The notes under the pieces: generated by a model | The model's database searches: none | The model's input: only the letters and a program-made list of their open reading frames with translations | Told to the model about the DNA's origin: nothing | Assembly (NCBI RefSeq): GCF_030704535.1 | Contig: NC_081822.1 | Coordinates: 3,835,001-3,899,000 of the forward strand | Length of the DNA stretch: 64,000 nt | Source of the DNA: Vitis vinifera | Taxonomy: Eukaryota; Streptophyta; Magnoliopsida; Vitales; Vitaceae | Direction: 5' to 3' | Translations under genes and position numbers: made by a program | Part shown: positions 1 to 64,000 of the stretch, piece by piece | How the letters are laid out: every line of letters begins with the position of its first letter | How positions within the stretch are numbered: the stretch's first letter is position 1

Positions 1-620
1 GATATCAAATAGACCTCCGTATGAGGTAATTTTAATATGACGGTTGGTTTCAGTGTACCAAAGCAATAATTCGTTTAATAGATGGGACCCAACACTTTTT
101 TTGTTCTTAAAAAAATTATACAAAATAAATTAAATTTCATCATATCAATTTTTAAAAATTTAAAATTTTCATCATATACAATTCTCGTCTATCCCACTGT
201 TATTGAACAATTTTTGGATATCAAATGGACCTTCCTATGAGATAATTTTAATGTGATAGTTGGTTTCAGTGTACTAAAATAATAATTTGTTTAATAGATG
301 GGACCAACACTCTTTCCTTTTTCTTTTTTTCTTAAAGAAAATTATACAAAATAAATTAAATTTCATCATATAGATTTTTAAAAATTTTTAAATTTCATAA
401 TATACATTTCTTGCCTATCCCATTGTTATTGAATAATTTTTGAATATCAAATGGACGACCTCCTTATGAGGTAATTTTAATATGACGTGGGTTTCAGTGT
501 ACCAAGGCAATAATTCGTTTAATAGATGGGACCCGACACTTTTTCTTTCTTTCTTTCTTTTCTTAAAGAAAATTATACAAAATAAATTAAATTTCATCGT
601 ATAGATTTTAAATAAATTAA
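1..620. repeat. ~220-bp tandem repeat, about 2.8 copies
   Basis: Three successive units begin near 1, 217 and 443 with the motif GATATCAAAT(A/G)GACC or a close variant. Each runs through a shared order: TGAGGTAATTTTAAT, GGTTTCAGTGTAC, AATAGATGGGACC, then a T/C-rich run, AAATTATACAAAATAAATT and a TATCCCA(C/T)TGTTATTGAA end. Unit lengths are about 216 and 226 bp, and the third copy is cut short. The first copy may continue beyond the window. The units are AT-rich and non-coding, and have drifted by substitutions and poly-pyrimidine length changes. Confidence 0.85.
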
Positions 621-3600
621 AAAATACATACATATTTTATGACTCAACACTGGTAAACAATTTCTGTCTAGGGCCAAAAAAAAAAAAAGGAAAAAGAAAA
701 AGAAAAAGAAAAAGAGAGAAAGAGTTCAAAGAAAAGTAGCTGGAAATTGAGGAAGAACTTCCCATTGTAGCCCAACAAGCTAATCAATTTCTATGAATCC
801 AAAATTTGCAAAGAGGATATGGGGTAGCTGTGAATTGAGCCATATAGGATGTGGTGGGTGGGGGTTGTTTGGTTATCTATGGTAAAAGGTGGTTTCTTAC
901 TAAAAATAATCCTAAAGGCCCTTAACCATGGTATCCCTATGATTTTATTTTTGATCTTTTTTACTATTTGTATATACTTCCTTTTTGTGAAAGTAAAGTA
1001 CTACAGAGAGAAAATGAAAGAAAATGGACTACAGATCCAATTATTGTTGAGAGGGCATACCTAGTTTTCTAGGGTATTCATGAATGAGAATCATTGGCCA
1101 AATTGAAATCCTTAAAAAATGGGAATTTAAAGAAAAATCTAATATTTATTTGATTAAAAAAATCATTAAAAATCTAATATTAGAGATATAACCCTTTGTC
1201 TTTTTTTAATCTTATTTTAACAAAAATACCCTTTATGTTTTTTTTTTTTTTGTAAAAATAAATTTTTTTTTTCAAAACATACTTAAATGCTTAAAATAAT
1301 CAAGGATATTTATATAAAAAATTAATTATTTTTCAAATAAAAATATGAAAAATATTAAATTCATAGGAATAATTTTATTCCTTTAAATCAATTAATTCTA
1401 CATAAAATAGGTCTATAGGAATGGTGAAATTTCTAGTAAAAGTACATGGACATAATTATAATTAAATGTAATTGACAGCCCATTATCTTTTTGAAGGAGA
1501 CATAATTGATTGATTAGAGTACACCTACAGCAATAATAAAATAAAATTTTAAGTAGTTATCATCATGTGGAATATATGAAATCATAAAAATTGGTATTGA
1601 GTGGCAAACAAGTGAATCCTTTTGGAATTATTAAAAAATATTAAAAAAATATTATCTGTTTACTTCATTGGCTGTAACTTTTTTCTTTCTTACCCCCCCA
1701 GAAAAAGAAAGAGGGTTGGAGGGTGAGATGAAGATAGTTTATGAATGTGCAGTACAAGAACAAAAAGTACCAAACAGAAAATAATAATAATAAAAATATT
1801 CCCAGAAAGAGGCATTGATGAAAAAAAAATTGCTAGAACTTAAACCAGGAAGACACCCAGTGGAAGAGCTTAGAATGGGGGTAAAGAGAGGATGTGTGGT
1901 TATGCTCAAGTGGGTCCATTCATTGAAATGAAAGTAAAAGCATTGAAGGGCCAGATTGATGCAGCCACATCTTTTTCATGCTCTCAGCTAGAACTCCACA
2001 ACTTCTCTTTAGGAGAATGTTTCATTTTCCTCTTAATTATCTTAGATGGATACAACTGGATGGTCCAGAGCCTCCCAACAAATGAAAATGATATAGAAGA
2101 ATAATGGTTCAGAAAATATTATTTATATATTGTATTATATATATTATACTCTGTTTAAGTAGAATTTAAAAAAGGGAAAAAAAAAAAAAAAGGCATGTCC
2201 ATTCCAATCAGCTGAGCAAGTGAGGATGGTGGGGGGACGGCCTTGCAATGCCTAGTTTTGACAAGTTGCTTATCATATTAATTCCCAATTAAATTTGGGT
2301 TCTAGGGGACCACTGACACTTCTTTTCATCATTCAGATTTATGTTTAATGAAGATAAAAGGAACCCCTAAAAGCCTGCTTTGTTTTTAAGATGGAAGTGG
2401 TTTGGGAACCTCCCCCTCTTTGATAATTGGGCACCACCTCTTGATGATCAGGGCTAGCCAATGCAGGAGTCAGTTGATCTAGTTTTTAATTTTTCCAATT
2501 GGGTTGTTCTTCAGATGAAAATATATATGTATATTTTGTAGTGGAAAAGTATTTTACTTTCTATGTTTGAAGGCATGAGGGAAGTTATTACAACTCAGGA
2601 GAATAGTGAAACCTTAAAATGGCTTCTCTGGATTAGCTAGTGGTCAAATAATGATGAAAAATGGAAAGGGCTGAGATGGTGATTAATATGGTTTCCTTAA
2701 GAGGATGAGCATTTTGAAGAATAATCACACTAGGGTTTTCAAAATATGGCAAGCCTCATTAGCAGTGTTGGTCCTTTTGTCCCTCCCATGATTGAATGCC
2801 CTCAAGCAAAAGCACAATAGCACGGAGAAGAGGTCTCACATTTGGCACACCCTTCTGTTATAATAATTGTGACTAGATATGAAAACTACAACTGAGGTTT
2901 GATCGTTTACCAAAGACCCAAACTAATAGGCTTTTTAAAATAAAAGGCCAATATTGTCTTTCAATGAAGGAGGGTGCTCCTAATTGTCATCAACTTGGAC
3001 ATCCAATCACAGAACCTGCTCAGGAAAAGGCAAAGGAAAAGTAAAAAGAGAGAAAGCTAGATTAATGCTATATGCCTAGATATTCTATCACAGGTGGCAT
3101 ACCAATAACTACACAACTCGAAAATTATCATTTCCTCAACCTTCTAAAGTATACTTTTGCTTTCATTTGGTCCATCTAATGCCCTTTTCTATTCTAGCAT
3201 TGAAAGTCTCAGGTTTTGGACAGTCAAACACCACCCACAACCCCCATCCTCAATTGAAAAAAGGTACTCAAGATTGGACATATCATCCATCTCATGCAAC
3301 CTCATTGGGCCTTCTGTTCTTTTCTTGGGCACACACTGTTAGCTTGAGATTTTCCATTTCTCTCTTCGTTTACTTCTTTTTTCCATTATTTAATTAGTTT
3401 CTCTCTCTCTCTCTCTCTCATATACTGCTATATATATATATATAATTTTTGGAAGCTAATCCTGCTGTTTATGACGTGATTGTCCATAGAATATGTGTTT
3501 TAGCCCCTAGATGGTTGTCGAAGGAAAAATTCTCCCCCAATGTGTTGTGAAAGAGAGAGAGGGAGAGAGAGAGTTTGTGAGAGAGAGTCAACCACATCCA

Positions 3601-5204
3601 TGTAGAGGAGCAACTGAGCAAGGATAAGAGAATGGAGGAGTGAGAGTCAACCAATTGGCATAGCCTTTATAAAGCAACAAAAGAAGTAGACAACTTCAAA
3701 TGATGATATGAGAAGAAAGGACCCAATTATCATATTGAAGTCCATTACAGTATGGTTTGGGGTGTATACCCTATATATGTATATGACCCATTACTCCCAA
3801 TTTGACTATCATTGATGGTGAGAGAGGGTTCCAAAGCTTTTGCTTTTCTCCTTCAACTATCCACAACCCACTTCAGGATTCCTTCCCACTATAGATGACT
3901 TTTAGCCCCTATAAAAAAACATGGGGTGATGCCTCTAAATTTATACCAATTGGCAAGCAACCGGAAACCACCCCCTCCTAAGCATTTATAGTAATGTTGT
4001 TGTAGTGGTTGTAGGCTTTTCACAACTGGTGTCTAAAGAAATTGAGTTCCTTTCTCATGGTTATGATTTGGATCTAGAATTTGCAGGTCCAAAAGGGTTA
4101 GGACCCCTTCCCTCACCATGTGCCCAAGTGGGATCATGCCACATGTCCGTAGCTCAATGCCCCCGTGGGCTGTGCCCATGCTAACCGATATAAATTTTGA
4201 CAGCTGACATGTTTCTTCGTCCACATCTCAATTGCTTTGCCCAGCTAAACTCTTTGAAAAACTTTGTCTCCCGTCAATTTTTGCACGTCCACCGTTTCAT
4301 CTCACTGCCATTGAATTTATTGACAATGACTTCACTCCATAGTCCACACATGTACATATCACTTTTACTGCTTTGCCTTTTTCATTTGTATTTAATAAGT
4401 CTTATCACCTCCAAGTACATTCATTTTTAAGGGTCCTAATCTCTCTCTCTCGTTTTCGTGTTTGAATGTGCGCATAACACAAAAAAGATGATCCCGTTTC
4501 TTAAATCACCTGGTTAGAGAAAACCTGGCAATTGATTGAAAACACGTGAGAAACAAGTGGTAAAGAGGGGAATGGAATGGCCCAATGGCAGCCACTTTAG
4601 AATCAATGTTTGGAGAATATGAAAAATGGGCACTAAGGTACTAATGGTTTTAGCTCAAGGTGGACTGGCCCGGGATGGGGTCATTCATACACTTGTGCTC
4701 AAATTAGTGCCCCCTTCACCCCAAAATAAATAAAGAAGAAGAGAAAGTGGGTCCAACTTAGTAAATACAAAAGCAACAGTGGCTGGGTGGGGGCAATTGG
4801 AGTCTCACCAACTCGATTACTTTCTGGGCCAGGTCCTGGTCCCAAACTGCCTTTCAACCCAATCAATAATTGGGTATATGCCTCTATTAATAAAATGGTT
4901 TAATTTTAAGTTTTAACTACTCAGTCCCCCCCCCCCCCCCTTCCCTTTCATTTAAAACTATTGCGGCTGCAGCCGACCCTCTACGGACGGCCCTGCTTTC
5001 CCTCAGAGCCGCACCGCATCATTATCCCTGTGACCACCAAAAAGCAAAAAGAGAACGGCCGAGTTTTTTTAGTAATCATTTATTCTGGGCTGCGCGTAGG
5101 CCACTCTATCGATCTCTCATGGGCCTTGCAGTTGTGGGCCTCTGAAATTAAAAATTCAAAAAGCCCATTACTTTTAAATTTTAAAATAGTTTGATAACCA
5201 TGAT
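621..5204. other. Intergenic region without a recognisable gene
   Basis: About 4.6 kb of AT-rich sequence. Open frames here are short (under 80 codons), lack recognisable domains and have no convincing splice context. Low-complexity tracts include GA-rich runs at 680-725 and 3550-3595, (CT)n near 3400-3420, (TA)n near 3429-3444 and a 15-base C run at 4926-4940. Nothing else could be identified. Confidence 0.6.
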
Positions 5205-5277
5205 CACGCCCGGTGGGACTCGAACCCACAATCGCCTGATTAGAAGTCAGACGCCTTATCCATTAGGCCACGGGCGC
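5205..5277 (-). tRNA. tRNA-Arg (anticodon TCT)
   Basis: Read on the minus strand, 73 bases fold as a cloverleaf. The acceptor is GCGCCCG paired with CGGGCGT (a G-U pair at the base), and the D arm is GCCTAATGGATAAGGC. The anticodon stem CTGAC/GTCAG-type arm carries the loop with TCT, and the T arm contains the box B sequence GGTTCGAGTCC. The discriminator base is G. There is no intron. A run of four A on the plus strand at about 5183-5186 gives a Pol III TTTT stop just downstream. It supplies the arginine isoacceptor for AGA codons. Confidence 0.95.
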
Positions 5278-7508
5278 TTCATGATGGAAGATCCAAATTG
5301 GAACTTTATTATTTTCTTATTGTTTTCAACTAGTGTTCTAAAGTCTAAACACACAAGTGGGCACACGTCAAGGGATTTCAAGCTAAGCTGGCCAACACTT
5401 CAATGATAATAGCTTGAATATGTGTTACACAATGCTGCATGCCTCTTTAATTTGTCAAGATTCTACCTGTAATAAAATCATTTCAAGTGGAATCATGAAT
5501 TCAGTGTATGTTGGATTTTAAGTTCATTTGCATCTTAGCTGTATAGATGACGTGGTTCAGGAACCGATGAAATAAATTATATACGATAAAATCCACGAGT
5601 CAAACCAGGGTCCCTGTACATTAATTCATTGGCCTCACCAACCATTATTGAATAGTTTTTTGTACATTATTTTAAATTTTTTGTCTTTATTTTATCCATG
5701 GGAACTAGTTGAGAGCTGATGCAGACACAGAGACAGGAACCACCAAAATGGTTGCTACAGAAAAAAGCAGCCAAATTACGCATCTCATTTCCTGGCAGAA
5801 AGACATGATTTGAAGCAAGAAATAAGAAGCTGAAACATTTGATGAATTCAAAGCTAACATTAACCTGGGGGCACTGGTTGGTGGGGATTCATTGTAGTGT
5901 GGTCCATTGACCAATGACCATAACTGCATCAAAAAGTTATGTCCTTGTTTTAGTTCTCCTGTGGGTACAAATACTCCCAAGTCGCAACTGCTTCAGAATA
6001 TCACATTGTGTAGGGCACAGCAAGATGGAAGACGGGCAATCCTTATTCTCAGAAGTCCAAGGATTATTGGCTGAGAGAGAGTGACCAAAAAGGCTTCTCC
6101 TGTCCTTTGATTTATGTAACATGATGCGGCTTAAACACCACCAGAAGGAAAGGATAAGATTTTCAGCTTAAACAAAAAGGCTTCTCTCATGAGCGACTTC
6201 ACATTCGAGAGGAGCGAGGCCTAAAGCCCCTCAACCTCGAGCACTTTTCACAAGCCTTGTAGTCTCAACACATAACCGGCCCCTCCCAGCTGACTAAAAA
6301 CTACGGGGTCTGCTATGCCAATGCTAAGCCATGCCAGCATATTTCAACTTCATATTGCAAATCTGAGCCATAGGGAAGGGGGGGTGTTTGATTTTGGTTC
6401 ATGAAATTGAGTTCTTACCTATAACAGATATCCCCCATGCCCATTCTTGATTCTTGCCTCATGATACCCTTTCTTTTGTGCTATTAGATAATATGTGGTT
6501 GAGGGAATGACAAGATCATAATGCTGAAAACTCGACATGAATGATCATATATGAGCACAACGTATCACATTCATGAAATCCTTTCTTTCGTACTACAAGA
6601 ATTGGTTGAAGAAAAAGAAGATCAAGCTACTGAAAATTTTCGAAATGAATTATCACTAACAGACGGTGTCAATATTCACACTTTGTATTACTTTCCCATA
6701 TCAAAAACAGTGTTTCCAACTTGGCCAAGCTTCTATATCAGACTGCACAAGTCCCTAGTTTTTAGAAATAAATGAATCAATGACAAGATCACAATGCCAC
6801 AAATATTCAAAATGAATGAATTTCAATGTAGCACCAGCACTGAAGAGCATACAGTTTTCTTGTCTCTATTCACCAAAATTCACAAGGTTTTATGAGCATA
6901 TCAAATCACACAAGTCATGTAAGCGGGTCTCTGAGAAGCTGGTGAAAGGAAAAACCCGAAAGTTGTCCTTCCCCATGCATGTCACAGTCAGCCGTCCTGC
7001 ATTTTCCATTGTCTGCATTTACCATATGATAATATTTACAGTCAGCATGGAGTTGAACTGTTATATTTCCAAGTTGAAGTTACATGAGCTTGCAGGAAAT
7101 AACATTCTATGCATGACATAGTTTTTACTTCCAAGTTTTTGCTGCAGTGGTTTGTTTAAGAATATTATTTGGTTATTTAGTTATGCACTTTCCTTATTGA
7201 CTCTATTTCAGTGAAAATCATTTAGTGACAAAAACTCATGTTTCTAGTGGCAACCTCTAGAAACAAGTAGATTTCATGAGTAAGTGATAGATGCCAAGAA
7301 ATCTTTTTAAAGTCATGCGAGGTTGTGTTAATCTAATGTTTGGTCTGATTGATGAGAACTAATGGCAAAGAAAGTTGGATGTTTATTCAGCCACTCCAAT
7401 TCCAAAATGCTAAAAATTCGAGTTTTCACGTATTTTCTTATGTCTTCTTAGCAATCATCAACCATTGTCTTTGTGCTACAACCTCAAACTCTATGTATAA
7501 GTGCTGAA
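5278..7508. other. Intergenic region and 3' flank of the rhomboid gene
   Basis: No supported gene. A minus-strand open frame at 5705-5980 has no recognisable domain or splice context. A moderately GC-rich patch at 6185-6330 looks unlike its surroundings but could not be assigned to a family. The segment next to 7508 probably holds the 3' untranslated region of the rhomboid gene. Confidence 0.5.
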
Positions 7509-10062
7509 TCACAACTCTACCTGACAAGCTGTTACTTTGGTATTGCAGCTCCACCTGTTGGAAGGGACACAATTGATATACTGACACCAACTGCAGTATT
7601 TGTTCATGTCTATGCCATGAAGAACAGCAACAATGGCTCCTGCTAATCTGCATACGGAAAAAGCTCTCCTTGTAAGACGTCACATTAAAATCTAAACAAT
7701 TAGCAATGGAACATAGCAAGCCATACAAATGAAACATAAACTCACACAAGACCAAAGAGAACAAAAGAAACACTCCTCAGCACCGGCCTGTCCAATTTCT
7801 GCTTTAATCTGATGGATTTTTTGACACTGTAATCAAAGAAGCCACCTTTTTTTTCAGCCATTCTTGGAAGCCTAGGGCTGAATAGGAGAACAAATCCTAG
7901 AAGGACCCCTGATATAAACCCTCCCAAGTTTGAAAAGTTGTCAACATAAGGTAGCAAGCCAAGTGCAAAATTGATCACGGCTACAAGGAGAAGTGCAGAC
8001 AGAGCTGCAAGCTGCAACCAAAGAAAGGAGCAATATATAACCCACTTAATAAAACAAATGGAGAAGAGAAATCTAGGGGAAAGAAAAAGGGTCAAGGACC
8101 TTATCAGTGTAAACTTTCCAGTTACATATAAGACCGGAAAGCATGGAGCCTAGTAGTCCAAACAGAGCACCAGATGAACCAACTGCAGGGCTCTTTTGAA
8201 GAAAAAGGGTAGCTACCAAACTACCGAAAAAAGCAGATAGTATGTATACCATACCAATCCTCACTGTCCAGCAGAAATAGAAAAAAAAGAAGGTAAGTTG
8301 TTGGTTAAACAATCCAAACTGTCACTGCACACTTTTTTTTTTCTCATTCAAGATAAAACAAGAAAGAAGGAATTAGTTACGTGGTCCAAACTCTTGTTCC
8401 AAGTGAATTCCAACAAAAATAACACTAGAAAGGTTAATAATAAGGTGAATTGCTCCAGCATGCAGCCATAGGCACGTGAAAAGACGCCAAGTTTGATGAT
8501 GATTTGCCAAAAATGTCTGTTGAAGAGCCCCCATTTCATCTAGACTGCAGCAGCATGAATATAGATTTGCCAATGAGTGAAAACAACATTTATAAATTGC
8601 ATCTTCAGGGTACTTGAAAAGTATTTAGGGAACATTTGTGCTGATAAAAAACAGTCTTTTAAATTACATGAAACAACTCAACCATGTTTCTGGATTAAAT
8701 TGCTTACAAGAGACAGGTTTTTGTTTTCTTAAGCATCCAAAAACATAGCTCAAATTCACCTTGTATGGCAATTTTTTTATCCAGGCGATAACGGCGATTT
8801 TCTACACTAGGTAAGCATCCCATTTAAACTACATTTCAGAATTTTGCCTTCTCCAAATTGTTAGATACCAGATATGTAGCAGAACAATCAACTGAAAGCA
8901 TATCATGATACCAAATTGCTCCTCTCTTTTCTCAAAATTTCTCAATAACCAATGGGTAAACACAAAATTTTCAAGAAATAGTTAAAGGAATTTCTGAGTT
9001 TTGGTTGCTAAAAAGGGTGTGGGAAAGAAAAGAAACAACAATTTGGGAAAAGAAAGCAAAAACCTGTTACTCTTTTTCTTTTAATCGGTTTTCTAGAGCA
9101 ATCAAAAAGAAGGGAAAGGCAAACCAGATGGATTCAAGATAAAACCAAATCACACAAAGATCAAAGCAAGACAATCTGAATTTATAAACAATAATATACG
9201 TCCCAAATGTGAAAGCAAGGGAGGAGAAAAATCCAATCATTCTTGGAAACCAGAAAGAAATGCTCAAAATTCTTAAGAATCATAGACGCAAAAGAAATGA
9301 ACCAAAAACATAAGATAAACATAAGATCACAAAATTCTCTCCTAACCCTAATTATCAATGGAAGGCCCTAATCCAGTGAAAACAAAAACCAGACTTCTCT
9401 CCTAAAGTTTTCACAGCAAGCAAACAGAGGCACCAATTAAAATAACAGGAAAGAAAGAGGAAATACCCTAAGAATCAACGGGCCAATTAGGGAAAAGGAA
9501 ATCAAGATCAGAGAACCAAAATCTTTCATTTTCTCTTTCAAACCTTCTTAGGAATCAACGGGACAGAACAAATAAAACAATAATTTCAAGAATCACGTTA
9601 CCAATTACCCAAAAGCACTGTAATATAAGATAAAAAAAAAAAAAGGAACCCCCCTCCCCTCCTCCAACACTCATTTTTCCTTTTGTCAGACTTTCGCAGC
9701 AACCAAACAGCAATTAGAATTAGAAGAGAAAATTCCCAAGAAAGAAAGAAAGGGAAAAGGACTCACGTGGACGAGGAAGGACCGAGCAGCGGATTCTCCC
9801 AAAGTGGCTGAAAGGACAGGCGTCCAAGAACTTTGATGGCGCAATCACGGTGAGAGTTTTGCCAACAATCATTGACAAACATGGTGGCTGCGAAGGCTAC
9901 AATGTGGAGGACCACGAAGAGGGAGATGACCCAGCTGTCCTCTCTCTTTCGAGTGCCAGACTTGAAGAACCGAACCTGCTGCTCTAGCACTTGATCATCA
10001 CCGGCATCGGAATGGTGAGCGGGTTGTGGAGGTTTGATTTCTATCTGGGTTTGCTCTGCCAT
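7509..10062 (-). CDS. RBL8: Rhomboid-like intramembrane protein, RBL8/KOMPEITO type, probably not an active protease
   Basis: Five coding exons, minus strand: 10062-9767, 8544-8381, 8263-8100, 8011-7746, 7647-7509, giving 342 aa. All introns are GT-AG and all phases agree. The N-terminus (about 1-43) is hydrophilic, a first membrane span lies near residues 44-64, and the six-helix rhomboid core follows. The HAG-x-IH-x3-N motif is present in exon 2. Exon 3 carries the GxSG serine motif as GSSG with the nucleophile at Ser184. In the last core helix active plant rhomboids read NFAHIGG; here it is NFSNLGG, so the catalytic His is Asn236 (codon AAC). The Cys-rich tail (KYCSWCQY...) is typical of plant RBLs. 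Arabidopsis KOM, needed for pollen wall and callose formation, is described as atypical, and I place this gene there from memory of its sequence. The start could also be an in-frame ATG seven codons upstream (10083). Confidence 0.9.
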
Positions 10063-10647
10063 TGATTTTGCAAGAAAATGCAAGTGGGTATTTTTTCAAT
10101 TATGTGATTTCTTCCAGTTTTCACAAAGCGAGAGAGAGAGAGAGAGAGAGATAGAGTTGTGTGCTGCAGAGCAAGAATCAAAGAAGTGAAGTTGGTAGTT
10201 TTGGGGTATAACTGTATCAGTGTCATCTACAAAGAGAAACCGTTGGGCTGAGCGAGGGAAATCTTTGAATTAGTTAGTTGGGTCGGTTTTAGCTGACCGT
10301 GTGGAGCCTTGCTCTACAGGATCATGAATGAACCCAAATTGCTAAAGGAATAATAACGAGAGAATCGGATGCCTTGTAGGCTCTCTGGACAGTGTTTTGT
10401 AAAATCATTTTTAAGATTAGTTTTTTTTTTTTTTTGAAAATATTTAATAGAATAAAAATTTATTTGAAACTTGAAATATTATTTTTTAATCATCAAATAT
10501 ATTTTTTATTTTACTCTGAATAACAGAAAATTGATATATAATCTTTGTGGTTTAGTATAATATGCGTGTCTCGAGAATGAGAATTCAATTCACCTCAAAA
10601 AATGTAACATAATTTATTACAAAGCAATTAAGCAATATATAACAAGT
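10063..10647. promoter_or_regulatory. Upstream region of the rhomboid gene
   Basis: The region between the rhomboid start codon and tRNA-Trp. A (GA)n tract at 10131-10152, CT-rich on the coding strand, lies in the likely 5' untranslated leader about 70-90 bases before the start. An A/T-rich stretch follows from 10390. No clear TATA box was picked out. Confidence 0.4.
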
Positions 10648-10719
10648 GGATCCGTGGCGCAATGGTAGCGCGTCTGACTCCAGATCAGAAGGTTGCGTGT
10701 TCGATTCACGTCGGGTTCA
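10648..10719 (+). tRNA. tRNA-Trp (anticodon CCA)
   Basis: A 72-base cloverleaf: acceptor GGATCCG with CGGGTTC (G-U pairs allowed), D arm GTGGCGCAATGGTAGCGC, anticodon arm CTGACTCCAGATCAG with CCA, and T arm GCGTGTTCGATTCACGT. The discriminator is A and there is no intron. It matches the standard plant nuclear tRNA-Trp. A seven-T Pol III terminator follows at 10738-10744. An 8-bp inverted repeat brackets the gene: AAGTGGAT at 10644-10651, whose last four bases are the first four of the tRNA, and ATCCACTT at 10729-10736. Confidence 0.96.
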
Positions 10720-10737
10720 AATCCCCCAATCCACTTC

Positions 10738-10744
10738 TTTTTTT
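10738..10744 (+). terminator. Pol III T-run terminator of tRNA-Trp
   Basis: Seven consecutive T, 19 bases after the last tRNA base, so the primary transcript would carry an 18-25-base trailer. Confidence 0.75.
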
Positions 10745-11480
10745 CCTCAACGTTCCATAAAAATAAAATTACATAAATACCCCCATTATTTTAAGGTTTT
10801 GTGGAATACAGAGTATGGAACAAGCCCATTAACATATCTACCATATTATTATTATTATTATTTTAACAAAAACTATTTTTTTAATTATTTAATTTCTTAT
10901 TTTTAAATTTTTATTATTTTCTATTCTAAACATAGTTTAATAAATCAATTTAATAATTTAAATTAACCTAATAATTTAATTTAAGTTATTAAATAAATTA
11001 ACTATATTTAATAAAATAATTTAATAATATAACTTAAAATAAAAAAAACTTTAAATACTAAATAAAAATAATTAATTTGTCCTTAACCTACATCTTTATT
11101 TTACTTTTTAATTTTTATTTATTTTAATTTTCTTTACTATTTTACATTCTACCCCATTTATCCTAATTATAATTTATAAAGATAAATATATTAATTTAAT
11201 GATTTAAAATAAATTATAAATTAATTTTATTAAATAATATTAATATTTAAAAATAAAAATTCAATAATAAGTTTTAAGTAAATAATTTATATATAATTTA
11301 ATTTAAGATAAACTTAAATAATAAATATTAAATTTTTTAAATTTTAAAATAAATAAATAGAAGAAAGGTTTTGGTATACCTAATACTTGTATGCTATTAA
11401 TATAATTAAGCTCTGCATCTAAAATTTGTTTTGTTTTGTTTTTTTTAATCTTCTAATTGTTTCAGAAACAAAGCGGAAGG
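10745..11480. other. Very AT-rich spacer
   Basis: About 700 bases, almost only A and T, with many TTAAT/AATTAA motifs and no frame or structure of note. It separates tRNA-Trp from the leader of the PPCS gene. Confidence 0.6.
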
Positions 11481-11559
11481 TATGATGGCGGCCTCTGGTG
11501 AGGGGCACGACAGTAATGTGTGTGGTGTTGGCGGGAACCAGCGACCGTCAACTTTTTCC

Positions 11560-12306
11560 ACTATAAGTACTGGAGCCACCTACTCTCACTCGCAAATTCA
11601 TTCGTCTCCATCTCTTTTGTTTTTGCTTTCCAGGTATGCTCTGTACATCTCTATTGCCTTTGGAAAATTTTGAAAAATTAGGGTTTTGGATTCTTTTTTC
11701 TTTTTCTTCTTGAAAACCTAGTTCGTTGGATAGGAATCGCTTTACATCTGCGTACTCGATCGCTTTACAAATTCTTGTAAGGCTATCGCTTGGATTCTTG
11801 GAGAGGAAAATGCTGAAAATCGATTGAGATAGGAATGAATTCATTTAATAATTTTCCTTGATTTCGTTTGTCCTTTTGGAGATTCAAACGGGGCCTTGAG
11901 TTTCAGTAATTCGACATCTCGCAGGTGTCATGATCGATATGGCCATAGGATTTAAATGGTTAATAGATTTATGTTTAGAGGGATCGAAATTCAATTCAGA
12001 TTTGATGTGGTTTCATTCACTTTATTCTTTTTGTCTCTCTCTTTTGTGGATCCTTCTGCACCAAATGGAATTGTTTTAGTACCTCATTTTCTTTTCTTTT
12101 TCTTTTTTCCTTTTTTCAAGTAAGTCCTGTGACGATGGTTAAATTTTTGAGTTCATATAGAGTATAAAGATGGTTCTGTGATGCTAAATTTTCTTATTTA
12201 ATCCTTATATTTTTTTTTTTTATCAATGGCTGAGAATTTTTACGAAGTCCCCAAAGAGGTACATGCATATCGTTGAATTGTGGAGTTTTGATTGTAGACA
12301 CTTTCC
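11560..12306 (+). promoter_or_regulatory. TATA-like element and spliced 5' leader of PPCS
   Basis: A TATA-like ACTATAAGTA sits at about 11560. A non-coding first exon ends at 11633 (TTTCCAG|GTATGC). An intron runs 11634-12297 and ends TTGTAG, leaving nine leader bases before the ATG at 12307. This model places the transcription start near 11590. An open frame starting at 11482 overlaps this exon but has no family features and is read as non-coding. Confidence 0.6.
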
Positions 12307-15300
12307 ATGGACTCAACAAATGAAATAGAGGCTCCACAAGATATGCTGCTGGATATGGAAATCACATCCTTCTTTGACTCAGCTCCTCCTCTAAAGGATG
12401 GGATTGATATCGATAGAAAGATAACTGAGTTTATTGAAAGGCATTCTCCACTATCAGGCAAGTTCTCCTCTATTCATTAGCCTTAATTATGTCCCTTTTT
12501 ATTTCACGTTCATGATTTTATAATGTTGAATGTGAGTTCTTGGAATGTGTATTTGCAGGAAATTTAGGAGAGAGAAGAATTGTATGTGTGACATCTGGTG
12601 GTACCACAGTTCCTCTGGAGCGACGATGTGTTCGCTTCATTGATAACTTCAGCTCTGGCCATAGAGGAGCAGCATCAACAGAGTACGTAATTTTACATCT
12701 TTTTGGTTACTTGATCTGCTATATTCCAAGTTTTAATCCTATTTTAACAAGATGGCCTTGCTGATGGCAGGTATTTTTTGAAGGCTGGATATGGTGTTAT
12801 TTTTCTCTATCGAAGGTTTCATACCATTTTCTAAATTTACCTTACAGAAGTTAACATGGTCTAAAAGAAGCTCGTTCCTTGTATTTATTTATTTTTCTAT
12901 CTATATGTTGAGGGTAATAAACGGCCTTATATGTAGGGGATCCTGCCAGCCATATTGCAGATTCCTCCCTGATGATCCATTCCTTGAATGTTTTGAGTTC
13001 ACCCAAGAGTCCAATGTTCAAGGTTTGTGGTTTCTGTTAACCATGGGCTTAATCCATAGACATGAAACATGATATCTTGAAAAGTGAATACTCCTTCTGT
13101 CCATGCTTGTAGAAGTTGCAAACTGCACTGCACCTTGAGAAGAGAATTTGATTTGATTAACTTTACTGACAATGTAGGCCTTTGCTATGAATAATTCAAA
13201 TGCTTGAGATTCATGCTTTGGTTATCCATAAGAAATTTTTATTTTTATTTTGTGTCCTTGTAATTGATGTTTTTGCGTTTGGGTGCTCTTTGTACATTCC
13301 CATTGTACAAGTACCATGATGTCAGGCACTTATTTTCTTTATATATTTTCTAATCTGCTGATCAATTTTTTCCCCTTAGTTTCCTAAACTTAATTGTTTC
13401 ATTCTATTTAAATGATTTGCTTAATATGGAGGGTAAAACACCTTTAATATTCATTGAATATTCCATAGCAACTTTATTGTAGAAATAAATTGGATGAGCA
13501 AATCTTGTTCTAGAAATACATTCTGTAGCAACTTCATTGTAGATAAACATTAGTCTATCTATTCCTTAAGAATTTTATAATCAATTTCAAATTGTGTTGC
13601 ATAAACTATTGATGATTCTTACTAACTTGATTAAGCTTTATCTCACATTTCAGTTAGTGAGTCACATTTTGAAGTGGTGAAGAAGGCCATCAGTAATCAT
13701 CATGCTGTATGGGCCATCCATCTTTATCCTATTTATTTGTAAAGTGCCAAAATTTTATTCAATCTCTTAGAGTTTTAAAACCTGATCCTGTTTGTTTCTT
13801 TGTCTTAGCTCTCCCGATTTCATAATTTAATTGCGGAAGATTAACTCAATATAACAGTGTTTCATTTTAGGTTTTTCATTTATCGTGCAGGCAATAGCGG
13901 AAGGCATGTTGTTGAAACTTCCCTATACAACCATATTTGAGTATCTTCAGGTCAGATGATCGTTTTATGTTTTTCTGAAAATCCACATTCTGTCTCAAAT
14001 GCAGGTACAACATGATGTTTTTCATGTTTTCTTGTGTCCATCTATGGGCTTATTTATCTGTTGGTATCGGTGATCATCTTTTCTTGTGCATATGCTCCCT
14101 TTGGCATATTCCTGTATATTGCATGGTTGACTTGCCTCTGAGGAATAGTTTGAATCATAAGAAGTATCATAACTGTGTAATTAAGTTGCAAATTCAGTAA
14201 GTTGACTAGTTCCTACAAAATTAGGAAACTAAGTATCCATTTGGATATGCCTCTTGTTTTCTGTTTTTAAAAATACTATGATTTTTAAAATCTGATTATA
14301 TAATTTTTATTACCTTAAATTTTAAAATTTTTCTAAAGTAATTTTTAAGTACATTAAGCAAGTTGACTAATTTTTTAAGTAATTTTTAAGTATATATTTT
14401 TTTGTACGAGTTCTATTTTTTATGTAGAAGTTTCTATTTTTAAAAACAAAAATTATGAAGCATATTGATGTGAACCTCAATTGACACGCTTTGAAACCCA
14501 ACAAACAGTATTGGAATAATTGCCCAAGAAAGCTAAAATACAGATTTTTGATAGAACCCTGATCCAACGTTTATAAGTGAAACGCGAACCAAAAGTATAA
14601 GTAACAGACCTTGACCCAATGATTACAATGGAATCACGAACCGAAGGTATAAAGTTTGAACGCCACAAGGAAGAATCCCTGATAAGTTCACAGTTCTTGA
14701 AGAACCAAAAGAAGAGCAAAGCCTCACATTTTCTGATAATTTGATTGAATAAAAAATCAGATTTGAGGCCCTTGTACTGTGAGAAAAGAATGATTCTCAT
14801 ATTCATCGATCCATTCATGATTTGAGGCGAAAAAATTGGTAAATGAAACAACCAATCAGGATTCTTGGGCATTTGAAAAGGTAACCTGGAAGCCTTATTT
14901 TTCATCACCTAGAAATTCTCTACCCTACATATTAGAAAAATAAAACAAGAAAGTATACAACTATACAATCTTGGAATTCTGGGAATTAATTTCTTGCCAT
15001 TTTCATTCATATTTGTCAACAGTTATGAGAAGCTCCTTTTCAGCAAGTAGTTCTGTCCATTAAATATTTGATCTTTGCATTGGAGCAGATTTTACACAAG
15101 ATTGCAGTACCAATGAGGACTCTAGGAGGACAAGGAATGTTTTACCTTGCAGCTGCAGTATCAGACTTTTATGTTCCATGGAACAGCATGGTAATGGTTG
15201 AATTTATTTGAAAAATATAAGATTATATCTCACAAGCCTCTATGAGAACTCTCTTTGGTACGTTTGGAGCATAAGAAGGTTGAGGCCTCAAAGTTTGTCC

Positions 15301-16341
15301 TAGTTCTGAGGAAAATAGGCTAGCCATTACACTCCACAATCACCTAATATCATGCTTCATTAACGTAATAATTGCAGACCATGAGGGATACACTCCATGT
15401 TCACCTAATGTCATGCACCACTACAATTATAGTTGCATACCATAAGGATACACACATCTTCTAACTGCATTTATTAACACTTTACACAAATGGAGCTTAA
15501 GGCTGCAGTCAGTGAAAAGTAGAAATCCAAGAAATGTTTTTGAAATTCTCCCGCTATAATGTTTAAGCAGAGAAATTTAAGCTTTTTTAAATATATATTC
15601 CTTTTTATCCAAAATGAGAAAAATTACTGCCTTCTGTGGTGAATTATGCTCATCTTGTAATCCTGTAACAATGAGATTTCAATGGCAATGGCAACAAAAG
15701 CATGTGGATGGTGGGAGTTTCTGCAATCATAACTAGACATACTTTTTTGAAGTACTAAATGGCAGACCAAGAGAATTTAACTTTCGAAGTTCCCATACTT
15801 GGAAAATAGAATTACTTCCTAAATGTTAGACTACTCATTTGTCATGGATGCAGAAGGACACGCACATACACATTCTCATGAAACTCAAAAATCTGAAATA
15901 GTCACTTGAATGCATTGTCATTTATGTGAATTTGCTCAGTAAGGCATAACATGTACAGGCAGAACACAAGATTCAGTCAGCATCTGGCCCGTTAGATATG
16001 CGGCTCGTTCAAGTACCAAAAATGCTCTCAATGCTGAGGAAAATATGGGCTCCCTTGGCCTTCTGCATATCATTCAAGGTTAGTTATTTTTCTGCCTTTA
16101 ATTAATAGTGTTATATTTTTGTCGTTAATTTAAAAATTGCTAATGAGATGGATAGGTTTCAACTTTATCCTTTAAATTAGGAAATATCTTCCTAGTACCT
16201 GAGGGGTGCCCTCGTAAGCCTGCATGGCAGGCAACATTAACTTAAATTGTAGTTCCCAACCAGACCAACCAACTCTCCCTCGTCCCCAATTATCACCAAC
16301 CAACACTTATCACCACCCCAAGCCCAAACCCAAACCCAATC

Positions 16342-16381
<40 letters not shown>

Positions 16382-16736
16382 AAAAAGAGAGTAAAAAACA
16401 AAAAAATATGTAAGATTGAAATGGCAATGTTTGTTTAGTTAGAGGAGGGCAAATTTTTCTTGTTAACATTGTCAATTTTTTTAACAGCTGGAGACAGATT
16501 CAAATATCCTTTTACAAAAGGCTGATATGGCTCTTCAGAAGTACAAGATGCATGCTGTGGTAGCAAATGAGCTTTCAACTCGTAAAGATGAGGTTGTGGT
16601 TGTTACAAGTAATGAAAGGATATCTGTTAAACGGGACAAGGCTGTGGCTGGTGATGATGTTGAGAATCATCTGATCAAACTCCTTGTTGATAGGCATTCA
16701 CTCTATATTAAAGCTGGCCCAGACCATGGTGCCTGA
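12307..16736 (+). CDS. PPCS: Phosphopantothenate--cysteine ligase (PPC synthetase, coenzyme A pathway)
   Basis: Nine coding exons: 12307-12457, 12559-12682, 12771-12815, 12937-13022, 13654-13706, 13891-13950, 15089-15190, 15959-16078, 16488-16736, giving 329 aa. It joins cysteine to 4'-phosphopantothenate, the second step of CoA synthesis, in the cytosol. The nucleotide-binding fold opens with [12 protein letters not shown] (residues 60-71), followed by [10 protein letters not shown]. Family blocks follow: [33 protein letters not shown] and the C-terminal [11 protein letters not shown]. Length and block order match Arabidopsis COAB/At1g12350 as I remember it. Only GC at 12458-12459 (AG|GCAAGT) restores the frame at the first coding junction, so this is a GC-AG intron; the others are GT-AG. 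The gene converges on the J-protein gene, stop codons 376 bases apart. AATAAA motifs at about 16773 and 17021 are candidate poly(A) signals. Confidence 0.95.
13951..15088. other. Large PPCS intron with unidentified repeat-like sequence
   Basis: Within this intron, 14230-14460 is AT-rich with short internal inverted motifs (GTTTTTAAAAA type) resembling a decayed miniature transposon. The block at 14470-14910 differs in composition and keeps a 143-codon minus-strand open frame with no recognisable domain. Neither could be assigned to a family. Confidence 0.35.
16344..16378. repeat. (AT)n microsatellite
   Basis: About 17 uninterrupted AT units in a PPCS intron, directly preceded by a CCCAAA-rich run (about 16317-16343). 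Confidence 0.9.
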
Positions 16737-17112
16737 AAGCTTACTTGAAAGGCGAATTTTTCTTAAACAAACAATAAAGGCACCTAAAACAATATTAAAC
16801 CAAGTCACAGGGTGGGTTCAATGGGAACATGGTGCATCTTTTCTTTCTTGAAGTACCTTTTGTCGAGAAGAACTTGTATGTTGCACAAAGTCGCATACAT
16901 TTGAGGACAATTTTGTTGTATGTTGTACGGAAGTCTGACTTCGAGCTTTATAAGTCAAGGACAAATTTTCATTCATTTCTTTATAATCTGGAAGAAATCA
17001 TATATACAGTTTCTTTGTACAATAAAATATGGGTATGAATTTCAGAGGAACGTTCCAAAGTATTGTAGATTAGAAAGGAGGCGGATGTGTCAACATGTGC
17101 AAAGAGTTTTAG

Positions 17113-20100
17113 CTACAATGCTTCATCATCAGTATCGAGCTCAAGGCCCTCTGCAGCTAAAAGCTGACTGATAGACTTCTTCATTTCTTCCTCAGCTTTC
17201 TTTCGCATCAAGTCCCTTTTCTTTAAGATTAGTGTGTGCCGCTTAAGGGTATTAGAGAAGTACTCCTTGGATGCCTTCTTTTCTTTTGCCAGGATCCTCC
17301 TCTCTTCTTCTGGATCAATCTGAAAATTCCTCCAAATGCATCAAACTTCAAAAACTTTCTTCATCGAGATATGTGACCACAATTTTGTGACTCAGGGGTT
17401 CCATTTGTTTTAATTTGTTCCAGTGATACATGAAATGGGAATCTGTGAATAAGCTGTTAGATGATGCATGCAACAGCTTTTTGTGCACTCATTTTGTAGC
17501 ATGATTTATTTTGTCGAGATATTTAATTCAATACAATACCTTTGAACGGGAAAGACGGCGTGCACGAAGGTTCAACTCACGCTGCTGCTGCTCAGCCCAA
17601 GCTGCAATGGCCATATCACCCCGCTGGTCAAAAGCTTTTCGCTTTTTCATTAGCCACTCCATCCATGCTTGAGATGCCTGGCAGACCAGTGACAACCACA
17701 TGCCTTAAGTGACTCGAATGGCAATAAAATTAGTAGGCAAATACATATCTTTCACTTGAAAATGTCTGTACAACCAGAATTTTCCATTCTCCTCCAAGAT
17801 TTTCAAGGACTTGTTTCTATCAAAAACTGAAGTCCATCTGGGTCCAGGACTCAGAATGATATCATGCAAACTAAATTCCTTTTGCACTAAATTGAGGTCT
17901 AGTGAGAAAACCCCCTTTTTTTCTTTTTCCCCTGATAGGTAAATAAAGTGACATCTAGTGAGAAAACAAAAACTGGAGGATCACAAATCTGGAAATTCAT
18001 GATATGTGGGCAAGCTAAACTTAGAAATGATTTTACCTTCATTGGGTTAACTCGGTTGTCATTATCATATTGCCTCCGCTTCTTATCATCTATGAGCAAC
18101 TCATAGGCAGCTTGAATCTTAATGAATCGAGCTTCAGCTGTTTCCCCTTCTGCAAGGGTCCCCCTACCATCATAAACTTTAAATCAAGAAAAATGATCCA
18201 TCAGTTCCTGGTCCAAGAATAAGGCAATATTTCAAACGTCGCACTACTCTAAAAGAAATCCATGACCAGACAATTATTAGGCCATCAAATCTCCAGTCTT
18301 TCTTTCTTTTCTTTTCTTTTTTCTTTTTTTTTTCCCCCCCTAAGTTTTTGGTTTGATAGGCAAATAAGAATATAAATCACCAATGAAAAAAAGGTGGTGC
18401 ATGCCTAATACACAGGTAGTATACATCTAAAAGGCCCAAAAGAGATACAGCTAAGAACCATAACCACACTCTAATTACTTTAGAGCACAACCACTCGGCA
18501 AAATCTAGTAAGGACACAAAACCAGCTTGAACACCATATTGAATGGACCTTTGAGATCATAGGTGTGGATTACAAATAAGGGAATCCTTAAGATTATGTT
18601 TGGTTCCCTAATTATTTGAAGGAAAATGTTGAGGAAAGAAAATAGAGAGTAACGGTAGAAGGAAAGAAAAAGGAAAGGAAAAGTAAAGAAAAATAAAAAA
18701 TAAATTTAAAGGAAACAAATTATTTTTATATGCTATTTCAAAATCATTTTTTAACTATTCCATATAAAAATTAAATAATTCAAAAATGAATAAGATGACT
18801 ACTTTTAATTATATTTGATTTTCTTTTATATTTTTCATAGTATAACCAATCATGAGAAAATCGTTTTCTTTAACATCTTTTTTTCTTTAGCACTTTCTTG
18901 GAACCAAACATAGCATAAAAGATTGATATGAGCGTTGCACCCCCTCAGAATCTTTGATTATACTCCTAAAAAATTATCCAAAATAAGAAAAGTGGAGCTA
19001 TTGTTCATGCCTTTCTTCTCTTCTTGTTTAAATGGTTCTCATGCCAACCTATTAACAACTTTTTCACTACAAAAGAAAGAATCCATGAGATACTAAATAA
19101 AGAGAAGATGGTCCATGCATATTCTAACAATGGGTTCCCTATTTTTAAAGCCCTTGAAAATACTTGTTTTAATTTTTTTGTCCAATAAATAGGGAAAATA
19201 GTAAAAAATAGTGAAAATATTTTTAAAAATTGTCATTGGCACGTTGATTCATTTTCAAATTAAAAATTGTCATTGTCGAGTGCGTGGGAAGGGCACTCAT
19301 TGCACGGGAGGAGAGGGGAGGGCATCCATGTGCCTTTCGATGGGCAACATTGGGCGGAAGGCATGGGTGAGCCCCCGAGGTGAGCGCAACATTGCCCATT
19401 GGCACGTTTTTCCAAGGCAACATGCCCGATCGAGGGCTCCTCGACAAGCCGAGACAAGACCGAGCACATGAGGAGGGCACTCGTTGCATGGGGGGGAGAG
19501 ACATCCATGTACCTTTTGATGGGCAACGTCGGGGATGGGGGACATCCGCGTGCCTTTATATGGGTAGCGTTGGGCAGGAGGCATGGGTGAGCCCCTAGCG
19601 CGAGCCGTGACGTTGGTTATTGGCACGTTTTTCCAAGGCAACATGCTTGCTCAAGGGCTTGAGAGCTCCTTGACGAGCCGATAAAGGGGCCGAGTGCGCG
19701 GGGAGAGCACTCATTGCATGGGGAAAGGGATATACGTGTGCCTTTTGATGGGCAACGTTGGGTGGGAGGCATGGGTGAGCCGCGTTATTGGCCATTGGCA
19801 TGGTTTTCCGAGGCAACATGCTCGCTTGAGGGCTCGAGGGCTCCTCAGCGAGCCGAGACGGGGAGGGATGGGGCCAAGTGCATGGGGAGGGCACTCATTG
19901 CATGGGAGAGAGGCATGTCCACATGGGCATGGGATGCGTCGGGGAAGCAGCATGGACGGGGCACGGAGTGACTGCAGTTGCGTGCGAAAGCTCCCAACAG
20001 TGTCGTGGGCGTGCTCTCTTCGCATTAGCGTGTCGTGGGCTTTAGGGTGGCATGGGCGGCCACACGCCAAGGGCAGCACACATTGTAGCGTGCCTAGGCG

Positions 20101-23100
20101 GGTGGTGCTGCCAACCCACAAAGGCAAGCACACTTCCTCCCCCCTCACCCCCTCTTAAAGAGCATTTTGAGCCATTTTGGAAATGCCTCGAGGAGACATT
20201 ACCAATGTTTTCAGAACCGGACCGGTGATCGAACCGGAAAAGTTACCGGTTCACGGTTCACTGGTCGGACCGGCGGTCGAATCGCTATTGAACCGGTGAC
20301 GTCATAAATATATAATTTATATATTATTAAAATTAAAAATAATTATAAAAATTTTAAAATATATATGAATAAATTAAAAATCAATAATATTATCAAATTA
20401 AATCATATTAATATTTTTAATTTTGTTAAATGAAATATGTAAAATATTTAAATATGAATATATTAAAAATGAAAATTTAAACTAATTTTATCATTTTTAA
20501 AAATATTATATTATTTTTATTTAACATTACAAAAAAAATTTAAAATCTAATATATATTATTTTGTTTAGCATCTTAACTAACAAAAGCTGTGTAGCCGAG
20601 TGGTGCCTTGGATGTCTTCCGAATCTGGGGTCCAAGGTTTAATTCCTCTTGGCTGGGGGACTTGTTATTATTTTTTTCATTCATTTGGTTGGTTAGGAAT
20701 CCCACATCGGATTCAAAGAGAAATGAGGATGCCAAGGGTGCCTATAAATTCTATCCACATTGAAGGTCTATGTATTGCCTCATTGGGTGGGCTCAAGACT
20801 AAGCCCACAATATGGTTGAGTGGGATTTGGGCTTTGTCTTGATGAGACAAGGCCCAGAATGGGCATTTGCCAAAACTTTTTTATGCAAGGGAGCCTTTAA
20901 AATGGAGGTTCAAATTGAACCGTTCGGTTCGATTGAACCGTCCGGTCGACCGGTCCGACCGCCGATTTCAGCGATTCGTGGCCGGTTTAAATCTTAAACA
21001 GTTCAATAAGCAAATCGGACCGGAATTATGACCGGTCGACGGTTGAACCGGTTGGACCGGCCGGTCCGGTCCGGTTTTTAAAACATTGGACATTACCCAT
21101 ACTTGAGGAGACATAATGACATTTTTTAATTACAAAAGAGTTTTTAATTCATTTTTTTTATTTAGAATCTCTTTATAATAATTATATGAACCCATGGAAA
21201 AAAAAATTGGGCCCAAAAAATATTTATTTTAATTTTTTTGTCCGAAATTAGGGAAAAATAGTGAAAATATTTTTCAACCTATAAACTGCCACAACCCCCT
21301 AGCCTTCTAACAATGGATGAGAAGATGGTTTACCGATTTATTTGCATTTCTACACATATAACAGTAACTTGCTAATGATCATCCTCTTTTCTTGTGTTGT
21401 TCCAAGGTTGGGATCTTTCTCCATGCGCCTCCCACATGAAGAAACCCACTTTAGTTGGAGCCTAAGAGCTTAACATTACCTTTAGGGGAATGACACCACA
21501 CCCTTTAACTCCAAGGTAGAATGCAAAATCCTCACTGAGAATTTACTATCCTTCTAAACCATTCTATCCTCCTTACTACACTTTCCTAACACATGTAGCA
21601 TTCGAAGTAGCTCCTCAATGCTATCCATCTCCCAATGTTAGAAATTTCTTTGGAAACACAATGTCCACAAAGACCTACTTACCCTCTACCACCCAAGCCT
21701 TCTTGACAGCAGCAAAGAGAATGGAAATGGAGAAGAGTCCTTTAAAGGAACATCACCCCACACTACACGACTTCCCAAAATTTAATTCTTCTCCCATTGC
21801 CTACCTCAAACCTTGTGTTGTGCTTAAAAGCTCCGCATCCTTTTACTATCGCCTTCCACAAACTAACATCATACCCCTCCCTCCCATCTTTGAGAGGAAT
21901 TACCTTTTCTATAGTGCTAATCTTTTGGAAAATCTCTCCTCTACCATATCCAAACAGCTGAAGACTTAAAAGGAGCTCTTAGAGGCAGGCTTAAGTAAGT
22001 GATAGGTAGCTTTCCCACCCCACAACCCTATACCAAAGCAACTTCCACCACATTAGGGACCTCCCCTACTAGAATTAGTTCACTTTATTCAAGTTTATTT
22101 TCAGTCTTGGTGAAGCTGAAGCCTCAAACCGAAGCAAAACCCAACTCATGGTTTAATTGATATGAGCAAGGTTCCAAACAAGGAGGTGTGAAATCTCCAC
22201 TCCCTCTCCTCCTCCACCCCCTATCATGGAAACCAAAATGAAGCCTCCTCTGCCCTTCTCAAGAGAATGCTAAGGGCATCCATCACCAAAACAAATAGAT
22301 AAATGGGATAGGGGTCTCCTTGTCTCAAACCATTTGAGCTATGAAAAAATCCAAAAGGTGGGCCAATCACCAAAACTAAAAACCTTATTGTTGGAACGCA
22401 AAACTGAATCCAATGAATCAATTTCTACCTTAAGCCTATTTTTTTTGCATCACCTCCATGAGAAAGTTCCAGCTTACATGGTCATAAGACTTTTTCAGTA
22501 TCTAACTTACAAACAACTTCTCCTCTATGACTTCTTAATCTTGAATCAATAGCCTCATTGGCAATAAGAGTTGGATTTAAGATTGCCTCCATTTCACAAA
22601 TGCAGTATGAGAACCCACTCACTCTATCTAAACAAGTTCCACTACATAAAGAAATAAATTAAAATAGGAACATGTTGTAATCATTTTTCTCATTTCAGCA
22701 TGTTGCTCATGTGGAACTTACTAGTTGTCAAGTCCCAAACCCCAATAGTCAAGATATACATGCATACACAAGGTGCTCAGTTCGAGTGTCCATAAGGTTG
22801 TAACTCATTGTTTTCCCCTCTTTTTGGGCAACAATCGGAAAAGAGCTTTGAAATCCCTCCAATTAACATGCTTTCCATGCCAATAAGTCATAAAGCTAAT
22901 AGCACCCCCTTAGAGTGAAAAAAGGAAATGAGATTTGTCAAAACCTGCATACAATGTAATCATACAAGATACATATGCCAAGTTTCCAATCTCACATATC
23001 CATGAAACAATATAACCAGTTAATTTCTTTCTTTCTTTCTTTCTTTGATAGGCAAAAGATAACCTACCATTTATGCATAATGTTATTATAAGTGGGATAA

Positions 23101-25986
23101 TGGTTAACAAACTCTAAAGTGGCTTACCATTGAATTTCTTAAATTGGTGTTACTGACCCAACATTGTTGTAGGAAGAAGAACTCATTATTAGTCTCCTCA
23201 TACTTTTGAGGTATAAGAGATAAAAGATAAATAAAAATGAAAAATAATATTTTCAAGATGTTGATTACTCTCATGCCTCTCTACACCGTAGGATATAACT
23301 AAAATTGATTCAACTAATCCCATATCTTTAGAGGAGTGAAAATAGAATACTGAAACTCTCATTGACTAAAGGTCATACATGATTTATTTGTACATCATCA
23401 AAATGTTGAGAACTATATAGCAGGGATTTTAGAAGCAAGAAAATGAGGGCAATTATAAATTAAGTGAAATGGAGATAATAAAGAAATTTTAGACAATTTT
23501 TTGGAGAATCAATTACCTCCTTTAAATGATATTGCACACTGTTGTTAGAAAGTTTAGTCCACTTGAGACTTGCAGGGGCAATAACACAAAGAAGGTAAGA
23601 AATCCTACACATACTCTCCCCTCTATAACAGTATGTGCATCAATGCGCATGTGCATATATTGAACAAAAAACATTTTATAGAGGGGAACGTAGGAAAAGG
23701 AAGGAGGAAAATCCCAAATAAGCTTGTTTCTGCAGATATTATTCACAAAAGATTTCATCTTTTGAAAATCATAAGGATGAGATGAAGAAACATACCATCT
23801 GGATGATAAAATTTGGCCAAGCGTCTATAAGCCAACTTTATTTTTTCTTCATCAGCATCCCTGTCCAACTCTGTATTTTAAAATAAAATTGCAGTGGAAA
23901 TTGTAAATAACTCATCAAGTCATCATATAACAAATTAAGTACAACAGACAAAATGGAAGAAATCGTCTTCTCCTTTATCAGCAATAAAAGATAAGCCTAT
24001 CACTAGTGCATACAAACATGCATGAATCCAAAATCTTTGTTTCACATTTTAGGGAGATTCTGCACCATTTTTTTTTTTTTTTTATAATCGTGGATGTCCG
24101 GGCCAACTTACGTGCACCTCGACTAATCCCACGAGGCCCTGAAGTTAACGACCGGGTAAACCTCCAGTGGCCCTGAGGGGACTCGAACTGGTGACCATTG
24201 GGGAGCAAACCCAAGGCCGGACCAACTGAACTACCCCTCAGGGTTTAGGGAGATTCTGCACCATTGAGAACAAAATTTTGATGAATGTTCTGATTCAGCA
24301 CAGCATTTAACATTTTTGGGAGAAACATAAGCTGACTTAGAAGGGAAATGCTTATAAGCAATAACTGTCAACACTAGTATTAAGGCTCACATGGAATTCC
24401 TAAAAGATGTTGGTAGTAAAACAATGAAAGGAATTCATGATACTTCATAACAAACATGGAAAATCCACCATGCACTCCAAAAGTACTAAAGCTCATACAC
24501 ATAGAAATGTCCAAAAATAAAATATAAGTAAATAGAATTTAGAAATACCTGCTCGAATTTTAATTTTCTTCTTTACAAATTTTAAAATTTTCTCATCTCT
24601 AATTATTTTGACCTCCAAACCTGTTGCAAACCATAAAATTTCTGCAGATGATACATGAATATGGATGATTTAACTTCAGAAATAGCCTACATTAATGCTA
24701 ATACATCTTCTCCCAATAAACAAATAGCTGTCTAGGCTTTATTCTTTGCTTTGCAACTATTCATACATATGTAATATGTATTCATGCAGTTTTTTTTAAA
24801 AAAAAAAATTATGTGTAAAAGTGTAAAAAAAATATTAAGTTTACCAAAGTATACCAGAGAAATACAAAATTTACCAATTTGGTAGAAAATCCAGAAAAAT
24901 GTTACTGTTTTTTGACTATTGGTGTTTTTTTGGCTGAGTAACAACACCACTTCCCAATTCTTAGCATATTTAGGCCCCATTTGGTGCAGTAGCTTCTAGT
25001 GTAAGTCTCTATGAAAAAATGAGTATAAAGAAGAGGTTTCTACTTAGTTTTATCCAAAAAAAAATTAATCCTGATTTCTCAATTCTAGAGCCCTTGAGTT
25101 GTAATCATGCCAAGCATGGCCTTAATGAAAAAAAAAGAAAGAAAAAACAACCTCAATTTCTCACCAAGTGCCAGGGAGTAGGTTTGTCACCTCATTCAAA
25201 TTGATCAAACTATTACAAAAGAGTGTCAGCTAATTTTTTAATTCTCAATCGCTCTCACCACCTGCAAATATGTTTTTGCACTTAAAAGAAGATTGATCAG
25301 GTCAAAAAAGGAAAACCAAAAGTATAAAACAGAACAAAGAAATTCAAAAAGCACAAACCAGGACATATTAGCGGATACGATCAACATAAATACAATAAAA
25401 AATAACACGACAAGGGAGAGGAATTATATATCATAGCAATGGCAACAACCTATGCAAGAAGAAGAAAGAAGAAAATCAATAACAGAATTAGTAAATACGA
25501 TCCCCGCATCTAAAATTCCAGGCAATTGATACTCGTCAGAAATGTTTAATTACTGACAAACAAAAGGCAAAATGAAAATAAAATAAAGGATAAAAAAATT
25601 TGAAATCTCATAATTTCCGCTATTCCAGAATCAGGAAAACAAAACAATAAACTCAAATTAATTCCGGTCCAATTATTACCTAAACAATTTTCACCGCAAA
25701 CAAACAGAAAATAAGGTAAAAATTTACCAAGAGTCTCATAGGGAGACTTCTCGTCGGTCCACTTGGATGCTCTAACCAGCGTTCTCCTCTGACTCACACG
25801 AAACCACGGCTCATTTCTGTTGGAATCAAACCAAGGAGAGAACGCACAAGGCAAGGATACACGGGACTGGGAGTTAGGGTTTCGAAAAGAAATCCTAGAT
25901 TTGGCAGCTTGGCTTCTGCAGCATATGAAGGAAGAGAAGAATACTATGTGGATGTGAGGTCTACAAATCGTTCTCAGATTACTCAT
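17113..25986 (-). CDS. DJC65: J-domain (DnaJ/HSP40) co-chaperone, predicted plastid-targeted
   Basis: Five exons, minus strand: 25986-25728, 23870-23796, 18176-18037, 17677-17540, 17319-17113, giving 272 aa, all junctions GT-AG and in phase. Residues 1 to about 75 are rich in Ser, Arg and hydrophobic residues and poor in acidic ones, as in a chloroplast transit peptide. The J-domain spans about 80-153 and is split over three exons. It starts SPYETLELDRDADEEKIKLA, carries the HPD motif (109-111) that stimulates Hsp70 ATPase, and ends AAYELLIDDKKRRQYD. The C-terminal half is charged and helical (EEERRILAKEKKASKEYF). There is no G/F or zinc-finger region, so it is a type C J-protein. The Arabidopsis match I favour is At1g77930/DJC65, from memory and gene order. 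A TTG-initiated extension upstream of the ATG is not used. The gene is unusually long because intron 2 (18177-23795) is full of inserted elements. Confidence 0.9.
17912..17953 (-). mobile_element. Tail-only LINE insertion (42 bp) with 14-bp target duplication
   Basis: TCTAGTGAGAAAAC occurs exactly at 17898-17911 and 17954-17967. The 42 bases between read, on the minus strand, as the end of a plant L1-type LINE (TTTATTTACCTATC) followed by an A-rich tail. It lies in intron 3 of the J-protein gene. Confidence 0.8.
18330..18560 (-). mobile_element. LINE 3' end fragment
   Basis: A T/C-rich run leads into TTTGATAGGCAAATAAGAATA, the reverse complement of the common LINE end (TTTGCCTATC plus poly-A). 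About 200 bases of probable LINE 3' untranslated sequence follow. The target duplication could not be defined. Confidence 0.5.
18592..18915. mobile_element. Tourist-like (PIF/Harbinger) MITE, 324 bp
   Basis: The ends read GATTATGTTTGGTTCC and, inverted, TGCTATGTTTGGTTCC, the PIF/Harbinger type of terminus. TAA flanks both sides (18589-18591 and 18916-18918), fitting the 3-bp TWA duplication of that superfamily. No coding capacity. A second copy of the family is at 59301-59680. Confidence 0.75.
19278..19935. repeat. GC-rich ~184-bp tandem repeat, about 3.3 copies
   Basis: Units begin near 19278, 19462, 19692 and 19876 with GAG(T/C)(G/A)C-type starts. They share GGGCACTC(A/G)TTGCA, a GATGGGCAAC block, GGCATGGGTGAGCC, TTTTCC(A/G)AGGCAACATGC and a GAGGGCTC/CGAGCCGA end. 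Spacings are 184, 230 and 184; the longer second unit contains a 46-bp partial internal duplication. Open frames exist on both strands only because the repeat is GC-rich. It contrasts sharply with the AT-rich intron around it. Confidence 0.8.
20593..20646 (+). promoter_or_regulatory. tRNA-like Pol III box A and box B
   Basis: TAGCCGAGTGG (20593-20603) fits the box A consensus completely. GGTTTAATTCC (20636-20646) matches box B at 9 of 11 positions. Box starts are 43 bases apart, within the tRNA/SINE range. The segment resembles a decayed tRNA-Leu/Ser-type head rather than a functional tRNA. Confidence 0.55.
20699..20749 (+). promoter_or_regulatory. snRNA-type promoter: upstream sequence element plus TATA
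   Basis: ATCCCACATCG (20699-20709) equals the plant snRNA upstream sequence element RTCCCACATCG. TATAAAT starts at 20743, 33 bases after it. In plants this wider spacing is the Pol II type, as in U2, whereas U6 uses a gap about ten bases shorter. A hairpin (20829-20855, 11-base arms with one mismatch) lies in the would-be transcript. No snRNA body is visible downstream. Confidence 0.55.
21285..22620 (-). mobile_element. Degenerate L1-type LINE fragment (reverse transcriptase and C-terminal zinc-binding region)
   Basis: On the minus strand, from about 22600 down: remnants like ANEAIDSRLRSHRGEVVCKLD and then SNGLRQGDPYPIYLFVLVMD near 22240-22340, both typical of plant L1 reverse transcriptase. 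Near 21400-21470 comes a KVGFFMWEAHGERS-like stretch typical of the zf-RVT region. Domain order is correct for one element, but frames are broken and the catalytic FADD-type block was not found. It is an old copy, lying in intron 2 of the J-protein gene. Confidence 0.8.
24070..24243 (-). mobile_element. Au-type tRNA-derived SINE, complete, with 22-bp target duplication
   Basis: On the minus strand the element starts CCCTGAGGGGTAGTTCAGTT, with box A in the tRNA-like head and box B as AGTTCGAGTCC. It continues through GGCCTCGTGGGATTAGTCGA and GGCCCGGACATCCACGATTA to an A-rich tail, matching the Au SINE family of angiosperms. The identical 22-bp flanks at 24048-24069 and 24244-24265 indicate a fairly young insertion. 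It is in intron 2 of the J-protein gene, about 180-400 bases downstream (in gene sense: upstream on the plus strand by coordinate) of exon 2 at 23796-23870, i.e. actually in intron 1 because its coordinates exceed 23870. Confidence 0.9.
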
Positions 25987-27114
25987 AGTTTTTCCAGCTC
26001 TAAACAATAATAATCAGGGTTTCGTTCACGTTGTTTGTGTGTTCAGAGATTGGAGACGACGTCAAGCAACCGAAATGGTGTGTTTGATAATGAAATTTTT
26101 TTGATTTGATTTACACTTTAGTGTTTTGGTGTTGTTTTTTTTTTTTTTTTCTTTTCTCTCATTTTAACCTGCAATTTTGTGGATGGTCTGGCTTTGGCCT
26201 CGGTTTAAACCGCTAATCTAAAACGACACCGTATTGCCTACCAAGCCATTAACTTCTCCGTTGCTTCTTTCTCCGTTTACTAAAGACTTTTCTGTTCGGA
26301 AATGCTCCCCCGTTTTTGGATCTCTACCTTTAAACGGCGCCGTTTTGCGCCTAACCCTAAGGATCAGGACGACGCCGTGCTTTTGCATGTCTAACATTAA
26401 ACTGCAGCCCTAACTTACCAATTATAGAGCTATGATCTGCTCGGAGTTTCTTCATCTTATGACTAAAATAGACCATATTTTCAGGTTAATTACAGGACAG
26501 GGATTTCTAGAGAACAGAATCATTATGCTGATGAATTAAGCTCATTTTTTCTGAATCTGGTGGGCAGACATCAAGGGAAAATGTGTTCTTTTCCAAACAG
26601 CTTTGAGACAGGTCATAATTCATAAAGACTTGCAAAATAAGGGCATGGAAGCCCATGTAGCCATACAATAAAATCACTCAACCTTTGCAACATTTTCAGA
26701 GGTAAATAATCCAATATTCGAATAATTTTTATTAAACAAGTATTTATATTCACCAAGCAAAGCCTAACAAGCATAGAAGCTAAACCAATAAATTTACAAT
26801 AGAAAGTAATGTCTCTCCACCCAAACATGAGACCAGGCGCCTGCATTTCAGATCAAGTATCTTTTCTGACCAATACACTATACACCATGCATTGAACATC
26901 AACTTGATCACCCAAGTCCCCTTGATGCACATAGCATTAAGACATCATATTTACACCTTTTCAAATTTCACAAGCTGCTTTGAAAAAATATAAGCAGATT
27001 AAATTGTACTACATATGGTAGAGCTATAAGTACTAATTCTCTCTGCAGCTGAGGCCAATTGGTGGAGGCAATTACAACCTAGATATTATGGATTTGTTCA
27101 TTCTCCCTTACAGA
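25987..27114. promoter_or_regulatory. Upstream region of the J-protein gene and 3' flank of TGA7
   Basis: Both neighbours are on the minus strand. The J-protein promoter lies above 25986 and contains AAACGACACCGTATTG near 26221 and a perfect 14-bp palindrome AAACGGCGCCGTTT at 26332-26345. The second half is the TGA7 3' untranslated region; TTTATT on the plus strand at about 26727 would be an AATAAA signal for TGA7. Confidence 0.45.
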
Positions 27115-30100
27115 CTAGGCAGGCTCACGGGGACGAGCAGCCCAAAGAGAACTAAGAGCTCGAAGACGATGAAAGTACTCCCCCAAAGCAAGTAGGCCTC
27201 GGGCTGCTTGACGGGTTGTTAGTAGATGAGACATTTGTCGCAGGGTTTGCTGACGAAGATGATCTGCCTGTTTTGGAGAGAAGCAACACAATGTCCAACA
27301 AACAAGTTAGAAACAAGTGAAACTTCTTCCATATTCCATAGTCACAAATACACGCTTAATGTAGGTCCCAAAATTGCCACCACATAAGGTGCCCATTCTT
27401 TTTGGATAAATTCTTGCTTTGGGTTTCATACAGTTGAATTGTTAATCATAATCACACAGGGAAAAGATTTGCAATATTACACTAAAATTGGATGCCATAA
27501 GAAGAAACAAAATTTTAGAGTCTTGCAACAACCACTGTACACAAGTAGTGGTAAGAATCAGATTTTTTATTTTTTTTTAATTTTTGTCTTCCTTTCTTCA
27601 ACAATCAAAAAACCAAGAAAACATACTACAGGAGAAAAGAATTCTTGGAGAGTCGACAATATTTAGAGCAAGGGTATTACCTGGTTTACAAAGCTCTCTA
27701 ATGCATCCAGCTTCTCCACTGCTTCAGCCATCTGAGACCTATAGTTTCCAGCACCCACTGGATCAGTAACTATGCTCTGGGCCAGAGTCTGCTGAAGTTT
27801 ATCCATTCCTTGAGACAAAGCATCTTCAGCTTGTTGTGATGATTGTCGTAGGTTGCAGACATCCAGGAGTTGTTGATCAGTCAAAGGCTCAAAATGTGGC
27901 ATAAGAACCTATAAAGACAAAACTCAGTAAGCAGTCTCACCATTCATGTATCAGAAGTTGAACTCTAGATTTTAATAAAAAATATGATGACAAACTAAGT
28001 AATCTTAGATTAATGGAATGAATACTTTAGATATTGTAAAATATGGCAATGAAATATTTGTTTCAGTAGGACAAACTCACTACACCTTCTGATAATTTTC
28101 AGCAAACAGCTCAAGGATTGGGTCAATCTAACACACTCTTTTCATTTATTAACATATTATGGTGAAAGGATTGAATAATCCAAAAAATTGCATGCAGGGA
28201 TTCTCATGAATCAATTTATTTCAACAGGTAATTCCTACTAGGTGGTGTTGCAATCATTAGGCAACTTTGACATCCAAAGGGTCTATCACCCCGGACTTCT
28301 TAAACTTCGAAGTAAAAAATTTACCATGCCAGTCATGCATAGTTCCCCATGGGCTGAAGAATATGGACTTGGTTTTATTACCGACCTTCAGATTTTGGTA
28401 GGGACCATATTACACAAAACAATATTTATAGCATACCCAGATCAGTTACAGTCTCCCTGTAAGTACACAATCCAAGTATGAAACTGAAACTCACTATAGA
28501 GAAAGAATTGACAAGAAATGCACACACACTTGAGTGCAGTATCAGTATTTCATAATTTATACCACAGTTTTACTTAGATGATATATAATGATGTAAATGA
28601 GAAGCCAAAACCATTATCAGTAACCACTAACCACTAAGAGATAAGCAGTTTTTGAAAACTTAAACTGAAATAAGCATTACATTTAGAAGCTCTGATGGGC
28701 GGAATCCTCCAATCCAGAGAAAAAATCGTTCAGCTGATGTTCTCCACATGCCAGACATAAGATAAAAGACATCTGCCTTTGCAGCATCAGCCTTCATGCG
28801 AAAAAGTTCATAATAGTGATTTAAAGCACTTTCCACAAGTATACGAAGCTCTATATCAGTTACATGAGCTTGCAGAGCATTCCTAAGCTCACAATTCTGT
28901 CTATGTTGCTCCTCAACCCAGTGCCCATATTCCATCTCAAACGTGGCAATCCCTACAACATACACCCTTTAGGACTATTTTCAAGAACAAAACCAGACGC
29001 AAGCAAAAGAAATTTCACTAAAAAAAGGCACAATACTCTATTAGAACACTCAGGATGTTACAAGGAAACAGGTAATGAGGGCATTAAAAAGATAAATGTC
29101 ATATTCTACCTACTGAGCTAGATCCAAGAATATGCATATGAACTTTCAAAACACATTAGGATGTCTGCAAGTGCACATTCACCTTCTAGAAAGACAAACA
29201 ATAAGAGAGGGTAAAACAGTTTCTTGAAGAATGCAGTAGAATATTAAAATAAACATGCTGGAGTTGTGGAATGTTTATTGATCAGAAAATAGGAAGATCG
29301 GTAGATAAAAAAATGACCTGGGAGGTTAGATCATGTTAAAAGATTGATTACTAGTCTACTATTCTCCTCATAAATCTCTCTGGGATTCCTAGTCCTTTGT
29401 GTGCATGGACACATGTGTGGGGGTGTGTGTGTTAAAAGCATCACAATAAGTCTCCTGATCTCCTCATAAATCGTTGGGGATTCCCAATCCTTCTGTTTGT
29501 GTGCATGCATGTGCGGGTGTGCTCTGATAAGTGTCTGCAAAGATCAAATATTTTGTGGGGAAGCTGCTATTGTTGTTGTAGGAAAGGTGACACACCTTGT
29601 CACTCAGTGAAAGCGATTAATGATTTTGGAAACTTGAGGAATAATAGATCACCTAAAATAGGCTAGCAAATCATTGGGGAGATAAGAAGCGATTAATGAA
29701 TTCACTCCTAGTCATGATTATTATGCTTTTGCAATGCATAAGCTAAACAATACATCCATGAGAGAAAGTCAATAAGTAAGAATAACAGCATCAAGAGGGT
29801 CAGGAAATCAATGAGACAAAGAGTAGTGATTGCCATGCTTATCAAATAAATAAATAATAGTGATTGCCAGAACCTGAACTAACAAACCTGAATTTATAGT
29901 TCCAGAAAAACCTACTCGAGTAGTATCTAAGGAACCCCCAATGTACAAACCCTGCAATGAGACATTCACTGGTTCATGAGATAACAAATTAAATCCCAAC
30001 GCCTGATCAGTAAGAGTTTCCATAATAACAAGGAATTTTTGAATTTTTATTTTTATTTTTGAGAGAAAAAAAGTCTTCGTCTCACCTGCTGTCTGGCTCT

Positions 30101-32094
30101 CTCAAGCTCCTGCTCCAGTTCTGTCAGCTTCAATCTGCTTGTTTCTAATTGCTGAACATAAGCCTATAAAAGAAAATCCAAATATAATTAACATAATATC
30201 ATTTAAAATAAAAATATCTTTCATCAGTAGACATTTGCATGGGCTCGCATTTTCTTTTACCTTTTTCCTTAAACGACTTTTACGGGCAGCTTCACGATTT
30301 TGTGCCAATCGCCTTTGTGTCTGCATATAGATAGATACATTTTATATAATTCACTAATATAAAAAAATGGCAGGTCTACAAAATGCCTAATCCACCCAAG
30401 ATGCATGGAGAAATAGCCTACTTAGATACGATCTATATCCAAGATAACCACATTGAATTGTGGTGCCTCTATGGGCCCTGATCAAAGTAAACACCATACA
30501 AATGTGGGAGAAACCAAACCTAGTCAATTCTCACCTAATAATGATTAAAGTTGGAACTGAATTAAGATGAAACAAAATCACTAATTCTTGACAAGCACTC
30601 AAGACAAGTAGCTACAAGTTAGTTCTTTTCCTTCGTAAAAGGATGAATGGATATCACACTGCATATCCACAAGAGGGTGTTGGTGAAAGATCAAAGAGAT
30701 GGAGTTGGAGGGTTGGGATAACAAACCCACAAAGGCACTGATGGTACTGGGTTGGCAGTGCTGTGGGTGATGGCAGCAGTGGTAGTAGTAGAAAAGGAGG
30801 TGGCGGGCTAAGTCCTACAGTGGTGATAAATTAGAGTGATCAAAGGATGATGAAATTTAGGGTGGTTGTAGCAATTGTACTAGGGTAGTATTGGTCAGGA
30901 TTCAAGATCATTTACATGACCACTGGAAAGTTCAATAAAGTACTATTAGAATTACCACTATGCACAGAAATTGATTATTAGATTAAGTAAAACTTGTAGA
31001 GAATTTAATTATATAATATATTTGCCCTTTGCGGACACTCTTTTCTATTTAAGGTTCCTAACAGCATCCACCAACAATTCAAACCTTATGATACTTTATA
31101 TACAAAACCACAAATCCTGATATAGTTTGAATATAAAGTAATACTACACTGCTACATGCATAAACTTGTACAAGTAACAGTGTAAAAGTGACATTTGCAA
31201 AAGGATGTGTGGTACCACTTGTACCAAGTAGTCTTGAGGAGAGAAGCAGTGCACATATCATATGTAAAAGGTTTTAAATGTTGGTGTCAACCAATATATC
31301 AATCTTGAAAGAGAGAATGATGCATATGCAAAACCAATATACGAATGTTGAACTCCTATAATGATCCATTTAAGGAAAGCAGAACTAGAAGCAATTTTTC
31401 CCACCAAAATATTCAAGAAAATTTTAGGTTTAAACAGCACATTTTGGCTCCAGATATAACCAAATCAAATTGAGAAAAAAAAATGTAAAAGAAAAAAAAA
31501 AGGGCAGCCAATAGAACCAAGCAGCCTAATCCCAGCCATTCTAAAGATAGACTTATATATTAGAGTATGTTCCACCAAGGTTTGTGATGACTTATACATC
31601 AGAGTATGTTCCATCAAGGTTCGGATTTATGTCACAACCAGTTCTCAGCATCACATCAAACCTTTTTCTGAACTCTTGCCAATTTCCTTGCAGGCAACAG
31701 GGGCATTCCATGAACCTTAGCTAGCACAGGCACACATACATACAGAGAGAAAGTGGGAGATCACCTTATCAGTGGTTCTGTCTTCTGGTTGACTGTTTCC
31801 TGAAGGCCCTAGTGAGTCATGAGAGGTACTTTCCGACTGAAGAAGATAAAAAAGTGATAATCAGTTACAGCATACCAATCAAAAGAAATAACACAATTTT
31901 CAAAAAGCCAAGACAGCAAATTCATGCATTTTCACCTTGTTGTCTAGCATTGTATCCACCTGCATGATTGTGGATGCACCCGTAATTGGATTACTATCAC
32001 CTTTGAAGGTATCTCTCCACATGCTAATCTGGTGGAGTGGCTCATGCATGCCGATCCTTCTTGAGGTGGCAAATTGAGTTGATGAAGAGCTCAT
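27115..32094 (-). CDS. TGA7: TGA-class bZIP transcription factor (TGA7/TGA3 type)
   Basis: Eight coding exons, minus strand: 32094-31936, 31836-31765, 30320-30261, 30163-30086, 29951-29888, 28952-28681, 27908-27681, 27267-27115, giving 361 aa, all in phase with GT-AG introns. TGA factors bind as-1/TGACG promoter elements and work with NPR1 in salicylate defence. The basic region lies at about 78-97 (QRRLAQNREAARKSRLRKK) and a short zipper follows to about 123. The DOG1/TGA domain fills the rest (EMEYGHWVEE, SAERFFLWIGGFRPSELL, TTRQAARGLLALGEYFHRL). N- and C-terminal details (IMQVD, SELLNVLMP, LWAARPREP) favour the TGA3/TGA7 clade over TGA1/TGA4. At the site of the TGA1 redox pair the protein has C253-N-L-R-Q-S-S259, so one cysteine is present and the other is serine. 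Confidence 0.94.
29338..29526. repeat. ~94-bp tandem duplication in a TGA7 intron
   Basis: Two adjacent units (about 29338-29431 and 29432-29526) share CTCCTCATAAATC, GGGATTCC(T/C)A(G/A)TCCTT, TGTGTGCATG and a GTGTG-rich end. They have diverged noticeably. Confidence 0.7.
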
Positions 32095-32365
32095 ATTCTA
32101 TTGACTAATGAAAAAGGCAAACATAATTACCAAGTTGATAGATCACACAAATGCAGTGATAAAGAAGATGTGGGAGATTTGATTTAGTGCTGTAAATAGG
32201 ATGTTGTGAATTAATTTGGTGGAGTAAATTAGGGGATAAAACCAGCTGACTCAATGTTTCTAATTTAGATTTTTTTTTTTTTTTTCTGTTTTCAGGGTAG
32301 TGATTACTCGCACGGATGTATCTTTTTATTTTTTTCCTTTCGCAGGTATTCGGTATTCAAGAGTA

Positions 32366-32368
<3 letters not shown>

Positions 32369-32417
<49 letters not shown>
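32369..32417. repeat. (AT)n microsatellite
   Basis: About 24 uninterrupted AT units just upstream of the TGA7 start codon region. Confidence 0.95.
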
Positions 32418-32420
<3 letters not shown>

Positions 32421-32863
32421 TTGTAATCCTAAACTTCAAAGATATAGCGGAACAATTTTTCTCTCTAAACTTTCAGAAGATTGTCAGCCTAGATTGAAAC
32501 AAGAAAGCAAATAAAGTTACGAGATTATTTATTGACAAATATGACATAAATCAAGATACTTGGAAATTGGACACTAAAAATTTCAATGCATGCAGCTACC
32601 AAACAATATAAAACAAAACTTCAAGAAAAATTACAAAATGGCTAGCTTTGATCAAATTACAATTAATCAATAAAAACATTGGGAATGATGTTATTTGAAA
32701 GAAAAAAAAAAAAAACCTACCATTGTTTGCTAGATCTAGATAGTGATTGTAAATAGAACCACACAAAAGGTAAATCTGTATTAAGCTTGCGCACTTTTTT
32801 TACCTCAACCTAACGTAAGAACTTCATGACTTGTAAAACCTAATTTGAAATCAAAACATTAAA

Positions 32864-32985
32864 GTTCTGTGAAGCAACAATAGTAGCAGCAATTTGAGAC
32901 TGACAAAGCAGGCTGAAGAAAGTTGTTCTGTGAAGCAACAATAGTGGCAGCAATTTGAGACTGACAAAACAGGCTGAAGAAAGAA
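32864..32985. repeat. Recent 61-bp tandem duplication
   Basis: Units at 32864-32924 and 32925-32985 start GTTCTGTGAAGCAACAATAG and differ at only a few positions, so the duplication is young. On the minus strand each unit ends in a pyrimidine-rich TTGCTTCACAG, a possible splice acceptor. Confidence 0.9.
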
Positions 32986-34640
32986 GCCTATGCATAAATA
33001 CCTCATTCAAGCTAAGACCCACATTTTACTGAACACGAGGGAAGAAAACATGAAGAGTAATGAAAGACTTTCATGGGGCACCAGTGGTTGGCTCTCCATT
33101 CTTAGTTACAATATCTGAATACCTACCCCCTCCCCAGCTCCCATAAGGGCAACTTTCATACTGGATTAAAATGACTGTTGACTGCACAGGTTGATAACAG
33201 CAGGTAATTCTCTGTTGATGACTTTGTTACTAGAGACCGCAAAATCATACAAAAGCTACTGTAATTAGCAATAGAACATTTGCTTCTTTTTTTTCTCCGC
33301 CATCTCAAACCAAATGAAATCTCTTTAAAATTTCTGAAGCCTATTTCCACCTTAAGACTACTTGTGAATAGATTGAGATACTCACTAGATTAGAATCAAT
33401 ATGAAAAATCTAATCATCTCCTGATATGTAGATATATCGCTCTCTAAAAGTTCCACCAGGAGTAAAGCCAACAAATATGATGGCATAACTCCATTTCAGA
33501 AACCAGACTAACAAACAAGATTGGTGGTGGATACAGACTAGAATGACATAAAACTGAAATAAGTTTCCAAATTCCTTTAAGTTGTCATCAATTTTTATTT
33601 GAGCTTATCCTCCTGAAAACTGGAAATAAACCCAAATTAAATATGAGGCTTTTGTCAACTCTGCATTTAGAGGTCTATCTTACATTATAACCCATACTTA
33701 GTATTTACTCAAATGTCTATATAGTGCCTCCAAGCTTCTAACCTCCAATAAAATAAGCTCTCTTATGAAACATCAGCAAAGCCCACGCCAGGACAAGCTG
33801 GACCAATTATGACTTATGAGGATTACTCATACCACCAAATTTCCAAGAAGATTGGCTCTGCTGCTACCAATCAACGCACAACCAAAAAATAAAAAGGGAA
33901 GGCAGGAGTGGGGGAGGAAAGAAGGAAAGGCAAGATGAGGCAAAGGTTTTCGATGCTCTACCTCCAACTTCTTTAGCCTATTATACAACCTGCAAATTTG
34001 AGAACATGTGAAAATTATGGCCCTTATACAGCAACAGAAATGAGAAAAATTGCAACTCCACTCCTAAAGAACCAAGCAGTTTAGATAAAGAATCAAGTGA
34101 ACTAGTTCACAGACTGCACTGGAAACTAATCGAACAAACATATGGGAAAGGATAGCTAAAAATCATAAGTGTCTTAAAAGCATCCAAAAATTCAATTCTC
34201 TCAGCTAAGATTATCTTACCTCTTGCAACATGCTTCAACAAATCTGTTGCAAAAATGGCATCGAAGGAACAACAACTTCACGCCGAAAACGAAAAAAGAC
34301 AGAATCGAATTAGCAAGTGTTTTTCCAAATAAATGTCCTAAAGAAGGGTGCTCCCAGAGAAAGAAACTGGCCAGGTACAACCCAAAGCAAAAACAATAAA
34401 ATAAAAAATCTCGAATTTATTTGTATTATGGACTCAACTTAAGCCTAATACAACTCCTTTACTTAGGTGGCTGTGCTTTTCACCTTTTAAGACCAAAAAC
34501 AACAGACAACGGAGAAAATTTCTTTTCCAGTCCCTTTCCCCGTTTCCCAGCAACCAAACAGAAAACTAACCTTCTGATGAAAAGACAGGAAGCCTCGCCC
34601 AAATTTCAACTAAAGTCCCAGTAATCCGGCAATTATTCAG

Positions 34641-37600
34641 TCCAGTAAACCCTAATTCTAACAACTGAAACCCTGGCTTCTACCAATCAAAGACTAGCAG
34701 GCAACACAACCTTAATAATAAGAAACACGAAACAAAAAACCAAGAAAGGAGGAAAAAAGAAAAGAAAAGGGGAAATAGAAACAACTTTTTGAATGCTACA
34801 GTCAACCGTTAACGTCGTCATGTTTCCACTAATAATAAATAAATAAAGAAAATAAGAGTATGGTTCAGGAAAAAATGCGCACCAGGTCACTCACTAGTCA
34901 CTACCTCCGCTTAACCTACGCCACTGCTGTCGTCACGCTTAACCACTTCGCTGACTTCATTTTTCTGCCTCCTTCGAGTATCTTGAAACCACAATCATTT
35001 ATCTCCGCTTGTATTTTTTTATTTATTTTTATCTTAAATCTTAACGCAATTGTAACGTAAAATATATAAAAATTCATCCACTTATTTTTATTTTATTTTA
35101 AAAATAAAATAAAATAACCCTAAATATCACTTCTTATAAAAAAAAGACAAATTTAAAAAAATTAGATTTAATCTCGAAGTCAAATTATTTATCAAAAAAG
35201 TACAATAATAAATGGTAATTATAACACTCCTTAAGTCATAAAGTAAACTTTATTAATTAAGATAATTATAATAATTAATTCATTAATATATGGATACTAA
35301 ACAAATCAAACATATTCAGTAATATAAAAGAGAAAGGTATCTTATTAGCATACTAAACACTTTCATAAAATAAAATAATTAATTTACAAATAGTATTCGT
35401 GTACGGTCCATACATAATATGTCATCTAGACCTCAAGGGCTAGATAGAACGATCGATTGTGTCTCTCCATCTAACCCACCCAAGATACAAATGACTTTAT
35501 TTTCTAAACAAATGATGTTTCAGATAGATGGTTCAAACATACTCCTCTAATGTTTATGTTAATAATTGTCTTAAGCAAGTAAAGGGTGTTTGCAGAAAGA
35601 AGACAACATACATTTCTTGGATTTTGCATGGTTATTTGTGTTTGTTCAAATGTAACGCATTTTCAAACATCTTAATAATACTTTAATTACGTTTTATTAT
35701 GCGATATTATGGTATTGAATGTCAATGTATAACAATTGTCTTGCCCTGATGATTAATCAACAATGAAATGTTTTCTCGTAATGACTACATTTATAATAGA
35801 GCTTACGTGGTGCACAATTTGCACTTTGAAGGTGAGTAAATGCTTGAAGGTCAATCGGAGGTCAATCTTGTTGTTTTCATTTAAGATCGCTCATCTACAT
35901 CCTAAATTTAGGATAGACCAATCATACGATCTTAGGGCCTTTTTGACATACGGTCACAAGCATGAATGGTTGTTGGACACCTTGCTGAGACATCCCACAA
36001 GTAGTAATTTCATAATATACACAACATGTTTTACCCAAAATCAGAAGGTAAAAAGATAATAATATAGCATTTAAATAAAGTAAGGCAAATTAATCATAAA
36101 AATTAAACACGTTGATAAGGAGATAAGATTACCTAGTAGCTTTCATAGTAACAACATCTACCACAACCATGTTTTATTTATATATATATTTAAAAAAAAG
36201 TGGAAAATTAAAGAAAATTAAAGGGTAGTACAAAGCAGTTGGGAGCCAGGGATGGTACTTGGTAGTGCAGGTAAAATTGAAGAAGGGTTTGTCAGAGTAG
36301 AGGGAAAAGTCCGTGTCGTCTCTGCCCTCCACATGCTTGCTTGGAATGAATTGTGGATATGCTTAAATCTCAATTCGACTTCCTTTTTTATTATTTTATT
36401 TTCACTTTATTGCCTTTGCGTGTGGGTAACTCGCGCCACGCTATGCACGCGTGTAAGCAGAGGGTGAAATGAAACTCCAAGATCTCACCCCTTATCACCA
36501 ACACATCAAAATTCCTTCACTTTCTCTGCATTCTCCACACTTTTTCATCTCTTCCTACCTGTAAAGAAAACTTAGAAAATTTGTGGATTATGTGAAATTT
36601 TGCGACTCCGACTTGAGAAAGAAAGGAAGGAGGAAAAAGAAAAAATAGTGGGTGGTGGTGAGCGTGTGATTTGGGCTTCATCATTTGAAAATATTGGCAT
36701 GCTTTTTTCGTACATGATCACCACTTGGAAATTATGGAATTTTGATCGAAAACAATGACGCTATACAATGATTCCAACTAAGATTTCCCGACACCAATGG
36801 CGTTATAATTGCCCCCAAAATGAGTAGACTAATATTTCACTACTGCCTTTTAACATACGACTGCTTGGGTCATGTTAAGCCAAATTGGCCCAAGGTGAAA
36901 AGATGTGATTCAGGAATCTGTGTGTGTGCGCAAAAATAGAATCTTTATGTAGATGGAAAAGATACCCACCATCATAAAACAGGTTATATAAGAGGAGAGT
37001 TTGGCTTTTGCTTTAAAGCTTTCAAGTGGGGCATTTGGAATCTTTCACCTCAATTTTTTTATATCGAGTTAATGGCATAATCTTTCCTAACTCCCATCAC
37101 TCACAGAATCTGAGCAGTTTCTTTATTGCTCATCATCCAACTCCCCATTCAAGAGATAAACTTTTAAAATGGTAAAATGAATCTTATTAGAACGCGGTTG
37201 ATAAAAAGGCGTTTTGTCCCGACACACTTTTCTAGTTTCAGATGGTGTGTGATCAAGTATTTGGCCTTAGATTTCACAAAGTACACGCAAAGTGCACTAA
37301 AGAAAATTAGATAAGATCATACACATTGATCAGGTCCCATGTCGTGTGAAATAATTGAGCTGAAGAGAGAGGTGGTCATCCAAGAAGTTCACAGGGGGGT
37401 ACTGTGGAAAAAGCCTTCAAAATATTTACGGTTTGTGTCCATGCTAATATGCTATATGCATTCCAAGTACTTTACTTTAACTGGCTTTCCTGGGGTGGGA
37501 AAAAAGGAGAGGGCTTTGCTTGCATGGAAAGAACTCTTTTTAACTCCAGGGATGATCCCATCCCACCGCCACTAGAGGCCACGGCAAGGTGAGCTCGCCA

Positions 37601-39700
37601 AGGTCTTGACGTGATGATTCTGTTAAGTGAATATAGACAGATAATATGTATATAGAAATAGCAGTTTTGAGTAGTTGAGTGGTAGTAGGACAGTGTAGGG
37701 ATCTAGAGATGCATTATTCGAGGAAGTGATGGTGCAAATGAGGAATGTGAAGTCTGGTGTAATCAATGTTTGGTTGATTTCTGATGGACATATCATTTTT
37801 CTCTTTATCATATTCTTGGGTCGTGTATTCATGTACATATTCTAGTTGGGTAATCTTTTTTTTATATGATTATGCCGAGTTTGGTGGTGACGGAGAAGGA
37901 AACGTTAGGAGCCATTCAAATCAACCTGCTTTTGTTCCCATACGTGGGAGTGGCCTAAGGTGCACTCTAAAGTGGGTAATCCACTTAGTAGAGTCTCAAT
38001 TTGGGGGTCCCAAAGGTGGCTTTGGGATGTGATTCCATACAACATTTGCAATCAAACATGGGTGGAATTAAATATCCTCTCACTACCCTTCTGGGAGATT
38101 AATTTGCTAAAGGAGAAGACGAATTTCAAAACTGGCGGCCAAAGTGGCCTTTTCAGAGCAATGAGTTGCTGTTCTTTATTCTTGGAGAGACCCAACTTCA
38201 AAGCTGACCGCTCCAAAGGGAAGGATCGATATTTCCACTGAAATGTCACTCTCAACAACCCCAATAGCCCAATACTCTGCGCTCCCACAGAGGAGGGGGT
38301 GCCATCAAGGCTTCAATTTCACCTTTGTGGCTCACTATTCATGATTGCAAAATCTATGAGCTTCTTCCGCTTACTCACTCATGCAATCTGATTACCCCAC
38401 GTCTCCAAAAAGGGCAAGGCAACCACTTTTCTGGGTCACCTTCGTGGACCTTTAATGCCACTAAGTATACCAAACTTAATTCAATCCTTAAATAGTAAGC
38501 AATTTGTATCTTTTATATTATTTTTTGAATTAAATTTATTTATAAAATTATTATAAAGCCGTATTAATCCATTATACCCGAAGACCCAAAAGGAAGGTTG
38601 GGCTCCAAGATTGATCAGGGCCAACTTCATAATTCAGTGGGCTCTCAGAAAGAGATATTTTATAAGACTGGGCTGGGATGGGCTTAAACCCTAAGCCCAT
38701 GAACGAGCCCATCCAGCTGCACAACTTGTGATAACTCAACCTAGTGACCACGTGGATATCATTATTATATTTTCAGAACTGAAAAAAAAAATAGAATTAT
38801 TATTAGTAATTTTCATTAACTTATATTTTTTTTAAAAAAATTACTTTAATTTAATTTTTTTAAATTAGTTAAACTATATTTTATACATAAGTTAGCAAGA
38901 TTATTGGTACAACTCAATCTAATTCAAATATAATTACTAAAGGATTTAATTAATCATATAATAAACATTTGTATTTATATCATTGCATTGGTTGTATTAA
39001 TCATGTAATAAAGAATTATACAAGTATAATTGCATAGATTGCACCAGGATCATAAGAGTGCATAGAGTTTTTGGAAAATAACCACGTGTAGTATTAAAAA
39101 AATAAAAACACTTAAGAATCCATTTGATAATGATTTTAAGAAGCATTAACACTTGAAATTTTTTATTATTTAAGTATTAAAAAAATTAGAAATATTTCAT
39201 AAAATGACTGTCTCACATACTTTTTATTTTAAGATATGTTTGATAGTAATCATAGGAAATATAACCAACGTTTCTAATATTTTTAATATTTGAAATTTTT
39301 TATTTTTGTAATATTAAAAAAATTAGAAACGTTTTTTAAAATCAACTTCAAACTTATTTTTAATAGGTGATCTTCCTAAAAATATTTTTAAAGAAAACAT
39401 TTAACCATTAAAAATACTTTGAATAAAGATAATGTGAAACATAATTTAAATCTATTACTTTGTGATTTTTTGGAGATGCTTTAGGTGATTTTGTTGAGAT
39501 GAATTGTCCCGGTTATATTTGTTTCTTCTGTTTCCTTTTCTTACTCGGAAGTCCTATTTTCCCTGTGAGTTCTATGTGTGAGTTTTGAGCCGTTATCTCT
39601 ATATTTGAGGGTGGGAGACTAATTCAAATATATTTACTAAAGGAGTTACATAATTTATATATGGTAGTAGTTATCTAACTTATCTTAGAAACAACTACAT
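34641..39700. other. Long intergenic region
   Basis: About 5 kb with no supported gene. AT-rich stretches (35040-35400, 38480-39470) alternate with more balanced ones (36240-38460). There is a TATATAAG at about 36987 without a convincing transcript downstream, and a perfect CCACGTGG palindrome (G-box/ABRE-like) at 38748-38755. Open frames up to about 98 codons have no domains. No conserved miRNA mature sequence was spotted. Confidence 0.5.
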
Positions 39701-40260
39701 TTGTACTGTGTGGGGGGTGGGGAGGGGGAGAGAGAGAGAGAGGTCAAAAGTCAACCTCCAAAACCGGATTCTGATGCTATTTCAGGTATGGAGAGATTTT
39801 ACTCGCGAGTCATACAAGAAGAAACGACCGCGTCAAACTCTCTCTACCTCTCGGGTCTTCATATATATATATATATATATATACTCCGGTTCCCCAGATC
39901 ACTCCCTCGACTGTTTTGTCCATCCTTGTTGGCTTCTTGTTCCTCCCCATCTCTTGTTCTCTCCTTTCCTATCATTCTCAGTCTCCCATGGCCATGAGTT
40001 CTCTCTTCTCGTTTCCTCTTACATGTTCCTTCTCTCTTCACATACATAGCTAACACAATTTTATTCACATGATTTGAACCAGTACTAGCACTTTTTCTTT
40101 ACTGATATTTGGTGCTTGTTTTCTGGAATTTCATTTTCAGTGTCACGTGTTGAACTGAAACCTTCGTCTTTGCTGTGACTCTACTGTTTGACTTGTCCTT
40201 GGAAGCTGTTTGCCTGGAAATTGTTTATGACAATTGACGGGAGTTTAGCTTGTCTGGTGA
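39701..40260 (+). promoter_or_regulatory. Promoter and 5' leader of the ABI5-like gene
   Basis: Contains a GA-rich run (39728-39741), an (AT)n tract at 39861-39883 and a CT-rich leader-like stretch (39895-40040). TCACGTGT with a CACGTG core at 40144-40149 is a G-box/ABRE, the site bound by ABI5/AREB factors themselves, so autoregulation is possible. Confidence 0.5.
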
Positions 40261-43200
40261 ATGGACTTGAGAAGAATGGCGTCTGCAAACAGATCTCAGC
40301 AGTCAAAGTTTCCACAAGGGTATCTCTACCATCTGATCTTTAATGAGCTTCAGACCCAGTTGGGAAATGTGGGCAAACCTTTAAGTAGTATGTATTTGGA
40401 TGAGTTACTGAAACATGTGATATCTGCTGAAAAGGGCCAGTACTTCATGCAAAACCCTGCTGCTTCTTCCTCCTCTTCTTCTTCATCACCCGCTTCCTTG
40501 TTTCTTGGGAATTTCAATTTGAATGGGGTTCTGGATAAGAAAACAGTTGAAGAGGTCTGGGAGGAAATCCTTCATCACCAGCATCTCAGTGGTGCAGATA
40601 ATGGACCAATCCAGCACCTTTCGACACTGGGCGAAACAACTCTTGAGGAGTTTCTAGTGCGCGCAGGTGTGATTAGTTTAGGGAATCAGAATGGTAGTAC
40701 TGCAAACGCTCAGCCATTCATGACGATGGATCCAATGGCAGTGGTGCCTCAACAGCCAGCTGATTGGTTTCAGCTTCCGGTGGAAGCTGCTCAGCAGCAG
40801 CAACCAGGAGTGTTGGACTCAAGTTTCCATGTTTCTGAATCAGTTTTCGAGGGTCCAGCCATTGAGATTGGTTACTCTAAGAACCAAATGGCTATGTCAA
40901 CGGCAGTACCGGCAGTGACAACATCATCTCCAAACTCCCCGGTTGCTGTTGAAAGGAAGCGCTGGTTTTCAGATGAGATGATGAAGACCATTGAGAGGAG
41001 GCAGAAGAGGATGATCAAGAACCGTGAGTCGGCTGCTAGGTCAAGGGCAAGGAAGCAGGTCATTCAATATTGTTTGTTCTAGTTTGCTGAACAACAAATT
41101 TTATCTGCTTCAGTTGCAAAATAAAACACTACTTTTTCTTTACCTTTTTCTTCTTCTTTTCTTGTTTTCCTTTGTGGGTGTTACAGGCTTATACCAATCA
41201 CTTGGAGCATGAAGTCCATCAGTTGAAGAAAGAGAACGACTTGCTCATAAGGCTAAAGGTACCATACCTCCAACCTAAACAGATTCGCTTTAGGAAATTC
41301 CCGGTTTGAGTTTGACAAACTACACCTATCACATTATGGCTTTCTATTTGTAATGGAAAGTGTTCTCTATGGGATTGAGAGGTTGTTTGGTGAATGTTTG
41401 GTTTCACTTTAAATAAATAAATAAATAAAATTAGAATTTTATATAAAAATAATTTATTAATTTATTTTCTTTTTCTTATTTTTTTTTTTTCAAAATTTTC
41501 TACTAACCAAACACAACCTCAACCTAATCATTTACTCACATATAATGATATCGTAATAGATGTCATTGTTCACACTTTTGACTACCGGATTCAAATTAAA
41601 TGCATGGATAAAACCCTTTAATATTAGTATTGAGATATCTTTAATTTATATTTGGTTGTTTGGATATAACATGAAATAGGATAAGAGAAATAATAGCATA
41701 TTATATCATCTGTTTTATTTTATTTTTTATTGATAATATGATAAGATAAGTGGCGTTTATATCTTTTATACATATGATATATTAATCTTAAACTAAAAGG
41801 GTATTTGGTAAAACTTAATATTTATTACTAGATTAAGTTGACTTAATGTTAAATTGTTCTTATTAACTTAAAATTTATTACTTATTTTTTACTTTAAGAA
41901 TTAAGGTTATTAGGTAAAATTAATTTAAAATGTATTTTAAATCATCAAATTAACATATTTGTACTTGTTAATTTTAACTAATATTTATATTTTCACTAAT
42001 CTTAAGTAATAAATTTATTTATTAAACATTCATATTCAAGATATTGTAAATACATAAGATAATTAAAAATATATTTATTGTGGAAGATGGGTTGTGAATG
42101 TAGAGTTATAGTTGTAAAATATACTTTCGTTAAAACATGTAAATGAAGTAGGAGATATTTGAAATTAAGAATAAAATAACTATTTTGATTTAATACTTAA
42201 AGTTTTTTATTTATTTAAGTTGTAAATTATTTTACCATATATACTTAACCTATTTAATGACTTAAATTAAGTCATTAAGTTAACTTATCAAACACCCCTC
42301 TAAAATATAGAATATACATATCTCATATATCATAAACTTATGTGTTTTTTTTATCAATTTTATTTATATTTATATTACTTGTTTTGTAAATTTTTATTTA
42401 TTTAAATTATGCATAAAATATGTCATAAAGTAATAATAATTGTAAAAAAGGCTAATAAATTAAACAAAACACATAAAAGAGAGAGTGAATTGGGTTTTAA
42501 ATTTTTTTTGGAAAACACTCTTAATGAAACAAATAAATAACTCAAAGATTGTAAAGAGATAAAGACAGAGAGATGTATACTCGGTTTTATAGTAGTTTGG
42601 TAAATCCCATCTATGTCCACTTCTCCTCAAACTCCTTTCGAGTATTGGTTCCACTAAATCAAAGCTTCTAAAGCAAGCTTTCAAACTGTTACACTTGGAT
42701 TTATTGGCTCCAATGGGCACCTACAAGTCTCTTCAAGTTCAACATCAACTTGAAGCTACTAATCACTCAAACTTTCACAAGTGTATAGAGGTTTAATCTC
42801 ACTCAACCTAGCATGATAAACCTTTGAATACAAAAGAAGGTAGGATGAACAATTTGGTGCACTAAAAGTAGTTTGTAAGTAATCAATGCACAAAGAGCTA
42901 AGAGCTTTAAATAAAAGAAAATGGTAGTTAAATAATTCAATGCTAATGTTCTCTTATTAATAAATCATACAAACTATCAATCTATAGGTTTTCAACCTCA
43001 AACATCTTTTTCTACAAAAATAAGCCTCAATCAATCAAGTTCTGGTTCAATCGATTGACTAACCGTAGGTGACCCCCCCGGTCAAACCTTCCTTTTTCTT
43101 CCCAAAAGTTTTATGACACTTAGGCAACACCTTTTAAGAACTTTATAAGAAAATTTGGAATCACTTTGGCAAAAGTTTTTTAAGTTGACTTAGTTTCAAA

Positions 43201-43470
43201 TAAAAATATGAATAATAAAAGCTCAATTTTATAAAATCCAAGTATACAAGAATGCATGAAAAAAATTTATAACCTAGGTGCACCCAAATGGTTTATCTTA
43301 CGGCGGTTATCTTAGTCTTAAAAGGTTTTTACACATTCAAACCTTCATGTTCATTGTATTTTTTTAACCGAAACATGAAACTTTACCAGGAATTGCAGAT
43401 GCGGTGGTCTTTGAATCCAACACCGGGGCCCAAATACCAACTGCGGCGTACCAGCTCGTGTCTGTTCTAG
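40261..43470 (+). CDS. Group A bZIP transcription factor, ABI5-like / AREB3-DPBF type
   Basis: Three exons: 40261-41058, 41187-41258, 43390-43470, giving 316 aa; an in-frame ATG at 40276 is an alternative start. Group A bZIPs mediate abscisic acid responses through ABRE (ACGTG) sites. Conserved region C1 is recognisable as QGYLYHLIFNELQTQLG but degenerate; C2 is KKTVEEVWEEI and C3 is TLGETTLEEFLVRAGV. The basic region RRQKRMIKNRESAARSRARK ends at about residue 266 and a zipper follows (AYTNHLEHEVHQLKKENDLL). The C-terminus QLRRTSSCLF is the C4 phosphosite motif. The exon pattern and the short link after the zipper match AREB3/DPBF3. The usual RQGS phosphorylation motif of C1 is PQGY here. Intron 2 (2.1 kb) holds transposon-like sequence. 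Confidence 0.88.
41379..41520. mobile_element. Small putative MITE
   Basis: GAGGTTGTTTGG near 41379 and CCAAACACAACCTC near 41520 form imperfect inverted ends around an AT-rich core of about 140 bases. No target duplication could be fixed. Confidence 0.4.
41798..42299. mobile_element. Putative MITE, ~500 bp
   Basis: The AT-rich segment starts AGGGTATTTGGTAAAACTTAA and ends TTAACTTATCAAACACCCCT, imperfect inverted repeats of about 20 bases. CTAAAA occurs on both sides but overlaps the ends, so the duplication is uncertain. It is inside intron 2 of the ABI5-like gene. Confidence 0.55.
42440..42900. mobile_element. Possible LTR-like fossil fragment
   Basis: The stretch containing TTTTATAGTAGTTTGGTAAA and TATGTCCACTTCTCCTCAAAC resembles a motif common in plant LTR-type repeats. 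It is partial and old; neither ends nor internal parts were identified. Confidence 0.3.
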
Positions 43471-43610
43471 CGCTTGCTTCTCATTTTGCATATAAACTTT
43501 TGCTCCATTTTTGAGTTTTTCCTTCCATGTCTTCAAGTATGTCTTCTTCAAGGTTGGACAGAACTGTAAATTTGCCACCCTTATATTCTTTTCAGAAAAG
43601 TAAAGAAATA

Positions 43611-43635
43611 AGAATAATAATAATAATAATAATAA
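43611..43635. repeat. (AAT)n microsatellite
   Basis: About eight AAT/ATA units just after the ABI5-like gene. Confidence 0.85.
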
Positions 43636-44480
43636 CATTTTTGCCAAATTCAGGCAATGATTGCTTGTCCATATCCTAGTGGCAGCGTGCATCATCGGTG
43701 ATTGCCTAGACACAGGTTCAATAAGATGTTTGATATGTGGACTGTTAAAGGGTTCTTGGGCTTGGGTAACCAAGAAACTCGCCCAGAAGGTTATGGGCCT
43801 GATCCAACATTGGTATCATGAATGTAAGAATCTCACAGGCCCATATAGATATGGGTGCAGCATTAAACTTTGAGCAACCAAAGTGAAACAGAGGAGAGTG
43901 GGACTCTGGGAGGGAGGGGGAGAAGCACCTAACAACAGTAGAAACAGAATACATATGCGAAAAGGGGGGGGTGGTGGTGGGGGCCAAGCAGGAATCATAT
44001 TGAGGAGTGCAGTCAAAAGGTGTGTTTGGAACAAATGCTTTGTTTAATTCTATCCTTCCACCTGCCACCCTGCTTTTCCCTCTGATTTTCTTTGCTGCCA
44101 ACCGGAAAGCCCCGGTCATACCTCAATGCCTTGCATGACAAAATTCATCCATCACAAAGTCCACCTTTTTGAATAGTTTCTACAAAAAAACAACATTTTA
44201 TCTTTGATTATCCAACTGATGGAGTTCTCCCGTACAAGACTATTGACTTTTTGAACTCTACAGACAAATGGTGAATTTACAGGGAAAAAAAACCAAGAGG
44301 TAAATTGGTGGGGGGGTTAAAAAATAATGGAAGGTGCGTGGGCTAAGAAGGGCCCAAGGCCCAAGAATAGAATCCGATTCCACACCCATAACAAAGAAAC
44401 CAAAGGTGAGTGGTGACTCGAACTTTTGTGTGCTCCACAAACTCAAGTGAGTGAGGGAGCGAGTGAGGAGTGTAGTAACT
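43636..44480. other. Intergenic spacer
   Basis: Between the ABI5-like stop and the leader of the acidic-protein gene. Minus-strand frames at 43745-44119 and 43351-43773 overlap each other, carry no domain and are not supported. It probably holds the ABI5-like 3' end and the promoter of the next gene. Confidence 0.45.
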
Positions 44481-45085
44481 AACTACCCGTGCTCTGTCCA
44501 TTGGGCCTCGTACCTCTTCTCTCTCTCTCATATCTTCCCTCTCTCACTGCCTCCGTCTGCCAACTGTACCATCATTCATCAACGGCTCTCCTTGAAAGTG
44601 AGCCCTCACCCTCACCCTTGCCTCTCCTCGCTTTACACCACACTACCCTCAGATCTGCGTACGTCCATTCTCACCTACGACCTCTCCTTCTTCTTCTCTC
44701 TTTCCAACTTTTCATTTTCTTCTGCTTTCTCCCTCTGCTCGCACCTTATTTTTCTGGTCAGGTAAAAACTCTCACTCTCAAGCTTTCATCGTCGCTTGTC
44801 TCCTCATCTTCTGGAAGAAAAACATCCCATTTTTTTTTTCCTTTTTCGGCTTCTCTTTTTATTTTTTTCTTTTTTTTTTCTTAAGCAAATATTTTGGATA
44901 CTTCTTCGTGTAGATCTGACAAAGCATATATTATATTTTTCTCCATTTTCCGTCTAGACTCTCTCAGTTCAACTCTCTTTTTTTTTTTTTTTCCTTTTTT
45001 GTTTAATTTCCAATTTTTGGGCCAAACGAGGAACAGATCTAAGGTCAATCATGATGTTTTCTATTCGCAGGTCGAGTCCGTACAA
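44481..45085 (+). promoter_or_regulatory. Spliced CT-rich 5' leader of the acidic-protein gene
   Basis: A CT-rich exon ends at 44761 (CTGGTCAG|GTAAAA). An intron follows to 45070 (TTCTATTCGCAG), then 15 leader bases before the ATG at 45086. Plus-strand open frames across the CT-rich exon encode only Leu/Ser-rich low-complexity sequence and are not taken as coding. Confidence 0.6.
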
Positions 45086-47641
45086 ATGGAGATCAAATTG
45101 AGTCTGGTTGAGGCGATGGTCAACCCGGGTTTGTTAACGTGCGCTCGAGAAGCCCTCGCTACTTTGCTGACCTATGCTTTGGTATAAACTATAAAAATCT
45201 TTGCTTTTGGTTCTAGTCCTTTTTTATTGCTCGTCTCTCTGACCAAACTCCGTTAAACATCCGTATTCAGTATTGGGCAAATAAAATTGTGAGCGTGTGG
45301 GTTTTTGCTAACTTACGCAGGTGGTGTAGTTTTGCCGTTCTTGAAAAGATGACGTAAATGTGTTTTTGTACTTATTCGAGGGTCCTCGTTGGTCCATGGT
45401 GGGCCCGCTCTCAATATCATAAATATCTCACTTTGGTTGCAAATAAAACCAAAAGTAAAATAACGTAGGAATTGAAAAGTCAAGGTCCAATGAACAAATT
45501 TAAAGATTATCTTTGTTCCTTTATATTTTGTTTTTTCCCATGTCTTATTATTATTATTATTAGTTTTTCTGGTGGTTATTTATTGCCGGGAGATAAGATT
45601 CCAATATTTGATGCTCTCTTGAAGATGCTTATCTAATGGTGCATTTTTGCACCCTTGGGCGTTGGAAAAGCTTTGTTTGGGTGCGCATTAATCTGGCTCT
45701 ATCTGACGCCAGGATGGGTGGTCCCTCCTAAAAAGGAAAAGAAATAGAGAGAGTCATCTGTCTATATGTTTGAAGATAGGTAGTCAAATTATTGAGAAGA
45801 TGTGGGAGTTGATGACGACTGACATGAATGTCGGACATCGAAATCCATGGTTGGCTGGAAATCCATTCCCCAATCCAAAAACAAAAAAACCGAACAGTAG
45901 AGTTTCCCTGCACCAGTACGAGAATCTTATTCCCATATTGCGCTGCATAATATCTGCTAGAGTTGTGGGCTTTGATAGGCTGCAATGAGTTCGGAATTGC
46001 AGGTAGGACAAAGAGGTGAGTAGAAACGGACTAAGACTAGAGAAAAGCTTGCCGATTATAGAATGATATTGTTCTTTAATGAGCTTTCTAGCTCTTCTTC
46101 AGACTAAACTTTAGCATTTGGGACCAAGTGAAACTAGAGCATATTTCTTCGAGTGTGGGTTTTGGAGCATGATCACCATGCAATACAAAAAGGGACTCAT
46201 GTCTAATTCAAAAGAAACTTAGTATTCTTTTCAAATAATTAGCTGTGATCAGCGGGAGCACATCGGGGTATCACTATAGATAGCTTCAAGGGATAACTAC
46301 AAAAGGGCCACGGTTAACTCAGCTTACAGGTGGTTGGGCACCCAAGTAGCTCAGTTGCTGGGAGTCAAGTTTTCCTTGAATTTGATCCAAAACATTCACA
46401 GAAATGGGAAGGATTTCCTAGTTTGATGATCAGTCTATTAACTGGCCCCTGCACACTCTACACTGCCTCAATTTCTTCTATTTTGTTTTGTGACGAGTAC
46501 TATAATTTGATATATTAGAAGAGGATGGTATGATATTAATTAGGGTGCATATAGTGTTCAATATAATGGCGCATTTGCATTTGCAATTTGCTTCTTGTAA
46601 CCTAAAAATGGTTTAGCTGTTGAATGCAGTAAGAGAACAGTGAAATTAACTGATAAATTATCATAACACTGAAATTTGACTTGAAAATTAATCTCTCAAA
46701 GCTCAATTCAACTCAATAAAGCTTTAACCCAAGAATCTATGGTTGACTATGTAAGCCTTTTGCAACACTATTCCATATGGGCTACTTATCACAATATTAA
46801 TAAACTGTAGACTATTTTTTAACATTGAAATAAATGATACAAATGCTAAGCTTATGTGTTTATATGTATAGAGGATAAATCAATGTGTTGATAGATGAAC
46901 TGTTGGCCTAGGAATTTGGTTATTTTAGACTTTTGTCTTTTTCCCTAACGATGGCTTGTACACATTTGATCTGTTTTGTGGTTCAAATTGTTAGCATTGC
47001 ATACTTTAATAGATCATTGGTTCATGATCTTGTTAAATTGTTTTCCAGACCTGCTTGGTCTTATCCAGTCACTAATGGAAGTCTAATGAAAACGTCTGAT
47101 TGTACCATCTTTCATCTTACACTGTCTTGCTTTTCGACTCTGAAATTTCTTCTGCAACCAATAGTTTCAGGTTCCTTTTGGGCTGTTAACAAATAATAAA
47201 ACCAAACCTAAAGGAGATTATCACAGAGAAAGCCAATCCAAGCTGGTTGATGCTGAGGCAGGAGATGGAGATGAAGGTAACAACAATGATGATGATGGAG
47301 ATGGTGGCTTTGGAGAAGGTGAAGAGGAGCTATCTTCCGAAGAGGGAGAGGGCTATGGCAAAAATCCCACCAGCAACAATGGCAATTCCAAGAAAGGGAC
47401 TGGAGAAGGGGCTGGTGGCGCAGGAGAAGAGAATGGAGAAGATGACGAGGAAGAAGATGGTGATGACCATAATGAGGATGATGACAATGATGACGATGAT
47501 GACAACAACAATGAAGAAGACAATGAGGATGAAGGTGGAGACGAGGAAGAGGAAGAAATTCTAGAGGAAGAGAAGCCAGAGGAGGATGAAGAGGATGAAG
47601 AAGAAGAAGCCCTCCAGCCTCCAAAGAAGAGGAAGAAGTGA
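45086..47641 (+). CDS. Small highly acidic protein with C-terminal nuclear localisation signal
   Basis: Two exons, 45086-45181 and 47171-47641, joined in phase 0 by a GT-AG intron, give 188 aa. Residues 1 to about 42 are mostly uncharged and helical (MEIKLSLVEAMVNPG, then AREALATLLTYAL joined to VPFGLLTNN). From about residue 60 the chain is dominated by Asp, Glu and Gly, with long acidic runs and a few Lys. It ends LQPPKKRKK, a basic nuclear signal right before the stop. The family is not recognised by name; such proteins are often labelled after spermine-binding or VHS3-like acidic tails, which is composition only. An acidic histone- or basic-protein-binding role in the nucleus is a guess. 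Exon 2 has no ATG in its coding frame, so an ORF scan would miss it. Extra exons in the 2-kb intron cannot be excluded. Confidence 0.72.
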
Positions 47642-49840
47642 AAAATGGAAAAGTAGGAAATGCCTGTTTAATTGCTTTTAACTACGATGAGACGCAGCTC
47701 TTTAACCGTATCTTATTTAGCTTATTGGGCATAACTGCTTGCGTATGCATGTTTTAACTCGGAAACATCAGTTATTAGCCAACTGAGCTAATGAATTCTC
47801 ACTTTGGCCACTTCAATTCTCAGTATTACCCAAATCTGGTAACGGTAATTCTATTACCGATGAATTACTCTGAGCAGCTGTGCGCGGATCATCTTACAAT
47901 ATTTTATCTCATGCGGCTATTATACACATCAAACCTACGTATTGATATCACAGCAGTCTCATTGAACGTAGTAAGTAATAACATGGGATATAGGCCATCC
48001 CTAGTGGATCCAAATTAGCATGAACCCTGAGTATCACACCACCCTTTATATAGGGAAGTAATAAAATAAAAAAAAGAAGCAAACAAACAATAACAAAAAC
48101 ACGCCAGAGGTGAGAGAAGGAGAGGATGCATAAAAGGAAATGAAAGAGAAAGCCTCAAAGCGGAACCGTTAATAGGAATAAATTAATTTAGAATCAGATC
48201 ATTTTGTTGAGAAGGTAGAAGCAAAATCTAAAGTACGCCCATCCATTTCAAGTATTGGAGAAACATGTATGGCTTACTCCTTCAACGAAATACCTTGCTT
48301 TAAGGAGCACCCATAAAACTCAGTGTACATGAAATAGAATGAATTCAGATGGTATTTTGTAAATACACCTATTTGTAATGTATTAACAACCCTTTCTCCG
48401 TATTAATAAATTTAAAAAAAAAAAAAAAAAAGATAACGAAAACAAAATCCTTCTTTATCTAATCCCCAACCAATCTACAAAATCAGCCATGAACATGAAA
48501 TTCCTTTTACCAACACCTCCAAACCAACAACATTCTTATTCTGAAGTAACCTGAACACCCCAATTGGGTTCCAAGGGCAGGTGATAAACGATGTAACAGT
48601 TGCTCAGTCTACACTATCCACTATTAGATCAAAATACCCTAATTGATGAATTACTCATTCATCTGCTGTGTGTATATGTAATTATAATATAAGTTTTTGG
48701 TATTTTAATTCTGAGTAAAAATACTACATAATTCATTTTCCCTCTTCTTCTGAGGTTGCATTAAGGATTAACTGCAAGGAATATATAACAAGTAGAAAAC
48801 AAAAGAAAAATCCCAAATCTACCTATGCACACTCATTGAGATAATCTTTATTTACAAGTATAACAAGATAATGACTAAGAATATTGTAGAAAAATTTACA
48901 ATTTGCTCCTGAGTCTTGTCCTTTAATAAGCGTAGTCTCTGGAACCTATCAATTAAAACAAATGAATGAGAAGCAATTTATAGAACATTCAGAACAAAAT
49001 AAATTGGTAAACTCATTACCAATTTACAAAGAAATAAGTTAAACTCCAGAGAACAAATACAAAGGAGGCTTGCAGTCAATCATGTCTACAATTAATGAAA
49101 AAGCATCATGCATATCAAGCCAAACAAGGACAACTTTTGTAGCTGTTGCAATGGCTCAATTTCTTAGAATTATTAATTTAGGCATATATAATTCTTCCAC
49201 TCTCCTGGATGTCCAATGAACCAGAACCAAAAGACAGGCAACATGAAGTCCTACCCACTCTACTGGATGAATTTCAATGAATCAAGAACCACATGGCAAG
49301 CAACATAGAGACCTAGTCTAATACTAGGTGAACCAATGGGATTCAACTTTCAAGCGCCAACATGAGTGAGTTGTTTGACTAGATGGTGGGCCAAGATTGG
49401 TACCCTTCAAAAAGGGCAGCAGCCCGAAATTATATATAAGTGAAAAAAAAAAAAGGAGCAGGAACTGGAAAACAAGTTTGATGAAACCCATCACTTAAGA
49501 TATGTTCCTCTGAAAAAGATGGACAAAAAAAAGGTTATCATAGAATCATGCACAGATTTACCATGTTGTCATGATCCATAAATGAAAATTTTAGAGAGGT
49601 TATAGATGCTAATGCAAAATAACCAGTCATTTTTCGTAAAGGAGTATCATTGTCAGTCAGACCAGTTAAGATTTAGGATAGAGCCATTAAAACATGATAT
49701 GATGTAACAAAATATAGTTTCATTAATAAATTTATTATGATTTTGGTTCCCCTTTTCCATCCTTATTTGCATTAATTGTTATCTGAGCATTTACAGCTCC
49801 ATCACTTGCATTTGACATGGCTTTGATGCATTATGAGTTA
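47642..49840. other. Intergenic region
   Basis: No supported gene. A poly-A run lies at 48414-48431. A diverged ~60-bp tandem duplication lies at about 49198-49315 (CACTCT(C/A)CTGGATG ... GCAACAT). Confidence 0.5.
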
Positions 49841-50439
49841 CACAGAACATCCAAGTTATGAGATTCTTGCAAGATGGTAAATAGCTTATAGTCGGTTCAT
49901 GGATTTGGCAATCCATCAGAAACTGCAGTACACTACCTCCTAATTGAAAAGATTACTTGTCTTAGTTATCAAACAACTTTCTCATGGTAAGTGCACTAAT
50001 ATGTATGATTACACATTAGACATGACTTACAGTGAATCATGACATTAGATATTGGGTAATCATGATTCCTCAAACTACTATGTCGCATGGACCCTCAAAG
50101 TTAAGAGAATATTGAGCTAGCACTGAGATCACCAGTGAATTTGACCTATGAGTGAGATCTTAATGTGGTTATATATTCCCCATGAATTATGTCACTATTC
50201 ATTAAGGCACGCGGCAACAGGTATTTTCGATAGAGATACCATGATATCTTATGAATTTGAAACAACATGTCCCCTTCGACAATCCCAAAAGCATACAATC
50301 TTAATTCAATAATTGAAATTTGATATATACTCCATTAGATAGAGTACATGAGTTGATCACATAATAGAAGAAGAATTTATAGCTCAAGGATTGGAGTGAT
50401 AATCTTGAGAGGTTGATAGCATCTACCTCATCAAATTAC

Positions 50440-50467
50440 TACTTATAAAAAAAAAATAAAATAAAAA
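50440..50467 (+). mobile_element. Tail-only LINE-like insertion (28 bp) with 19-bp target duplication
   Basis: ATCTACCTCATCAAATTAC occurs exactly at 50421-50439 and 50468-50486. Between them is TACTTATAAAAAAAAAATAA and further A-rich bases, that is, a few bases of element end plus a poly-A tail. Confidence 0.8.
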
Positions 50468-50722
50468 ATCTACCTCATCAAATTACATACACTAGTGTAT
50501 GGGAAGTTTGCATACAGAAGGTAGTAGATCATAGACTCTACCCAAGTTATATTTTAGTACTGAGGTGTTAAGTCAACTTCAGAATTGAATTCTAAGGTAG
50601 CCAATATTTTCTCATGGGTCCCAATGACCCTCACTCAAATTCCTAAATCATGGTGGCATGATTTTTTTAAGGAATTTTTAGGTTCCTAATTCAAATGTGT
50701 ATAAAGGCATTTTGGTAAAAAC

Positions 50723-51433
50723 CATAGTTGTGAAAGGCGCACCTAGGCTCCAGGCGGCACAACGCGACCCTCCAGCACCTCGCCTGAAGGCAAGCGACGC
50801 CCCTTCACAAAGGCACCGCTTAGGTGTGCAAGGTGCGATCCCCTATCTTCTTCTTCTTCTTCTTTTTCATCTTCTGGTCTTCTTCTCCGGCGAGGAGTTG
50901 CAAAGGGCAGAAGAGAAGCCTTTTTTTTTTTTTTTTTTGAGACCAAAACAACGTCATTTGGTCCCTATTCTTTTAAAACGGCATCATTTTGGCCTTTTTT
51001 ATTTTAAAAAGAACAAGCCAAAATGACGTCATTCTAGAGCCTGTTCTTTTAAAATAAAAAACAGGCCAAAACGACACCATTTTGGCCTTGTTTTTCACTC
51101 CAAACCCTTTTTCTGGTTGACTTCAACCCAACAACACCCCCAAATTTTGCCCCAAATTGTGCTGTGAAGAAGCAAAAAAGACGAAGAAGAAGAGGAAAAA
51201 TAAAGGAAAAATAAACATACCTTTCCGGGACCTTGTTGATTAAATTGAAGTTTTGGATGATATTTGATGATTTATGTGTTTAAGACAAATAAATGATTGT
51301 TAAATTTAATTATATTATATAAAAATATATATGTAAATTAGGGTGCGCTTCACTTCACTAAAGCCTGCACCTTGCACCTCAGGCTCCAGGAGTATTTTGC
51401 ACCTTGGTGCGCCTTGAGCCTTTTAAAACTATG
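50723..51433. mobile_element. Non-autonomous hAT-type element, 711 bp
   Basis: The ends read CATAGTTGTGAAAGGCGCACC and, inverted, CATAGTTTTAAAAGGCTCAAGG. They are flanked by 8-bp duplications GTAAAAAC (50715-50722) and ATAAAAAC (51434-51441), one mismatch apart. Subterminal regions are rich in GGCGC/GGTGC repeats. The core has several AAACG(A/G)C-type blocks and a GGCCAAAA...TTTTGGCC inverted pair (51064-51087). No transposase. The open frames here are low-complexity. Confidence 0.8.
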
Positions 51434-51960
51434 ATAAAAACTCAAGATTGTATTAGATCTGATGAATAGTCTTTTTGGGCTAAGCTAATTAATTAATTAG
51501 GACCCAAGTAGTCTAAATTAAGTAACTCAAGCCCATGTTGGGTTCAAGTTACTTAAGCCTACAAGAAAGCCTATATAAACCCTCTTAAGGGTTTAGGGCT
51601 TCATTTTATGTTCTTGTATTTTCAGACTCCAGAGAGAAACCCTAGCCTCCCCTTTTAGAGAGAAAAACCACCCTTCTCCTAGTGCCTAGATCCATGAGAA
51701 AGAGTGATCAGACAAAAGGTTGTTTAGTTTATGAGACCTACCACACCTATGAGTTTCTTTATCAGATTGGAATTGATCTAGAAACATCCAAATCAGAAGT
51801 ATAACGCACTAAGCCCTCTAGATCTGTTTTTAAACGCCTATGATTTCCATTGTCCATAGATCTATAGAGTTCTAAGACTAGTTGCATGCACCCTAAAAAA
51901 TTCAGGACTGGGATTGGAAATATCCAGGTATTCCCAACATTAAAAAGGTCATAGATATAC

Positions 51961-52450
51961 ACTTGTGGCAGCAGAAAAACAAGACACCTAATTGTCCAAC
52001 TTCTAATACTAAGTCCCTAAGTTTCATATTCTGTCTATATATGCCTCATAGCTCAGAAAAGGATGGCATCCTATAAATGCAATATTAGGATACTAGCTGT
52101 TTCTGGCATTAAAGCTATGACTTCTGGACACAGACACTGTTAGGTCCCAACAGGATAAGTCTGTGATATAGCAACTTCCCAAAATCTAGACCTTTAGTTT
52201 CAGTGAAATAAAGTCATAATTATACTAGTCCTCTAAGATTTTCAATTAAATAAAGGAGGACTCTTTTGTAAGTGTTCAAATTGGTGTAGGAATGGATGCC
52301 ACAAATGTCTAACAACAAGTATTCTATAAATCATGGCATTAAAATTTATATAAATAAAGATGTCTAATAAGCCTTAAAAATATAACCCAAAAGCCTATTA
52401 TATTGCTTCTACGAAACTTACAAAAAAGTAGCAACCAGCAGGAGCGCCGG
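51961..52450. other. 3' flank of ATG14
   Basis: AT-rich, without a gene; the part next to 52450 is the likely 3' untranslated region of ATG14. Confidence 0.5.
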
Positions 52451-55400
52451 TCATTTTTTTGTAGCATCAATTATCATGGCTCGAGTCCAGTGCTCAATGT
52501 CCTCGGTTTGTGACGGTGGAGGTGGAAAATTGGCATGCTCCACAAGATCCCATTCTTCAATAAGGCTTTCATTCTTTCCAATATCAGACATCTCAGTGGT
52601 ATAAAGGAAACTAGCAGCAGAATTTGGAAGGTTATTATCGAAAATATTCCTCTGCATGGCAAGACAAGAAGAAAGAAACAGGCATGAGATGAAAACATGC
52701 AAAATAGCAAATAAAACCAATTTATATAGTCTAGAATGTCATTTTTCTAAACCAGTATGAAAATGGAACATGTAGAAGATGAAATCTATGTAAAGAACCT
52801 TCTTCTTATAGGTAATGAAGTATATATATTAAAAGAACATGCCAAGAGAGCAACCCAAAGTATGCAGAAAGTATACACCAATTGCCAAAAGGCACAACCA
52901 AGAAACAAGAGGGGCTACAAAATCACCACTCACCCTCAACAAGTGCCCAACTGATGAAAGAAGCTAACTAGACAAAAGAGTTTTTTAGCCTTTGGATGGA
53001 AAGCTCCTCATTTTCAAAAGCAATTTTGTTTATTTCCTTCCAAACTGTCTAAAAGATGCGTAGAGATACCCTCCAATCCTTCTTACACTTTTTGCCCATG
53101 AAAAAACCATGCCAACCTAGAAAGGTCTCTCCAACCAAAGAGGAGGCCACACAAGACACCCCAAAAAGAGTAAAATGCAATTGACATAAAACCATTTTCT
53201 TTACACAGTGAACAAGGATGTGATCTATGGATTTATTATCGTTTTGGCAAAGAGAACATCTATTAGCTGAAGACCAACCCCTTCTCTAAACTTGATCCAA
53301 GGTTAAGGCTTTTCCCCACGTTGGTCCCCAAGCAAAGAAGCCCACCTTAGGCAACACCCACAAATTCCAAATGATGCTCATTGGAAAAGAGACTGAATTG
53401 CCTAGCTCCAAGCAAAATAGAGGGATTTGACTGTAAATGTTCCGCTCTTTATCTCTATCCAAAGCACCCCATCTTCTTCATCCTTAAACACCCTCTTCTC
53501 ATGCAAACTCAACATAAACTGCTCCACACTATCCACCTCCCAATTGTTGAAAGGCCTAGAGAGCAAGGACTCTAACCCCCTTCTTCAATGGAAGAATTTC
53601 AAATATCCACCACTCATAGATCTTTTGAAACAGCCAAGGCAAATAAAGAAGGGAATGAAACACACAATGGTTTGACTCCACATCACTTGTCCTACCAAAG
53701 TTTCACCCTCCGACCATTACCCACTAAGCAATCCTACTACTCAAAAGATCCCAATTCTCTTATGGTTTTCCATAAACCGACACCATACCCATCCCTCACA
53801 TCAAGAGAGCGCCACCCCCCTTCTTCTTCTTCCCCATACTTCCCAATGATAACGTGCTTCCAAATGACCCTCCCTTTCATTCAGCAAAACGCCAACTCCA
53901 TTTGCAAAGTAGAGCCTTGTCAAGTGTTGAAAGAAACTTCAACAAGAAGCAACCAAGCAAGGACCCAAAAAACCTTGAGCCCACATGAAAAAGTGACCAA
54001 ATCATTCCACTAAATGTTCAAAAAAATGATGCACAAATTTCTTTCTAGTAAGAAATACTTCTTGAATAATGAATTATTAGAAAAAGAAACCCATCTATAG
54101 TAACAGCAAAGAGTCCAAAATATTGCTGATATTTTATTAGTTAATAACAGATAAAAGAAGTTCCAATATTTTTCAATGAATCAAAGTGCACTAACTATGA
54201 TTAAAAAATTTGAATGCTTCTTTTGAGATGAAGTTAAGGCCCAAATACCGTCATAGGCAGTGTATGCGCACTCTCCAGTAAAGTGCTTGATGAAATTGCT
54301 GAATTCATGTTCCATATGGATTTGTTCAATTGTTGAACTTGTTTACATGACCTGCAAAATCAAATCTCCAAAGAATGTGACACTTTCATAAATCACGTAA
54401 GCATTAAAACAAAAAAACACAATGTTCCCTTTACATGATATTTCAAAGTATAATAGAACTTTCAGACAAACAAATAACCATTAGGATGACTGGTTCTGGT
54501 TGAAGACATAGAAAATGCTTTAGTTTCATACTCTATAATCCTCGCATTTACTTTTCAATATTCTTTAAGGGAAGATGGTAGAAGTACCTAGAATAACAAC
54601 CCCAAAAAAAATTTTAAACCAAAATTGATCTTGATAAAATTCCCAGCACCTGAGATTTTAGATCCCTCTTCAGTTGGCAAATTCCTATTTTTTTGAAGAT
54701 TGATATATATGTGAACAAAATCAAGAACCACCCCTTTTTTAATAGGTAAATAATAATATATTAAAAGAGTTGAATAGAAAAAAGAGAAGGGGGAAGGAGG
54801 TGGTGCACCTATGAAAAGGAACCAAAAAGTGAAAGAGACAACCAAAAGCCACAACAACACTCCCTCTACTTGCAGCACCACCACTCAATGAGGTCAAGCA
54901 AGAATGGAGGGCCAGTTTGAAGAGACAGGCAAAACCAGTGGCAAGGGATATAAAAAGGGAGTCATTTACAATGATTTTGGGTTGTGTTCCTCCAACCCAA
55001 CCTTCTTTTTTTTCCCCTACAGAACACCTGAGACAATCCATTAGCAACCCTTTCACCAAAGAAAGGAGAACCTAAGAGATACAGAAAAAAGAGAACAAAA
55101 AGTGAGACAGCCCTCTAGCTTTCCAACATGAGAAGCTGCTTAGTTCATTCTTTTGCATTTATACACAAACAACACTACTTGCTACAAGCCACTCCCTTTT
55201 CTTTTGAGCGGATCCAAGATCAAGATCCTCCCCCATGCAGCCTCTCACACAAAGAATCCCACTTTTGAAGGAGCCCAAGAGCCTGAAACCTAGAACCCAC
55301 ACTTCCTTCCAGGTAAAGGGCACCACTCCATCCAATACCAAAATAGGGCGAAAAGATTTCACTAAGAACTCACATTGTTACTAGCTTCCTAAACCAAACT

Positions 55401-58400
55401 ATTCTCATCCCTATTGTACCTCCCTAACACATTTGAAGCCTTTGAAGCAACTCCTCGATGCTAATTCAACTCCTAATCTTGAAAATGTCTCATGAAGCCA
55501 CTACATACTAAACATCAACCACCAAGGCCACCTCCCTCCAATAAACCAAGGGAATGATATAAGCTTTCCACAGAATTAACAAAATGAACCTCCCAATCTC
55601 CCATAACAAGTAAACAATCAATTGTTGACATTGAAGGCGTGTTCAGCCCATCACACCAAGTCTAAAAACCACTAAGCTGAGGGGATCTACCAAGGAGAGC
55701 TCCTCCATAAAGTCCAGCAAACATCCCTTGGCCATTAAGATTCTCACACAATTTCTTCTTTCCAAAGGCAAAGGGAATTTGAACAAATTGAAATCTCTAC
55801 CAATACACACCAAGGATGCCACCCCCCCAAGCCCCCAAATGGGTCCCAACTTTTTTTTTGTAGACAAAAAAACCATGTATTAAAAGAGCACCAAAGAAAG
55901 GGGGTGCACCATATGTACACAGGCACCATACACAAAACATCACAGCACAAACAGCAAAAGACATATACAAGAACAGCCTACAAAAAAGGCCAAGCTGTTC
56001 ACATGAATGAGTATCTAAGAAACCCATCATTGAAAGGCTCTCCATTACTAATGAAGCATGGGACCACTCAAATAAGGGCCACTCCTAATGGCAGCTAAAA
56101 GCAAAAACCATTGTTCATTGATTTTTCTTAAAAGAATAAGATCTAAATTCTTCAGCCAGATTGCAGCAGACCATTTTTTTCCTTTTTTTTTTGATAGGTG
56201 AGTAAAGATTGTATTATCAACAAAAGAAAAGGCATAAAGGTATACACGATGTATACAAAGAAGCCAAAAGGCCAAAAAAAACAACGAGAAGGAACAAATT
56301 GCAGCAGACCATCATCCCACCACCAAAACCTGAAATCTTGGGGAAATAAGTCAGAAGACATTTTTGTAGTCCAAATTCTATGACTTCAACTTCCAACTTC
56401 CAACAGAAACTTTCAGTTCCTTGAAAGCGTATTCAATGTGAATTTATGTTGGAGTATCCTATTTACCAAGGCTGTGTTCTGATATCTGATAAAGATTGTC
56501 GAGTACAGTTGCATATTGCATGTTACAGTTTGTACAAACCCACTGCTGAAAATGGGCCCACATCAATAAATAATGGACATATATTACATTTTTCAATGCC
56601 ACAGAGAGCAAGTGTTAGTTGCAAAACACTTGTAGCTTTAATTCCTAAAGGAATGGTCATTCAGTAAAGGTTCAGATGTTCTCCAAAAAACAAAAGGCTC
56701 TGAATGGAATATGATGATTCATAATAAAATCAATAAAATGATACTGAGTCTATATTAGGGATCAAAATTGGAATACAGAAGAACATGAATATCTACAGAT
56801 TTAAGTATCACATATGAGATGACCGGAGTAATATATACCTTGAGCAAGCCATTTTCAAGGAGAAAACAGATCGAACTTCCTTGGAAGAAGATAGTATGGC
56901 CAACAACTTTGCAAATGCTTCAAATGTAGAAGCCTCAGTAGGAACATCTAAACATAATGAGCTATAACAGTATGTGGTTAAGCATGCCACACTTTTTTTA
57001 AGAAGTGAAATTCCTTTCTGCAGGTCCTTGTGAGTTTCAACAGAATGCAGAGAAGCTGAAGAATAGTTAAAACTACTACTTCCTGAGGATTCTAGACGAG
57101 GCTTCCTGTCAGATTCCATTGAAGCAATGCCAAAATTACTCGAGCTTCTTTCAGACCATGAATTTTCCCCATTAGTGGAGCAAAGATTTTGTCGCGGTAT
57201 AAACAGGGGATATTCATTGCTGCAACACAAAGTTAAATCACTCTCATGAAATACCTATAATCCAAGTCAACCACATCAGGTCATATTTCCAGCTAAAGTA
57301 CCTTCTGGAAGACGGCCGTGGATTCCAATAAGACTCTCGCTGCCATATTCTAGAGCATGAACCCTGAAACAAAATTATGGTATGAGCATTACAGAGAACA
57401 AAATTAAATTCAAATGAAAAAAGAACCAAGTACAACATCCTAAGCTCTGTTTATTGTCCTTAAGGCTTTAAAAATTACTTCAACCTAAGTTACCACACCT
57501 TTGACGATGGGACATATCTTAGAAAATTTTTATTGAAGATATAATTTGCATAACCTAAGGCAAAATGGGCAGGAAAAAATAAAATAAAACTCAAGGAATT
57601 TTTTGGGAACTCAAAAAAGGAGAAAGCAAAAGAAGCATCAATATAAATTAAGAGGCGCAAAGATCATTAGAGGATTCATGCTAAGTCTAGATAAGGTATC
57701 AAACCTTATTTTTGGCATGCATATATAATAATCCACCAAAACCGTAGTCATGCAAAACTTTCAAGCAAAACGTCTACAATATTCATGTCCTAATCTTTAA
57801 ATTTTGGCAGTCCTATATTACCAAAAGATATACTTTCACAAAATTTCCAGAAATTATTATAAGGTAATTACCAAAAGATATGTTTTCCTGATTTTATTAT
57901 TATCTATATTACCAAAAGATATGTTTATTCAAAACATTTTAACCAAAACTTTCTTCTTCCTTTTTTTCTTTTGAAAAGAAAAATAGCAGGCTACATCTTA
58001 CCAATACCTTCAAAAAATAATGAAATTTTCTTCAATTTAAATTTTGTATTATCATCAAAGATACTTTCAAGATTTTATTTTTTTTTTGATAGGCAAGATA
58101 CTTTCAAGAAAATTCATCCCCAGGGAACCAGGGAAATTTGACAAAATTGAGCCGATTCCCAAATAAATAAATTTTATGATCCTAATGGAAACTTGAAAGT
58201 CACTACATGGAGGGTGCATTCAGAGATTACCGCAAAACCTGAGTTATGAAGGGCAGGAGCAGCCAAGTTGTAAACCACAAGATTTAGAAGTTGCACCATG
58301 TACCTGTTTTCCAACCATTACATATTACTAATTAGTGTAATTAAAGGCAAGCATACAAATTTTCAAATATGGCCCAGAACTGTACTTGTGGATCATACCT

Positions 58401-61400
58401 ATTAAAAAAACCAAAAAACTGTATTTGTGGACCATGTAATACTATATACAAAGATATTTAAAAACAATATAAAACACTCCCACATAACTATTTCAGATCA
58501 ATCTGAAAAGCCACATCAAGAATTATGATCATAAAATGCGCTAAATGCATTTCAGAATAATCTTAGACATAGGAGTTCTTACCAATTGAATTCAGGTTCA
58601 GGTATGAGAAAAAATGGCAATATTTTAAAAAATGCAGATTTTCCCACCAAAATATCCTAAAATTGATTTATACACCATTTCAAAAGACCAGAAGATCATT
58701 AAATTGTGTGAAAGTTAACATAATCTGGGATGAAACTCATAAACAAACAAGGAAGCTGACTTGTTGGATATCAAGAATCCATGGCTTATATGCCTTCCTA
58801 TTTCATTTTTCATGTAAAAGAAAATGCTGGGAAACCCCTAGAGAAGCAATCTAAGATCATATTTCTACGCTCATTTAGAAATATAATACAATAACCTTTA
58901 AACTGGCAATGAAGGATAAATATCCTGATTTCCCAGCCTCCAATATTGTCATGGGGAACATCAGATCAGTGAGAACTACAACATTTTTTGAAATATTAAA
59001 TAAGTTTTGTTCCGAAGAATCATACAATGAAAACATTAAGGAATTAAAATATTGTCAATCAAAAACAATGACAAAAAGCTCCATTGAACTATGGGCGTAT
59101 GACAATACCAAAAGATTAGATTATTCTTCACTATAGACACTGTATTCATATATTTGATGCGGTTAAGCTGTTATGATTATTTGATCCCACAAATATTCTC
59201 ATTTATCAAAATGGGAAGAGTTTCAAGAATACAAGCAAATATACTAGGGCATATTTATTCACCTGCCTCTTTGTATAACTAGTCCCAAGGCTCTCTTTAA
59301 GGCTATGTTTGGTTCCCAGGAAATTTGAAGGAAAATGAGAGGGAAAGAAAATAAAGAGAAAAAATATAAGGAAAGAAGAAGTGAAGGAAAATAACAAATA
59401 GATTTAAAGTCAATAAATTATTTTTATATACTACTTCAAACTAATTTCATTATTTTAACTCTTCTATATAAAGATTAAATAATTTAAAATTGCATAATTT
59501 TTTGACTAATTTTAATTATATTTTCCATAGTGTAACCAAAAATCATTCTTTTAACATTTTTCTTCTTTTCTTATTATTTTTTATATTTTATTTTATTTCA
59601 TATTTTCCATAGTGAAACCAAAAATCATTCTTTTAACATTTTTTTCTTGCCTTAGTGCTTTATTGGAACCAAACATGGCATAAAGGATTTCTCATCCTTC
59701 TCTTTGTACACCACTTTCTTTTAATAAATCTATTTGTTTATAGAACGAGGGTGAAAAAAAATTGGTAACCAAACCTCAGTATCTCAATAGTATCAACTCC
59801 AGGATAGCATAAATACCAAAGTTTGACAAACGCAAAACTCAAAAGGTTTCTTAGACTGAAATCATGGTCTGAACTCTACTAAAAAAAATCAAATAAACAA
59901 AACCTCTTTTGAACATTTGGTAGGTTATGAAACTTTTGTTTAGCCATTTTGTTCTATCCAAAGATAAAAATATTAGACAATGCCAAAATATCAATGATTG
60001 GATTTATAGAAATCTAGAAAAAAAAAATTATTGGTAGAATCAAAATTGATCAAAACTATAGAAATGTTGGAAACAACTCCAAAAGGTAATAAAACAAGTG
60101 ATAATATACATATTGAAGATGTTTTATTAAATAAAACAATATATATATATATATATATGAGACAATAATATGCAATACTTCAACATATTTAAAGACAAAA
60201 AAAAATTGATGATATATGTATTATTATTTTTTGTTTAAAAATGTTTATAATTTTATTTACAAGCTTATATTCTCTTGTATTTAATATTAAAAAACACCAA
60301 CTAAGAAAATTATCATGCAGTTTAATAAATTTGAGAATAAAATGATTAAAATTTTCTTTGATTATATCAAATCCAAGCACCATTCAATATCCTTTTTTAT
60401 CTAGTCCCTTCATCTAAAATTTAAGATATGAAGGATTAGACACCTAGATATATACCCACACTAGATACCTGTACCAAAACCCATGTAACATAAAGTGAGA
60501 AATTTTACCCCAATGAGGCAGCAAGCTCATCTGATGGGACAGAATGAGGATCAAGTACTCTCGGTAAGCGTACATTACAAATTTGGTCATATGGCCTACT
60601 AGATCCATCTTTCTTCTCTCCATCAATATTCACCTAGCCACAACAATCAAACAGAAGTGTTATCAGCTAGGTTTGAGAAGAAAGCCTAGGAATCTACGAA
60701 CACACCCTTGACGGTAGCAAATATTTTTTTTTTTTATAGATAACGAAAAAGATACATTAGTAAGAGGCGCCAAAAGTGCAACTCAAGGTATACAATACCT
60801 ATACACCCACCGCCAAAACAACAAAAAGAGGAAAGAGAACAACCAAAATAGGTAGGGCAAAAACAATCTCAACGAGAGCCCAACCAATCAACAAAACTAA
60901 CTATAGTTAGAGGATAATCATCAATAATGATGGTAACAAAGATAGTATCTCATTAAATATTTGAAACACAAAAACAATGCATATTGTATAAAAACATGAG
61001 GAACCCAGGGGCAGGCTCAATTTTGGACTAAAGCTTGGGACCAAAATAATGCAGAATTTGGTAGCCTAATTTCCATTCCATCAACATTTAATCATAAGAG
61101 CTTGATTCTGATTATTGTTTACCATTTGCACTAACGAACACTAAAAGAGATGCAACCCAACTACACATGAAAAGTCTAATTTTCAGTTCTTTACCATAAT
61201 ACAACCATTTTCCCTATGATTTTCCATTCCATTTTGAACTTCAAGATGAGTTACTCAATACTTGCAACTTATGTTCATAGGTATCATCAGGAAACCAAAG
61301 GGAGAAAAGATACACACGCATTAAGAGTAGAATTGCACATCTTTCATGATTGAACAATATGGATATTGAGATCAAATGGACAAACTTCGAGCATTCATCC

Positions 61401-63302
61401 CAAATAATTAGAAAAAACTACCACCATGGATAGCTTTTATCTGCAAAAACACTATGGCGGAGAAAATAAACCAAAAAAAATAGAAAATAAAATAACAGAC
61501 ATGCCATTATGACATCTAAAAGGCGTTCAATATTAAATATGTGACTGGCCATCAAAATTTTTAAAACAATATAGTCGATTATAGAAAATACCATGGTTAA
61601 ATCACACGGAAGAATTAGATATATTAACTTCCAAGCTGCTTACCCGACGTTGAGGGAATAATTTGCATATCTGTTTTATAACCACCGACTGCTTATGAAA
61701 ACGTTCAGAGGTTATTGCCATCTGCAGTTAGGAAGTTATCTTAAGCATCAAATATAGTAGAACATCAAAGATGGAACAAGCAAGACTACAAACATATTCC
61801 TAAGCAATATCCTTTGATCAGTTTAAGTATATTGGGTTTTTGTCAGGTTAAGCCCATGTTGATGAATAATGAACACGTCAAAAAGCAAATTTGATAGAAG
61901 CATCCAAAAAGAACAGTTTTGGGAAATGGTTCTCACAAGCCCTAAGTTCTGTGTGCAAATAAGGTTAGGATAGAACTTCTCCAGTTGTTCCACGCGATTT
62001 TTTTCCAACTGCAATGAGTAAACAAATAAATAAAACATCTAAAAGCCATATGGAATCTCAGAATATATAACTTAAACCTTCACTCAGAAAAAAAACCAGA
62101 AATTTGTAGTACCATGGACATGGCTGATTCAAGCAGCCCATATTTGAGTTTCAAATCATTAGACATCTTCTCAACTTTAGCCTTCCCTATAAAAACATCA
62201 ATTGGTTCTAACAGGGTCATAAACAAATGTGTGGATGGTACTCAAATTAAATTGCACTTGACAGTAACTAAGAGGCATCCAACCATCCAAATATTGTTCT
62301 TTTCTATGACGAAGCTTCTCCCTCAGCCTGGCCAGCTTCTCATTTTGAAGTACTCTCCAATTTATTTGATCATCTGCCTTCCCCTGGTGTTATAAACAAA
62401 AAACTAAACTAGAATAAGGGAAATAAACAGGATATGTGGAGATGCCTTCACTTAAAATGTAATGAAGTAGATCCATTTAAATGAAATGCCCGAGTTCTTG
62501 ATCATAAGATCAGAAAATGCTGGTGGTTAAGTCTATTAAAGAACTTTCAATCATATTAAGAGTCTAGTTCTTTTTTTTTTTTTTGGCATCGTGAGACCAC
62601 TTTCTGGATAGAAAAGTGCTTTGCCGGGTCTCTGGTTGCAAGCTGAAGCAATTTAAGACACAAAAGGTTGGGGTGCCCAAAGCACTTGCCAGAAAAGTTC
62701 AGTTCTTCATAGGTGGATCTGTGCGAAAGTTCAAGCACCTTCTTTCAATATAAATTTCAAAGAGTCAAAGAGAGACGCTACAAGAAGCTACAAATGCACT
62801 ACGCTGGCCCTAACATAAACCCGTTTTATTTTTACATGGAGGAAACGGTGAAAAATTCAATCAAACAATGAGAAAAAAGAGAGAAAATAAGAAAGAATCT
62901 AAAAGTTCTTAAGGCATACAAATCAAACCTTTGCCACAAGAACTTCACTCAATCTCAAGTAAAGGGAGTCCCGACGACCCTTCGATGATTTCAATGAAGT
63001 ATTATATTCATTTAATCTGCATATTACCACACTAATCAGTCACAATTGGCAATAATCTAACATTTATAGCCTTCTATAACCGAGTTCACGCAATAACGTT
63101 AAATCAATCTAATAACACGAGTACGCAACCAATCTCCTATGGGAAAAAACATGCGGACTGATTCTCCCTCCGATTTGCGGTAAAATCACAGATGGTTGAT
63201 ATCAGCTTTCAAAATTGCATACCTGTAATTGACGCAAACGGCGCAAATAGAAGCAAGATTCGATTTCTCACAAATACTACAGCTGCTGGTTTTTCTAGTC
63301 AT
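52451..63302 (-). CDS. ATG14: ATG14-type autophagy protein (PI3-kinase complex I subunit)
   Basis: Twelve exons, minus strand: 63302-63223, 63016-62929, 62383-62284, 62186-62113, 62008-61937, 61721-61644, 60633-60509, 58303-58231, 57363-57302, 57219-56839, 54351-54249, 52651-52451; 478 aa, every junction GT-AG and in phase. ATG14 directs the VPS34 kinase complex to autophagosome initiation sites. The N-terminus has the paired CxxC motifs of ATG14 proteins (C8, C11, C20, C23). A coiled coil follows over about residues 57-135 (WRVLQNEKLARLREKLRHRK, LEKNRVEQLEKFYPNL). Then comes the ATG14/UVRAG domain (LPRVLDPHSVPSDELAASLG, MVQLLNLVVYNLAAPALHNS), a Ser-rich linker and a C-terminal block (GISLLKKSVACL, EAFAKLLAILSSSKEVRSVF). 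Relatives remembered: Arabidopsis At1g77890 and At4g08540, often mislabelled as an RNA polymerase II protein. Introns 10 and 11 are swollen by LINE insertions. Confidence 0.93.
52790..53900 (-). mobile_element. L1-type LINE 3' part in ATG14 intron 11
   Basis: On the plus strand TTCTTATAGGTAATGAAGTA marks the reversed LINE end. Further up, minus-strand translation near 53000-53350 gives KVGFFAWGPTWGKALTLDQV and a CSLCQ...HILVHC zinc-binding stretch, the zf-RVT region after the reverse transcriptase. The 5' part is missing and frames are broken. Confidence 0.75.
54725..55850 (-). mobile_element. L1-type LINE remains in ATG14 intron 10
   Basis: The reversed tail is TTTTTTAATAGGTAAATAATA at about 54733. 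Higher up are zf-RVT-like sequence near 55160-55330 and, at 55643-55830, endonuclease-like VCIGRDFNLFKFPLPLERR, matching the plant L1 GDFN...ERR region. Endonuclease and zf-RVT lie closer together than in a full element, so the copy is internally shortened. Confidence 0.7.
55851..56400 (-). mobile_element. Older LINE 3' fragment, itself interrupted
   Basis: TTTTTTTTTGTAGACAAAAAA leads a reversed LINE tail of a different subfamily (ACCATGTATTAAAAGAGCACC). It abuts the LINE remains below 55850. It is split by a younger insertion at 56175-56297. Confidence 0.55.
56175..56297 (-). mobile_element. 5'-truncated LINE insertion (123 bp) with 15-bp target duplication
   Basis: ATTGCAGCAGACCAT occurs exactly at 56160-56174 and 56298-56312. 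The insert is a T-rich run, GATAGGTGAGTAAAGATTG and further LINE 3' sequence in reverse. The clean duplication makes it one of the younger insertions in the intron. Confidence 0.85.
58073..58094 (-). mobile_element. Tail-only LINE insertion (22 bp) with 15-bp target duplication
   Basis: AAGATACTTTCAAGA occurs exactly at 58058-58072 and 58095-58109. The 22 bases between read on the minus strand as GCCTATC followed by an A-rich tail, only the last bases of a LINE. It lies in ATG14 intron 8. Confidence 0.85.
59301..59680. mobile_element. Tourist-like (PIF/Harbinger) MITE, 380 bp
   Basis: Same family and orientation as 18592-18915: ends GGCTATGTTTGGTTCC and, inverted, TGCCATGTTTGGTTCC, flanked by TAA on both sides. 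An internal block CCATAGTG(T/A)AACCAAAAAT is duplicated (about 59527 and 59609), which explains the extra length. It lies in ATG14 intron 7. Confidence 0.75.
60722..60910 (-). mobile_element. LINE 3' end fragment
   Basis: The T run at 60727-60738 and TATAGATAACGAAAAAGATAC are a reversed LINE tail. About 160 bases of CA-rich LINE-like 3' sequence follow. The duplication is not clear. It lies in ATG14 intron 6. Confidence 0.5.
62566..62712 (-). mobile_element. Poly-A-tailed retroposed sequence of unknown source
   Basis: In reverse the unit starts GAACTTTTCTGGCAAGTGCT, passes through ACCAGAGACCCGGCAAAGCA and ends CACGATGCC plus a run of about 15-18 A. A short shared AAGAACT on both sides may be the target duplication. 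No tRNA-like boxes were seen, so it may be a SINE of another origin or a retroposed transcript piece. It lies in ATG14 intron 2. Confidence 0.45.
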
Positions 63303-64000
63303 GGTTTCGCTTTTCAACAACGATCACACTGCCAATCTTTAAAACCCTAGCCTGTGAGAAAGAAAAAAAATATGGCAAAATTCTATCTTAGACAACTATA
63401 CAACTGAACCGGGGCGCTGTGATCTTATCCGGATAACTTGAATCCGACAGGACTTTGCACCAATTTAGGGGAAAAACTCACCGGAAGTAAAGTCGGTGCG
63501 AACGGAGGATCAGAGATCACAAGAGCTTGTGGCCGTTGAAAAGGTTGAATCTAGGGTTTTATATCAAATCCGGCAGAATTCGTGATTAGTTATAGTGAGC
63601 GTCTTTCGTTCCGAGCAATCGAGCTCCCAACGGGAGCGTTGTTTCGGAGTTCCGTTTGTGATTCGCTTGAACTACTTATAGGCATGCCACGTCGGGTCCT
63701 AGTTGTCTCCAGCTGTCAATTTCCTATTGTTCCATTTAATCACATTTAAATCTCTCTTTAGCTTATATTTAATATTCAGATATTTTTGTCATGAGTTTAA
63801 TTGCTTATGTTCGTTGTGACATTATTAAAAAATATATATTCCAATGGATTTGTTTTATACCTATATTTTATTAAAATTATGCCAACTTTTATAACATTTC
63901 TACTCGAAAATCCCCTTATAAAAAATTAATTTTCTTATAAATATCTTACCTTTTCAAATTGAATATGTTTTTTCACATCCTAATTCCCCTCAATTATTTT
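63303..64000. promoter_or_regulatory. Upstream region of ATG14
   Basis: The first ~350 bases above the start codon are more GC-balanced and contain a perfect short hairpin GCTCCC-AAC-GGGAGC at 63623-63637. AT-rich sequence follows to the window end. No other gene is seen. Confidence 0.4.

Follow-up and report, generated by a model that had tools for sequence, protein, structure and literature searches.

Features at the locus
The window, i.e., the whole 64,000-nucleotide stretch of Vitis vinifera DNA that was analyzed, contains a short transposable element, whose parts are given here together with a host coding piece:

17899..18183, minus strand: coding piece of a DnaJ-domain gene (Pfam PF00226 DnaJ, E 1.1e-06), in an intron of which the element probably lies
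20195..20202, no strand: left copy of the target-site duplication GACATTAC, a perfect match to the right copy
20203..21088, plus strand: non-autonomous hAT element (MITE-like) of 886 bp, with many dispersed copies, most of them with 8-bp duplications
20203..20225, plus strand: left terminal motif CAATGTTTTCAGAACCGGACCGG, with 101 exact genome matches (reversed control, 0)
20593..20603, plus strand: box A TAGCCGAGTGG, exact, a conservation peak among the local 11-mers
20636..20646, plus strand: box B GGTTTAATTCC, decayed in the window copy, one mismatch from GGTTCRANYCC
20671..20677, plus strand: run of seven T, by its sequence Pol III terminator-like, downstream of box B
20699..20709, plus strand: USE ATCCCACATCG, an exact fit to the consensus RTCCCACATCG
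20710..20742, plus strand: 33-base spacer from USE to TATA, divergent in sequence and kept in length
20743..20749, plus strand: TATA box TATAAAT, with 33 bases between USE and TATAAAT
20774, plus strand: putative transcription start, about 26 nt past TATAAA, extrapolated from the U1 locus L021
20788..20807, plus strand: hairpin 1 (stems 20788-20793 and 20802-20807), paired across copies
20825..20860, plus strand: hairpin 2 (stems 20825-20838 and 20846-20860), paired across copies
21066..21088, plus strand: right terminal motif CCGGTCCGGTTTTTAAAACATTG, with 108 exact genome matches (reversed control, 0)
21089..21096, no strand: right copy of the target-site duplication GACATTAC, a perfect match to the left copy

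The assignment to the hAT superfamily is based on the 8-bp target-site duplication, which is perfect at the window copy, and on short terminal inverted repeats, namely CAATGTTTT / AAAACATTG at the ends with CCGG-rich repeats next to them, which were present in nearly every extracted copy. A first-pass annotation of this DNA had described hAT ends with a perfect 8-bp duplication, a full box A and a near box B 43 bases apart, and the USE with TATAAAT at a distance of 33 bases; all of these are borne out at the positions given above, the 43 bases being counted from start to start. The run of seven T and the two hairpins are additions to that description. The element resembles the short hAT elements and hAT MITEs of plants, e.g., the Hatvine families of grapevine, which are likewise short, flanked by 8-bp duplications, bounded by inverted CCGG-rich ends, and devoid of a transposase (PMC2528002). 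In contrast to the Hatvine families, for which the accessible part of that source mentions no such promoter, its interior has a USE/TATA pair plus, in one branch, box A and box B. The likeness to hAT MITEs extends to a larger relative, L099, which shares the ends of the window element and encodes a BED/DUF659 protein. Elsewhere in the window, two ordinary tRNA genes are located at 5205-5277 (tRNA-Arg [tct], minus strand) and 10647-10720 (tRNA-Trp [cca], plus strand).

Dispersed copies and family structure
In the searched assembly (495.6 Mb, 21 contigs), at least 39 places, the window included, cover at least 801 bases of the element with 78 to 100% identity, with 40 of 1,650 candidates scored; from a further candidate list, 40 of 91 were scored. 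The duplications of 48 extracted elements were perfect in 35 cases and had one mismatch in 11 cases and two mismatches in one case, and a single element had none. The copies L072 and L073, which agree at 882 of 884 positions, are located on different chromosomes within different duplications, and this near-identity indicates recent movement of the family. L071 is likewise near-identical to them, so that three chromosomes carry such copies, each within an 8-bp duplication of its own, which again points to recent mobility. For L049 and L051, which have one duplication in common, a single insertion later duplicated along with its flanks is the probable origin.

The counts below refer to a set of 35 examined elements with both ends exact. 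L079-L086, L087, L088, L090, and L091, which had been picked by interior similarity or by the USE, were excluded from this count, and L096, first fetched via the list of USE matches, was retained as it qualifies by its ends too; part of the locus set came from a separate extraction and not from the left-end search. At least 43 exact-end pairs of less than 7 kb can be formed from the listed left and right ends (100 places listed per end). Nine of these pairs lie outside the set of 35, two of which measure 3.5 and 6.7 kb, and L014 and L015, also among the nine, carry the promoter module.

An snRNA-type promoter with exact spacing
The plant USE consensus is RTCCCACATCG, and in Pol II genes USE and TATA box are separated by four helical turns (PMC9845283, accessible part). 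The element conforms to this snRNA type of promoter with an exact USE and a TATA box 33 bases, or about four helical turns, away. The pattern TCCCACATCG-N18..38-TATAAA has a single occurrence in the window and none in 100 shuffles, and genome-wide it yielded 291 matches (138 + 153) versus 29 (15 + 14) for the reversed control. Positive controls were found in the same genome through the USE/TATA pattern itself: at the loci with an Rfam-confirmed U1 (L020, L021, and L023-L026) or U2 (L034), the USE-TATA spacings are 32 to 34, and L031, L032, and L035 resemble snRNA loci below the Rfam threshold (the control scan left out L022 and L033). The element thus shares the distance of about 33 bases with the plant Pol II genes for U1 and U2, but no snRNA is present downstream. 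A study by Waibel and Filipowicz from 1990, cited in PMC5079582, is said, going by its title, to show that spacing sets the choice of polymerase. In the U1 locus L021, the Rfam U1 match starts 26 nt past TATAAA, so transcription in the window would start near 20774.

The possibility mentioned in the first-pass annotation that the family at large lacks these motifs is not what was found. A USE (at most two mismatches) with a TATA box at exactly 33 bases is present in 30 of the 35 exact-end elements, the USE being exact in 28 and having two mismatches in 2. By branch, the arrangement was detected in 23 of 24 members of the tRNA-like branch (exception, L112, with a spacing of 29), in 7 of 8 members of a longer second branch (exception, L100, in which the TATA part is missing), and in none of the 3 members of a group formed by an element of the transposase type and what look like deletion derivatives of it (L099, L102, and L106). 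An exact USE/TATA pair follows within 800 bases of 22 of the 33 listed exact left ends on contigs C1-C7, and 1 of the 11 misses (L104) is owed to the end of the match list. The spacing is 33 in 43 of 45 aligned copies (24 and 29 in the other two), and the orientation relative to the element is constant in all copies read.

Other repeats of this genome, among them an LTR-like one, contain the same motifs, which limits any claim of uniqueness. L009 and L092, which are alike over long stretches and which look, by eye, like an LTR retrotransposon (L009 shows a primer-binding-site-like string), have TCCCACATCGG followed by a TATA box as in the element, but they belong to a different repeat with a spacing to TATAAA of 26 rather than 33. 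In these repeats, TCCCACATCGG and TATATAAA both occur with 26 bases to TATAAA, and the USE is situated near the middle of the locus. It is conceivable that TCCCACATCGG with a nearby TATA box is a general plant promoter module with nothing specific to snRNA genes, and the long resemblance between the two LTR-like loci is in line with this, as is the fact that, among the first 100 USE/TATA places (a list ending within contig C7; spacing of 33 in 53 and of 26 in 14), just 28 are near an exact hAT terminus. However, 25 of these 28 hAT-linked places have a spacing of 33, in agreement with the 32 to 34 of the confirmed U1 and U2 genes, whereas the LTR-like places have 26, and we consider a general module to be improbable.

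Two further observations concern the arrangement of the motifs. At L017 (the same place as L095), a tandem pair of USE motifs is followed by a TATA box 33 bases on, with no recognized hAT ends around it. In the alignment, the 33-base spacer of the second branch contains an inverted repeat in L101, L103, L107, L110, L113, L116, and L088, which in several copies reads GAAGCACATG..CATGTGCTTC.

Possible sources of the promoter
The relative L099 measures 4,584 bp, has the same exact ends and a duplication matching at 7 of 8 positions, and encodes a protein with DUF659 and a BED zinc finger in broken frames; the hAT dimerization domain had no match in the three protein pieces scanned. No USE/TATA pair at up to two mismatches was detected in L099, and its transposase reads opposite to the USE/TATA direction of the element, so we disfavor an origin of the promoter by inheritance from the transposase gene. 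Capture of a U1 or U2 promoter is unsupported upstream or at the start region, where none of the nine hAT sequences tested was similar to U1 or U2; for the spacer, scores were marginal in four of the nine (uncorrected P ≤0.04). Judged by these comparisons, the promoter may or may not have originated from an snRNA gene.

The tRNA-like block
In the window, box A has 2 matches at up to one mismatch versus 0.24 expected, and box B alone, with 15 matches versus 8.7 expected, is uninformative. In 37 aligned copies the commonest form of box B is GGTTCAAATCC, and among 45 aligned copies, 44 have a run of at least six T downstream of box B. A regex search detected box A plus box B in 21 of 24 members of the tRNA-like branch and found no such block in the second branch, where a tRNA-like stretch is visible by eye in the alignment of L118. 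With the ten representatives described below, box A stands out as a peak of conservation, its score being equaled or exceeded by 16 of 389 local 11-mers, and box B does not, since its score is reached by 98 of 389. Against the Rfam tRNA model, the window element had no match at the gathering threshold, and none appeared when 20 loci were scanned up to E 1 and 17 loci up to E 5.

The order box A, box B, and T run is that of tRNA-derived SINEs; in contrast to these, however, the unit here has hAT ends and duplications, no match to the tRNA model, and no independent copies with ends of their own. A nested SINE was rejected: all 28 matches to the tRNA-like block sit within hAT copies, and hence no separate SINE has inserted into the hAT element. 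The unit, kept by one branch, resembles an internal Pol III promoter in a degenerate state and is a weaker part of the observation than the USE/TATA pair. Of the proposal in the first-pass annotation that the element carries two types of small-RNA promoter, the motifs of the Pol II snRNA type are accordingly borne out for most of the family examined, and those of the Pol III type are narrowed to a single branch out of two, with no Rfam tRNA match.

Conservation of the motifs
Conservation was scored on ten subfamily representatives chosen from 45 copies (pairwise identity of 74 to 88%; the alignment covered elements of 801 to 959 bases and thus not L115). The scores were 0.964 for the USE, 0.971 for the TATA box, 0.93 for the terminal 23-mers, and 0.72 for the spacer, i.e., the snRNA-type promoter is kept about as strictly as the transposition ends. 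Between 20560 and 20960, the non-AT-rich interior, the USE is the top 11-mer of 389, and the score of the TATA box is reached by 11 of 393 7-mers. Over the whole interior, they rank lower (USE in the top 7.0%, TATA in the top 10.7%) because the AT-rich stretch is well conserved too. The 51-base block of USE, spacer, and TATA has a constant length in 10 of 10 representatives, and many nearby 51-base windows vary.

Changes shared between copies amount to 0.030 per site in USE plus TATA, 0.018 in the termini, 0.140 in the other local interior, and 0.038 in the AT-rich part, which is also poor in them. Private changes amount to 0.0049 in USE plus TATA versus 0.0090 in the background, a value that represents four events only and is matched or undercut by 39 of 335 same-shaped blocks. 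We read the shared-change pattern as selection on source elements, i.e., on those copies that go on making copies. The private changes are so few, and so hard to equate with the background level, that some constraint on single insertions may exist as well. The conservation pattern fits a benefit for the element better than one for the host.

Passive inheritance, in which a promoter piece was captured once by an ancestor and has since been shared by descent, with motifs that have no present role, would account for the fact that all copies derive from common source elements, that most of the interior is alike within subfamilies, and that the AT-rich part is highly conserved as well. It accounts poorly for the divergence of the spacer and flanking sequences while USE, TATA, and their spacing persist, and for the spacers of the two branches, which are alike at chance level only (9 of 33 positions versus 8.1 expected), with USE and TATA common to both. 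The depletion of shared changes in the motif blocks, which is equaled by only 6 of 335 same-shaped blocks, also argues against it, and we regard it as unlikely.

Downstream region and hairpins
Over 17 sequences, 94.8% of the cells of the two hairpins downstream of the TATA box (20788-20807 and 20825-20860) are paired, compared to 30 to 45% for slid versions, and 1 of 500 shuffles attained their covariation score. These values would be expected if the promoter were kept for a functional non-coding RNA gene whose hairpin RNA acts, e.g., on silencing or on the transposase. However, covariation is thin, with two pairs changed on both sides (matched by 53 of 500 shuffles), and the sequence after the TATA box is poorly conserved (0.66 for 20700-20879). 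The consensus fold of all 45 copies retains hairpin 1 only, and hairpin 2 appears with the ten representatives. Moreover, by consensus alignment the sequence downstream differs in the second branch, and Rfam gave sub-threshold hits only in the element, with no match to a known snRNA, also at relaxed thresholds; its relatives yielded a single snRNA hit, to U4 in L099 and below threshold. A functional RNA gene is even less probable than passive inheritance. The 3' box pattern CA(N)3-10AGTNNAA occurs in 9 of 53 copies versus 4.5 expected, and it was found in just 1 of 12 USE/TATA control loci, so that it says little about the copies.

Interpretation
The best explanation, to which we assign a probability of about 0.55, is that the window element is a copy of a short non-autonomous hAT lineage whose snRNA-type promoter has been kept by selection on source copies, likely for accessibility to the transposase. 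From the USE/TATA layout, the USE-binding complex (SNAPc) would be expected to bind here, and short Pol II transcripts would start near 20774 and run into the two hairpins. Factor binding or transcription would then, most likely, keep the element accessible to a transposase, for which a relative, e.g., L099, could be the source in trans, and the promoter would be retained via those copies that go on making new ones. The promoter is most likely kept because binding or transcription aids the spread of the element. In a more far-reaching version, which is tentative and which we would rather doubt than endorse, the hAT lineage recruited the host snRNA machinery (the USE-binding complex and, in one branch, TFIIIC) for its own propagation, either by open chromatin or by escape from silencing, and scatters ready-made snRNA-type units under transposon-level selection on the promoter.

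In the usual view, a MITE consists of two ends and an interior that it could do without. The end-like constraint on an unusual kind of internal promoter suggests that a non-autonomous DNA transposon spreads better when its interior is transcribed or bound by factors. In the open-licence literature, judged by titles and the beginnings of abstracts, no report was found of a USE/TATA promoter in a MITE or other DNA transposon.

For the host, each insertion places a compact promoter of the snRNA type at a new site and is a possible source of capped non-coding or antisense transcripts. The window copy had been placed by the first-pass annotation inside a host intron in antisense to the gene. An intronic, antisense position within a minus-strand DnaJ-domain gene is plausible from the sequence: the coding piece at 17899-18183 has Pfam support, and the candidate N-terminal piece at 25546-26013 was recognized by eye and gave no Pfam match. 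A DOG1-domain coding piece is located further along, at 28660-28968 on the minus strand (Pfam PF14144, E 2.1e-32).
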